DNA of 64,000 nucleotides from Choanephora cucurbitarum. Taxonomy: Eukaryota > Mucoromycota > Mucoromycetes > Mucorales > Choanephoraceae. Position numbers and translations under genes: made by a program. Below the pieces are notes generated by a model. The model was not told where the DNA came from, did not search any database, and worked only from the letters and a program-made list of their open reading frames with translations. Shown here piece after piece: positions 1-64,000 of this stretch. The stretch is from contig JAIWNI010000032.1 of assembly GCA_025331435.1 (NCBI GenBank), positions 1 to 64,000 of the forward strand, given 5' to 3'. Every line of letters begins with the position of its first letter. Within the stretch, counting starts at the first letter, position 1.

Positions 1-1772
1 CATATAGAACATTTTCCATATATTCTCCTTTTTCTATCAAGCTCTATTTAAAAGTAGTAAATATCAAAGGAAGAGAATGCATTGAACAAATAACTTACAT
101 CGCGTGCTAGAAGGGAACTCGTAAGTTGTGTTTCTTTTCTTTCAAGTCTTTTCTGAAGGGATTTTACTGAGTTGGCTTGTTGTTGCGTTAATGCTGTCAG
201 TTCTTCAATTCGTTGTCTTTCTTGCTCTATAATCTTATCACGGTCTTCAAGTTCTTTTTGTAATTCACTGTTCAATTTAGCCAAGACAGAGGCTTTATCA
301 TGTCTATCATGGGAAAGCTACAAGGCATTATTGAGCTTGTGTAGCCAAGCGTTTAAAGCGATAAATGTAGTTACCTCAGACGATGGTCTCTTGGTTTTAT
401 CCAGTAAGGAATTAAGCAGTAGGTTCTTTTGGTTGGCTGAGTGAAGCTTCTGTTGAAGTGCTCGATAAGCATCATCTTTCATGTCCAGTTGATCTCTTGC
501 TTTTTTGGATTCTCTCTTAAATCTTTCCTTATATTCCATCTCAATGTATTCTAGCTTTTCTTTCCACTTTCTGTCACTTTCTTCTGCCTTATTATAGTGA
601 GACGGGATGGTCTTTTCTTTTTCCAAGTAGAGTCGACTTACCATCAAATAACTGAGCTGTGATCCTTCTCTACTGCTAACTATGTTTGATAACTCTATAA
701 TGTATTCATCTTTTTCTTTTAGTTCCTCATAAGCTCTATCCAACTGATCTTTCAGTTCTTCTATTTCTTCTTTCAAAAGTTCAGTCTCTCTTTGCATGGT
801 ATCTGTTTTGGCTACGAAATCTCCCTGTAGGGTTGCCAAGGTAACGTCGCGATCTCGTATAGCGACAACTAACTCGTTATATTCCTGATATTGCTTCTCA
901 AGTTCATCTTCGTATTCTTGTTTAGCGTTATCTGATTTCTGGATCAATTCCTCGAGCTCTGCCACAAGTGCTTTATTTTCTTGATCCTTTTTGGCAAGCT
1001 CTTCTCTTGTCTTGGCTACATGTTCTTCAAACACCTCGATGTTGGTATCATGCGACTCGTTAGCTGTTTTGAGTTCGCTTTTGAGCATTTCAATCTCATC
1101 ATCTCTTGCCTGAATCAACTCTTCCAGCTCGAGTATCTGCTGTGACTTTTCCTGCATGTCGATTAATCTCTCCTTTTTTTCCAAATGAGACAGTAGTTTC
1201 TCAACTTCTGCTTCTAATGCTTCAATTTCCTGTTCCCGGTCCTGTATCTCATTTTCAAGATCCTCATTCTCTTCCTGTAGCTGGCGAATGTTGTCCATCA
1301 TAACACTCTTATTTTCATTGTTGACTCGAAGATCCTCAATTTCTTCTGATAGTTGATCAAGTTGAATGTTCTTGTCTCTCAATTGTTGTTTGAGTTCCTG
1401 CAATGACTGAGTACGCTGTTCAAGTTCAAGCTGAAGAGTACGTATCTCTTGTGTTTTGTCTTCAAGCTCATTTAAAAGACGACTGGTTCTTTGTCTTTCT
1501 GCTTTTAATTCCTTCGTGTCCATTATATTAGCACACATGAAATTCTGTAAATTTATCAAAACTTACATCTTCTAATTGACGATTTATCTTGCCAAGGCCC
1601 TCACGGTCTAGCTACTTGTTAAATGATGACGCAAAAGAAACAAACTCTGTCCTTACCATTTAACATTCGACTTGTTGTATTCTGTTGTTGAATGATACGT
1701 TGAAGCTCTTCAATCTTCAATTTGGCTTGTCTAAGTTTTCGGTAAACATCAGCTTGATCCTCTAATGCTTGT

Positions 1773-1804
<32 letters not shown>

Positions 1805-2545
1805 TCGGTCAGAATTTACACTGCCTGTAGGAGAATGATCTGTGGTAGATGAGCTTGTGTTCCTAGAGCGAATTGTGGAACGCAACTTGACATTTTCTGC
1901 AGACATGTCGGCAACCATTTTGCTGAGTTTATCATTCTCTTCGTGCAACACTTCTGCATCCGCTGCTGCCTTTTCGAATGCCTCTTTCTCTTCGGGTGAC
2001 ATGCCGTGTATTTTCGGACAAGGTTTGTTTCGCAAGAATTCTACTGCCTGATTTAACTCGAGTATTACGTTCTTGTACTTCTTAAGTTCTTGCGTCAGTG
2101 TTTGAATGGTGACTTTGAGAGTGACATTCTATTTAGACTTTGTTATTAATCAGACATCTACAATTTCCTTTTTATGGTACCTCTTTCAAAACATTATCCA
2201 AATTATCAGGTGACATGTCACTCAGCTTTTGTTCAAAGAAATACAAGCGAAGACGTAAATCGAAGTTCTCTTTTCTCAGAACATCAATAGCCTGTGATAT
2301 ATGATTTGGCTTTAGAAGAAGCAGCAACTGGCTCAATTTTTATTTCTTACATTTTCTTTATGTTTCAGTGCTAGTGTGCCTTGTTTTGAATTTGTCTCAT
2401 TATTGGTATCTATTTGAGGTATTTTTGATTGTTTGGATAAGTTATTGGTTGGCTTAAGCGAAGCCGGTGAGCTTGTTAATAACATGTGCTTATCCTCATC
2501 CATAAGCGACACATGGGTCGATGTCTCATCTTCAAAAGAGTTCAT
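1..2545 (-). CDS. Cnn_1N coiled-coil microtubule-organising-centre protein (3' end outside window)
   Basis: Six exons are visible: 2545-2351, 2291-2181, 2128-1657, 1607-1567, 1511-375 and 317-99, and the last ends in a GTAAGT donor, so the gene continues past the left edge. The 725 residues seen contain, in exon 2 (about residues 66-102), a run reading RKENFDLRLRLYFFEQKL, a near-perfect Cnn_1N (centrosomin motif 1), the gamma-tubulin-complex binding motif of centrosomin, Pcp1, Mto1 and ApsB proteins. A polyglutamine run of 12 follows, then several hundred residues of charged heptad coiled coil. Known for the family: these proteins recruit gamma-tubulin to spindle poles or cytoplasmic MTOCs. 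Which paralogue this is cannot be decided without the C-terminus (a PACT-like domain would mean Pcp1, an Mto2-binding tail Mto1). The ATG is the first in frame and lies only 85 bp after the dynein stop codon. Confidence 0.85.
1770..1806 (-). repeat. CAG/CAA microsatellite encoding polyglutamine
   Basis: Twelve consecutive Gln codons mixing CAA and CAG sit inside exon 3 of the Cnn_1N gene, between the motif-1 region and the main coiled coil. Mixed codons suggest an older, partly stabilised run rather than a pure expandable triplet repeat. Confidence 0.8.
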
Positions 2546-2630
2546 GTGTTTTGAAGAAAATAAGAAAGAAAAGGAAAGAAAAAAAGAAAAAAATATGTAA
2601 TAGAAATTGTAATTTTTATTATCATGTGGG
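2546..2630. promoter_or_regulatory. 85-bp tandem intergenic gap between dynein and the Cnn_1N gene
   Basis: This short stretch must hold both the dynein 3' UTR and polyadenylation signals and the start region of the downstream gene. It is very A/T-rich, with pyrimidine- and purine-rich blocks. No clear separate promoter can be seen. Overlapping transcription units or promoter elements inside the dynein coding end are likely (inference). Confidence 0.4.
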
Positions 2631-5600
2631 TTAAAATGAAATAACAATTGCCACAGCTCTTTGAGGAATTCTGCTTTTCTCCTCAGCATTAGCAGGTACA
2701 CCCATAGTGAACAAGAGGTCGCTTCTATCAGAGTTGAGGTAAACAGGCAGTTCAACCATGTTGTCAGTTAATTGCTTTTGATCCTTTCGAATCCATCGAA
2801 TAACTGTTTGAGGTAATTTGCTACTAGGTTCAGAAGTCAAGCTGATTTCAGAATCAGCCCATTTACCACCTTCAATCTTCATACCACGAATAGAATAGCC
2901 CAGCGAGTTAATGTCTTGCTTTTGACCACCGATATCCACATCCAAGACAAGTTCTTCCAAAGACCATTTGTATCGTTGAGCAGTAGCCTGTCGAGTGGCT
3001 GTAATGTAAGCTTCAGGTGTAAACAAGCTACCAATTGAGATTTCGACTTGATCAAAGGTAGCCTCTTGTGCTAGGGACTCTACTTGTTCAAGACGCAACT
3101 TGAGGTCTGCAAGCCAGGCATTAAGAGAGATACTCTTGGGAACCTTGTATCGTTTCCAGTGATCAGGAATCAAACCCTTATTCAACCAATTCATCAGCTG
3201 TCTCAAGTGATTAGTCTGCTTCAGTTCACCCTGACAGACCTTTTGGAGAGAAACAAGATCTTCACGAATGATATGGAGTAGCTTGCGGGCAATTTGATTT
3301 TCGCGTTCAAAGAAACGGAAGAGAGGATCCATAATACCATTGCTATCACGTTGCATAGCTCTCACGCTGGATGGCAAAAGAGTAAGCCAGTTGAGAATGT
3401 TTTGATTAAGAGCACGCATCCAGGCTGGCTGAGCACCACTGACATCTGTTTTCTTGGCTGAGGTAGAGGACCCGCCTTCTTGAGAATAAGCAGCTTCATC
3501 GTCATCGCTGAGGCTCTTCATCTTTCGAACCTTAGAGAGCATATTGTTACCTCTCAAAATCAACAACACACGCTCAGCATTAGAGGGCAAACCAAGCCAG
3601 GTAGGTGGTTCACGATCAGGCAACTTGTTGACCCAGTCCAAAAATTGATCCATCTTGGTACCGTCAGGAACAACAACCGATTGTCCATCTTCTTCGCCAC
3701 CATGAACAAGTTTGAAATCAATATCATAACATTCAGGAGTAAACAAAGTATTAACAAAGGAGTCAAGGAGACGTTGATCATATTCATTGTCAATTCGACC
3801 ACCATAAATAGATTGCTTCAAAAGAGAACGAATAGCATCCCAAGGAATTTTTTCAGGAGAGATATTAGCTCTTCCTCCAGAAGCTGAGTCAAGCCATTTA
3901 TCGATTGTGTTGAAAGCAGAGTCCTGATCGGAATCATTGAATTCATAAACCTTGGTCCAACCAAGAGGAACATAGCGGAGACGTTCTTGAACAACAGCAT
4001 GAAGCCATGCCAACATGAAGTAGAGACGAGCACGCTCAGTGGGGCCACGAGAGACGCGAGAAGGTGGAATACTACGAAGCGATTCTTGGAGGTTGGCCTT
4101 GATACCTGGTGGAGGTTCGAACATAAGAACACGAGACATACGAAGCAAGTTGACAGGGACCTTAGGATTGGTTTCCATTGTCAAGAAAAGACGGAAGTTG
4201 CGATGAGGCTTCATGCTGTGCAGCTTCTTTTCAAGTTGACCCAACCATGATGGAGCCAAGTGCACGTTCTTCAACATGACCCAATTACCAGTCTTGGTAG
4301 CAGTAGAGATAGCTTGATCAGCCAAGGCAAAACCTTCAGCAGAACCCATAGCTACAGATGTACAGCGGTTGTTACTTTCGGACACCAGATTGTCAACACG
4401 GTAACTGGCATCATAGCCAGGAACAGAACAAAGAGCCAATGGAGTCGAGCTGCCTACTTCTTCAAACACAATTTGGTTCAAATTCAATTCTCCTGTATTC
4501 ATAAATTCTGCATCAAATACTTCTGTAGCAAAAATAGTAGTAGCAGGCAACAAACGATCAGGTCTGAAGCACTTGATTACAAGCATCTTGCGCAAAGAAT
4601 CCAAATGAGCTAGTATTAAGACAACTCGAATTAAAAAAAAGCCATTCTCTTATGTTTACATCAATCTTTTCAACTTACCGTTATTACCAACACCATCCCA
4701 GCATTTTGGAACAACAGTCTCTGGTTGATGATGGTCAATAAATGCCTTCCATTCTGTTTCATTCTGGCTAATATGATCAATGAGTCTATTGAAGCAAGGA
4801 AGCGTGGTAAACTCCTTGACTCGTTGTGCTGTCTCATCAGAAACAAAGTCAGGCAAATTCAAGCTTGAGGCAGTAACAGTTGATCCAACAACGGCATCAC
4901 CACCACTTAACAAGAAATCATACTCAGTCTCGTCCATGTTTTCTTGAGCGCCACGAATACGGATTTGACAAAGCAAAACTGCATACATGTTGTAATCTTC
5001 GTGAACCAACGTACGAGAAGCACGCTTGTAGGCAGCGGAGAATAGATCACGAGAAAGAATGTCTAAACGTTCAATATGATCAGTTACTCCCTTCAAGTTG
5101 GGGTTGGCATGAATAACATATTCAAATATTTCGTAGAAGAAGTCAAGCGAGAATTGGTAAAAGTGGTTGATCAAATTAAGCTGTTCCATAGCAAAGAAGA
5201 TTGAACTACAAGCAGAAGCCAAAGGTGTGTAGATAGCAGTTGTCTGTTCGACTTCTTGCATGATAGTATTTGTTTCATCCACCTTGCGGGTGATTTCAGC
5301 TGCTTCCTTCTTCAAGGTTTCAAGGGTGTTGATCACCTTATCATCATCCAAAATGTTACCCTTAGACTCATTCAAAGCTTGCAGCAATGACTTTTCAAGA
5401 TGACGCAGTTTAAGCTGGAATTCACCTTGAAGCTTGATTAAGTCAGTACGCTTTTGATCGACGTCAGGTCTTTCAGCCTTCAACACCTTATTTAAACATT
5501 GACTTTGCAAACTACCACGAGTGACAGTAAAGTTGACAAATGTGACACGAGAACAGATATCGGGAGCAAAATTGACAGAGGGGTCACGAGTAGAAAGGAA

Positions 5601-8600
5601 TAGAGTAAATGTAGGTGAGAAATCGATATCTTGGTTACCTAAACGAATCAAGACACGACCACCAGTGCGACGGAGTTCCTTGTTAAGGACAGGATTGAGA
5701 ATAGGATCAAGGTGCTCCACATCTTGAATAAGGATAGGATTACCGAAACGCAATGCACTTTCAAGGTTCTTAATGAATGAGTCATCCAAGAAACTAGTAA
5801 CAGTGATTTTGCGGTCCTTATATTCGTTAATCAAGAAATTTGTGGCTTGACCAGAAGGATCAATTATTAGTGGATATCTGTCAAAGCGTTTCAGCATAAT
5901 AGCATTCTCAATACAAAGCTGATCAGCAGGGAGAGAGTTAGCTTGCCAAGATAGACGGTCATCGGCGGTAGACAAGTATTCTGTAAGAGAGACTTCATGT
6001 TTGAATTGGATGTTGGCGGCAGACAAGTGATCCATCCACTTCTGCATCAAAATATCACGGTATTGTTGGTCAAAGTAACCACCATAGGCCATGAAAGCAG
6101 CAGCGAGCAAAACGTCACCTACAATGGTGCCCATTTGACTTTCAAATGCTTGACTGGCAGATTCCCAACGCACCTTTTCAGAAGACAATGAGCTAAGAAG
6201 GGTGATACTACGATCGACCTTGAACTTGACGCGTTCCATTTCTGATTTGATCAATTGGGTTTCACCAACAAGAGCGGCATATTCGTCCTTATAACGAGCA
6301 ATACTCTTTTCAAGATCACCAATCATTTGCTCAATCTCAAGAGCTTGGTTTTTAGTGTCTTCTGAACTTTGTTGCAATTGGTTCAATTCTTCACGGAGAG
6401 GACCGACACGATCAAGGATTTCTGAGAAGTTGACTTGAGCAGTAACCCACTTGAATAGAGGACCACAAGCCTTAGAAGCACGGTTAACAACATCATATTC
6501 AAAGCTAGGATTATTGAGGAAGTTTTGACGCATGTGAGAACGTAATTGCTTAGTGATTTGTCCTTCAGTATTGTAGTTGACAATGCTAGAAATGAAGTCA
6601 TCACGACGAATGATACTTTGAACAGTCTTCCAACTATCAATTTTATGGCCAAGCATAGTACACACAGATTCCATAGTAAGTTTGACAGCTTCGGGTGGGT
6701 TACCCATTGAACGGACTTCAGTCAAATGCTGTCTCTTAATACTTCTGACACTTTGTTCAGCTTCCTTGACAGCAGGCTCAGCATTAGCTAAATCGTGATC
6801 GACGACATGACGACGTGCTTCAATTTCCTGTTTTAAAAACAATATGAGCAAATAAACTTAACAAAGGAATGAAGCGAGAAATTTACCTTATTCTGAATCT
6901 TCAAATTGTCCTTAATGCGAAGAGAGTCAGCCTTCTTCTGTTCAGCTTCCTTTTCATCAGCCAACATTTGCTTAATCTTTTCATCAGCTTGGTTTTGCTT
7001 GACTTCGAGTTGACTCTTCTTGATAGCAAGACTCTTTCTCAATTCTTCGACCTTGATGACGGTGTCTTTCAATTTCTCCAAACCAACGTTAAGATGGCGT
7101 TGTTGCTCTTCCAAGTCTTCGCGCTTTTCATTATACAAACGAACATAATGAGAGATGAAATCAAGGAAGTGACGAGGAGTAGCATAGTTGTGACGACCTT
7201 GACGCTTACTGAGTTTAGCGTTGATTTCGTAGAGTGATTGGTGAACAAATACGAGTGCATTTACAACAGCTTCACGATGGGTGGGAGGAATAGGTAGATT
7301 TCGGTAAGCAATAGGCAAGTTGAGAGGAGCTGCAAAATTGGGAACATCCAAATCCAAAGTTTTAGTGAACTCCATACCAACTTGATAGAAAGCTTGATCA
7401 GGCCAGTCACCAAACCAATCAAGAACACAACGATTGAACAAAGCAGGAGAAGTAGCAGCACGGGATGCAAGACCGCCTTCAGGGGGATTCATAGTGAAGA
7501 CAACGTGGAGGTTACGCATAACTTGTTGAGTAAACCATTTGTAGAGTTCTTCATTAGAATCTAACATCAAGCCTTCACGCTGAGCTCCTTCTTTACATCC
7601 AGTCATAAGTGAGGCGTATTCGTCACCTTCAAACAAACCAGGAACCTCAGCGTTAGCAAGAAGGGTGTTCATACGTTCCAAGAAACCAGAGTCAAGAACA
7701 TTGGATTCATCCATGATGAAACAAATCTTCTCACCCTTACAACCAGCACGGCGAAGAACAGTTCGAAGATCATCATCGAAATCAGCACCAGTATATTTAT
7801 TGTGAGCCTTGATTTGGAAAACACTGAGGCCGTTCATCCAAGCAACAAATCGAGAAAGGGTAGTCTTACCGGAACCACTAACACCGATCAACAGCAAGTG
7901 ACCTTGAGGTTGTCTAAAGACACGATCAATTCGAAGAACATGTTCAAGTACATCGTTAAACAAAACAAGTGCAACATCCAGTTCTTCTTCGTAGAAGACC
8001 TTAAGACGAGCCTTAGCAAAGTCACGAAGTTGCTCACGTTTAACAGGAACATAGTGCTTAGAAAGCCAATTAGAGAATAGAATGGGACGTTCAAGGGCTT
8101 CCTCTTGATTGAGTGCAGGGAAGTGCTTTAAGGCAATGGAATCAATCATGTCGTCAGTCCATTTACGCTCTTCTTCATTCACTAAACGATCTTGGAAGAG
8201 ACGTAAAGCTTCATGAGCCCAAATACGGACTAACCCTTCAACAGACAATGTCTCCAATGGTTTAATAGCTTCATAGATACCACGAACCCAACGTGTCAGT
8301 TCACGTGGCGAGTAAATATAATGAGCTTGAATGTCGGGTGTGAAACGCTTTTGAGAAGCGAGGTATAAATCAACCATGGCACCAGTAAGAGCATCAGAGT
8401 AACCACGCAAGTTAGGTACGACCTTGAGCATAGCTCTGGTGAAAGTGCCATAGATCTGCATCAACGACAAACGGCCAGCATAATCAACCATAACCAATGG
8501 TGCATGGCGCAAGAAACGGTGAGAAAGAGGGACACGACCAGGGTCAGTAGGAGGGTTACAAGCACCAACAAATTGGATACGCTCAAGAGAAACCCAGGCC

Positions 8601-11600
8601 TTATCTGATGTTCTCCAGAAACCATTGTATTCAACCAGTTGCCTGAGGAAAGAAATAACACGCTGTGTGAAATACTTATCAGTAGCAGGCAAGTTAATTT
8701 CATCACAGAACACAACAAGCCAACGACCAATCATAGTGGGTGACAAAATAACACCATTAGGTGTCTTCCTGTATTCACAGTGTTGTTCAAAAGTCTTGAG
8801 GATCAGTTCTGGTGTAGTAGCACTTGAGAAGTTGAGGCCGACAACTTCCATGTCAGGAAGTTTACGCAAAGCACTAAACAGAGTCATAGTCTTACCGGAA
8901 CCAGGAGGACCACAGAGAATAAGGGGCTTATGCTCGGACAACCAAGAGTAGAGTACTTCTTCATGACGAACAGTATCAACAGTAGGAATAATCATATCAG
9001 CATCGGCAACCTTATGAGTTTCGATTTCAACAACAGGAACCTTGGATTCCCAAGGAACCCATTGGCCGCTGTTGACAGCAATGTCAAAGTCAATGATACT
9101 TGAGTTTTCAAGAGCAGGAGGCAATTCATAAGTAGTGATACCACGAATGAAATCACCAAGCACTGTACGAAGTTCAAGTTTTGCATCACCAGAGAAACTC
9201 CAAATGATAGCATAGATAACACGCTTTTGGATGTAACCTTCCAAATGATCACCAGTCATGGGGAAATCAGGATGCTGAGAGTTGTATTCCAACACATTAC
9301 GTACAGTCTTATTAAGCAAAGAGAAGAATGTGGAAAGGACACGCATACGAGTGAAATCCATAATGTGCTCCAAAGTAAAAGCGTAATCTAAACATTTGGC
9401 AACCAAACAATCTTCTTCTGCAAGATCGGGAGCCATGATGTCAGCGATTGCTCTTTGAGCAGCGAGATTTGGTGGAATCAAAGTACCATCTTCAGCAGAT
9501 GCATTCTTGTTCTCAGAGCTACGTTGAGAAGTAGGTCCTTCTTCTTCAATTTCATCCATAGGAACATGGCGCAATGTTTCAAGGTAATTCGTGAAAATCA
9601 TGGGCAAAGTAATAACATCTTCACTAAACCAAACCATACCACAACGAGATACTGTGGCCAAGGTAGCATATTTCAACGTTTCGACTTCAAACATAATGCG
9701 CACATTGGGTGGCAAGTTGAGACGCTCACCATTGGGCAAAGTCAACAAACGGTTATCATCAAGAACAGAGTTCAAGTTTTCAACCCATTCGGGATCGACA
9801 TCACCATCAAAGATGATCCAATGACGCTTTTGACTTTCACCACGAACGTTATCAACAATCTTACGGAGAATGTGTGTGAACAAGCCATCAGTCCACTCAC
9901 GAGTAGTAGCATCCAAAGTACCATAAAGAGCATCTTTTGGAATAGCCTTAGGATCGATGGTATATGCGACGCCTTCGACACCTTCGACACGCTCGAGGGC
10001 AGTCAAGAGAGTCTTCCAAGCAGTAGATTTACCGGAACCAGATGGACCAACCATCATAAGACCATGGTGAATATTTTGAATTTGATACAGTTGAATAACC
10101 TTATCCATCCAAGCATCGCCAGGAACGTTACGGCGTTCTTCACACACCTTCTTGAGTTCGTCCTTAAGACGATCGAGATTCACAGGTGCATAGTGAACAC
10201 CGGGGAATACGTCAGCAAGCAAACTTGTCAACAAAGGAATATCGTCAGCAACAAGTTTTGGTTCAATAGTTTCACGAATACTAGAGATTAACAATTGTTG
10301 TTCAGGAATAGGCTCAGAGATCTTGGCATACTCGGATTGATCAGCCTCACCATCTTCAATAGATTTACGGAGTGCAGCCAAACGATCACGTTTCAAGTTA
10401 CCAGCACTCACCAATACACTCTTGAGAGCACGCAAACCAAAGTCATAGTGAGATTGAGGTGAGAGCTGTTCAGCACACAAGTTGAAAAGTGGAACAACCT
10501 TAGAGGCAAGAATCTCAGCAGTACGGAAACCTTGAGAGTAAAGCATGACTTGGGCAATCAATTCACGATCAGGCTTTGTCATAGCCATACTTCTGAACAG
10601 CTTCTTTAAGTTATCAGGTAAGTTGGATCGACCTGCATAACCAGGGTTCATAGTAATGAAAACACCAGTATCAGTGTTAACACGAACATTACGACCGACC
10701 AACTCGATTTCGTGGTTAGGGTTAACTGTAGCTTCTTTGAGACCCAATTGAATAGTCTGTACTTGTTGGGAAACAGCCGACAAAATACGTTCTTCAAGAC
10801 GGTTAAATTCATCGAAGCAACCCCAAGCACCGACTTGACAAAGACCAATAAAAATACGGCCCATAGCTTGGAAATCGAATGTTTCATCACAACAGAAGAC
10901 GAGAACAAAACGACCCAGTTGGACACCAAGAGCCTTAACAGACTCAGTCTTACCAGTACCAGCAGGACCGAAAGGTGAACCACCTAATTTCTGTTCTAAA
11001 GCTTGAGTCAAAGTCAAATAACAACGGTCAGTCAAAGGAGTTTGAACAAGACGGTCAACAACACCAAGATATTCATAACCATAGAAGAATTGGGCATTAG
11101 CCATGTTGATAGTAAGACGTTCAATTGGATTTTCAACTGCATGGTTAAAGTAGAAACGCATATGATAAAGCCAGTTGAAGTCCTTGGGTGATGAGATATT
11201 ATCGGCTGCCAATTGACGAGTTACATCACGTTGATGGACGAGCTCAGTAACTAGATGTTCGCACTTCCTACGTTTAATGGAGTTCAAGTCCATCAAGACA
11301 GCGTCAGCCAAGATGTTCAAGTTTCTTTCAATCAACATGATGGAGTGAGAAATAGGTGCCCCATCCCCTGCAGCAGATTCACTCATAGTGGTTAATGATT
11401 TATCAACGGATTGAGTCCAAATAATTTGTGCTGCAAGTACAACCAATTGAGCTGGGTAGCGATCGATCCATTCCATGAAATCAGGCGAACTCATTTCTTC
11501 GGCATTATAAATAGTTTCTAACTCAGTAACAGCATCACTAAGCAACAAGGCAAGGGAAACACGCATCTCCTTCTCAAGAAGAGTCAACCAGTCGTTGATT

Positions 11601-14600
11601 CTTGGATTGTCTTTCACCGACACGGGTGTCTTGAACATGACCTCTTCACCTTCCTTGGAGCACATACCAGTAATAGCAGTCAATTCCTCATCCATAGTAA
11701 TGGTGGCGATACCAGCAAACATCTTCTTGAAATGCTTCTGAATACGAAGAATGTCTTTACTGTTACCAATAATTTCAAGCAAATCTTCATCACCAACAAA
11801 GTAGAAACGAGGGAAGGAAGATCTCTCACGCTCAAGGTATTCACCGAGGGCTTTTTGAATCTTACTAAGCAATTCAGCAAGACGTTCCAATGATTTTTGA
11901 ATGTTGGGAATGTTCAGCACATCCATTACAAAAGGCGACTTATACACCTTCTTCATCACAGTCAAGAACTCGGTGTTGATACTTTGGAAACGAGTGGTTT
12001 CAACTGGAAGCAAGTGTTTGATATCAACATTACCACTGAAAATACCTTCCAGGTAAACCCATTGACGTTGAACGTCAATCCAAACATCGAACAAAACATG
12101 AATACGGTTCAATTTATCTTCCCAGGCTGAAGCATCTTCTTCAAAAACCTTGTAGTAGGGCGACAATTTCATTGCAGTCAAAGAGTTGATATGTTCACTT
12201 GATTTGTTGAATAAGTCATCCCAACCACGAATCAAACGACAACGGTTTTGATAATTGACAAGATCCAATACATAGCCAGTCCAAGTTTCCTTGATTTGCT
12301 TCAAGAATTCTTCCAAAGCCATTTCACCTTGGGCTTGCATGATAACTTCTCTAATGACCGATTCATTGCGCTTCAAGTCAAGATCCCATAAGTGACCAAT
12401 TGTCATTTCTGATAATGTGAAACGACCTTCAACACGAAGTGATTTGAATATTTGACGCCAGTGACGTTCACGAAGGGCCTCTGATTTAAGATCACCTACA
12501 AGAGGATTGACACGCAAGAGTTGACGCAAGGTATCTTGCATGTATTCATAAGCAGCATATTGACGCATACGATTGGGCATTTCCTTTGTGCTGTTGACAA
12601 GTTCATCGATGTGTTGACGAACCTTTCTAGGAACAACTGAAGACCAAGGGGTATCACGGATTTCATAGACGGATTGCCAGACACGAGCAAGCGCAGTCCA
12701 GACAGACTTGAGATCGCGAAGTTCTTCGAGAACAGGGTCCAAACGATCTTCAGATGTTTGTTCCAAGTCCAAAGCCTCTTTGGCACGACAAACCATATCA
12801 TATTCTTCTTTAAGACGTGTCACACGGCCTTCAAAGATTGACAAGGTGTTGGTAGCAATATCGGGCTTGATGTCACCTTGCACAGGCTTAGTGCTTTCCC
12901 ACTCAGTACAGATATCACGAATCTTCTGTTCAACCACCTTATCCTCAGCAACAATCTTCATCTGCAAGCCAGCAATCTGTTCTTGAATAGCGTTGTTCTT
13001 TCTACTCAAAATTTCATTGAAAGCGCTCCATTCACCATCCACTTGATCAACATACACCCAGTCGTTGGGAAATTGGAAGCGTTGGCGCTCCAAAGTCTTT
13101 TGACCTTGTCTAAACAAATCGACATCTTGGTTCCATTTTGTCACCTTGCGCTTCAAGTCCTGAACAAAAGTAATAAAAGTGACAGCTTCACCTGTGGAAT
13201 TACTCTCAATTGATTGCTGTTCTAATTCGTAACGGGCCTTCGAAACGTTGACGTGGAAATCCTTCATAGAAGTACCAAGCAAAGCACCAAACTTATTCAA
13301 AATTTCACGCTGCCATTGGTCATACTTTTGGTTCACCTTACTCTGCACCTGCTCATAATCAATGACAAGAGGGCCGAATGATTGTTCTGTTTCCGAGTTG
13401 TCAAAAGTAGAGCGAGCTTTTTTGATTTCCAAAAGAATTTGCTGCCATTTGCCTAGATCATCTTCAAGGATAGAAAAAACATGGTTTGATTCCAAGTCCC
13501 AAAGTGATTGGTATTGAAGCCAGATATTTACGTAATCAGATACTTGGCGAATCTTGTCTTCGACAATTTGATAAGCATATTCAAGCGAGTTGTCACCCAT
13601 ACGAGTCAACAAGCTAGAGTATGTCTTTTCAATAGATGGATTATCCTTGACACTAAGACCACCTTCATAACGAGAACTTTGAATACGAGGTAGATGACAG
13701 ACAACAGCAAGCCAGTCATGAAGTTGGAACCACCAGCTTGTACGAGCTTGTTCGATAGGAGGATCAAGGTACATCAATTGATTACGAATGCGAATTTCGT
13801 GAATAAGTGTCTGAAGAGCAGGCTTAACATCGGGGAACTTTTGCTGCTGTTGTACTATAGCACTCTCTTCATTTGAGGCAGTAATAGCATTATCGCGCAA
13901 ACTACCGTTAGCTATCTTTCTCTTACGTCTGCTCTTCGACATGCTTGGTTCAGGAACAATTAGATCTTCTGAAGTGACGCCCATAAAAGCATTTGTCCAA
14001 GCTTTAATGGCTTGTTGTAAGCGAGAAATCAAGACTGCTTCGATGCGCTTATCAAGGCCAGCAACCCATTGGTCAAGATTAGAATAGTTTTCCAAGTTTA
14101 AACGATCGATTAATTTTTGTACACGACCGAGGAAGTCTTCAAAGCGCTCGGATTGATAAGAACAAGTCTTCATCTCTTCAATGCTTTTCGTGATATCATC
14201 GTAATAACCAATTAAATCATCCACCTTATCTTGGAAGACAGAGACTACATTAGCAAATTCACGTACAAACATGACATGTCGATTTTCACGAGCATCAAGA
14301 GGTGTGCCAGTCATGAAAGACAAAGGTCGATGATGAGCATCATAGGTGTTAACAAAATAGTCCCAACGCAAGTTGATACCCTTGGTAATCATATTATGTA
14401 CTTCATGACGGTATCCAGCGACCAAGGTAGAAATCTCAGGGTTGCGATTGACTTTGTGGACTGTCTGAGAAAAGGTGCGAACGGTCTCCATTAGACTAAC
14501 AGCAAATGGATATACACGCTTAGCATCTTTTGCTACATTAGAGATGGTATGAGGAACTTGGAAGTTGAGCCACAACAAATTGCGAACTTCTTTGAAAAGA

Positions 14601-17164
14601 GTAATAATTTGACCATCAAAATTAACTCCTAATTGAAGTGCATTCTTTTGAACACGATTGCGAGAGATTTCAAAGATACGCCCAGACACAGAAAGATCGC
14701 GCTTTGTGATTTCTTGAAGCCAATTCTCGTAAATGAGACGAGTATCCAGCTTCTTTCTGAAACTACTACTTTCAATTTGAAGTTTCTGACCTTCAGCATA
14801 AAGCTCCCAACCTTTACCAAGAACATCTTCAACACGCTTCATGTAAAGAGACAGTTGGCGATCAATCTGTCGAGCCCATATGATGGCACCAGAGATGGGA
14901 GGTAAATCGCGTAACTGTGCCATATGGTATGCTTCAGAGTTTCTGTACTGCATCTTGAACTTGTCATGAAGTTTGTTAATATCTTCTTTGACACTATCAA
15001 TCAACTGTGTCTGATACTCTTGAATAGCACCTCGAATCTTAGGTCTAACAAAAAGTGCATTAAATTTACTAAAGACTCGGAACATCTCGTTAGCACTCTT
15101 TGCTGTTCCCAAGCGATCACGTAAACGAGCAATAATCTGATTTTCAACACGAGAAACACGCTCATTGTAGGCTGTCTCTGCTTGAACCCAAATTTCTGTT
15201 CCTTCAGGTGAGACATCGAGTACATCAATGTTTTTAACACTTTCATAGGCTAACTTCACTTCTTCAACAGCATTAATGTCACTAATGCTCACACTCTCTT
15301 CTTCTTCCATGACGCTCTTGACTTGTCCATCAACGACTACAGTAGCCTTTTTGGCACGAGGACTTGTCATTACACGCACAATGGTTTGATGAAGTTGTTC
15401 ATGTTGCTTACGGAAAGCACGGACGAATGTCACTCTCTCTTGCAACTTAGCATGAGCTGGGTTGATCTTGATAGGCAAGAATTTTTCTGAGCGCTTTCTA
15501 GTTACATCACGGGCTACATTGGTGAATTCTTTGATCAAATCATCCCAAGTGTGGAACACTAATTCAGCACCAGCTGTTGTACGTTCAAAATCTTCGTATT
15601 CCATGTACATCATACGACGGCTGCCGAGCACCTTAAGTAACTGATCATTCAAATCACGAGAAATAGCTTCAACTAATGGTAGGGCACGACGAATGGGGTA
15701 TGGACTAGAGGGGAACATATATAAGGTAAGCAGTCTACTTTGCAAATCCATTTGAACCACTTACGATAATTTGAGCTTTTTGTTCAAATGACCGAAAATC
15801 ATATGCAATGATTCTCTAATTTTATCCAAATCAGTAGCAGACAAAAGTTCGTTCAAGGGGAAGTCCTTCATCAACTGGTTGTATTTGTGCACTATAGACA
15901 AAATTAAGTTTCTCATTCGCATTCTTCCAAGCTTATAAGCTATAATGTCTTACCAAGCTCCATGCCTTCTTTAAGACCTGTATCAGCAATAAAACTAACA
16001 GTAGCATGGAAACGCTTTGCATGTTTTAATATATCCAATGTCAATGCTATAAACAGTGGTATCAGCTAAAAAAGCGCTTTATCATGCTAACATATCACAT
16101 ATCACTTACTAATTTGATCACTCTTAAGTTGCTCATCAATCTTCTCTAAGGCTCTTTCCATACTCAACCAAAAATTGATTTCTTGAATGGCTGTGCCACT
16201 AGCAGGATCTCGAGACATCTTAGTGACTTTCTGTATCTCTTTAATCCAGCCATTGACATCACCTTGGAGTTTGTTGAGGAAAGAGGAATCAGAAAACAAA
16301 GCGGGATCTACTGCTTCTACTGTGACACGTTTGCTTTGTTCTCGGCACTAATAACAAGCAAATCAGTATTCGAATTTATTCTCAATAGAGCAAAATTTAC
16401 CTTTTCAACTGCCTTTTGAACAACAGGATGAATGTTGAGAGAAATCTCTGGGATTTCAACGTTTTGCTGCAAATGAAGTAAACTTAACTCCAATTCGGCC
16501 ATCTTCTTCTTAGCCATAGGCACGCCCATTTTGTTGTCTTCGTTTTTGCTCTTGGAAGAGCTCACCTCATTGGACTTACCGTGGCGAGCGTTTACATAAG
16601 CATTGAAATAAGGGCTAACAGCTAAATGAATATAAGAGTGCAAGAATTCATAAGCACTTGTTTGACCAGGTTCAGCTGAGTTAGGAGCACCAGGCAAGTT
16701 TATCAGCTGCAGTTGGTTTTGAAGTGGTCTTGTTGAATCTAAGGTTGGCAATCGCTTGATGACAGCCAAAGAGCCAACATGAGTAGGAAGATAAATAATT
16801 TCATGAGAAACAGTGTAAGAAAAAGCCTGAGGCGTAGTCGCGTCTTCTATATATTTATCAAATTTAGATGCCTGTCAAACTACAGATGACTCTACTTACC
16901 TTCATCTTTACCACCTTCCTTCTCTTTCATGATGAAGATGACAGATGTCTGAGGGTCATTGGCAAAGCGCTTCAGTTTTTCAGCAGTATCAGGGTAAGAA
17001 AATAAAGTATTTTCTAAATCTGTTACATCGGCATCCAAGACAAGAGGAAGCAGCTGCTCAAAGTACTCTTGCAACTTTTGATGATCAAAAGTCAACAAAG
17101 CTTCAGTTGCACCAGGAGTAGCAATAGAAGTATTTGACGGAAGAGAAGTTTCTTCGTCAAGCAT
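2631..17164 (-). CDS. DYN1: Cytoplasmic dynein-1 heavy chain
   Basis: Minus-end-directed microtubule motor. Eight exons join in frame: 17164-16900, 16846-16401, 16347-16110, 16046-15954, 15891-15765, 15704-6887, 6827-4679 and 4609-2631, giving about 4704 residues, a usual size for dynein-1. The N-terminal tail (dimerisation and intermediate-chain binding) is followed by the linker and a six-AAA ring. P-loops read GPAGTGKT (AAA1, about residue 1970), GPSGSGKS (AAA2, about 2276), GPPGSGKT (AAA3, about 2654) and GVSGSGKT (AAA4, about 2996), all canonical; Walker B is CFDEFNRL in AAA1 and FCDEINLP in AAA3. The stalk and microtubule-binding domain start near the exon 6/7 junction (about residue 3330), and exon 8 carries AAA6 and the C-terminal region. 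The ATG at 17164 is the first in-frame ATG. An 8.8-kb uninterrupted exon 6 contrasts with clustered introns at the 5' end. Nothing suggests inactivation. Confidence 0.97.
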
Positions 17165-20027
17165 GGTTTTCGTAGTTGAAGTTTTTTTTTGTGTTATATA
17201 AGTGGTATATGGGCTGCAAGGTGTATAAGGACTATAAGGATAAAAATTCAAAGAGCAAAGCTTTTCTTGTTCCTTCTCAATATAAAAACAGAGCTTCTCT
17301 AAGATTTAATAAGGATAGCGAAGCGAATATAAACGACCTTTAAAAGATGCGTTTAAAGAAGGTTTGTAAAAAAAAAGGAAAAGGGGTAATTTCCGTAAAC
17401 CTATCGAATTTGGCGTTCCCAAAAAATTAAAAAGCGGTATCTTAAATCAATGGCAAAAGACACGCTCGTTTGACCTGGCCATTTAAAACGGCACTTTAAA
17501 CAACTTGGAGCTAGGTTTACTTCAAAAAAAAACAGGATATAGTCAGTTTGTGATATGTTGTTCGTTGTGTCAACTGTAATTGACGTCTTAGGCACATAGC
17601 TCAACTCATGGACAAAGACCTCCACTAAAAACTAGAAGTCAAGTTATTGCACTGCTGGATATTCTGTTTTCATAGGACTTTCTGTAAGTCTTTGTAGGCA
17701 GTATAGATTTTCCGCATGTTTGATTTCAAATAAAGTAATTCGTTCTGAGGTCTACAGAATGTGCATGAATTGCACCTTATGGCCACACACAAAGCCAATG
17801 TCGTTGAGTTTATTTCTGTCTTTCTCTCATCGTCTTTGCTTATCTTTGAAAGTAGCTTTTTCTATCTTTTTGTTTTTACTTTTAAGGACGCTGTAATCTT
17901 TATCGATTTGCTTGACATTTATGCAAATGCAAATCTTATCCTTTTCTAAGTCATTTATCTCTTTGTGTGTTACATTTATCTTTTTATTGTGTATGCATCA
18001 GCTTTTTGATACTTTGAGTTAGCTAGAACTGCAAATGACTATACATTACATTGATTACAGATAATTATATTGTATGCATTATGCTTGAACAAGTATTCAC
18101 TATAAACTTAGGTACTAATTTGCAATTTCAATAGCTAGCTGATAAGAAAAGTAGCCTCACTATGTATTTATATGACTGATATCTTCATTGTTCTAACTAG
18201 ACGACTTAATCAAGGTACTTTGCTCAAGGTGCTTAGGCCAAGCAGGTTTTTTTTTTCTTTCTGAAAGCAAGAATAGAGCCATTAAAAAGAATCGCTGGCG
18301 AACGAGGAAGAGTTGAAGAAGGAAGGAGTGAACACAAAAATGGAATACAGCCTTCTTTCTCAATGAGGAAGCTGGTAATACCCAAAGGATCTAGAACCTA
18401 GTTTTACAAACGCATAAAATCATCAATATTTAGTTATATTTCCCGAGAAAAAGATATAAGCTAGTTGATCAGAAACCAAAATAAAAAAGCTATTTAAACA
18501 CATACACATAAGTTTTTGAGCATGAGCGACTACTCCAAACCCTTTTGGTGTTTCAATATTTATAGAAGGAAAAGGAATATTTTTTACATTTAGATTTGCA
18601 GATATTACGTGGCCGTGTTAAGTGAGTATCAGCAAGTTCGTGTGCTTTTTCTGGTCTCTTTTTACCTCAAATAACCAAATAAAAATGAGTGCACACAGAG
18701 CTTTTATACCAACATAAAAGGAAAGGTAATCTTCAACCGGCTTTAGCTGGTAAAACTCGGTATTACTGGCGAAAGTATCAAGAAGTACCATGAACATGAT
18801 CCTCCAATCTATACAAGCACAAACAACAGGCAACCTAAATTGTATTTTTGAACTGTTTTCATAGATTGAAACGGTGCATAGCGTTAGCTATTTCATTACA
18901 AAAAAAAGCGCTTTCATATGAATATGGTATGGGAATTTAGCTCTGAAGTACTTGGAAAGGTTAGTCTCTATAGAAAGAAAAAAGGCTTGTCTGGGTCACA
19001 AAATGATGATGATAGATAAATGCGTCTTATCTCTTTCAATACTAGATTGAAACATATAGCGAACTTCAACATTTTGAAACGAAAGAAAATTAAAAGAAAA
19101 CATGCATTTTACAAAACACAGTTTGGATTATAAATCGTTTCCTAAGAAAACATAATACTTCTTTCAGTTAAAAGGTTTCAAATCAATTATGCTAGAAGTT
19201 AGTTTCACAGAAATGAATCGTTGCATTTTGTTTATGCCAAGGTCGTTCACAAATAGTTTCAACCAAATATAAACATAGACCCATGACAAGGTACAATTAA
19301 TTTCACTCGGAGTATGTTGTAATAAAAGGTAACCCAAATGGATGAAAAGATGGTCGTAAGTGATCACAGTCCACTTATTTGCATAATCGATTTTTTTTAT
19401 TCTATATCTCTGCAACACTAAAGAGGAGCATAATATTCATTGCGAGGAAAAAAAACGAAAGGCGAGCCAGAATCTTCTCCCCCCTTTTTTTCTTTTGGTA
19501 AGATGCAAACTGAGCACTATGTAATAAGTAAGCTTATGAATGTAAGTGGATACAACTGATCCCGTGCCTAAGCTTTTTCTTTTTGGTAAATCATCATTGG
19601 TATTTTATAGTAATAGCTCATCCGAACAAAAAAACTATTTTGGTAAATGCAATCTTAAACATTTTAGCGCATCATTTCCAAGCGAATAACTACTGAGGCT
19701 TTGAGTACAAGCCTTTCAGATATTTGTAAACTATTCCTTTTTTCATGCCATCAATAGCTCCTGAGGCTAAGTTCGTTTTCATGAAACAAAAAAAAAAACT
19801 CTGTCCCTGTCCTACCTAGTACACAATAACTATTGTATAGACTATATGAATGACCCGTCTCCTATTTTGAGCATCAAGTTACATTTTCCCTTATTTTGGT
19901 TTGCCTCACAATTGGCCCGCGCGTTTGAGTTTAGACAAAAGAAGACGAATTATCTTTTTAATTGTGGCCAGTAGCACTCTTACTTTTCTCTTTCTTTCTT
20001 TCGCTTTCTCTTTACTTTTCTCTTTAA
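17165..20027. promoter_or_regulatory. Long divergent intergenic region between dynein and the bHLH gene
   Basis: Some 2.86 kb separate two divergently transcribed genes. Only short, non-conserved reading frames occur. No tRNA-like box pair or mobile-element protein was found. Immediately before the bHLH start is a pyrimidine-rich tract (about 19980-20024) of repeated CTTT units, typical of fungal core promoters. The length suggests regulatory content belonging mainly to the transcription-factor gene (inference). Confidence 0.5.
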
Positions 20028-21207
20028 ATGAACACCAACGAATTCCAATTCAACAACAGAAACACATTAGGTACTCGGTTACTTAACCCAACATCTTATC
20101 ATATGCAACATATGAAGAGCAATGAAGATACTTCATCTGGTCAAATAAGTCCATCTCAAATGTTAGAAAATACTCAACTCTATTTCTCTCATCATCAACA
20201 AGACTCGCCTGCACTGTCAGATCTAGACTATTCTGAGCTTACTAATTCACCTGTAACAGGATCAGCAACAGTAACAAATGAAAGTAACAGCAGCAATGGA
20301 GCAGGAGAGTATCAGCATCATTCTAGACAATCTTCGTCTGTTTCATATCAGCATAATGCAAATGGCGGAGATAACTATGTTTTTGATAATGCCGATATAA
20401 AGCCCTTTGGTTATGGTGGCTATGGTGTACAGATGAAGAGGTCATCAACAGAAACAAAAACTGCGGCAATAGGTGGTATGACTAGTGCTGGTTACGGTCA
20501 AGTTCATCATCCCTTTTTCTCTATGTCTACTTTTGATCATCACCATGACCCTGAAGAACGATATATGAAACAGATGGCTGGTAGTGCACCATCGAATATG
20601 GGATTTCATGGCTACTCTTCTTTCACAGGCTCAGATGATATGAATTCAATTGCAAATTCACAACCCTGCAACACTATTACTAATTTGTCGCACAACGGTG
20701 ATCTATTAGACGATAGTTACAATGGAGACGATTTTTCTACACAAGCAAAGTAAAGTGTATCTTAAAGACTATTTTTTTTTAAAGTAAACTAATGGTTCAA
20801 CTATTTTTTAGTATGCAAGCCATTATGGAAAAAAGACGGCGACGAAGAGAATCTCATAATGCAGGTATAGTTTAAATTCATCTTATATAAGTAAAACGGT
20901 TATCAAATGTTCCTAACATGTCCTTTTATTTTTTCTTTGACTAAACATAGTTGAAAGAAGAAGACGAGACAATATCAATGAACGTATTCAAGAGCTTGGT
21001 ACACTTTTACCTGAAAGTGTTGATGATGGTGTGAACCGAATGAACAAAGGAACCATACTGCGTAAAAGCGTTGAGCAAATAAGGAAACTGCAGAATGATG
21101 TAGTTCAGCATCGACAGAGAATCAGAGACTTAGAAGTCATATTACAACAAGTAGGGCAACAGAGCTTAGGCCGAGGAGGTATGCCGGCTCCAAACAATAT
21201 GTCGTGA
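20028..21207 (+). CDS. MiT/TFE-like bHLH (leucine-zipper) transcription factor
   Basis: Three exons, 20028-20749, 20812-20864 and 20951-21207, encode 343 residues. The first 240 residues are low-complexity (Ser, Asn, His, Gln-rich), a probable activation or regulatory region. Exons 2 and 3 encode the DNA-binding domain: basic part [20 protein letters not shown], helix 1 [10 protein letters not shown], and helix 2 starting [17 protein letters not shown]. The His-Glu-Arg pattern of the basic region is that of class B factors binding CACGTG-type E-boxes. The ERRRR..NIN.RI.ELG.L.P and NKGTIL signatures closely resemble animal MITF/TFEB and related fungal factors. A short heptad run after helix 2 may act as a zipper for dimerisation. 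The target genes cannot be inferred. The intron inside the basic region keeps the frame. Confidence 0.9.
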
Positions 21208-22747
21208 AGATTGCGGTTTTTCTATATGTAAATGCTTTTCTTTAGCTTTTTCTATGATCTATCATATGAGCCCCACCAAATGGGAATTTTTTATGTCTTT
21301 TGTATATCGTAATGAATTTTTTTCTGTTCCAAATTACGTTTGTGTACTCAAGCCTTTCTTTCCTTACTCACTATGTTTGTAATCTACATACCCTTTATCC
21401 TAAATATATTTATACAGTCAAGAAAACTAAATAAACAACAAAAAATCATACACACACTCTCTCTTACTTTAAAGCTTTCTTTATAAGCTATAATTCAATC
21501 TAATGGTCCATGCAACAAATGGGAAAACATAGAATCCAGCAAGGTATACTTTGGCCCTTTTCTTTCTTTTTATTATAAATTTCCATTTATTTTGTGATGA
21601 ATAATATGTCTCAATATGCTTATGACTTGATAGAAGGATAGAAAGCAGAATATTTAAAGGAACTAAGTTCATCATTGTAAGCTGAAATAAACCTTTTGAA
21701 AAGTATACAAGAGGGAAATTGTTGGTATTACCACACTTGTGTACCTGACTCTTTTTTGGGGTCAAACACTTGATTCACGAATAGAAAGAGAAATGTGAGA
21801 TTGAGCTAATCTCGTTTCAAGTGCTAAAGAAAAGTGAGAGAAGTGTATTATTGTTATGAATAAGTCATTTTCATGATACATTCGAGTTAGAGAGTGTGAA
21901 AGTGAACTAACTAGTTACTGGGTCTGTGTTCAGCTTGTGTAATCAAAACGCACGGACAACACTTTTTATTTTGAATAACTAAAATAAATAAATAAGAAAT
22001 CGATTATGCCAAAAGAGGTTACTCCTTTGTTTTCATCGATTAAATGGACATAATAAACAGCAAAAAAGATGGCTAAAACATCATGTTGATTGCTTTATTC
22101 AGTTACATTTTAGTAGAAGACAACAGAAGCGACCCAACGGATTTTTCTGAAACAATCATTTCTTTCCAAAAAAAAGAAGCGGTTTAGTTCGGATCCTAAT
22201 AAGCCAGATTAGTTATCATTAGAGAGTACAATAGTCTAAACTGACGTGCGATAGATTCTTTTGGTGTTCAATTGGCCTGGTTTCGTGCTTCCATCGAAAC
22301 AGTCTTAGCATTTACTTCTGTCCTCTAATTAGAAACTAGTGAAAGCAAGTTATGTCTTTATCTAAAGTAAGCAAAGAAAAAGGACAATACAGAGGAAAGC
22401 TTTGACCCTAAGCATGTATGAAGTGCTTCAAAAGTTAAGATATTGTTCTTTTTATAGTTGTTTGATTACGACTTACTACTATACAATACGCACTAAAAAA
22501 AACCCCTTTTCCAGATGATCCCAGATTGTGATAAAAGTTGGCTTTCGAGCAAGTATAGCCTAATAAAGGAAGATAGATATATGTGTTTAAGCAGTTTGAA
22601 TTATAGTAAATTATTCATGCTTGCCCTAACTAAGAATTTTTTGGCAGTCATTTCCTGTCTACCACTTCATTTTTTTTTTTTGGGAAATGCACACAGTAAA
22701 CGCGCTTCATTGACTCTTAAACTTTTTTTAACAATATAAACTAAGCA
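21208..22747. other. Intergenic region, no gene recognised
   Basis: About 1.5 kb of AT-rich DNA between two same-strand genes. Small open frames on both strands show no recognisable domains. An AT-rich block with poly-A and poly-T runs lies in the last 250 bp before the NUP93 start. Nothing else was seen. Confidence 0.5.
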
Positions 22748-25700
22748 ATGACACCAAGCTCATTTGAACAACTCTTGCAAGATTCAAAAAAACTTACAGA
22801 CCTATCAGTTAACAGTGGATTACCACAGTTTAATAGAGATTTGGTTCAAATAGCTAACGAGTCTTATTTGCTCTCTTCAAGATTTGACACCAAACAAGAG
22901 TTAAATGCAAACGCGTGAGTTTGACAAAAACATAAGCTACAGCCTCAACTTAACACCCATCTATATAACTATATATACAGACATTATTTTCTAGCCCAAG
23001 GAGGATCTAATAGTCATGAAGTTGCTAGCAGCCTAAAGAAGATCGATACCAATGTTATCTTTAAGTCATCAGACATGATCAACAACACTAATGTCGAGGT
23101 AACTCAGCAACAGAGACAGCTGTTGAATCCGAAAATTTAAATCAAAAGTTTAGGGCCATTTAAGAAAAGTGCAAGAAGATCACCTTAAAGAGACTACAGT
23201 TGAAGCAAGACAAAAGGTAAGCCTAAAAAAAAAGAGATGTCTGTTGGAAATATTAATGTCTGTTTATTCCATTAAAAAAGGTTCAAAGAACATTGGAAAA
23301 TCAATTAAGAGATCAATTGCACTCTAACTGGAAAGATCAAAAGGCTCAGATTCTTCAAGATTGGGATCAGCAAAACGACAATAAGATGTTTGGTCGCACT
23401 CACAAGGAAGATAAAGACAGTTTGGCTTACAAAAAGCGAGTCTTTAATTATCAATCAACAATTCGTGCATTTAACAACAGTCGTATTCTGCATGAAAAAG
23501 TACCTATTTTCAGTCAATTCAAGACGACATCCCAAACAGTTGAATGTACAAAGGCACAAAGAAAAAGTCTAGAGGATGCGTGGGATGTAGCTGCTCATAT
23601 TGCAAATGAATCGGATTTTTATGTTGATAGGATCTATTCAAAGCACCAGCATGATCCAATTCAAGTGGCCAAGACAAACCGTTTGCTCATCAACAGGGTC
23701 AAATGTTGGTTAGAACAACAGTAAGGAGACTTTTCTTTTCTAGATCTGAGTATTAATTGAAAGACCTTATCTCTAATTGTGTTTTATCATGCAGATATCT
23801 TGATGTAGTGAACAAAGAATTGACATTTGGCGCATTCCAAGGTATTGGTGGATCACCTTCTGTTCTTTATCGCATGAATGCCTTTTCAAAAATGATGGGT
23901 AAAAAGCTTGCTGGCTCCGTCTATCTTGAAGTAAAGGATGAAACACCTATCTGGTTGTTTGTCTATATCTTGGTTCGTGTAGGTAAACCTGATCTGGCTT
24001 ATGAATATGTTGAAAGCAGGCAAGCAGCCTTTTGTCAAGCTCCAGCCTTTTTAGGCTTTCTGAAAGAATATGTGTATGCAGACAACCATAAACTATCGGG
24101 AGCAACACGCCAAAGAGTATGCGAGCACTATCGAATGATGAATCATGGAAACAATCAAGTGGATCCTTATCAAAAACTGATTTACAAGATTATGGGTCGA
24201 TGTGAACTTCATCTCAAATCCGTGGATGATATCGAAATGACAATAGAAGATTTCCTTTGGCTGCAGTACACATTGATTGATGAAGATTCTCAATCTGAAG
24301 TGGATAAGACAGACAGCTATCGATTGCTTGATCTACAACGTACTATATCAGCCCATGGTGCTGACTATTTTGACTCTAAAAAGTCAAATCCATGGTATTA
24401 TTTCTATGTTTTGATCTTGACTTTACAGTTTGAGAGAGTAAGTTTTTTAGTTGGAGGTTGATTTACTTCTAACATGTTATTTGTTTTAGGCCATTTCTTT
24501 TATGTATATGCAACAACCATTTAGATTAGAAGCTGTTCATTTCAGCATCGCTCTTGCTTATTATAACCTCATCCGTATTTCGGATGATTTACTCAAACGT
24601 TCTAGAGAACTATGTAAGTTATATGTTGATTTTCTTCCTCCCCCCTCTCTCTCTTGATTGATAATTGCATACGTTTGTGTCTGACACATTGACTAGTGAT
24701 TGTCGGCTCTGATGGTACTGCCTATTTCAATTTCGGTCGTCTTATCAAAGAATATGTTGATCTACTTGGTGATGATGTTGAAAGTACAGCACTAGAATAT
24801 TATTGTTTGATTACATTGTATCAATCAACAGAGATGAAGAACATATGCTATGGATATATTGCAAACTACATTGCCACTTTGGACGATTATAAGCAAGTCA
24901 TTGGTGATCTATCTACTTACCAAACCGGCTCAATAGAGAGATTGAGACCTTTGTTGGGTATTGGTCAGTCAGACGAAGAAGAATACAACAGAGAAGTCCT
25001 CGCTCGTGTTGCCAATAAGTTTAGACTCGATAATCGATTCAAAGATACTGTTTCTATCTACCTATTTATGGGTGATAATGATAATGCTTTGTCGATACTC
25101 AACCATCAATTAGACCTCGCTATTGAAAGACCTATGTCTGTTCTTTTAGGTCATGCACATCACTCTTTGCCATCATCCGATCAAGACTTGATAAATTATT
25201 GCACTTCTTTTATTCAAACTCATCAAAATCGCCTAAACACAACCTTATTCCAAACCTGTTGTTCTTTGTTGTTGATATTACAAGCATGCGTCGCCTACGA
25301 GCAACGTGATTTTGAGGCTGCTTTATTGGTATGTTAAAAAAATTAACTTTGATTTTGTTAGTTGTATGACTGACCTAAATATGATGTATATTAGTCTATC
25401 AAACAATTCAACATAATTCCGTTTGAAGGACAGGATATGGCGGCTGTCTTGCATTATGGCGAAGTGTACAAAAGCTCTCTGGACAAGATATCTAAAAAAC
25501 ATATCCCTGGTCTTATCTCGATGACGGTGGAGATCCTATCTTTGCTCTATAAAAATGCTTTCGATCAAAGCATGCGTATACCAAACCAAGATCAGAGAGC
25601 AGTAAATAACTATGTTGTATACTGAGCTTGATTTTGTTGATTAATCTCTTTTTCCTTATACTAGGTTTTTGTTGAGCAATACAAGTCCTATAAAGAAGGC

Positions 25701-25778
25701 ATTCGTTCCACAATGGCTTTTATGGGTATCATTAGTTCAGATATCCAGCCTAAAATACTTCAAATGCTCCTAGAGTAA
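22748..25778 (+). CDS. NIC96: Nuclear pore complex inner-ring scaffold protein NUP93/NIC96
   Basis: Nine exons (22748-22914, 22981-23098, 23154-23216, 23281-23720, 23795-24437, 24490-24613, 24697-25328, 25395-25601, 25665-25778) give 835 residues, the usual size for Nic96/NUP93. The N-terminus is a short amphipathic region that in the family binds Nsp1-complex and Nup188/Nup192 partners. The rest forms the alpha-helical scaffold. Diagnostic stretches include AWDVAAHIANESDFYVDRIY, TFGAFQGIGGSPSVLYRMN, DETPIWLFVYILVRVGKPD and YFNFGRLIKEY. It acts in the inner ring of the nuclear pore. The exon junctions all keep frame and no damage is visible. Confidence 0.95.
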
Positions 25779-26241
25779 GTACGATCATTTAACCCTTGTC
25801 TGCTTACTTACTCCTTGTATAGAAAAACAACAGGGTTATGTTAGACTTCTGTGAAGGAGAAAGTTTTATATGTCTCTTCATGTAGTGCATTTATGTAAAC
25901 CAAAGATTTTCCAATTGATTTGAATAAAATATAAGTTTATTATCGAATGATTTTTTTTGAATGCTTTGCGAGTTTGTTATTAAACCACTTTTTGTCCTAG
26001 ACAACTCTCTGTCCAGTCACTTAAAGAGTTGCTATAATGCATATGTTCGACTGTAGGCTAAAGCTTGTTGAAATAATACATAGGAAGATAAGATTTTACT
26101 TCTTTTTTTGCATAAAACAGGAACATACTTTGCCTAGTTTAAAACGGAGCCCTAATGACCTCAATGCAAACAAAATTCACCAACTTTATCAGATTTTCCC
26201 TCTCTTCCTTTTCCAGTATATATTGAGAAAGAGAGAAAAAA
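25779..26241. other. NUP93-ClpX intergenic region
   Basis: A 463-bp gap between two same-strand genes. An A/T-rich stretch with AATAAAAT-like sequence near 25924 could serve as the NUP93 polyadenylation signal, leaving roughly 300 bp for the ClpX promoter. A pyrimidine-rich tract ends near 26220. No gene was recognised. Confidence 0.45.
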
Positions 26242-28284
26242 ATGAGTCATATGAAACTGATAAACAGAAGCAAATGGATAACAAGTAGAAACAAGCCCAT
26301 AAGCTATAGTCTCAAATGGAACTATTGTTTCTGTAGTCCTCAGACTGCCAACTACACCTCAACTCGTGCCTCTCTTTCAGATTGGCCTCATCTTGATTTT
26401 ACTTCCATCGCTGGACCAAGAGCAGTAAGTAACGCCTATCTGTCTGTTTCTTTTGTCTCTCTATTTAAAATAAGTCATTAAGATAGTCAACTACCTAAAC
26501 GATTATGTAATTGGTCAAGAAAGGGCCAAGAAGATATTGGCAGTAGCCGTCTTTAACCATTATAGCCGTGTACGTGCCAATCTATCCAAACAAACAGAAG
26601 AACAGCAGCAACAGATGGATCCTTACGACGAATCACATGAGTATCATCATCATCCCACTTTACCAAGCGATTATTACACTACCAACACACCTATTAAAAG
26701 CGTAAATCCTAGTCTTATTCCTGCAGAACGATTGGCTTTGACTGCTACTCAAGGTAAATACATACTTGCGAGTATAAGAATATGCAAATTCAATTTCATT
26801 CTTCCTCTTTCTTTTTGTTGTATACAAGGTATACAACGTCGTAGTTGGGAAAACCCGCCTACTGGTTCATCAGCTCAATTGCGTAGTCAAACAACAGCCA
26901 ACAATCTCTTGCTGAAACAACGCAAGAAGAGTAAAAAACAGCAACAGTACCAACAGAGACAGTCTAAAGAATCTGCAGAAGATACAATATATGATAAAAG
27001 TAATGTGATGCTGATTGGTCCAACAGGATCAGGCAAAACCTTGTTGGCTAGAACATTAGCACAAATTCTCCAAGTACCTTTTTCTATGTCTGATGCCATA
27101 CCTTTTACACAGGCTGGTTATGTAGGCGAAGATGTTGAATTGGTCATTCAACGTCTACTTCAGGTAACTTTTGACTTGATTCCTTAACAATAGAGGATTA
27201 ATCATTTTTTCCTTTCAAGGCATGCAATTACGATGTACGAAAAGCGGAGACAGGAATTGTATTTATTGATGAGATTGATAAGATTGCAAAGAAATCAGAT
27301 AGTATGTCTAGCTCAAGAGACGTTTCAGGTGAAGGTGTTCAACAGGTAAAATAAGTTTTTGTGAGCCATAGTGAGAACAAGTATGGATTGTTCTAATGAT
27401 GGTTGACAGTCGCTATTACGTATGTTGGAAGGCACAATTGTGAATGTGTCGGATAAATCAACCCCATCAAATCATGGTAGGAAAGGACAGTAAGAGTGAG
27501 ATAGATAGACTTGCTTAGCGGTTCGTTCTATAGGCTCAAGTAAAGGAGAGACGTACTGTGTGGATACCAGTAATATTTTGTTTATTTTGAGTGGTGCCTT
27601 TGTTGGTTTAGAAAAGATGATATTACAGCGAATGCCTAAAGGTGTAAGTGATGACCTTGCCTAAAAAAGTGATACACTAATGGAACTTATCCTTGACAGT
27701 CTATCGGATTCAATGCAATGGTTGAGTCTGAAGACGACATAGAAAAGAAGAGCGAGCAACTATTACATCAAGTGGAGCCTACTGATCTAATCAAATATGG
27801 TCTAATAGCTGAGTTTACTGGCAGAATACCCATTGTCGCTTCTGTAGATCAATTATCAATACAAGATCTCACTCGTATCTTGACTGAACCTAGAAACTCC
27901 TTGTTAAAACAATATCAAGGCTTATTTGCTTTAAATAAGGTAAGCACGTATACAATAATAGAGAAAGAATAGGATACATAGCTATTTTTGTAGGTTCAAT
28001 TGAGATTTAGTAAGGCAGCCATTAGACAAATTGCTGAATTGGCTTTGGAGAAAAAGACAGGTGCTAGAGGATTGAGGCGTATTATGGAAAGTTTGCTATT
28101 GGATCCTATGTACGATACACCCTCATCCTGGATCAAGCAAGTGGTGATCAACAGTAAGGTTGTTTTGAATCAAAGAAAGGCCATCTATTTAGGTTATGAG
28201 CAAGGACATATTGCAGATAAGTTAATAGCTCAGGATGACGATGATGATGAGGACATTCAAGGGTTACAACAGCAAGTCATGTAG
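26242..28284 (+). CDS. Mitochondrial ClpX-type AAA+ unfoldase
   Basis: Eight exons (26242-26424, 26483-26753, 26829-27163, 27220-27345, 27410-27476, 27534-27643, 27700-27939, 27994-28284) encode 540 residues. The first 45 residues are basic and lack acidic residues, consistent with a mitochondrial presequence. The ClpX core follows: [20 protein letters not shown], Walker A GPTGSGKT, pore loop GYVGED, Walker [19 protein letters not shown], and sensor-2 region [14 protein letters not shown]. An IGF tripeptide (SIGFNA) sits where ClpX contacts ClpP. The N-terminal four-cysteine zinc-binding domain is absent, and roughly 110 Gln/Lys/His-rich residues separate the first conserved helix from Walker A. 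The pore RKH loop is not conserved. In the family it unfolds substrates, with ClpP or as a remodeller acting on haem-synthesis enzymes. The acidic tail resembles no known motif. Confidence 0.93.
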
Positions 28285-28312
28285 CAAATCTTTCCCCGTC
28301 TGTTTCTTTTTA

Positions 28313-29523
28313 TTAAACATCTGTCATTGGTTCATCTTCTTCTTGATGTGTATCCAAGTCTTGAATGAGCTCATTGTCTGAAAAGGATGTATCATCCTTA
28401 TTCAAAGACAATAATTCGTTATCAGAAAGTGCCAATTCTACATCTTCACCCAGATATTCTTGCGTCAGATCCTCTGCTGATCTTTCTAGCTCTTTTTTTT
28501 TCTTCATTAGTTCTTCCTGTTCTGCTTTTTCTTGTTCCTTCTTCTTAGCATCTTCTTTCTGGCGTCTCCTTTCCTGTAAAAGAGCTAGCACGTCTTTTCT
28601 GCTTTTAGTGCCTGATGATGATGGTTCCTGCTCCTCATCACTACTATCATCCAAAGACACCATTCTGCGTTTTTTGTGCAAACTACTGGACTCTGTCTCG
28701 TGTTCAACACTTTTGTTTGACTCATGTGTTGATACCTGATGAGGTCGATGGACTGCCTTTTTAGGCTTTGGTTTGTTTGTAGGTAAAGGTTTTGTGATTG
28801 GGAAAAATAAGGGTCGATTGTCATCTTCTGAAGAAGCTTCTTCTTCTTCTTCTTGCAATCTGCTTTGTTCGTCTGTTATCACAAAATGAGTCATATGGTT
28901 TAAAGTAACTCTGTCTTTTCCTTGCTTTACCTTCGCTTTCATTCTGTCTATTCAGTTCGTTTTCTACCTCAAGTCGAACTTGTCTTCGTTCTTTAAACTC
29001 TTCTTGCCATGTCTTGATTTGCGATTTGACAGCTGCTGTAGAAGCTGGCTTGGTTACTCGTTTAGCGAAATCCTGGAACTTGAGTTTAGGAAATAGATTG
29101 TTGGCCCAAAACATATAAAATTGCATCAAATCCTTCAAGTCTTGTTCCTGTTGTTTTGAAGAGAAACAATAGATGAGCAAATTTTTGAAAGTTATTTAGA
29201 AGATTTTCATTTCTTACTTCGTGCCCTTTGCCTTTGAAATTTAAATATTGGCTTCGGTTCTTGAGAGCTGAAATACCTTTTTCTCCTAGTAGCCTAAACA
29301 GGATCATGCATCAACATAACTCCTCTTCTTAAGATAGACAGAGATTGAAAAATTACCTCTCATCATCTAGTTTGGGTCGTTTTACTGATTTCTTAGTCAT
29401 CTCTTCTAGATCTTGAGTTTCAGAAGATGGTGCAGCTGTATTGTTCAAGAGCCCGTCGAGTTGTTTTGTGAGTTCACCATCTAATTCATAGTCATCAAGT
29501 AAAAGATCATCAAACTCGCTCAT
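28313..29523 (-). CDS. CSM3: Replication fork protection complex subunit Csm3/Swi3 (TIPIN family)
   Basis: Four exons (29523-29357, 29293-29218, 29147-28931, 28872-28313) encode 339 residues. The conserved Swi3 domain spans roughly residues 48-150, with RPKLDDERLLGEKGISALK, then FKGKGHE, then the region ending in a helix rich in FWANNLFPKLKFQDFAKRV. Known for the family: partner of Tof1/Swi1/TIMELESS; the heterodimer travels with the replisome, stabilises paused forks and helps the checkpoint. The C-terminal half is highly charged, with Glu/Lys and Ser/Asp-rich low complexity typical of the family. Its stop codon lies 28 bp from the ClpX stop in convergent orientation, so 3' UTRs must overlap or be very short. 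Confidence 0.88.
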
Positions 29524-30289
29524 TATATCAAATGTTGATCAAAAAAAATAAAGATCTCATTTTTTTTTGGCAAACGCGTTTTCGAGAACGCGTCTAAATC
29601 ATATTTGAACTCCATTCTGTGAGTAAATTGCTTTGGTTTTCAGGAACAATTTCTTACTGGCATGCAACTGCTGTCCTCAGGTAATTGCTTTGATGGACTA
29701 GTAGTTTGCAAAGGTCGATATCAAAACACCATTAAAGAGTAACAGAGCATACTCAGATATGACTTTGTTGTAAGATTACTAATATCCAAAAAGTTTTCCC
29801 AATATATGATACTATAGAGGACTGAAGGAAAATGTTTTGGAAGAACCCTTGGAGCAGCCTTTTATACCTTCTGTTTGTATTTACATCTTGCTGCTATAGA
29901 TTTTCAAAACGCCTATTGCGTTTCTATAGACTTTACCAACATCCCTGATACACAGGCAATCATCTTTCCTTCTTCCCCAAAAAAGGCGCTTGGAAAACTT
30001 CAAACAGGCCTTACAAAATGGGTCTCGAGCCAACAGAAAAAGCCATCTAGTAGAACTAAGTCTAGGTGCAATGAAGCGACAAATATGCTGCTATAAAATG
30101 AAGTCAAAGAAATACAGTTTGAGAATACAGCTGGAAATTGCAATAGTGAATCAACTTTAAGCCAAATGAGATGGTCTGGATTGGGATCAGTACGAATGAT
30201 TTTTAAAAGAATTTTTTTTTAATAATATTGATTTCTATCAGAATACTCATAATGAAGATAAACATATAGGAAATAAAATATTTCTATCC
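29524..30289. other. Intergenic region with no recognised gene
   Basis: About 770 bp, starting with the Csm3 promoter. An open frame around 29875-30096 (+) contains no recognisable domain and has no splice-supported extension. It marks the left end of the mobile-element-rich island. Confidence 0.4.
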
Positions 30290-30650
30290 CTACTTCGTTG
30301 TATACAACATTTCTTGTGTGGTTCTTTGCATGTTGTGCTGAAATGGAATTGGATTAGCCAAATAAAACCTTGATAAGGTTTTATGTCTAACTCTTGAAAG
30401 AGCAATATAGAGCTGTTCGAGACTGAAGACTAGCTTTGGTAAATGGAAATACAACCCGATCAAGAGTTTGACCTTGGGCATTGTTGATCATCATCGCAAA
30501 ACAAGTCGTAAAGGAATATGATACATTGAAATTGTATAGCATCGTCTTGAGCTGAAAGAGGTTTTATATTAGGAATGCGTACAATGGATCCAGCAAGTGC
30601 ACTTGTTTCAATCGTAGCTTCAATCGCATTTGTACTGTTTGGCAGCTAAA
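30290..30650 (-). pseudogene. Pif1/Helitron-type helicase C-terminal fragment
   Basis: On the minus strand the segment translates, with frameshifts, into helicase-tail signatures: a GSIVRIPNI run, then a region resembling FAMTINKSQGQTLD (seen here as FAMMINNAQGQTLD), then SLEQLYIALSRVRH. These are the final motifs of Pif1-like helicases as found in Helitrons. Upstream motifs, including Walker A, are missing. It is an isolated 3' fragment in the opposite orientation to the larger Helitron relic near 38-43 kb, so it comes from a separate insertion or a rearranged piece. Confidence 0.7.
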
Positions 30651-31496
30651 AAAAATAATAAAAAAACACAAGTAGATTTAAAGGGGTTTATTCAAATGCA
30701 AAAGCAAAGTGAATCTAATCTATTCCTACTTCCAAATGATCTCTCTATTTATACTTTTCGAAAGCTAGGATGATTTAGCATATCTAACTTGCTGTTGATC
30801 GCATATTATCATGAACCCTTCGATGTCGATATCCACAGTCTATGATAGTTCAAAGTACGCATCTAAGGTGTGACGAGAATACTAACTTGGACAGCCTTTC
30901 GATGTTAGACTCGAATTTGGAAGCATAAAGAATAATTATTGCTCTATTGAAATTGAAGGATTTGTGATTTGTCAGTGTACAAAGTTAAGCAATGAGAATT
31001 AAACTAGTCAAAGAATTACTGTTTATTGAGTGTAAAAGTACATGGTATTTATAGAAGAAGTATCTGTGTCAGATCATAGACATTAGGTGAAGGGTTTAAG
31101 TTGATAGCTGGGATATGCTTTGATAGAAGAGATTAGACTCAGTTTATCTTCTGGGTCTAGCATGATAGAACCCTGTTATCTAGGATCTGGTTAATCCATC
31201 ATTTTGGTTCATATCCTAAACCCTGAACATTTCCACGTTGTATTACATCAGTTATGATGATCTAGCTTTATCGCATTGTTGAGTCATTATGAATTATGCT
31301 ATGTTGTATACTTGACACAACAGTTTGATTGGCTGATTTAAGAATATAGGTACTTCTTGTTATGTAGTTCACTACATTGTAGTCATTATAAATCTGGGTG
31401 AAAAGGAGCCCTTCCTCCCATAAATATATACAGAGTAAGTCCAGTTAATAAGTGTATAATTAGGCTATAAGCAGTCAAACACATTCAATAGCTATA
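30651..31496. other. AT-rich spacer, no gene recognised
   Basis: No open frame with recognisable domains on either strand. The sequence is locally rich in short repeats of GATA/TAG type. An LTR identity was considered but no terminal repeats or target-site duplication could be found. Confidence 0.35.
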
Positions 31497-31660
31497 ACCG
31501 TACTGATGAAACTTATACCAACAATGAGTGTACTGACAATGAGTGTACTGATACCGATTATACTATCACTGAGTATACTAACAATGAATTTACTGGCAAT
31601 GAGTGTGTTGTTGACGAGTGTACTGATAAAGAGCGTACTGATAATGAGGATAGTGTGAAT
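31497..31660. repeat. Degenerate 15-bp tandem array A
   Basis: Around ten imperfect copies of a 15-bp unit close to GTACTGATAATGAGT. On the plus strand it reads as a pentapeptide pattern NE(C/Y/F)TD; on the minus strand an uninterrupted pattern STLIV-like. Divergence among copies is high, so the array is old or evolving freely. Confidence 0.7.
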
Positions 31661-31717
31661 GAGTGACGATGAAGTGATCACACAGTAAGGAAATATGATG
31701 AAGTTGAGAATACGGAA

Positions 31718-31855
31718 ATCGAGACCAATGATATTGAAGCCAATGAAATCGAGCACAATAAAATCAAGCACAATAAAATCAAGCACAATGAAATCGAGCA
31801 CAATAAAATTGAATACAATGAAACTGAGCTTAAAGAAATTAAGCATAATGAATTT
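31718..31855. repeat. Degenerate 15-bp tandem array B
   Basis: About eight or nine copies of a 15-bp unit close to GAAATCGAGCACAAT. It reads EIEHN/KIKHN on the plus strand and FIVLD on the minus strand. It sits 60 bp from array A and both are spanned by one minus-strand open frame of about 120 codons (31475-31846), which looks like a by-product of the repeat rather than a gene, although that is not proven. Confidence 0.7.
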
Positions 31856-32148
31856 GGGAATGTGATATTTGCAGGCTCAGATAAATTCAATGAGAGGGAA
31901 CTCGAAACTTTTATTAAAAAGAAAGAGAGGGAACTAATTCTACTGCACGTTCATGTTGTGTTAATATACTATTTCTATCTCGGTTTCAATCAATCACTCC
32001 GTTACAGTTTTATCTATATGAGCAGTTTTCCTACTGGGATGACTGGTCACCTTTATAAAAAGAATAAAGCTATTTACCGCCACCGAAAATTCTTATTTAC
32101 AACCACTGACCCGATCCCTGAGTTTAAAATAATCTGGTTTACAGCCAC

Positions 32149-32270
32149 TTTATTTACAACCACCTTATTTACAACCACCACCTTATTTACAACCACCACC
32201 TTATTTACAACCACCACCTTATTTACAACCACCACCTTATTTACAACCACCCTTATTCACAACCACCCTT
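32149..32270 (+). repeat. 18-bp tandem repeat, left subterminal region of the MULE
   Basis: Seven copies of a unit close to ACCTTATTTACAACCACC, mostly at exact 18-bp spacing, end 42 bp before the transposase ATG. The last copy carries TTCAC for TTTAC, and that variant is the one matched by the right-hand inverted copy. Such clusters often serve as transposase-binding sites in MULEs and may include the promoter (inference). Confidence 0.85.
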
Positions 32271-32312
32271 AGACATACCATCAAACCATAGTTTCTAGCC
32301 TTTCTTGAAATA

Positions 32313-35312
32313 ATGATAAGTGAAAATTTACAAAAAGTTCCTGAAGTCCTTCCCGAACTTCCTCGAAGCATCGATAAAGAATCTCTTAATACTCTTATTA
32401 AAGAGTATGCAACTAGAAACAATTTTGCAGTTTCTATTACAAGATCCGACGCAAAAAGACTAGTTTATCAATGCGTGAAAAGTGGCAAACATAGAGAAGA
32501 CTACAAGCGCATTGAAGACGTTAATAAGCAACGAGCTAAAATGAGTGTAAAGACAAACTGTCCTTTTACCATTAGATTCTCTAAAGTTAAAAGCAAAGGC
32601 ACTCTTAGTCTTATTGAGCCTCACGATGAACGTGAACTGTGCCATAACCATTCTCTTGACATACTTGAAATGTTGTCTGTACCAAAAGGACGTAAGAATA
32701 ACCTTGAGCCAAGCGAGATGAAGAAAGTCAGTTTCGGTCTTGAGTTAGACTTGGCACCTCGCAAAATTCAAGAATCCATTAGTAGAGATGGCAGCTATAA
32801 CAAGCTAACTGCAATTGACATCAAAAACATGAAGCAAGACTATAAGAGACAAAGTCACCAATCCTCGTTTAAAGCGTCTAGTAATGAAGCAACAGATTTG
32901 ATCAATCGAATGCAAAGTGACGGGTTTACTGTATTCTACGACTTTAATGAAGCAGGTTTCCTGAAGTCGATTCTCTTCGCCAATAGTAAAATGATTGAAA
33001 GAACAAAGCAATTCCCTGAAGTAATGGTAATCGATGCCACATACAAAACAAACAATCTTGGAATGCCTTTGATTGGTGTGTATGGTGTAAGCAACATTGG
33101 AAGAAATGCTTTAAAAAGCTTTCCTGTAGCGTTTGCCTGGGTCTCAAACGAGCAAGAGTCCACTTACAACTGGGTTCTTTTAAAGCTGAATCAATTACTA
33201 GGAGGCATTTCGTCAGAAACTGTGTTTATTACTGATAAGTGCACAGCTTTAAGAAATTCATTAAGCAGACACTTTTCTGAAAACAAAAAGCTTCTTTGTA
33301 CATGGCATATGTTAAACAATCTTGATGACCATTGTAATAAGAAGACATTCAAGAACAGCAAGACCATAGATGATTTCAAGTCGTACGTCAAAGCTTTGAT
33401 TGATTTGCCAAGCTTCACCGAATTTTCAAAGTACAGTAATCTAATCAATGAAATTCTTTACGACGACAATTGTTTCGTCTCAAAAGATGAGAGAATCAAG
33501 TTCAAGGAATATTATGAAACCGAGTGGAAGCTTTGCCTACATCAGTGGGCAGCCAACTACACATCAAAAGTAAGGAACATGGGCTGTACTACTTCTCAAA
33601 GAGCAGAAAGTGGCCATGGAGCAATGAAGAATGGCATGAACTCAGCACAACAGCTTTGCATCGCCTTTGAAAAAATCAGCGATTACTTGAGACGCTTTGA
33701 TCGCAATTTCAATGAGCAAGAGCTGAAAGAAAAGACTAGCTGCGACATTCTCATAAGTGGTGATGATCAATTGAACCATCTCCGTGGAAAAGTTGGTCAT
33801 TTCGCTCTTTATAAGCTTCGAGAAGAACTTTACAAAGAACGGCCAGTAATCCCTGCACAATACTCGGAATGTGTTTGTAAAAATCGAGTTGTGTATGGGC
33901 TGCTATGCTGTCATCAAATGGACAGATTAAAGCAAAGCAGAATCGAGTTGATTGATGTACCTCAACGTTGGTGGATATCTAAAGCTGATGAATATGCTCA
34001 TAAACCATTGAAGAGCTTCACAAAGCCATGGGTTAAATATTTGCTTGCACTTGATGAAGCATTCCGTGTAGCAGAAGGAGATGTAGTTGAAACGTCTCGT
34101 TTAACATATGTACTTGACGATCTTCTGCATACAGATAACAATTCCTTTGTTGATGGTAGCTCTAGAACCAAGTTGGAATCTGGAGGCATCCCTCCTTTGC
34201 AATTACCAGAAGCAAGTGAAGTAAGAAAACCGGGAAGACCACCAAAATCTCAAAGACTATCTTCGCTTCCCAAAGACTTTGCCAATGCTAGTTTTAGAAA
34301 GCAGTACAGTAAAATTGATCTGAAGAAAAAGCAAGAAGACGGAGAAGAAAAGAAAGAAGAAGACGAAGAAGAAAAGAAAGAAGAAAAGAAAGAAGAAAAG
34401 AAAGAAGAAAAGAAAGAAGAAAAGAAAGAAGAAAAAAAAGAAGAAAAGAAAGAAGAAGATGAAGAAGAAGAAGAAGAAAAAAAGAAAGAAGATAGAAAGG
34501 AAAAGTCCAAAAAGAGAAAGCCTGTTTGTCATGGAGATTTCGTATATGATTTGTACATTCCTAAAAAGAGGGCAACCACTGAAAGAAAAAGGTACCAACA
34601 CAGTAGGTTAGATTTTCTTGTTCATGAGAGCATAGATAAACTTGATGTTGTAGAAACCCATGATCCCAAAGGCGATGGATTTTGTGGGTTTAGATCTGCA
34701 GCTCATGCTATTTATGGCGACGAGGATAAGTTCATTCAGGTTAAAGAAGCAATGCTGAATGTCTTGGGAAAGAAGTTCAATGATGATATGACATACGCGG
34801 ACTTCTATAGTAGTTCGTTGGGAATGATAATGAAAGATGTAAAAATGACTATCATTTGTGGCATTGATCAGCAAAACAATAGCTCGGAATTAAGAGGTGA
34901 ACCATCCCATACAAAAGCAAAAGTTGCTCAACCAAGATTCTGGTTTGATAGTTTGGATTGTATGCAAATTTTGGCTGATGCTTACGGAAGACCAGTTTGC
35001 TACTATCCCCCTGTTGTTGATGTACCGGAAGTAGCGATTGATCAACCTGCTTCGTATTTCCCGGTGATCTTGCCAGCAAAGCTTGATAAGAAACCGCTTC
35101 CAATCCACATCCAAAACATCAACGGTTGCCACTGGGGTTTCTATCAAGTTCTCCAATCATGCCAAAGATTTCCGGCTCCTTCTAGAGTGTATATCGATGC
35201 GCATGAATCGCTTCGTGGCAATTTTGATAACTATTGGAATCGTTGGAAGCAATTCCACAAGCAACCGAAATCCTTAGAAGAAAAAGAAACAGCTGTTATT
35301 GTTATCGATTAA
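32313..35312 (+). CDS. FAR1/MULE transposase with AT-hook and C-terminal OTU-like cysteine protease
   Basis: A single uninterrupted 999-codon frame. In order: a FAR1-type N-terminal zinc-binding region (about residues 30-115); a MULE DDE core with VIDATYKTNN (first Asp, about 244), FITDKCTALR (second Asp, about 308) and SQRAESGHGAMK (Glu, about 432); a SWIM zinc finger CVC...CCH (about 518-533); an AT-hook KPGRPPK (about 640); about 60 residues of Lys/Glu repeats; and an OTU-like domain (about 780-950) with catalytic-type GDGFCGFR and, near its end, GCHWGFYQV. The DDE triad, SWIM ligands and the OTU Cys and His are all present, so the protein could be active. OTU enzymes cleave ubiquitin or related conjugates; the substrate here is unknown. 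There are no introns or frame breaks, unlike every other element in the window. Confidence 0.88.
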   Translation: MISENLQKVPEVLPELPRSIDKESLNTLIKEYATRNNFAVSITRSDAKRLVYQCVKSGKHREDYKRIEDVNKQRAKMSVKTNCPFTIRFSKVKSKGTLSLIEPHDERELCHNHSLDILEMLSVPKGRKNNLEPSEMKKVSFGLELDLAPRKIQESISRDGSYNKLTAIDIKNMKQDYKRQSHQSSFKASSNEATDLINRMQSDGFTVFYDFNEAGFLKSILFANSKMIERTKQFPEVMVIDATYKTNNLGMPLIGVYGVSNIGRNALKSFPVAFAWVSNEQESTYNWVLLKLNQLLGGISSETVFITDKCTALRNSLSRHFSENKKLLCTWHMLNNLDDHCNKKTFKNSKTIDDFKSYVKALIDLPSFTEFSKYSNLINEILYDDNCFVSKDERIKFKEYYETEWKLCLHQWAANYTSKVRNMGCTTSQRAESGHGAMKNGMNSAQQLCIAFEKISDYLRRFDRNFNEQELKEKTSCDILISGDDQLNHLRGKVGHFALYKLREELYKERPVIPAQYSECVCKNRVVYGLLCCHQMDRLKQSRIELIDVPQRWWISKADEYAHKPLKSFTKPWVKYLLALDEAFRVAEGDVVETSRLTYVLDDLLHTDNNSFVDGSSRTKLESGGIPPLQLPEASEVRKPGRPPKSQRLSSLPKDFANASFRKQYSKIDLKKKQEDGEEKKEEDEEEKKEEKKEEKKEEKKEEKKEEKKEEKKEEDEEEEEEKKKEDRKEKSKKRKPVCHGDFVYDLYIPKKRATTERKRYQHSRLDFLVHESIDKLDVVETHDPKGDGFCGFRSAAHAIYGDEDKFIQVKEAMLNVLGKKFNDDMTYADFYSSSLGMIMKDVKMTIICGIDQQNNSSELRGEPSHTKAKVAQPRFWFDSLDCMQILADAYGRPVCYYPPVVDVPEVAIDQPASYFPVILPAKLDKKPLPIHIQNINGCHWGFYQVLQSCQRFPAPSRVYIDAHESLRGNFDNYWNRWKQFHKQPKSLEEKETAVIVID
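34321..34505 (+). repeat. GAAGAAAAGAAA purine repeat encoding Lys/Glu-rich linker
   Basis: A nearly all-purine tract built of 12-bp units encoding KKEE repeats between the AT-hook and the OTU-like domain of the MULE protein. It probably forms a long charged helix that spaces the two domains. Purine tracts of this kind can also form unusual DNA structures. Confidence 0.85.
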
Positions 35313-35420
35313 ATGGAGTTATATATACACATTTATTGACATAGTGAATTTACATATGATTACCACGAAAATGGTTGTGAATAAGGTAGGTTCTGCTCAA
35401 TCAGGTGGTTGTAAAAAACA

Positions 35421-36420
35421 AAACAAAAAATTATAAACAATTTAACCCATGAGCTACATTGCATACTAATTATAGTGATTTTCGTTTCCTGAGCCGCGTA
35501 CGCAATGCAAACATTTGTCCAGAGCAAAGTTGTTGCTGTCTTATGAATCATGCTTTGATCTCTTCGACAATTCATATTTGCTCGTACCTTGTTCTTTTGC
35601 TGTGATTCTTTTCTACTTTGCTCAAGAACGTATCGTCTTAAAAAAAACTTGCAACACAGAAAAGAGAGAGAGAAAAAGATATATCGGTAGCCAATGGTTG
35701 CTGTCTTTTCTTTTATACAAATGTGATCAAGCCAATCGTCGTCAGTCAAAAAAAAAAGAATACCTGCCTTTGACTAAAAGTTCGTACAAGTTGGCTCTCT
35801 TTCTATGGAGACTGAAACTTAATACATTTCTATCACTTCTGGCTATAATGGCAACTAAAATTAACTCAATAAAAAGTTGAAACTAGTCTTCGTTTTACTA
35901 ATTAACCATTGCCTCTTGCTGATGTCAAGTCTTAACTCGAGTAATCATATAAAAGAGTTTAACATTTAGAAAATCACTTAAATAAACAAGCACTACCTGG
36001 AGAATGGCATGTAAATAAAAAAAAAAGAGAGAGATTGGTAAACTAATCACAAATGTCTATTTGTTGACTCCTGAAAGTGAATCAGGGCACAATGCATACC
36101 TTTCAAAATTTTGACTGAGAAAACACACCTTAATAATGACAACAATGAAACTATAGTATGATTTGAAAACTGACTTCTTAGCTTTTCTTGTATGTTTGCC
36201 ATGCGCATACTATATACATAAAAAAAGAGATTAAGAGGTGTTCCACTAAAACAGCGGAAGAAATGTGAATCGTTTGTTTTGCTTGTTGTCTTCAAGAAAT
36301 CCTTTGAGCTTGACATCTGTTCTATGTTTTAAGACTAAACATCAGCTGGTATGTGCAGAGAAATCTTTGGAAACCAAATTGCCTGCTGATGTCATCTGCA
36401 ACTAGAAAGCATTAGTAGAT
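35421..36420. other. Spacer between the MULE and the first secreted-peptide gene
   Basis: One kilobase of AT-rich DNA. Two overlapping open frames of 121 (+) and 129 (-) codons near 35360-35880 show no recognisable domains or codon pattern. The final part includes the upstream region of the secreted-peptide gene. Nothing else was seen. Confidence 0.4.
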
Positions 36421-36579
36421 GACCAATAACTATAAAAGAGACAACAATCTGTTCGTAACTTTTTGTTTTTCTTCACTTACTCATTTACTTGCTCACTTCT
36501 TCTTATACTTCTACTTCTTTTTCACCTTTACCTTACTTTTACTTTACTCAGCTCTTTCTACATCTTATACTCTCCAAAT
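36421..36579 (+). promoter_or_regulatory. Promoter and leader of secreted-peptide gene 1
   Basis: A CCAAT box (36423-36427) directly precedes a strong TATA box TATAAAAGAG (36431-36440), 140 bp before the ATG. The leader is pyrimidine-rich with CTTTTAC-like units. From the TATA box on, this segment aligns almost base for base with 44224-44365. Confidence 0.7.
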
Positions 36580-36822
36580 ATGCGTTTCATCACTGTGTCT
36601 ATTGTCTTGGCTGCTGCTTTCGTTGCCTGTAGTTCTGCTGCTAGTATCCACCAACGAGGTCTTTTAGATGGTCTTTTAGGCGACGATGGTCTGTTGGGTG
36701 GCGATGGTCTGTTGGGTGGCGATGGTTTTTTGGGTGGCGATGGTTTTTGGATGACCTTCTGGACAACTAAAATGACAGAAATTGTCAAGTTAGGAGAATT
36801 GAAACCGGGTCGAAGAAGATGA
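36580..36822 (+). CDS. Small secreted glycine/aspartate-repeat protein (copy 1)
   Basis: An 80-residue frame. Residues 1-20 form a clear signal peptide (MRFITVSIVLAAAFVACSSA) with predicted cleavage near Ala-Ala-Ser. The mature part starts SIHQR and has about five LLGGDG-type hexapeptide repeats, then an unrelated, basic tail (WMTFWTTKM...GRRR). In the last repeat a T run has five bases where the preceding repeat has six. With six, the frame would continue FLDDLLDN and stop, so the present tail may be a frameshift product. A second gene at 44366 shares promoter, leader, signal peptide and SIHQR. The function is unknown. No domain was recognised. Confidence 0.65.
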   Translation: MRFITVSIVLAAAFVACSSAASIHQRGLLDGLLGDDGLLGGDGLLGGDGFLGGDGFWMTFWTTKMTEIVKLGELKPGRRR

Positions 36823-38396
36823 AGCTATTTATTGACTTGTTTTGTGCTGAAATTATCCATTTACTATCTACCTACTTATTTATAATTATCTCTATACCAA
36901 GACCAGAATCTAATCATTCCTAAACAAGAACTCTCAGTAGAAAAAAATCGTTAATAGTATCATTTTCTCTTTATTAATAAACCTGTAGTTTTTATCTTAA
37001 AGTATAGCGGAGCACTTTTTCTATTCCCCTGTTCAGAGTTCATATCGCAGAAAGTTGTTTGGATCTGCTATCTTTTCTATGATACTCTGAATGCCCTGTC
37101 TTCTGTTTTGATAATGTGCAAAAGAGATGAACTAGATGGCCCTGCTACACTATGGACTCATCAAATTGATAAGACCAGTTCTGTATTGCTATTGAGAGTT
37201 TGATAGCTTAGGAGCAAGAGAGTAGGCGAGATCGGTCCCCTTCTTTTTCTCTCTTTCCTTGTTTTTCTTTATAATGTTCATTCTAACTGAATATGTTTTA
37301 CAGCGTCAAAGTGCTCTGTTGAAAGTTCGTTTATCGGCTTGTCTACTTGTTGGTTTATGTTTTGAACATGAATAAATCAGATATCTTCAAACAGTGAATA
37401 AAGTTTTCCTTGATTCAATTAACAAAAAACGCAGAATGAAGAAGAAGCTACACTAACTTTATAAATAAACTACGCACGAAGCAATTCAAAAAGCGTTGAT
37501 GAAATGCAAACTTCTTTGAATCGGATTGCTAGCTTATAGAGGTTTCTTTGATCGACAAAACTAACATCAAAAGGTGTTTTCACTGAAATTTGAGATATGT
37601 TATTCTTAATCATGCAATGCTCATTTTTAAACCATATAAACTCGAAGAAGCTAGTACAAAAGCAAAGAGGTATTCCTCTGTAATTATTTCTTTTCCCTCC
37701 TGTTTTTTTTTCTACTTCTTTACAAATTTCTAAGCTTATAAATAGCATCACTTATCATTTGAAGTCTGATTTTGCTCTCGCCGTGGCAGCCAGAAGACAT
37801 TTTCAATGCCAAAGTACAATACTTGTTTTAATTTCAGAGTAAGTTTGAACAATTAATGTATATATGTTGTCAGTTTTGACTAGCATTTTGAACGAAGCCA
37901 TTGATATTAAAAAAAATAAATGGATGTTGTCAGCGTTACAGAGTCAAACTATATTTGACTTCTGTCTGTAGAAGAAAAAGACGAAGAAGTCTAAACTTCC
38001 TGTTCTAAAAGGAAATGAGTCAGATTTGGGCTTGTTAAGAGACCATCTGTGTATCTGTTGCACCTCTCAAAAGCTACTAGAGCTAAAGAAACTAACTGCC
38101 GTCTGATTGTTAGGCAATATTGTTCCTCTCCTCAGTTTAGTTTAGTTTGCTCATAACTTTAAACTGATGAAACGAACGGAAAAGATGGCTCTCGTGTAAT
38201 TCTACTGCTCATTATTTGGCGTTTGAACGTTGCTTATAATACCTACTCAAGCTGTGGATCTATTTTTCTTTATTTCAGGTTTGCACTATGTGACTCATGC
38301 CAAGTAAGTTTCTCTGTACCAATGCAACACTGTAAAATGATCTAGCTTGTAGTCTACTTTCTTTAGAGAGAGCACAGGAAATAGAGCTGCAAAAAG
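36823..38396. other. Gene-free spacer before the Helitron relic
   Basis: About 1.6 kb without recognisable coding sequence. The first 150 bp presumably contain the 3' UTR of the secreted-peptide gene. The 5' end of the Helitron may lie here, but no terminal TC motif could be defined. Confidence 0.35.
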
Positions 38397-40480
38397 ATGC
38401 CAAACGCTCAGACTTCCAGTCGCAGAAGAAGGTCTGTTCAACTTCCAGTGGCCTTTGATTCCCAAACTAACCGTCTTTTACCTTTTGATTTTGACCCAAT
38501 AGAAAATCCATATGCTAGTTGTGATGCTAAGCATCAGCAAGCTGAGTCGCCTTTACGGTATGCTTCTCTTAAAAAGTTTTGGATGAGTTGCTGTAAACAA
38601 ACAAGGTTAAATGTGAAGAATCTCCGGCTCATCTGAAGATTTTATTCGAAGAAGCTGGTAACCTTAGAGACAAATTAGGAAAATTCAATGCGGTCTCTGC
38701 TTTTGCTTCTGTGTTTTTTGTAATGCGAAACACGAATGACAGCACAAGCAATATGCCGTTCACACTGATGACCAAACACACCATGTTCTAGACTCTCTCT
38801 TGACAGAAAGTGACGGAAATGTCAAGTGCTCTCAGCTTCGTATTCTTATTCTTAGTACGCAGCAACAAGTAACCACAACATAATTAGCAGTATCATTAAT
38901 GAAACTACCTTTGATGATTCATAAAAATCCTCATGTTAGATTGTATGAGACTACACATGAGCTTTTCATGAATGCTGAGATTAGTGAAAGTGAAACTCCT
39001 TCTATTCGAATTTGTCCTTCAATGAAATGGAGCTAGTAGCTAAATCTGATAGACATACTGAGACTTTTTATAATTCCAATACAGTTGTGAAAATTATTCC
39101 AGATTAGCATAATGCTGAAGAATTTAGAGATACTCGTGTTTAATCTCATATAAACATCATTCAGAATCATGCTTTATGTGTGCATTTGAATTATATGCTA
39201 TTGTTCTCTAGTGGTAATTTGGGCTGGCACTGGGGCTTAAGATTGGATGATGAATCAACTCGCTTAACACAAAAAGTATACTATTGCTATAGACTCCATC
39301 AAAGAACATACGAGTATCCTTTTCTTTTCTTTTCTTAGGTAGAAGATTGTTTCAGCAATACTGGGTGAATGTTTGGGCTATTTGCGATCAAAATAAAGCT
39401 GGATAGATTAGAAGTCATCAATACAATATAAGAGCTGATCTTTGCAATGGTCTTCAAGATGCTCTAAACAATGATGATGTTGCTCCCGCCTCTTTGGGAA
39501 AACGTTTTATCCTGACTAGTGGTCCCCAATTTATGGTTAGGCTCTATCAAGACTCAATGGCAATTGTTAGATTTTTCGGCAAGCCTTCATTATTTGTTAC
39601 TTTTACTGCTAATCCCAGATGGATAGAAATCCAAAGAAAGCTACTGCCTGGACAAATGCCTCCGATCGACCTGATTTAGTCGCAAGAGTCTTTGACTTGA
39701 AAGTAAAAACCCTGCTAAAAGATCTTGAAGTCAAGCAAATATTCGGATCGTACAATGGTTTAGTTCGAACTATTGGGTATCAAAAATTAGGATTTCCTCA
39801 CCTGCATCTGCTTTTGTATTTGGATCACTCGCAAAACATAGACACTGCAGAAAAGATCAATCAAATCATCTCAGCTGAATTGCCATGCAAAGAATCCGAC
39901 CCTGAGCTTTTTGACATTATCGCAAAAAACATGGTACATGGACCTTGCGGCGATCTGAATCCAAAGTCTCCATGTATGGCTAAGGATAGCAACAGTCAAC
40001 TGAAATGTACCAAGCGATTTCCTAAATCCTTTTCGGAAGAAACTATTGTTAATGAAAACGGCTATCCAACATACAAGCGATCAGCAACTGCCCAGTCTTT
40101 ATATACTATACCTAATCCTTTGAGATATAATGGTGACCGTTTAAGTATTGACAATAGCTGGATTGTGCCCTACAATCCCTACCTTTCAAAGAAATACAAG
40201 GCTCACATAAATGTTGAATGTTGTCAAGGCGTTGCAGCCATTAAATACATCAACAAATATGTATACAAGGGTTCTGATCGTACCACCTTGAAACTAAATG
40301 ATACGAGAGATGAGATTGACAAACATCTTCAAGGAAGATACATTGGCCCTACAGAAGCATTCAGTCGTATCTTTGAATACAAAGTCCACGAAGAAGATCT
40401 CACTGTTACAATTTCGGCCCTTCATTTACCTAATGAACAACCTGTGTACTCTCCTGAGGATGCATCTTCACCTTAAATAC
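38397..40480 (+). pseudogene. Helitron Rep (HUH/Y2) portion, degraded
   Basis: Fragments in several frames follow Helitron Rep order. Near 38397-38640 is a Cys-containing N-terminal region (SCCKQTRLNVKNL). Degraded linker sequence follows, and from about 39479 the Rep domain: LGKRFILTSGPQFMVRLYQDSMAI, RFFGKPSLFVTFTANPRWIEI, a one-base frameshift near 39660, DRPDLVARVFDLKVKTLLKDL, the HUH motif PHLHLLL (about 39799-39819), and the double-tyrosine motif KYINKYVYKG (about 40243-40270). In rolling-circle transposition the His pair binds metal and the tyrosines nick DNA. Numerous stops upstream show the copy is dead, although the Rep core itself is open for 285 codons. Confidence 0.88.
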
Positions 40481-40489
40481 AAGAAATCT

Positions 40490-42720
40490 TAGCTAACAGC
40501 AGCTCAATGTTGATTACTTATTTCAAGTATTATGAAAATAATCCAAATAGGCAAAAACATCTGTATCAGGACTTTCCTGAATACTATGTTTGGAAGCAAG
40601 GTACGAAAAGTTGGGTACCACGCAAGAAGGGCTTTGCAATTTGTAGAATACCTTTCTGTAGTCCTACATGTGACGAAAGGTATTTTTGAGACTTCTTTTG
40701 GTGAATGCTGCAGGATCCAAATCTTTCGATGATCTCAAAACAGTCAACGGATTTCAGTTTGCAACTCTCAAGCAAGCTTGTCTCCAGTTGCATTTGATTG
40801 AGGATGATCAAGAATGGACAAAATACTTTGAGGAAGCTCATCTCTTCTCTTCCGATCATAGTCTTCGTGATTTATTTGTCACATCATTAATTTTCGGACA
40901 GCCAATCGATCCAATGTCTCTATGGCTGCAATTCCGTGAATTAATTTGTGATGACCTATCTCACGAGCTAAAGCAAATATTTCCGGATAGTCTTCAATTG
41001 TACATGTCATCATATCCACAAGCCTCCTACAATGAGCGGTCTTCAATGGATTATGGACTGTATTTGTTTGATGAAAAATTGAAGGACTTTAGTAAATCAC
41101 TTGAATGATTTAATCTGCCTATACCTAAACACAATTGGGCAAGCGATTCAAACCGCCTTCATTCTGATTGCACTTTCACTGATAACCCTCTGATTGACGA
41201 AAAATTATGGTGCAACTCTCTGGACGAAGAACTAGCATATCACTCAAAATATGCGCTCTTCAATCCAGACCAGACGCAAGCTTTTGATACTATAGTTCCC
41301 AAGTTGCAGTCTTTCAATTCGTTAAGTGACACTAACTCAGTCAATTCTGAGACTAGTATCTGCTTCTTTTTGCATGGCTCAGCCGTTACCGAAAAGACTT
41401 TTGTTTACAATGCACTGTATAGCCATCCAAAAGGTAACAAAAAGTTTTTGTGTGTCGCTTCATCTGGTATCGTAACGCTACTTTTAGTTGGAGGCAGGAT
41501 ATCTCATTTTAAGCTTAATGTCTCTTCAGTACTTAATGAATCTTCAACCTGCAATATTCTAAAAGGATAGCAAACTGGCTGACTTACTTTGCCAACCATC
41601 TTTGATTGTTTAGGATAAATTTTCTAAGCAAAACAGACCATGCTTTGAGGCTGTTGATCGCACTCTTAGAAACTTTTGGAGTAACAGTTTGCTTTTTGGT
41701 GGTGATTTCGCTCAAATTCCTCCAGTAGTCAATAAAGGTACTAGATCTTCTATTGTAGGAGCCTCAATTAAGCAATCTTACATTTGGCGTCAAACACAGG
41801 TATTACATTTTCATATAATCATGTGTGTAATAGGTGCTTCATCCAATGATGCTCATTTTAAAAAATGACTTTATTCAATGACTTATAACACTCCAATGCA
41901 ATGCAAAATGCGAAAATACCTCCGCCGCAATATATATCTCAAACTTCTTCTTTGGATGAGCTCATTGCTAAGGTCTATTCTCAAGAGAATCTCTTACAAG
42001 CACTTGACAATCGAAGTATCTTATACAAATCTGCTATTCTTACTTCCAAAAATACCGTTGTAGAGTCTATAAACGAAAAGGTGGCTAATTTGATACCAGG
42101 AAAGTCTATTACTTTGAGCTTTGCTGATAAGGCTGACTATTCGTATGAGGAAAACAGTAACAACGAAGTCTATAGGGTTTCCACTGAATACCTGCAAACA
42201 TTAAGCCCAAGCAGCTTTCCACCTGCTAAGTTAACTTTAAGAGTAGACTGTATTGTAATTTCACTCACAAATTTAGATCCTCAAAGAGGTCTATGCAATG
42301 CTACTAGACTGAGTGTAAAAAGAATTGGTCAGTATGTCCTTGAAACTGTAGTAATGAAAGATTAAAATGACGGTCATGAACAAACTGAGTTTATTCTAGA
42401 ATAACTCTTACTACCTCGGAAGACGACTATCCATTTATTTTGTCAAGAAAGCAAATTCCTATCAAGCTTAGCTTTGCTATGATAATTAACGAGTCTCAAG
42501 GTCAATACTTAACAAATGTAGGCATCGATCTTCAATCTTCTCCGTTCACACATGGCGAATTAAATGTTGCTTTCTCTTGATCGTTTAAACTTCAGAGAAT
42601 TGATGTCTTGCTGACAGAAACATATTCTAATTAAAGAGGCTCACCTTCTGGCAACTCTATAGATAGTATCATGTATCTTAACTTCTTCTATAAAAAACGT
42701 CATTGCTCTTTATATCCTAC
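40490..42720 (+). pseudogene. Helitron Pif1-like helicase portion, degraded
   Basis: This continues the Helitron polyprotein in shifting frames: FPEYYVWKQGTKSWVPRKKG (40570s), a -1 shift to LLLVNAAGSKSFDDLKTVNG, then a Walker A remnant reading GSAVTEKT instead of GPGGTGKT (about 41376), GGDFAQIPPVV (about 41700), and a long open piece with AILTSKN...VANLIPGKS and NLDPQRGLCNATRL (41901-42365). It ends with LSFAMIINESQGQ and, after an in-frame stop, NSIDSIMYLNFFYK (about 42700). The broken P-loop alone would abolish ATP binding. It lies in the same orientation as the Rep part, so both belong to one former element. Confidence 0.88.
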
Positions 42721-44220
42721 TTTATCATTGGCAATCTTTTATTCCATTCGTCGATTTTTGGGTGGGACAGTTAGAGTTCAAACTGTATGACGACGTTTGT
42801 TATAGAACGAGCGCAACAAGTAGGGTGGCCAGTAATACTGCATATTATGTATGCATACAAGCATTAGCGCATGTAAGCTTTAACGTATACATCAACTTCA
42901 TAAAACGAGAATATAGACATCAAAAAGAAGAAGCATTGCATATAAGAACTTTTCTTCTTTTTTTGGCAATGTTAAATTACTATATTCAAATGCATGCGAA
43001 ACCAAAATGGTATATTAAATCTCATGCTGTTGATTCACAGGATTGGATCATATCATGAACAAGAAGTAAGTATCTTTACAAAAAGAAAAAGCCGAATTGG
43101 CTATAAGAATACACGCTCTGAGTCCTACGTGTAAAACGATAGGCGCATTCAAGCTGAGCGGTTTCTTTGCTTATCCTTGCAACATAGTGTATGGGAAAAA
43201 AAAGAGCAAGTACAGCTATGAATACTATCAAAATACCAACTTTGTATCAACAGACAGGCTGACTGTAAGGGCCAAGCAAAAATGAAGTGTACGATGACGC
43301 GTTTCGATATACGCTCAAAACATCTGAGAGCACCATGAACCTGCGTATAGAGATACTATAACCTTGCTTTTTTCATGTTATTTGAACGTGTTTGGACTAA
43401 TTTGATACTACATATTGCTTTGTACTGTTGCGATAAATAGACTCTAGAAGATATTAATAATAATAATAAAAAAGACATCTTACAAGTTGCGAAAGTAAGG
43501 GTGAAGGTGCATATCTGAAAAAAAAAAGAGCAAAGAAAAAACTTTAAGCAAATTGAAAGGGGCTGCAAGAGAGCCAACCAGATCAAGAGTGTTGAGCACA
43601 AGTACGTAAAATGAATGCTTAAAGAGATTTGTATGCAAGTGGCGATCCTTTCGAGTTTGCTTGTTTGGTTTGCTTCGTTCTCTGAAACACAAGACAACGC
43701 ATAACACAGTAGACTGATAAAGAGCACAAGAAAGAAAAAGGCAGACAACACTTTTATTCAGGGATTTGGATTTGGATTTGAATTTCGATTTGATCAAGGG
43801 AAGAAAAGCCTCTTGATGTCCTTATGCACTCAGGCTAAGCAACACGCCTACATAAAGACACCAGCAAAAAAAAAGAAAGACAGAAAAAAGGAAATAGTTT
43901 ATTCATCGAGTTGATCTCCTGCGAGAATGTGTTTGTTTGTTTGTTTGCTTGTTTGTTGTATGTTTTGCTGTCTCCGTGTAACCCTTCAAACGTCTCTCTC
44001 TCTCTCTCTCTTTTTTTTTTCTTTTCTTTTCTTTTCTTCGTTCTCTTTCCCTGTCTTTCATTATCGAACGCCCTGTATAATACGCTCTATGTTCTTTATT
44101 TGCTTTTTGAGGCTTGCATTGCATTGCGATCACCATCGCAAAATAGCCTCTGCAATGTACAATGACAGGAAGAAAAAATAGCAACACCAACAAGAGATCA
44201 GCAACAATTGCAAATCAAAA
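42721..44220. other. Spacer after the Helitron, no gene recognised
   Basis: Short frames such as 42762-43058 (+), 43097-43285 (+) and 43356-43751 (-) show no known domains. The Helitron 3' end should lie early in this interval, but no clear hairpin plus CTRR end could be assigned by eye. A GTTT/CT microsatellite-like stretch (43926-44040) is present. Confidence 0.4.
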
Positions 44221-44223
44221 TCA

Positions 44224-44365
44224 TATAAAAGAGACAACAATCTGTTCGTAGCTTTTTGTTTTCTTCACTCACTCACTTCTTTTTTACCTTTACCTTTGCC
44301 TTTACTTTTACTTTTACTTTTACTTTACTCAGCTCAACTCTTTCTACATCTTATACTCTCCAAAT
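44224..44365 (+). promoter_or_regulatory. Promoter and leader of secreted-peptide gene 2
   Basis: It carries the same TATAAAAGAG box (44224-44233), the same following ACAACAATCTGTTCGTA stretch and the same leader as copy 1. The 5' leader has a longer run of CTTTTA hexamers (about 44300-44332). The sequence ends TCTCCAAATATG at the start codon in both copies. The CCAAT box of copy 1 is not conserved here. Confidence 0.7.
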
Positions 44366-44608
44366 ATGCGTTTCATCACTGTGTCTATTGTCTTGGCTGC
44401 TGCTTTCATTGCCTGTAGTTCTGCTGCTAGTATCCACCAAAGAGATGGCTTAGATCTTGATATTTTGGATGAAATTCTTAACGGCGATGGTCTTCTTGAC
44501 ACTCTTAATAAGCGCTCTGCCAAGAATGGAGAAGCCGACGAAGACGAACAAGAGCAAGATGAAGAGGAACAAGACGAACAAGGTGATGCTAGCCTTAACA
44601 ACCACTAA
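44366..44608 (+). CDS. Small secreted acidic protein (copy 2)
   Basis: An 80-residue frame, exactly the same length as copy 1. The signal peptide MRFITVSIVLAAAFIACSSA differs from copy 1 by one residue (Ile for Val), and SIHQR follows in both. The mature part is different: DGLDLDILDEILNGDGLLDTL, a dibasic KR that could be cut by a Kex2-type protease, and then an acidic Asp/Glu/Gln-rich tail. Only the short NGDGLLD segment recalls the GGDGLL repeats of copy 1. The function is unknown. The strong leader, signal peptide and fast-changing mature part would suit an exported structural or effector-like peptide (inference). Confidence 0.68.
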   Translation: MRFITVSIVLAAAFIACSSAASIHQRDGLDLDILDEILNGDGLLDTLNKRSAKNGEADEDEQEQDEEEQDEQGDASLNNH

Positions 44609-47600
44609 ACGCATCTTTCTTACTCGCACGCTTTCCCTCGCTGTATCTCTGTCTCTCCTTATTCCCTCAATCATATCAACCTCAGTTCGCAGATTCAGCC
44701 TTGACTAGGTTGGCTGTTCTGTTGATCTCTCTTATAAGCTAAATGTATTATTAATAAAGCGTGCTATTTACCGACACTTTGTTTTGTTGTATGAATCGGA
44801 TAGAGCATCACGATACAGTCGTTCATGATACTATCATATCGCGATAAGTGCTGGTAGATGCTCCCAAAAGATGCGACCTGATCTACCAACGAATCACATT
44901 ATCCTTCAACATGACAATGTCTTCATTGATGAATTGCATGTGTTCTTTTCTTTCTTTTTTTTTTTTACGTTCTCTGAAATCTTTTCCGAGCATACTCTGA
45001 TCTCGTGTAGCTTTTTGTTACAATGAAGCGACCAAACATGATTGCTTATCTATTGATCAAGATGATTATTTTCCTTCTTTTTTATCTTTTTTGGACAATA
45101 ATTAATTATTTTATAGTGAGCTGCTTATTAAGCTTTGGGAAGTGAACGATATTAGCGCTCCCATTTTTTATTTTTAGAAACCAAAACAAAGCTACAAAAA
45201 CTAGAATAGCGCATCCGTCTATACGAAATGGGAATTTGCTTCCCTAAATTTCTATCAATGCATTGAACTTTCTTAAGACATTCCTGTCTTCCTTCTCTTT
45301 TTCTTCGTCATTTCTCAAGTTCACCTTCAAACCTTCCATACTTTAATAAATATTAAGTAACTATGCATTCTACATCAGCAACCATGTAGCTTCTTTTGTG
45401 AATAAACTATAAACGGATCATGGCACAGTTTCCATGCAAATTCTATGAAATAGGTTTAAAGTGCTAATGATTGAGTAAGAGTTCCAATCATGCATGACAT
45501 TTGGATTTTGGTTCTCAAAGAAGAAGATAAGTGTGATGTTTTGGTAGTGATTTAAGAGAAAAGATTATAGAGACAGAAAGAGAGTACAGTGAGACTGTTT
45601 TAAACTGTTTATTACTTCAAAAAGAGGTTTTAGAACTAATGTCTTCTAACAACAACTATTTATATGTTTTCAATAAAGGATCTGATGTAATCACAGATTA
45701 TGGAGTTTGTACTAAATTAGTGTATTACTGTTACTTGTAACTTTAATAGTTACCATCATTCCTTATCCCGAGGATTTATGTTACCGAATGATGTGATGCT
45801 ATCTCTTGAGTCTAGTTCTTTGTGTTGAACCTTATTGACTTCAGTTGGATTCTTTTATTTCGTAAGGATTTAGATCTTTTACTTTATTTCTGATGTTATA
45901 TCTTTTATGACTTATTTGGTCTTTCATGCAACCTTATTGTCATTGTTGAGACTAAATGTGCTCAGATCACCACAATAAGAGAGCATAATATCAGATATCT
46001 ATTAAAATCTGATACTTTATTTGAAGCAGTTATACAAAGAAGACTGCAACGTTTTCGTATTAATATAGGTTGCAAGTTTGTTATTTAACTAATATCTATC
46101 TTTTTCTCTTGCATTTTTGAATAGATAAGTGAGACGAAACCAACAGTATGTCCTGTTTTTTGAAGAAAGCACTGCATTTGACCAAATACATATCTTTCTT
46201 AGTCGAGATTCTTTGTGGCAACAGTCAGATCTTACCTAATAGTAGGTCCAATTTTGTTTCATGAAGAGCCAATTCCTCTCCAAGTAACTCAAGGCTTTGT
46301 TGTACTTTGGCATGCCCGTTTCAAAGTGGAAGTTAAAAACCGCTATCTAAATGCTTTAATAAAGGACACCAAAAAAAGATTATGGGGGGCCACAAGACCA
46401 CTGGAAGAAGAGCAAGTTACCGTTACTAATGTCTTGTTCTGTTATCACGAATTTGACTACCTATCTTCCAAATAGAACAATAAGCTGAGGCCTTCGATCA
46501 GATGTAGCAGGACAGAGCGTGAGAGATTCGACCAAACCTTCTTTAAATAGAAAAAGAAGAAAGCAGATCGATCATATATTTAAGTCATACAACAAATAGA
46601 GATTGTCCAAACAAGGATGATACATTCATACTGGTTAAAAGATCTATTGTAAAAATCGAATGTAAATTTTAAAACGAAGTGCCAAAAGAGGACGCCTTAC
46701 ATTACAAATTCCAAGTTCACATAGACCATTCATCACAGACTGACTAGCATGTCGAAAATTAAAAGCTTATATTGGAATCCATAGTATATGGATGTATTTC
46801 TTGGTTCTTTAGAATGCTTGGAGATTTCGAATGACCTCAAGAGAAGTCATTCTTGAGTAAACGAGTATAATGCCTTAGCAAAATGAGTCGCACCGTTGTG
46901 AAGACATCTGAATAAAGTTTCAGCATAATCCTGTTTGTATCTATGTATCTTAAACTCAAGGCTACTCGATAGACTTCATTCATGACCAGATGATAAAATC
47001 TGCCTGCCGTCAATCTTATCCAAATAGGCTACGGAACCACTGAAAAGTCAGAGGCTTAAATTGATTGACGAACCGACAGATCTTAGCATAACAGAAAGCG
47101 CACAGAAACAATAGAAGGAATCGATAGGTATTGATATGCAAAAATTCAACTCAACCTGTTGCTCTGACTCTTCAACAAGCCTCAACTAAAATGAAATTGA
47201 GACATTATGAGAAATCAAATATAGAGTAATCTTTCTATCTTGTTCTATTTGAGACAAAGTAGGCATTTAGAACGAACGAAGCAAGCTAGTCATTGAAAGA
47301 GATAAGGGAACACGCAATTAATTGATGGCTTAGAGGAAGCGAAAAGAATTTGCAAATGCTTTTGCTATCTGCATTGTGCATTGACAAGCAGCAGTTTGTT
47401 TAATCTTACAAAGGGCTACTCCACAAAAATTGGCGAACTGATTAGATGGCTTCATTAGTAGACGAGAAGATCTTTTCCGCTCCAATTGATACTATTTCTG
47501 AATATTAAATGCTATTTGGCATTACCAAGACATATATTGGCTGTGAGAATAATAGTGTCTTGCACTCCCTCTCCAATCTCAATCTTTTCCGTTGTTGAAT

Positions 47601-47696
47601 ATCTCAGCTTTGTCAATCACTAGTTTTCTTGTCACACAAGGCTACGTGTAACAGATAAGATTATTCTTGTTGCAAGCAAGCTGGGTCTAAAATTAA
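44609..47696. other. Three-kilobase gene-poor region
   Basis: No recognisable gene on either strand. The longest plus-strand frame (46215-46475, 86 codons) has no known domain. A 7-bp inverted repeat GAATGAC/GTCATTC lies at 46829-46852. The block at 45540-46000 was examined for a solo LTR, without convincing ends. This is the right part of the accessory island. Confidence 0.4.
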
Positions 47697-47713
47697 ACCG
47701 GACTTAGTCCGGT
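47697..47713. repeat. 17-bp perfect inverted repeat upstream of RPL18
   Basis: ACCGGACTTAGTCCGGT has 7-bp perfect GC-rich arms around TTA in otherwise AT-rich DNA, about 165 bp before the proposed RPL18 start codon. It may be a dyad-symmetric factor-binding site. No matching known ribosomal-protein promoter element was recognised. Confidence 0.6.
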
Positions 47714-47877
47714 AATGAAAAGCCAATCCCACCCAATCGTCTTTGCTATGTCCGCCTCTTCGCCCGCCCGTCGGCTGGCTCTCTCAATGCACGTAGAAGC
47801 TCACCATTTTGCAAAACCATTTAAAGATTCCCTCTCTTCTTGGACACAGCCTAACGACCGGTTGCTACATATAAAAA

Positions 47878-48832
47878 ATGGTAAAGCATCCTATACAAGA
47901 AGCATACAGTGTAGATGGATCGATCTTTTTGAAATCAGATGTGTGATATAGTTGAAGGATGATGCCTGAAAGATGATACATGAAGAAGTTCAAAAAAAAA
48001 AGAAAGGCAGGGACATAAAGCTATACCATGCATCGGGAACTAAGAAGAAAAGTTGAGAAAGAAAGCCAAAACTCCAGAAAGAACATTGCGAGGAACTTTT
48101 GACAACAGTATTCAACTATTGTTATCACACATTTGATGAGAAGAAAGATGGAGACACAAAAACATGGCGCATAAAAGCAAAGAGTTACTTATTCTAATGC
48201 CTCTATTTTTCTTGCTTGGTTATTAGGGTATCGATCTTAAGAACCATCACGTCAAGAACTCTAACCGTTCTGCTCCCAAGTCTGACAACGTCTACTTGGC
48301 CTTGCTCGTCAAGGTAAACTTTTAAGAAAAAAGAGAAGTTTGCTCGAACTTTATCACTGATATTATTTTGTATTAGCTCTACCGTTTCCTTGCTCGTCGT
48401 ACCGATGCTAACTTCAACAAGGTCGTCTTGAAGCGTCTCTTTATGTCTCGTGTCAACCGTCCTCCCGTCACCGTTTCTCGTCTCGTCAAGAACAACAAGG
48501 AAGGTAAGACTATCGTCGTTGTTGGCCGTGTCACCGATGACTCTCGTCTTCTCGATCTCCCCAAGATCTCTGTTGCTGCCCTCAACTTCTCCAAGACCGC
48601 TAAGGCCCGTATCTTGAAGGCTGGTGGTGAAGTTTTGACCTTGGATCAATTGGCTCTCCGTGCCCCCACCGGTGCCAACACCATCTTGATCCGTGGTGCC
48701 AAGAACAGCCGTGAATCCGTCAAGCACTTCGGTTTCGGTCCCCACAAGAACAAGAAGCCCTTCGTTCGCTCCAAGGGCCGTAAGTTCGAAAAGGCTCGTG
48801 GTAAGCGTTCTTCTCGTGGTTTCAAGGTCTAA
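47878..48832 (+). CDS. RPL18: 60S ribosomal protein L18 (eL18)
   Basis: Exons 48227-48313 and 48377-48832 encode the whole protein except its first Met: [20 protein letters not shown], then [20 protein letters not shown] through [12 protein letters not shown] to [10 protein letters not shown], 181 residues with Met, the normal length. The initiator must come from a spliced upstream exon. The only ATG followed by a GT donor in the upstream 500 bp is 47878-47880 (ATG then GTAAAG), which implies a start-codon-only exon and a 346-nt first intron, a common arrangement for fungal ribosomal-protein genes. Codon choice is strongly biased (CGT, AAG, GTC, CTC), unlike its neighbours and typical of very highly expressed genes. 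Confidence in exons 2 and 3 is near certain; in exon 1 it is moderate. Confidence 0.9.
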
Positions 48833-49072
48833 GCTATCTTTTTATTTCAATAAAATCGATACATTTAAAGATAATTAAATTCATGACTTCAAAAGAATGG
48901 GAATCTTTTTTTTTGGAAAGACATCTTCAAAATTAAAATACAATAATTGTGTACTGTATAAATAAAAATCAAGCACTTCTTTTTTTTTTTAATCTAGTCA
49001 TAAAATAGGAAAAAAAAGGAGGAAGAAGGGAGGAAAAGGGGTGGGGGATTATAGTAAAGTCAAGGAAGAAGA

Positions 49073-51363
49073 TTAACCTCTTAATGCCTTCAACTTGGCA
49101 GCAGCATCAGGGAAGTCCTTGGCGAAACGAGTTTGAGTCTTGGTAGCTTCGACATAAGAAATAGCATGTTCAAGCTCAGCTTCAGTTCTGGCCAAATCAA
49201 TAGCCATCTTGTAGTATTTGAGAGCTTCTTCAGGCTTGCCTTGTTCCAAAAGGATTTGAGCAAGAGAGGCAACAGCAGCATCACATGCAGGGTCTACTTC
49301 TAAGGCGCTTTGACATAACTTGGTAGCTTCCTCAATGTTGTTCAAAACCTGATACATCAGCATGGCCTTGTTGATATAAGGTAAGGGGTTCTTGGGATCC
49401 AAAGTCATAGCCTTTCCAAACATCTCAATAGCTTCAGGCAACTTTTGTTGATCGACCAAGAGCTCACCATAGTAGTTGTGAACATCTGTGCTATTGGCGA
49501 ACTTCTTCAATGTGTTGTTGAATGTAGACATAGAAGAAGAAATTGAGCCGAGCTTGTATTGAACAACACCCAACTGAATATGGGCATAAACAAATGAATC
49601 ATCTAACTTGATGCTCTCGCTGTAATCCTTAGCAGCAGCATCGTAATTTCCGCTAATGTAGTTGACTTGACCTCTGTGGTAATAGATATCGGGGTCGCTA
49701 GGGTTGATGGCAACAGCTTCTTCGAATTGCTTATAGGTAGCTTCAACGTCACCTTTAAATTTGAATTCGTTTTAGTGATATACTCCTTCCCTAACAATAA
49801 CCTCTTCAACAACATTGATTACTTTACCTTGTTCCATGTAGATACTGGAACGCTTAATGTAACTTTGAACATATTTAGGATCAGCTTCGATGGCCTTGTT
49901 AAACCAAGTCAAAGCTTCAGCAGTGTTACCCTTCAAGAAGGCAAATGTACCCATCAAGTTGAGAGCGTAAGCTTGGTAGTTACGAGAACAGCCCAATTCA
50001 ACAGCCTTTTCACAAGCTTCTAAAGCACCATTGTAATCCTTTTCAGCAATAGCACGGTAAGCCTTAGCATAATAAGCATCACCAGATTCGTCGTCAGGGA
50101 TGCTAGCTAAATCTTGAACGACTAATGGACACAATGTGAATATTAAACATATAGGTATCTTCACAACACGTTTTCTCTCTTTCTACTTACGAGGACGGAA
50201 AGAATCAAGATAGGCAGTAACAAATGTAGGTGAAGGCAAACGAGGCTTCTTTGTCTACATGATCATTCAACTATTAGTTTGCTTCCAATCCTGCACATAC
50301 ATTTTCTTCTTCCTTTTCTTTACCTTCATAATTTCCTTTGCTCTGTTTTCAGAAACTTGCTTCAAGACGCGTTCCATAGCTTTACTGGCAGCGTCATTTT
50401 TGAAAGCATCGAGAATACAGACACAGGTGAAATCTAAATTCAATTAGGTATTATGTCATCTGGCTGATTTTCTTAATCCTTTTATTTATACTTACCATAA
50501 AGAGCGTTTTCCAAATCGCCCTTCTTTTCCAAAGCGTGTGCACGTCTGTTCAATGCCTTGACATAGACAGGATCTAAACGAAGAGCTTCGTTACAATCTT
50601 CAATAACACGCTCATTGAGGTTCAAGTTGGCAAAACAAGCAGCACGGTTTGAATAGAAAATAGGGTCAGCTTTGTATTTGAGGGCTAATGTGTATAAATC
50701 GGCAGCTTCTTGGTAAGCCTTGCTGCTGAACTTGGCATTACCCTTTGTCTTGAGTGATTGAGCAGCTTCGGCACGTTGCTAATAGTCAAAAAGAAAAGAA
50801 ATTCAGTTCATCTTCTTTGTTTCTCCCTCCATTTTTTTTTGACATCCAATCATGCATCTCCCTCTCTTTTTCTTTTCTTTTCTTTTCCCTTTTTGTTTCT
50901 TACGTCAGCACTCAAAGCAGCAATTTCTTCGTCACTCAAAGCAGCATAATCAACTACAGAGGTAGTAGTTGTGGTTGTGGTTGTGGTTGTCTTTTGTTCA
51001 GCAGGGGTGGTAGCTGATTTTTCAGAAGAAGTAGTTGTGGTTGTAGTCTCAACAGTCTTCTTGACTAAAGTATATATAATTTAATTAACAGTGCAAAACA
51101 ATAGAACCTTCTAAAATCGTTCTACTTTATTTGCTGTCTTTAACTTGCAAAAAAAAAAAATATTAATAATTACCTTCTCTCTTTGCTTCAGGCTTTCTCT
51201 TGCCCTTCTTGCTTCCAGAAGAAATGAAATAAGCACCAGCACCAGCAAGGGTCAAGCCCGCAGCAATAGCACAGTAAAACTTCCAATCTTTATCTTCGAT
51301 AGACTTCTTGACCTTTTCTAAGGCGCTTGAGGGGACAGCAACTTTACTAGGAGCAGGTGCCAT
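49073..51363 (-). CDS. TOM70: Mitochondrial import receptor TOM70
   Basis: Seven exons (51363-51174, 51064-50904, 50778-50496, 50433-50324, 50254-50191, 50121-49828, 49752-49073) encode 593 residues. After about 26 residues comes one membrane segment (FYCAIAAGLTLAGAGAYFI) followed by basic residues, the outer-membrane anchor that leaves the bulk in the cytosol. A threonine-rich linker follows. TPR repeats begin near residue 118 with AAQSLKTKGNAKFSSKAYQEA and FYSNRAACFANLN, the clamp that in the family binds the EEVD tail of Hsp70/Hsp90. DFTCVCILDAFKN and further TPRs complete the preprotein-binding half. TOM70 receives hydrophobic carrier-type precursors. All introns keep frame; nothing is unusual beyond the linker. 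Confidence 0.94.
50956..51050 (-). repeat. ACC/ACA-rich tract encoding the threonine linker of TOM70
   Basis: Two clusters of repeated Thr codons (ACA/ACC/ACT) encode runs of six and nine threonines separated by a short Ser/Ala/Glu stretch, between the membrane anchor and the TPR clamp. The repeat sits wholly within exon 2. It is a flexible and possibly O-glycosylation- or phosphorylation-prone spacer (inference). Confidence 0.7.
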
Positions 51364-52152
51364 TTTTTTATATGGTTTTCTCAAAAAAGAGGTTTAAAGA
51401 AGGAAAAAAAAAGCGAAAAAAGATCATATTTTTTTTTCTTATTCAGAAAGCATGGCTCGGGTGACATGTCTGGGGGTAAGATAAAATTAAAAAATTGCAT
51501 TAACACCACTTTTTTTTTGAATTACTAAGAGTTAAAAGCAAAGCCATTATGTATTCAAAGTGCACCATGCTCGATCCCTTAGCTTTCCCTTTTGACACCT
51601 ACAACAAGTGTTATTGAGGCCGAGTTTTGTTGTCGCGGTTAGGATACTGACATGATAAACTTATCAAAACGCAAGATTTTCTTCTCTCAAGTTAATTCAA
51701 TGCAACTTGACATAAACATAAGAATATTAGACAATCAAAACAACTAAAACCAAAAAGGACATTACTTGATCTTTGTTTACGGCAATATTTATCCTTAATG
51801 CACCTGACATAATTACAAAAAGTAACAATCGCTTGACTGTTTTATCGCGACAAGTTGATAGGAAAAGGACAGGCTGGAATTGGAACAAATTAAACTTGCT
51901 TTCATCAGGCTCTAGTGAAAGCAACTTTATTAACTAACTCAAGCTTTGACATGTGTGTGTTCTGCAAGCATGTTTCAAAATTGTGCCTAATCAAAAAATG
52001 GTATGACAGAATATCTTAGATTCGACGGACAAGATGACAACATAGTTCTTGTATCAAGCTTTATTTCTTATGGTTATCATTTCTTATTCTATGAAATAGA
52101 CAGATATATTTACATATATATACATATACGCATGTAATCATTTAATATAGTC
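51364..52152. other. Intergenic region between TOM70 and the glycosyltransferase
   Basis: About 790 bp. Both neighbours are on the minus strand, so it contains the TOM70 promoter and the 3' region of the glycosyltransferase gene. Poly-T and poly-A runs flank the TOM70 start. The small open frame at 51727-51924 (-) has no recognisable domain. Confidence 0.5.
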
Positions 52153-54311
52153 TTAGCCAGATTTTTCTTTCTGGATTGTCTTTTTGACTCTCTGCCAACT
52201 GCCACGTCTATATTGTGTTCTACTAAAAGAAATAGTAGTGTCATATGCCAGTAAAAGGGGATCGTTTTGATGCCAAAACCGAGTGACAAAATCAGAGATA
52301 CATTTGGCCCGAGCAGGCATATGAGCCGAGTTTGTGCTGATACCTTTGACCAAGCCAAAATCCTCAATAGGAATTCTTGTTTGAACATAACCTGGAGGAG
52401 CATGGCTCATGCCAGCTACCATCATCGCAAATGCCAAATCCTCGCAGTTCAGCTGGTCGTCAATAATTTGATGTAAATCAGGATCAAGTAGACTATAAAC
52501 AAAATGAAGTGAATAAACAGAATAAAAGAGGACTGTCAAATGAAGTTTACCATGTATAACTAAACAGATAGTCTGATCGAATAAACATACTCTTGGTCAG
52601 AATAATACTGTAAGGTGCTTTTTGAACAACTCGATAGGTGGCTTTGTTTGTTTCGTGATTGTAGGTATGGAGACGAGGGAAATGACCAACGATACTGTCT
52701 TTTCTGTTTTGCCATGCCTGAGACAACAATACAAAAAAAAACGAGTTTACTTCATTTATGCCATGTAAAAATCCATTCATACCTGAAATGTGAATTCAAG
52801 ATCATCTAACCCAACAAAAATGTCATCGTCCATGATATAAACACTATCTGTCTGGAGATCAGGAATTGGATTGAATCGATTGTTGAGGGAATCAAATGAT
52901 TGGGGCAAAATGACCACACGCGTATGGTCTTGTGTAGGGATGCCTTGAAGAAGCGAATTGGGCACTTGAAGAGCAGGGTTATGCCAGGTAATATAAATAG
53001 TGTGTATCTTACTGGACTTCAGTAGGTGTTTAATGAGTAAGGATAAATGTTCAATTCGGTCAGGATTATATGTGCTGATCAGGACAGAGAACTGATCCTC
53101 AATAGGAAATGAGCTGACAGACTGAAGTCTAGAATTCAAATAAGTACTGCACACATGGTGTTGTCGCTCCGCATTTTTCCATAAACCAGCTATAGAAAAG
53201 AAATGTTTAACTACAGAATATCTTGAATACAAGCGTAAATCATCTTTTTTTTTACCTTTAGTCGTGTTGAAGGTATTGTGCATCTGATTATTTAAATGAC
53301 GCCATTTATAGAATAGAACGGGATCAATGTGTTTCTTCCAATCTGTGTCGCGATATAGATGAAAGTTCCATGGTTTCATAAGCTTTGTATATACAGTAAT
53401 CATCTAATGATTGATTAAATAAACCATGGAATTCGATTATATATATACACCCCTTACCTGCTTAAAAGATGCATGGTATGCTGCAGGTGTCAGATATTTG
53501 CCTTGGAGGAGGTCTATTAAATCTAAGTTGTGCCCAGCTCTTCTGTAGTCTTTGAGTATGGCCTCAAATGAATGAGTATTAGGTTCTAGAATAAGCATAG
53601 AGATAGAAGGGGTTTCATCGTTCTGATTGGCTACAAAAGCTGTTCCTGCTGGATGGTTGAACAGTTGATCGACATGCTTTGATTGAATTGAAGATCCGAA
53701 GTAAGTAAAATCATGATGATGACATTGCATTCAATAGCTTACATCCTCAAATATCACATCTGGAGTGAAATAGATTATTTTTCCATAGTCAAGCATCGCC
53801 CAGAGTTGAACAATGATGCTATTGCGGTTAAATGGAATCTGTTGATTTCCAGGAAATTCAAGAGGTGAAATCTATTACCGTATGACATAAGTTATGCTGA
53901 AAAGATCGAGGAGAATACTATTTTTTACCCTTATCAGTTTTGTATCAAGCAAGTCAAATGTAGTGATTTCATCCTTCTCTAACTCAATTGTATCTGATAT
54001 CAACACAACTGTATCTGACTTGAATGGCTTCTTGTTCTGTAAAGAATAGAGCGATGTCCATATAGGCTCAAGCTAGAGACAAATATTAGCATATAAGTAA
54101 CACAGAATCTTGAATAGTGTCTACATACCATGCTTCTGTCATCTATGATTGTAACAAGCGCTTTCTTCTTTTCAAATGCCTGATAGAAAGAAGTGCTGGC
54201 TCTCTCAGGCAACAAAGTCGCTTGTGATAATCTTATCGCTGGATGAACAATGAATAGAAAGAAAAGGAATACTGCTGATATAGCAGTAATTAGATAAAAT
54301 TTCTTGTTCAT
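52153..54311 (-). CDS. Type II membrane glycosyltransferase, GT64 (exostosin-like) family
   Basis: Eight exons (54311-54129, 54072-53929, 53871-53743, 53676-53458, 53403-53256, 53189-52783, 52717-52551, 52492-52153) encode 578 residues. A single hydrophobic segment near the N-terminus (LITAISAVFLFFLFIV) after MNKKFY fits a Golgi signal anchor. The stem half has a weak GT-A-like pattern (LDYGKIIYFTPDVIFED). The C-terminal half is a GT64 domain: FSVLISTYNPDRIEHL, VYIMDDDIFVGLDDLEF with the metal-binding DDD near residue 395, IVGHFPRLH, YSIILTKSMFIRSDYL and NCEDLAFAMMVA. In animals this family adds GlcNAc or GalNAc in heparan-type chains. The fungal substrate is unknown, and a cell-wall or exopolysaccharide role is only an inference. 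Confidence 0.85.
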
Positions 54312-54599
54312 TTGTTTGTGAGTGATAAAGAAAGAAAAGTAGAAGAAAAAGAAACAATGGATCTGAGCATTCTTATATCACTGTCATTTGACGGAATTTA
54401 AATGTAAGTGTATATGCTATCAATAGAAATGATAGGAAAGATAAAGTTTATGATGCATGCTGTACTTTTGGTAAGTTTTTATAGTAGTTTGCCTTAATGA
54501 AACTATATTCCAACCAACAAGAGAGATTTTCTAATATTGTCTTTTTCTTTTATTATCCTTTTCATTTCTTTGTTCAAAAAGAAAAAAAAAAGTGGGTAT

Positions 54600-57500
54600 C
54601 TATTCTTCCATAAAGGGTAGCTTTAAGGGTACTCTGCCTATCATTGATTTGAGCGTCTTGACCCATTCTTCACTCTCTTCCAGACTGTCGCTTACACAGT
54701 CCAAATAGTAGTTTGGAAACTGCAGTCTAAAGAATCCTTTTTGTCCATAGTCATGGATTGTTTTGTCTCCAAAGACCTTGGAGTCATCGTCTTCCACTAA
54801 TGTTACAATCACCTTATCAGCAGCAGCACTGAGCCTTATTACGTCTGCAATGTTATAGTGATCCCAAATATTATCTGTTGCCTGTTCATGACCAATAAGT
54901 TGGCTACCGATTAAGCGGTAGAAGTGTCTTTCCCAAATCTGTATAATTTGCACAAATTAAGTAAATAACGCCTTTTTGTCAAATGTTGCACTTACTTTTT
55001 TGCCTTGGCATCTGGTCGATAAATAGCCACTTTGCCAACATGTATCATGCCATTGGCGTATTTTGAGTGTCAAATCGCACTCTCTCAGACTTTTGGGTAC
55101 TCGCTATATGTCTTTTTGTCAATATGTTTTTTTTTCTTTTCTTTGCTTGTTTAGCTACATACCACATGTGGACTGGAAACTGGCAGATAAAGCATCTCAA
55201 TGTTCATCTTACCAATAATTTTGAGAAAGTCCTCGTCATCTCCATACTGCTCTCTTCTAGCTCTTTCTCTATTTGTTCGTGCATACCATGAGTTAAAGCA
55301 GTCGAAGTAGGCTTCATATGTCTTCTTGTAACAGCCTGATACCATATGGTCTACAGCGAACCGAGTCTGTCCAATAGCGCCATCTTCAGGGTGAACGTAG
55401 CCAGACAAATGCTCCTTTTGCTTTCTAATGGAAGTGAAGAGTCGACCCCATCCAGTTTTGGGTTTTACATGGAAGTCAGGTCGCACAAGTAAGGATACAG
55501 TAATGATTGTTCCAGGTCGTACATCAACACAGCATTCGTAATCCATCAGAATCTGAGGGCCCAGTATTTCATATCTGGATACATACTCGAACTCGCCATC
55601 GCTTATTACACAACGAACATAAGTGATCTCTTTAGGAAGCGGCAGAAGCACACTGTGTGCACCACTCACACCAATATACATCTTTCCATATTGTGAGACT
55701 TCAAAAGATACTTTGGATTCTTCTGAACTGCTAAGACGTTCTTCAGGAATAGGTTTAAAGTCCATTTCGTGAGCATTGGGAATGCCTCGACTGTCTTCAA
55801 GTACTACAGGACGTGTAGATGGAGACATCGAAATAGCACGCTTGGTCATACTCTCTTCATTGCTGTTTAAACTGGCTGAAGTATCAAACGCTGAACTGCC
55901 GGTAATCTCATGGTTATTTTTATTCAGCGTTGGCAAGGTATTCATATAGTGTGAAATATCTTCTACTCGAGGGTTGTTTGGGTCGTGTGGCACGTATTCC
56001 TGTTCCGCTTTGTGGTCAATGATAGGTACTGTTCTTGAAGGCACTTGAATCATTGCTGGTGGGCTGCTATCGTCTTCCTGTTTCACCGCCAAGTATTGAC
56101 CTCTTTGAGACACTAAAGATGCTGTAGAGACATTTGGCTGATGAAACACTCCAAGGTGGTTATGATCTGTTGAGGAAATTGGGCTTGATTTGACAGATTG
56201 CTGATCAGACGGATCCATAAATACAGTGATCTCTCCTTCCTCCTCTTGGCTGCCTGAATAAACTCTGCTTTTGACTCTTTCTTCAGTTGCGGGAGTTTGA
56301 GTGCTACCCGATACAATGGAGCCAGTTATTGTGGTCTTTTGAGAATAACTTGCTGCTTCAGTGTGGAGTTGAGTTGAGTAGTAATCGTCTTCATCAAAAA
56401 CATCAGCTGAAGTGAATATTTTAATTGGAGGTTTAGGGCTTGCACTTTCCTGAGTGGTTGAATGAAGGTCTTTGCATTCTTGGAGAGATGGTTGGGTGCC
56501 GATATTCTTAAGTGCAGACGATTGAACGTCTGTTACTTCACGTGTGGATATTTGTGAGTCTGTATGTACATGAGCGGGTGTTTCAGCCTCTGTATCTACA
56601 CGAGTAATTGATTGGGTTTTTTTGTTTTCGTAGGCAGATGATTTAGCATCTATGCTTTCATAGGCATCTGATTTGGTATTGATGTTTTCATAAGTAGTTG
56701 GTTGAACGCTTATGTTTTCATAAGCAGATGATTGAACATATGTATCTTCATGAGTGAAAGGTTGGGTAGCTGTGGCTTCCTCTGTCTTTAGTTGAGTAGA
56801 ATTTAGCTTTTCTGAGTCCATATGCGAGTAACTGTCATTATCTAGATCGTCGTCCAAACCAGTATGATCTGTAGAACTAGAGCGTTTATAATAATACTCG
56901 TCAGAGACTATAGAAGAAAGATCGCTGTTACGATGTTGATCATTGAGGCTAATATCTTGGCTTGCACGAGCGTCAAAGCCCGCCAATAAGGCAGACTTTC
57001 GTTGTTGCTCAATCCAACTATCGTCAGGATCGAACCACTGATCGCTGGAAGTGGTGGCTTCACTTATAGCAGAGATTCGATGATGAGGCACAGATTGCTG
57101 ATTGTGGTGTTCGTGAAATGATTCGCTGATGTGCGAGTCTTCATGGATCTTATCTGCTGAATCGATCATAGGCTTGTATTCATGAGCTGGTTGTTGTTCA
57201 TTATTATATGCATCAAGTAACTCGTTACTTGAGTAGGCAGTGTCAATCTCGCTTTCAAGATCTACTCCTCCCTCTTGTTGCTTGATGAATTGTTCGTAAT
57301 TTGAATCTAAATCAGTAGACTTTGAACCCAAATCAGTCATCTTTAAATGATCTAACTCTGGTGCTTCATGCAATGCATTTGGTTCTGTTGCTGCGGTTGC
57401 TTCATCGTGTAACGCATTGACACTGGCTAATGTAGGTGTCACTGCATCTTCTTCTTCTTCTTCAATGTGTGTAGCTACATCGGTAGATGCAGAAGTGTTG

Positions 57501-60500
57501 ATAGAGAGCAACTGGAATGATTTGGATTTTGCCTCAGCTTCTGTAACATTATCTCTTGGTATGTCCATAGAGCGGTTGTTGTCGTCCGTTGGTATGTCAG
57601 TTGGTAAGTTCTTAGTATCATTGTTGCTGTCACCGTGTATTATTTCTGCTTGCGAAATCGATTCCAAAGCTAATATAGATCCTTGAATATTTGTCTTTCT
57701 TTCTTTCCGTCAAAACTTACTTTGCAAAGGTTCGATGTGTGATATTGGTATATATTGAACTGTTTTTGAGTCGTTATTTGAATCAGCATCAGTTTCGAAG
57801 AGTCTCACAGTTTCATTTTGATGCAGTGCTTGAAAGTGGTGTGCTGTATGATCATCTGCTATCTGTGCATCTCCAAAGCTGCTGTCAATAACGACTGGCG
57901 TGCTTGCTGATTTTGAATAAGATGAAGCAGTTGAAGTTGAAGATGAAGTAGATCGAATGATATCTCCAGATTGATTGAATTCATCATCATCATCGTCATC
58001 ATCATCGTCAGTCTCTTCGGATATTGCTAAAGCATTAGATTCTTCAAATCTTCTTGTTGGCATAGGTTCTGCAGCCATACGTTGATTAAAGAGGGCTCGT
58101 TTCTGATTAAGTGCCTCAGGACCCAGTTTTAGGGATTTCAACTTCTTGGGTTTAGCAGGTTTATGTTTAACAGAAGCTTCAATAGCTCTCTCATGCATTT
58201 CAATCTTTGTTGTTGTATTCTCTGCTCTTTTCTCCAGTAGCTTCAAATCCTTTTTGAATTGTGTTTGATCTAAAACATCTAGTTTCTTCTTGACTCCTCC
58301 TGGTCTATCGGACATGGAAGGATTATGAGTAACATCTTGCTCCAAAACAACACTTTCTTCGCTTCTGCTCTTGATAGATGCAGTATCTATGTCCCCTATG
58401 GAAGAGGTCTCAGTTTGTATCGAAGCTAATGACTTTGTGTCGGTTTCAGTAGCTGAGTTTTGGTCAGTCGTTTGAATGTCTACTTTTGAAGATATAGCTT
58501 TGTGATTGACAGTTGAATGGTTGTTTTCCAGAGGCTGCTTCTCCAAAGATTGCTTCTCTAAAGATTGTTTCTCCAAGGGTTGCTCTTCCAGAGGCTGCTT
58601 TTCTAGAGGGTACTTTTCTATAGACTGCTTCTCCAAAGGCTGCTTTTCTATAGACTGCTTCTCCAAAGGCTGCTTTTCTAGAGGCTGCTTCTCAAAAGGC
58701 TGCTTCTCAAAAGGCTGCTTCCCAAAAGGCTGCTTCTCAAAAGACTGCTTCTCAAAAGGTTGCTTTTCCAAAGGTTGCTTTTCTAGAGATTGTTTTTCTA
58801 GAGGTTGTTTTTCTAAAGGTTGCTCTTCCAGAGGCTGCTTTTCTGATGATGAAGCATCTATACAAATAACAAGTCAGGCAAGGAGAAAAAAGAGAAAAAG
58901 ATACACCTGGTTTCGTTTTTTCTACCTGTATCTTTTCTTCTAGAAATGATGCTATCATCTCCCAAATCTTCAACAGTCCTAGCATCCTTCTTCCAAACTT
59001 CGAATTTTCTACCAATTGTATGTATTTCAATCTCTTCTTTAACGTTGTGTTGTTCATGCATGTCAACAATATCCTTGATTTTAACCGGACCAATATCAAC
59101 TAGTTTTTTCTCCTGTGCCGACTTAGCAGGAACATTGGCCTCACGCATCTTTCCAATATTCAGCAAATCCAGCTCTTCGTCATTTACTGCAGAGCCTAAA
59201 TCCGATAGATTTTTATTGTCAAATGAAGCATTTGTTGGGCTTTTCAAGGAGAGAGAGGTGCTCGTAGTATTTTTCGGCGCAAAAGACGATTCTGAAGGAC
59301 TGAAGAGTGAAGTCGAGTTACTTTTTAGGGAAGCTGTAGGACTACTTAAAGAGAGTGATGTGCTTGATTTATTATTTTCGTTATTCACTTTGAGTGAGAG
59401 TGCACTCTTTTTTGACTTGGTCGATGCATTGTCTGACACATCTTCGTCTATGATAGAATCTTTGTCCGTCTGTGATTTTTGTGATGATGCAGTGTTACTG
59501 TTTTCTTCTTTTGAATCTACAAGTGATTCCTTTGAGGCTAGCCGTAATTTGGCTAAGGGAGGTGCATTCGTATTCTTGTCTTCTGAAGGTTGTGCCTGAC
59601 GAAAGACACTACTGGATACATAGGAGCTGTTTTTTAGTGAATTAATTACTCTTGATGAACGCTTGATTTGCTCATCGCCCTTCAGGAGTTTTTGCCTGTC
59701 TCGAATGGTTGATACAGAAGGTACAGCTGGTTTCTGCTCTACTTTTTGATTTTGTCCTTCAAGCTTTTTAAACAACGGGTTGTTTTTAACAGCTGAGCGT
59801 TGTGCTAGCAATTCGATATCTTTTTGTCGTTTTAGTTTCTGCTTTTCTAGTTCCTCTTCTTCTTCGTTTAAGATACGTCTCTTTTTCTCTTCTAAGTGAC
59901 CTGGACGAAAGTAACGACGAGTAGAATTCTGGCGTCCATTAGTTGTTTTGTTGCTCTTGTTGTTAGGTGATTCGGCAAGCTCTCTTAATCTTCTGAAACG
60001 ATCTGATGTGCTGACTGGAACTTTCTCTTTCGACGTCGGCTTCGACTTGTTGATTAACAGTTTTGGCTGATCATCATTGTTCTTCTCTAGTTGCTCTTCT
60101 TTCATTGGCAAATGCCCCAGTTTATTTGGCGTATTGGCCAAAGCACCTTTCTCTATCAGCTGCTGAGTAAGATTGGGCTGATTGAGCAGATAGGCCAGAT
60201 GCATTGTGGTATTTTCCTCAGCACCCCAAAGACAACTATTAAGTTCATTTCCTGTTGTATTCTATAAGTCGGGTTAAGACAACAAGAAAAAAAAGTTAAT
60301 TAAAATGTTGTAAGATTTTTAATTTGTCCTGAAAAAGAGTTTGTACCTTTAATATGAAGTCGACCAATACTGAACGGTCACTGGCCCACTCATCGCCAGG
60401 TACACCATAGTCGAATAAGATATGGTGAAGTGGATAGACAGGTCTTAGGCTAGTACCTAGAACCTTAAAGGAGTCTAAACGTTGTATGAAATGTGCAAAA

Positions 60501-60646
60501 TCACTCTCAAGGTGAACAGGTTGAAGTGCAGTCCATAAAAGCTGAGGCTGAAGTTCATACAACTCTTGAATAGTGTCAAAATCCAAAGCTTCGATAGCTG
60601 TTGTCCAGTCCAACAAGAGCGCTTCGTCGATTTCAATTCCAGTCAT
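54600..60646 (-). CDS. Ankyrin-like N-terminus plus anillin/Bud4-type C-terminal PH protein
   Basis: Six exons (60646-60347, 60261-58926, 58857-57721, 57669-55213, 55099-54996, 54938-54600) join without a stop into 1890 residues. The N-terminal 150 residues resemble ankyrin repeats (PLHHILFDYG, then TTMHLAYLLNQPNLTQQLIEKGA). Long disordered Ser/Lys/Glu-rich linkers follow, including a pentapeptide array and a decapeptide array. The last 350 residues are the anillin/Bud4 module: YGKMYIGVSGAHSVLLPLP, an IRECxx-like VPKSLRECDLTLKIRQWHDT, CQGKKIWERHFYRLIGSQL and a PH domain ending near FPNYYLDCVSDSLEESEEW. In the family this module binds septins, Rho and phosphoinositides at the bud neck or division site. 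The ankyrin-like head is the unusual part. Splitting into two genes is unlikely, because exon 2/3 and 3/4 phases match and no start or stop signals intervene. Confidence 0.85.
56430..56765 (-). repeat. 30-bp (decapeptide) degenerate tandem array in the Bud4-like gene
   Basis: About ten copies of a ten-residue unit near AYENINTKSD / AYESIDAKSS, with spacing exactly 30 bp in the central copies and growing divergence toward the C-terminal side. It lies in the disordered linker ahead of the anillin/PH module. Confidence 0.75.
58525..58845 (-). repeat. 15-bp (pentapeptide EKQPL) tandem array in the Bud4-like gene
   Basis: About 21 copies of a 15-bp unit encoding (L/F/I)EKQ(P/S), running without frame breaks at the start of exon 3. 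Copies differ at few positions and blocks of identical variants recur, suggesting recent unequal exchange. The length is therefore likely to vary between strains (inference). Confidence 0.9.
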
Positions 60647-61467
60647 GGTTATGCCTCTTTTTTTTGCTTTGGATAAAAGGAAGGACGTGGATTATATAAA
60701 TAGAGAAATGAGATCGAAGAAGCAGAAGAAAAGGAAGAAATTAAATACTTGGAAGGGGCGTTCAGATGTATCGAACGGAGTTTCTTTTTTTTTTTTGCGG
60801 GAAATAGACACCATTTTCGGAAATAGATTGCACAAAGAAAGGAATTTTTACAGTTGTACGATCTTAATATAGTTCTTTGACCAAGAAAAAAAAGAAGCAG
60901 GGACAAGCTTGTTTCAACAAGTCATGGAAATAATCCTAAGTGGATGTTTGCTGGAAGTATGAAATACCCAACGTGTCTCTTCTTTTAAAGTTATGTTTAA
61001 AACTAGTTCAGAAGAATCAAGCCATCTGTTAATCTGCTCTAAAACTTGTGTTTATATTTGAAATCATCCTGCTCGGGTTAGGTACAAACTGACCAAAGCA
61101 CACAAGAATGTGCCAATCTTTTGTGAGGCGAAATCTGATTTCGGGATCTTCAGGCAGAATCTACCAGCACAAATCTTGACTATAAGAACTTGCCTATCAA
61201 AACTCTTCTGAGGAGCTAGTTCAATTTATACCCAATCTCTTTTTCAAGACTTTTATCTATTTCCAAAAATATTAATCGCCAACAGCTTTTTAATGGTTTC
61301 TTTTAGGTTACTTCAAGTCTAAAATCGCTTTTTGATGATTTCTAACTTGAAAAAAAAAGAGAAGGAGAGAGACAAGAAAACGCAAAGAGATAAACATGTA
61401 AAAGAATGCGAAAAAAAGATAGTCTGCTCACTTGTTGTCACAATGAACCTTAACCTATTTTTTTTGT
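60647..61467. promoter_or_regulatory. Upstream region of the Bud4-like gene
   Basis: About 820 bp before the MITE. The segment next to the start codon is rich in A/T and pyrimidines on the minus strand. No other gene is recognised. The open frames near 60573-60906 are low-complexity shadows. Confidence 0.4.
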
Positions 61468-61713
61468 ATGTACAGTCAACCAAAGAAAGTTTTGTGTGAT
61501 TTCATGTTTGGACATGGTCTTCTCAACGATCATAACTATGTTAACAATCTTACTTCTTGTTTCAGGAGTTAAGCGAGACATTTTAAACGTTCTTCTTATT
61601 GCAATTTGTTAGAAATAAAAAGAGTTTGTATAGCAATGTTCAAAGGATGAACCTTCATCAAAAGTATTTCGAAATTTGAAATCCCACAAAACTTTCTTTG
61701 GTTGACTGTACAT
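61468..61713. mobile_element. Tc1/mariner-type MITE, 246 bp
   Basis: Terminal inverted repeats of 37 bp (61468-61504 and 61677-61713) match at 36 of 37 positions, starting ATGTACAGTCAACC. The internal 172 bp are non-coding. The ends contain TA followed by CAGT, the usual Tc1/mariner layout with a TA target duplication. Symmetry extends three bases beyond that TA, so the exact end is open. Near-identity of the ends suggests a fairly recent insertion or strong selection on them. Confidence 0.85.
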
Positions 61714-62621
61714 CTCCTTGGTCATAGCAAAGGCGCCACTGATTTTTTTTTACGAAAAATGAACAATAAAAGAAAACTACATACTGCACTTTACGTATGC
61801 TTTTTTGTTAAGCTTTACAATGGATTCGTTGACTACTCAGATACGCTATCAAAATGGTTCATTGTTGCGACTGTCTTTTAGCATGACTGATTGACTTTGA
61901 TATATTAACTGATTTCACTTTTTCTCTTCGCCTAATAAACACGAGCCTAGTTTTTGTCTCATTAACTTTTCAAGGCACTCTCAGTCAAATGAAGTGTCAT
62001 CGACTACAAACAGCAGTAGAAGCATTGGTGACACTAAGCCTATTACAAGGAAGGAAGCTTGTGAAATCCCCGACATGAGCTTCCAATACTGCAATCGCCG
62101 TCTTGGATGTGTTGAGATTGGCGCTCAATCAAGTGAATTTGAGACCAAGGTATTACAGAAAGCATACTTCAAGCGCCCTGTAATGCTCCAAAAGCAAGCC
62201 GTTGCCGTCAGACATGTGGGTATTGTAATCGATTGTAAGTACACATCATAAACAATTAGACAAGTACTAACAACTTTGATTGTTCGATAAAGCAACAATA
62301 TCCAGGCAATGGCTCTGGAGAAGGCTAAAGGCTCCTTGTTTGTTGTGAAGCGCTCGACACACCTTGCTTTTCCCACCAGCATCAATGAATTCTCCAGCAA
62401 GCACATACCAATCTTGCATCTGATGCTAAGCATAAGAAAGATAATAGCCAATGACATTGAAGTCATTAAGGCTATACAAAGAGGAGTACCTGTGTACTCA
62501 TTGCGCAAGAGAAAAACTTGTCTTTAATAAATTCATTGTATTATTATCGTTATTTTAACTTTTAATCTTTGGCTTTCTTTCTTTCCATCTCTGCATTCTT
62601 TTTCTTATGATGCTCTTAATG
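61714..62621. other. Region before the mariner relic
   Basis: Two open plus-strand frames, 61994-62251 and 62309-62527, contain ordinary-looking protein sequence but no domain I can name. They may be decayed 5' parts (DNA-binding half) of the transposase that follows, or an unrelated small gene. No splice path joining them convincingly was found. Confidence 0.35.
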
Positions 62622-63250
62622 CAGTCGAGAGAAACGGCCCATGTAAAATCGAAGAGCGATTTAATTGGGTAATGAATCAGTTGCAGACTGACATGGACTT
62701 CATGAGAAACTGTGTGTTTATTGACGAAGCCGCGTTTCACATCAATATGAAGCGTTCTATGGCTTGGTCCAAAAAAGGTGAAAGAGCTGTAATTATTGTA
62801 CCTAAGGCAAGGGCAAACTACAATACTTGGAGCTATAAGCCCATATGGTGTAGTAAATGTCAGAGTTAGACGTCCAAAAATCCAGGCTGCAAGCAAGAAA
62901 AGAAAAACTGTTGATGGCTCTTCATCATCTCATAAAAAGATTAAAGGTGGTGCTGTAACTGGCCACCACTTCAATTTTGTTGCCAGTTGCATGGAAGTCA
63001 TGGATAGTCACCCTGTGTTTTAGGGCCATTACATTGTGATAGATAATGCTCCAATCCACAAACATAAGAACATTCAAGAGTACATTGAGAGTTGTGAATA
63101 TCGCTGGGTATACCTTCATCCCTACTCTCCAGAACTCAATCCTATTGAGCAGTTTTGGTCAGTGGTCAAGAGCAAGCTTAAAAGAGAAAAGCTATTGGAA
63201 GAAGAGACAGTGACTCTGAGAATTCAAGATACTGGCAACAAGGTTTCGAT
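62622..63250 (+). pseudogene. Tc1/mariner-IS630 superfamily transposase, DD34E, degraded
   Basis: The catalytic domain is recognisable: CVFIDEAAFHINMKRS (first Asp, about 62724), GAISPYGVVNVRVRRP, GHYIVIDNAPIHKHK (second Asp, about 63037) and HPYSPELNPIEQFW (Glu), with 34 residues between the second Asp and the Glu. A one-base frameshift near 62825 separates the first block from the rest, and a TAG interrupts it at 63022, just before the second catalytic block. It is therefore not functional as read. No matching terminal repeats were found around it. Confidence 0.85.
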
Positions 63251-63309
63251 TAGCAACCTTCGAGGATTTTTTATTATTATTATTCTTCGAGACTTGAAGA
63301 CTGCTTAAG

Positions 63310-63682
63310 CAGAAAGCCTATTTAATATTTTCGTTCACTTTGCTCACGATTTTTTTTATGAGCGATGTTTTTTAGTGAGCCATTTTTTATTCTTTTTGTG
63401 AGCGAGTAATTTCCGGAAATAGTGTACAAGCAATGAGAAAAGATTCAAATGACAACAATCATTATGTACAACTGTAAGGCATGCCTCATTGTTTGAGAAA
63501 AAAAGATATTTATTGTATTGTTTTAGTTTGAACAGAGCTTGTAAGAATGCTATTACTCTCGCCAAGTACGAAAAACTACTTGCAGTGCAAGAACGTTCCA
63601 TTATAGAAATTCAGGGAAATGCTTCCAAATTCGAGGTCTGTCCTGATGCCATGTCTAAAGCAGGTAGCGATGACTTCAACAA
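63310..63682. other. Spacer with unassigned open frame
   Basis: It starts with AT-rich sequence after the transposase relic. A plus-strand frame at about 63518-63686 (including KYEKLLAVQERSIIEIQGN) could be an upstream exon of the gene at the right edge or unrelated. No clear splice sites decide this. Confidence 0.3.
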
Positions 63683-64000
63683 ATGAAAGCGATGGCTTTA
63701 TTAAATATTATCATAGAAACCCGGAGACATGAACTTCAGAATAGGATAGATGATATCAAAGAATCGTAAGTAAAATAGTAGAAAAAAAAAGAGGACATAG
63801 GATTGACTCAATTTGGTGCTGTCTAGAATAAGCGATTTGCAGGCAGTGTTTGTGCAGGAATGGATGAATGCACTCACTCAAGCATCAAATACCGAGACAC
63901 AGCTCAGTTATATCCAATTGCCTACAAAGGATGAGGATGTTGCTCATTTAGCCGATCCAGAGAAGTACAATTCAGTTATTAAGAAATTCGAAGAAGAAGC
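63683..64000 (+). CDS. Unidentified protein, N-terminal part (runs off the right edge)
   Basis: An ATG at 63683 begins MKAMALLNIIIETRRHELQN and continues to a GTAAGT donor after 63767. The exon resumes at 63828 after a CTGTCTAG acceptor in matching phase, with SDLQAVFVQEWMNALTQASN and onward through a charged stretch to the window end. The predicted segment is helical and acidic with no recognised domain. The overlapping upstream frame leaves the true start uncertain. The splice junction preserving a long frame is the main support for a real gene. Confidence 0.45.

What the first reader, a model, noticed from the sequence alone, without database searches (positions are those of the whole stretch)
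36421..44608. Two secreted-peptide genes share promoter, leader and signal peptide but not the mature protein
From the TATA box to six codons past the predicted signal cleavage (36431-36658 versus 44224-44441) the two loci are nearly identical, then the coding sequences diverge almost completely (Gly/Asp hexapeptide repeats versus Asp/Glu-rich with a KR site), while both frames remain 243 nt. This is a delivery-cassette pattern: constant expression and export module, variable cargo. It resembles what is seen in effector or toxin-like peptide families and could be a lineage-specific family spread in the mobile island.
Basis: partly seen in the sequence, partly recalled or inferred. Interest (0 to 1): 0.78.

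Follow-up and report, generated by a model that had tools for sequence, protein, structure and literature searches.

The report
Secreted-peptide family with shared leader
In a plant-pathogenic mould, two neighbouring small genes share the same start (core promoter, untranslated leader and export signal) but encode different products; they belong to a small family of such genes, a pattern known from other organisms, and what the products do is unknown.

Summary
The observation largely holds. Window 36431-36669 and 44224-44455 are 84% identical (E 3e-70), 139 of 142 sites outside a T/C-rich run; similarity fades after codon 26. Two corrections: upstream of the TATA box nothing is shared beyond chance, and the equal 243-nt length hangs on one homopolymer base: in a second assembled version of the locus (contig C337) gene 1 encodes 63 aa, not 80.

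The genome is Choanephora cucurbitarum. Patterns for both ends of the signal peptide find the same seven places, four distinct genes. The unlinked pair on C324 and C59 repeats the arrangement: signal regions 25 of 27 identical, the rest not alignable beyond chance. In presumed orthologues of another isolate the signal region is better kept than the rest. All named homologues found are from this species.

Best reading: an orphan family of secreted precursors with a conserved leader and divergent products, in which gene 1 is a young chimera carrying the 5' block of a gene-2-like copy. Effector function is untested. New member of a known kind.

The parts
36431..36669 (+). Shared 5' block of gene 1: TATA box, leader, signal peptide and next residues
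   Evidence: 84% identical to 44224-44455, E 3e-70; 139 of 142 sites identical outside the T/C-rich run
44224..44455 (+). Shared 5' block of gene 2
36580..36822 (+). Gene 1 open frame as assembled in the window, 80 aa with hexapeptide repeats; the C337 version of the same locus reads 63 aa
   Evidence: one-base homopolymer difference between the two assembled versions
36667..36750 (+). 18-bp tandem repeat, 4.7 copies, forming the product part of gene 1
44366..44608 (+). Gene 2 open frame, 80 aa: signal peptide, acidic segment, KR at 49-50, Asp/Glu-rich tail; identical protein at C337:98746 and C337:113435
36976..36981 (+). AATAAA downstream of gene 1 (possible polyadenylation signal)
44753..44758 (+). 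AATAAA downstream of gene 2 (possible polyadenylation signal)
42869..45092 (+). 2.2-kb unit holding gene 2, present once more at C337:97230-99472
   Evidence: 98.5% identical; inside the unit 2 substitutions, near its left end, plus length changes
32069..35418 (+). Mutator-like (MULE) transposon upstream of gene 1, ORF 32313-35312; ends approximate
   Evidence: Pfam MULE E 1e-20; its 5' part matches several other contigs; degenerate inverted arms 32219-32265 / 35372-35418
38226..42712 (+). Helitron-like element between the two genes; multi-copy; ends approximate
   Evidence: Helitron_like_N and Pif1_2B domains; genome matches

Best explanation
The two genes are members of a small orphan family of secreted precursors in Choanephora cucurbitarum. 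Each has a similar 26-27-residue start (signal peptide ending Ala-Ala, then Ser-Ile-x-x-Arg) followed by a divergent product. Gene 2 is the older form, because another isolate has a similar start of the product. Gene 1 is a recent chimera: about 230 bp, from the TATA box to codon 26 of a gene-2-like copy, came to stand, by partial duplication or gene conversion inside a cluster of local duplications, in front of a short tandem repeat that now supplies the product. The products should enter the ER and leave the cell; gene 2 would then be cut by Kex2 at its KR site. Shown: sequence sharing, its edges, family size, conservation pattern. Inferred: direction of transfer, secretion, cleavage, expression and any role in infection.
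For: Abrupt edges: the block is 98% identical outside the T/C-rich run, with only chance or borderline similarity upstream, in the product part and downstream. Point mutation alone would hardly leave 2 changes in 78 nt of signal peptide and erase the adjoining part. Gene 2's product start matches the 16 product residues of the other isolate's partial protein A0J61_07229 (0 of 2000 shuffles reach the score); gene 1's does not (350 of 2000). Local duplications are present: the 2.2-kb unit with gene 2 and a 298-bp stretch downstream of gene 1 (89%). Family-wide: the same seven places, four distinct genes, with two signal-peptide patterns. C324 against C59: 6 synonymous and 2 nonsynonymous codon changes in 27; product parts not alignable beyond chance (238 of 2000). 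Signal region against rest across isolates: 25/27 v 90/134, 25/27 v 69/124, 27/27 v 10/15.
Against: Between the two pairs the leader is less constant: gene 2 v C324 4 synonymous and 9 nonsynonymous codons of 27, gene 2 v C59 6 and 11, gene 1 v C324 4 and 9 of 26, and the protein matches between the pairs are weak (E 0.003 to 0.07; 0.04 to 0.2). The product parts of genes 1 and 2 share an 11-nt word and weak similarity (DNA 2 of 200, protein 78 of 2000 shuffles), so whole-gene duplication with repeat expansion is not excluded. Gene 1's repeat is open in all three frames, so its frame is weak evidence of coding. Gene 1 was found in no other isolate, but only predicted proteins of other isolates could be searched. 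No expression data and no signal-peptide predictor were available.
Confidence: 0.55

Rival explanations
1. Whole-gene duplication of gene 2, after which tandem expansion of one 18-bp unit, already present once in gene 2, replaced the product part of gene 1.
For: Gene 2 holds one unit-like stretch (an 11-nt word is shared; the DNA score is reached by only 2 of 200 shuffles); gene 1 is built from that unit.
Against: The 3' DNA is at most borderline alike (8 of 200 shuffles) and the upstream DNA is not alike, which expansion inside the coding part does not explain.
Confidence: 0.25
2. Gene 1 is a non-functional 5' fragment: the duplicated promoter and signal block reads by chance into a simple repeat.
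For: All three frames are open across the repeat; the end of the frame differs between the two assembled versions; no orthologue found.
Against: The repeat is in frame with the signal peptide without a stop, and an AATAAA follows; both are weak.
Confidence: 0.25
3. One reading: a host-directed effector or toxin-like family in which a constant delivery cassette carries rapidly diversifying cargo under positive selection.
For: The fungus is a plant pathogen (PMC5238444, start of abstract in the listing, passages); members start with a signal-peptide-like leader; the rest diverges faster than the leader between isolates; no Pfam family at its cut-off.
Against: No expression or phenotype data; no cysteines in the products; acidic low-complexity products also fit cell-wall, surface or signalling peptides; too few orthologues for a selection test.
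Confidence: 0.2

Closest known systems
KEX2-processed repeat proteins (KEPs) of fungi (Le Marquer et al. 2019, PMC6339444; passages seen)
   Same: Secreted precursors; the C59 relative has a leader, five KRAPI units and KR sites between repeats; KEPs are reported in Mucoromycota.
   Different: Gene 1 has repeats but no KR/RR in its 63-aa version (the 80-aa window frame ends in RRR); gene 2 has one KR and no repeats. In the passages seen KEPs are not defined by a shared signal peptide.
Conserved-leader, variable-product secreted peptide families such as conotoxins and legume NCR peptides (recalled, not tested)
   Same: Signal peptide conserved above the product across paralogues.
   Different: Those families are, as recalled, large and cysteine-rich; here four genes and no cysteine in the products. 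No sequence relation is claimed.
Orphan secreted proteins of Choanephora cucurbitarum (PMC5238444; passages seen)
   Same: The paper counts 97 secreted orphan genes, 84 without a known domain, as effector candidates; this family fits the description.
   Different: The passages seen do not name this family; whether it is among the 97 was not checked.

Membership tests
KEX2-processed repeat proteins (KEPs) | Signal peptide | not testable with these tools
   No signal-peptide predictor here; the start (basic residue, hydrophobic run, SSAA) fits by eye in all four genes
KEX2-processed repeat proteins (KEPs) | At least three internal repeats (minimum of the published pipeline) | tested here: inconclusive
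   Gene 1: 4.7 copies of an 18-bp unit; C59: five KRAPI units; gene 2: no tandem repeat within its frame in the scan; C324 not scanned
KEX2-processed repeat proteins (KEPs) | Kex2 sites between the repeats | tested here: not met
   For the two window genes: gene 1 has none in its C337 version, gene 2 has one KR and no repeats; of the four genes only C59 meets it
Conserved-leader / variable-cargo secreted peptide family (as a pattern) | Leader more conserved than product within each pair of paralogues and between isolates | tested here: met
   between the two pairs the leader itself differs at 9-11 amino acids
Conserved-leader / variable-cargo secreted peptide family (as a pattern) | Diversifying selection on the product | not tested
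   Too few alignable orthologous sequences
Plant-pathogen effector | Induced in planta, secreted, affects the host | not testable with these tools
   No expression, proteomic or phenotype data available here

The most novel reading that the evidence does not exclude
Gene 1 is a very young gene born by capture: a ready-made block (TATA box, leader, signal peptide) copied from a paralogue landed in front of non-genic tandem-repeat DNA and turned it at once into an expressed, exported peptide, and the family's other, unlinked pair arose in the same way earlier.
Probability: 0.25. Interest if true: 0.6.

Novelty: new member of a known kind. Interest (0 to 1): 0.36.

Why it matters
If the genes are expressed, this is a compact, datable case of how new secreted peptides arise in early-diverging fungi: the 5' block is shared at about 2% divergence while the product is new. 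It also marks a small family, not named in anything I saw, of secreted candidates in a crop pathogen, and shows that gene lengths read from this assembly must be checked against the second version of the locus.

Tried and rejected
Rejected: that the two versions of the locus (C246 and C337) are two gene sets. Right of the MULE (after 35418) the alignment has 65 differences: 4 substitutions and 61 indels, of which 53 are one base long and 49 of those lie next to the same base; two longer ones lie in the tandem repeat near 58.7 kb and the last is the end of C337. Inside the MULE (32069-35418) there are 32 substitutions and 8 indels. No near-identical second copy was found for C246 17000-26500, for C337 78000-86999 or for about the first 2.6 kb right of 58845 (in which only 40 of 99 candidates were scored). 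I read the two versions as one locus assembled twice, joined to different left flanks at the MULE. A recent segmental duplication is not excluded; which join is right was not settled, and no clear target-site duplication was seen by eye.

Rejected: a shared upstream promoter. Not supported: an amphipathic helix in either product; moments at 100 degrees were reached by 2320 of 5000 (gene 2) and 1838 of 5000 (gene 1) shuffles; at 120 and 160 degrees gene 2's were reached by 234 and 336 of 5000. Pfam gave no family at its cut-off for the four family genes; Extensin_1 on C59 and PI3K_1B_p101 on gene 2 lie below the cut-off. The weak C257 match (E 0.06, residues 21-74) was not taken as a member, because it lacks the leader. 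Paper searches on conserved signal peptides with divergent mature parts, on partial-duplication chimeras and on Mucorales Kex2 repeat proteins showed no title on this family (listings only). A search for papers on this assembly found none. No structure prediction was run; I judged short low-complexity peptides unsuitable.

Full report
What was checked. The two blocks are real. Window 36431-36669 and 44224-44455 align at 84% with gaps, E 3e-70. The gaps lie in a T/C-rich leader run; outside it 34 of 35 (36431-36465) and 105 of 107 (36552-36658) sites agree. Strong similarity begins at the TATA box and ends after codon 26. The 400 bp upstream, the product-coding DNA and about 280 bp downstream gave local scores that 12, 2 and 8 of 200 dinucleotide shuffles reached; the shared block scored 305 against a best of 33 in 50 shuffles. 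'Shared promoter' therefore means core promoter and leader, not the upstream control region.

The genome and its assembly. The window is the start of contig C246 of a 33.4-Mb genome in 357 contigs. The C324 family member is identical over its length to EDC96DRAFT_547082 of Choanephora cucurbitarum, on a contig of the same length, 147929; the C59 member's contig length, 49402, also equals that of EDC96DRAFT_530892. This is a mucoralean mould that causes blossom rot of cucurbits (PMC5238444, start of abstract in the listing). Window 32069-58830 occurs again at the end of C337 (99.3%). Right of the MULE the 65 differences are 4 substitutions and 61 indels, 53 of them one base long; no near-identical second copy was found for three stretches beyond the overlap. 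I take this as one locus assembled twice. It matters because gene 1 reads 80 aa in one version and 63 aa in the other, owing to one base in a homopolymer; I cannot say from the assembly which is right.

The family. A DNA search with 36421-36670 finds five blocks plus the start of a gene on C324; protein searches add C59 (E 0.003 and 0.07), and the C324 protein finds C59 at E 2e-9. Patterns for the first ten codons (no mismatch) and for the end of the signal region (up to one mismatch) each return the same seven places; the reversed-pattern controls give 0 and 1. Seven places are four distinct genes: gene 1 (C246 and C337), gene 2 (C246 and two on C337), C324 and C59. The extra gene 2 on C337 lies in a 2.2-kb unit with 2 substitutions near its left end plus length changes.

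Constant leader, different product. C324 and C59 have signal regions identical at 25 of 27 residues, with 6 synonymous and 2 nonsynonymous codon changes, while their product parts do not align beyond chance (238 of 2000 shuffles). Against presumed orthologues of another isolate (A0J61 proteins) the signal region is kept at 25/27 (C324), 25/27 (C59, deposited form) and 27/27 (gene 2), the rest at 90/134, 69/124 and 10/15 (the last is a 42-aa partial protein). Against strict constancy: between the two pairs 9 to 11 of 26-27 codons differ in amino acid and 4 to 6 silently. Searches of a very large protein set gave 1 hit of 1 candidate (itself), 2 of 1544 and 4 of 2624; every named hit is Choanephora cucurbitarum. 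That search needs shared 5-residue words and similar length, so unannotated or far diverged relatives would be missed.

Origin. The start of gene 2's product is shared with the other isolate (0 of 2000 shuffles), gene 1's is not (350 of 2000); only 16 product residues of that isolate's protein are known. Gene 1's product is an 18-bp tandem repeat that is open in all three frames. The simplest history is that gene 1 received the 5' block of a gene-2-like copy. Local duplications around it make such an event plausible. Whole-gene duplication with repeat expansion remains possible because gene 2 carries one unit-like stretch.

Function. The leader should export the product. Gene 2 has one Kex2-type KR; gene 1 has none in the 63-aa version, while the 80-aa frame ends in RRR; C59 has eight KR, some between repeats, and two RR, and fits the KEP definition apart from a signal-peptide test; C324 has RR at 25-26 and KR at 138-139. 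None of the four products has a cysteine (gene 1 in its 63-aa version) or a Pfam family at its cut-off. A MULE (32069-35418) and a Helitron-like element (38226-42712), both with matches on other contigs, flank the genes. Secretion, processing, expression and any effect on a host are inferred or untested.

Verdict. A genuine, small, apparently species-restricted secreted-peptide family with a conserved leader, in which one member looks like a recent chimera. The pattern is known in other organisms (recalled); no title on this family appeared in my paper searches (listings, plus passages of two papers).

Noticed in passing
window 32069-58830 and C337:101224-127881: 26.8 kb assembled twice; right of the MULE mostly single-base length differences, left flanks unrelated. 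Probable redundant contig end or misjoin at the MULE.
   Followed up: partly
window 37047-37344 and C337:96443-96740: 298-bp stretch downstream of gene 1, ungapped 89% match upstream of the extra gene 2 copy, with a nearly unchanged core of over 100 bp (by eye) that holds a 29-aa frame; nature unknown.
   Followed up: partly
C59:22810 (-), L021:919-1629 (-): Relative with KR-separated repeats (KEP-like); the genome frame is 237 aa, the deposited protein 207 aa, lacking 30 aa of repeat, perhaps annotated as an intron.
   Followed up: partly
window 32313-35312: Open 999-aa MULE transposase ORF whose C-terminal third looks OTU-protease-like by eye; Pfam did not report OTU at E 0.1.
   Followed up: no
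window 30151-31856: Dense repeats immediately left of the MULE, matching many contigs (query 1252-2957).
   Followed up: no
window 58516-58844: Tandem repeat at which contig C337 ends.
   Followed up: no
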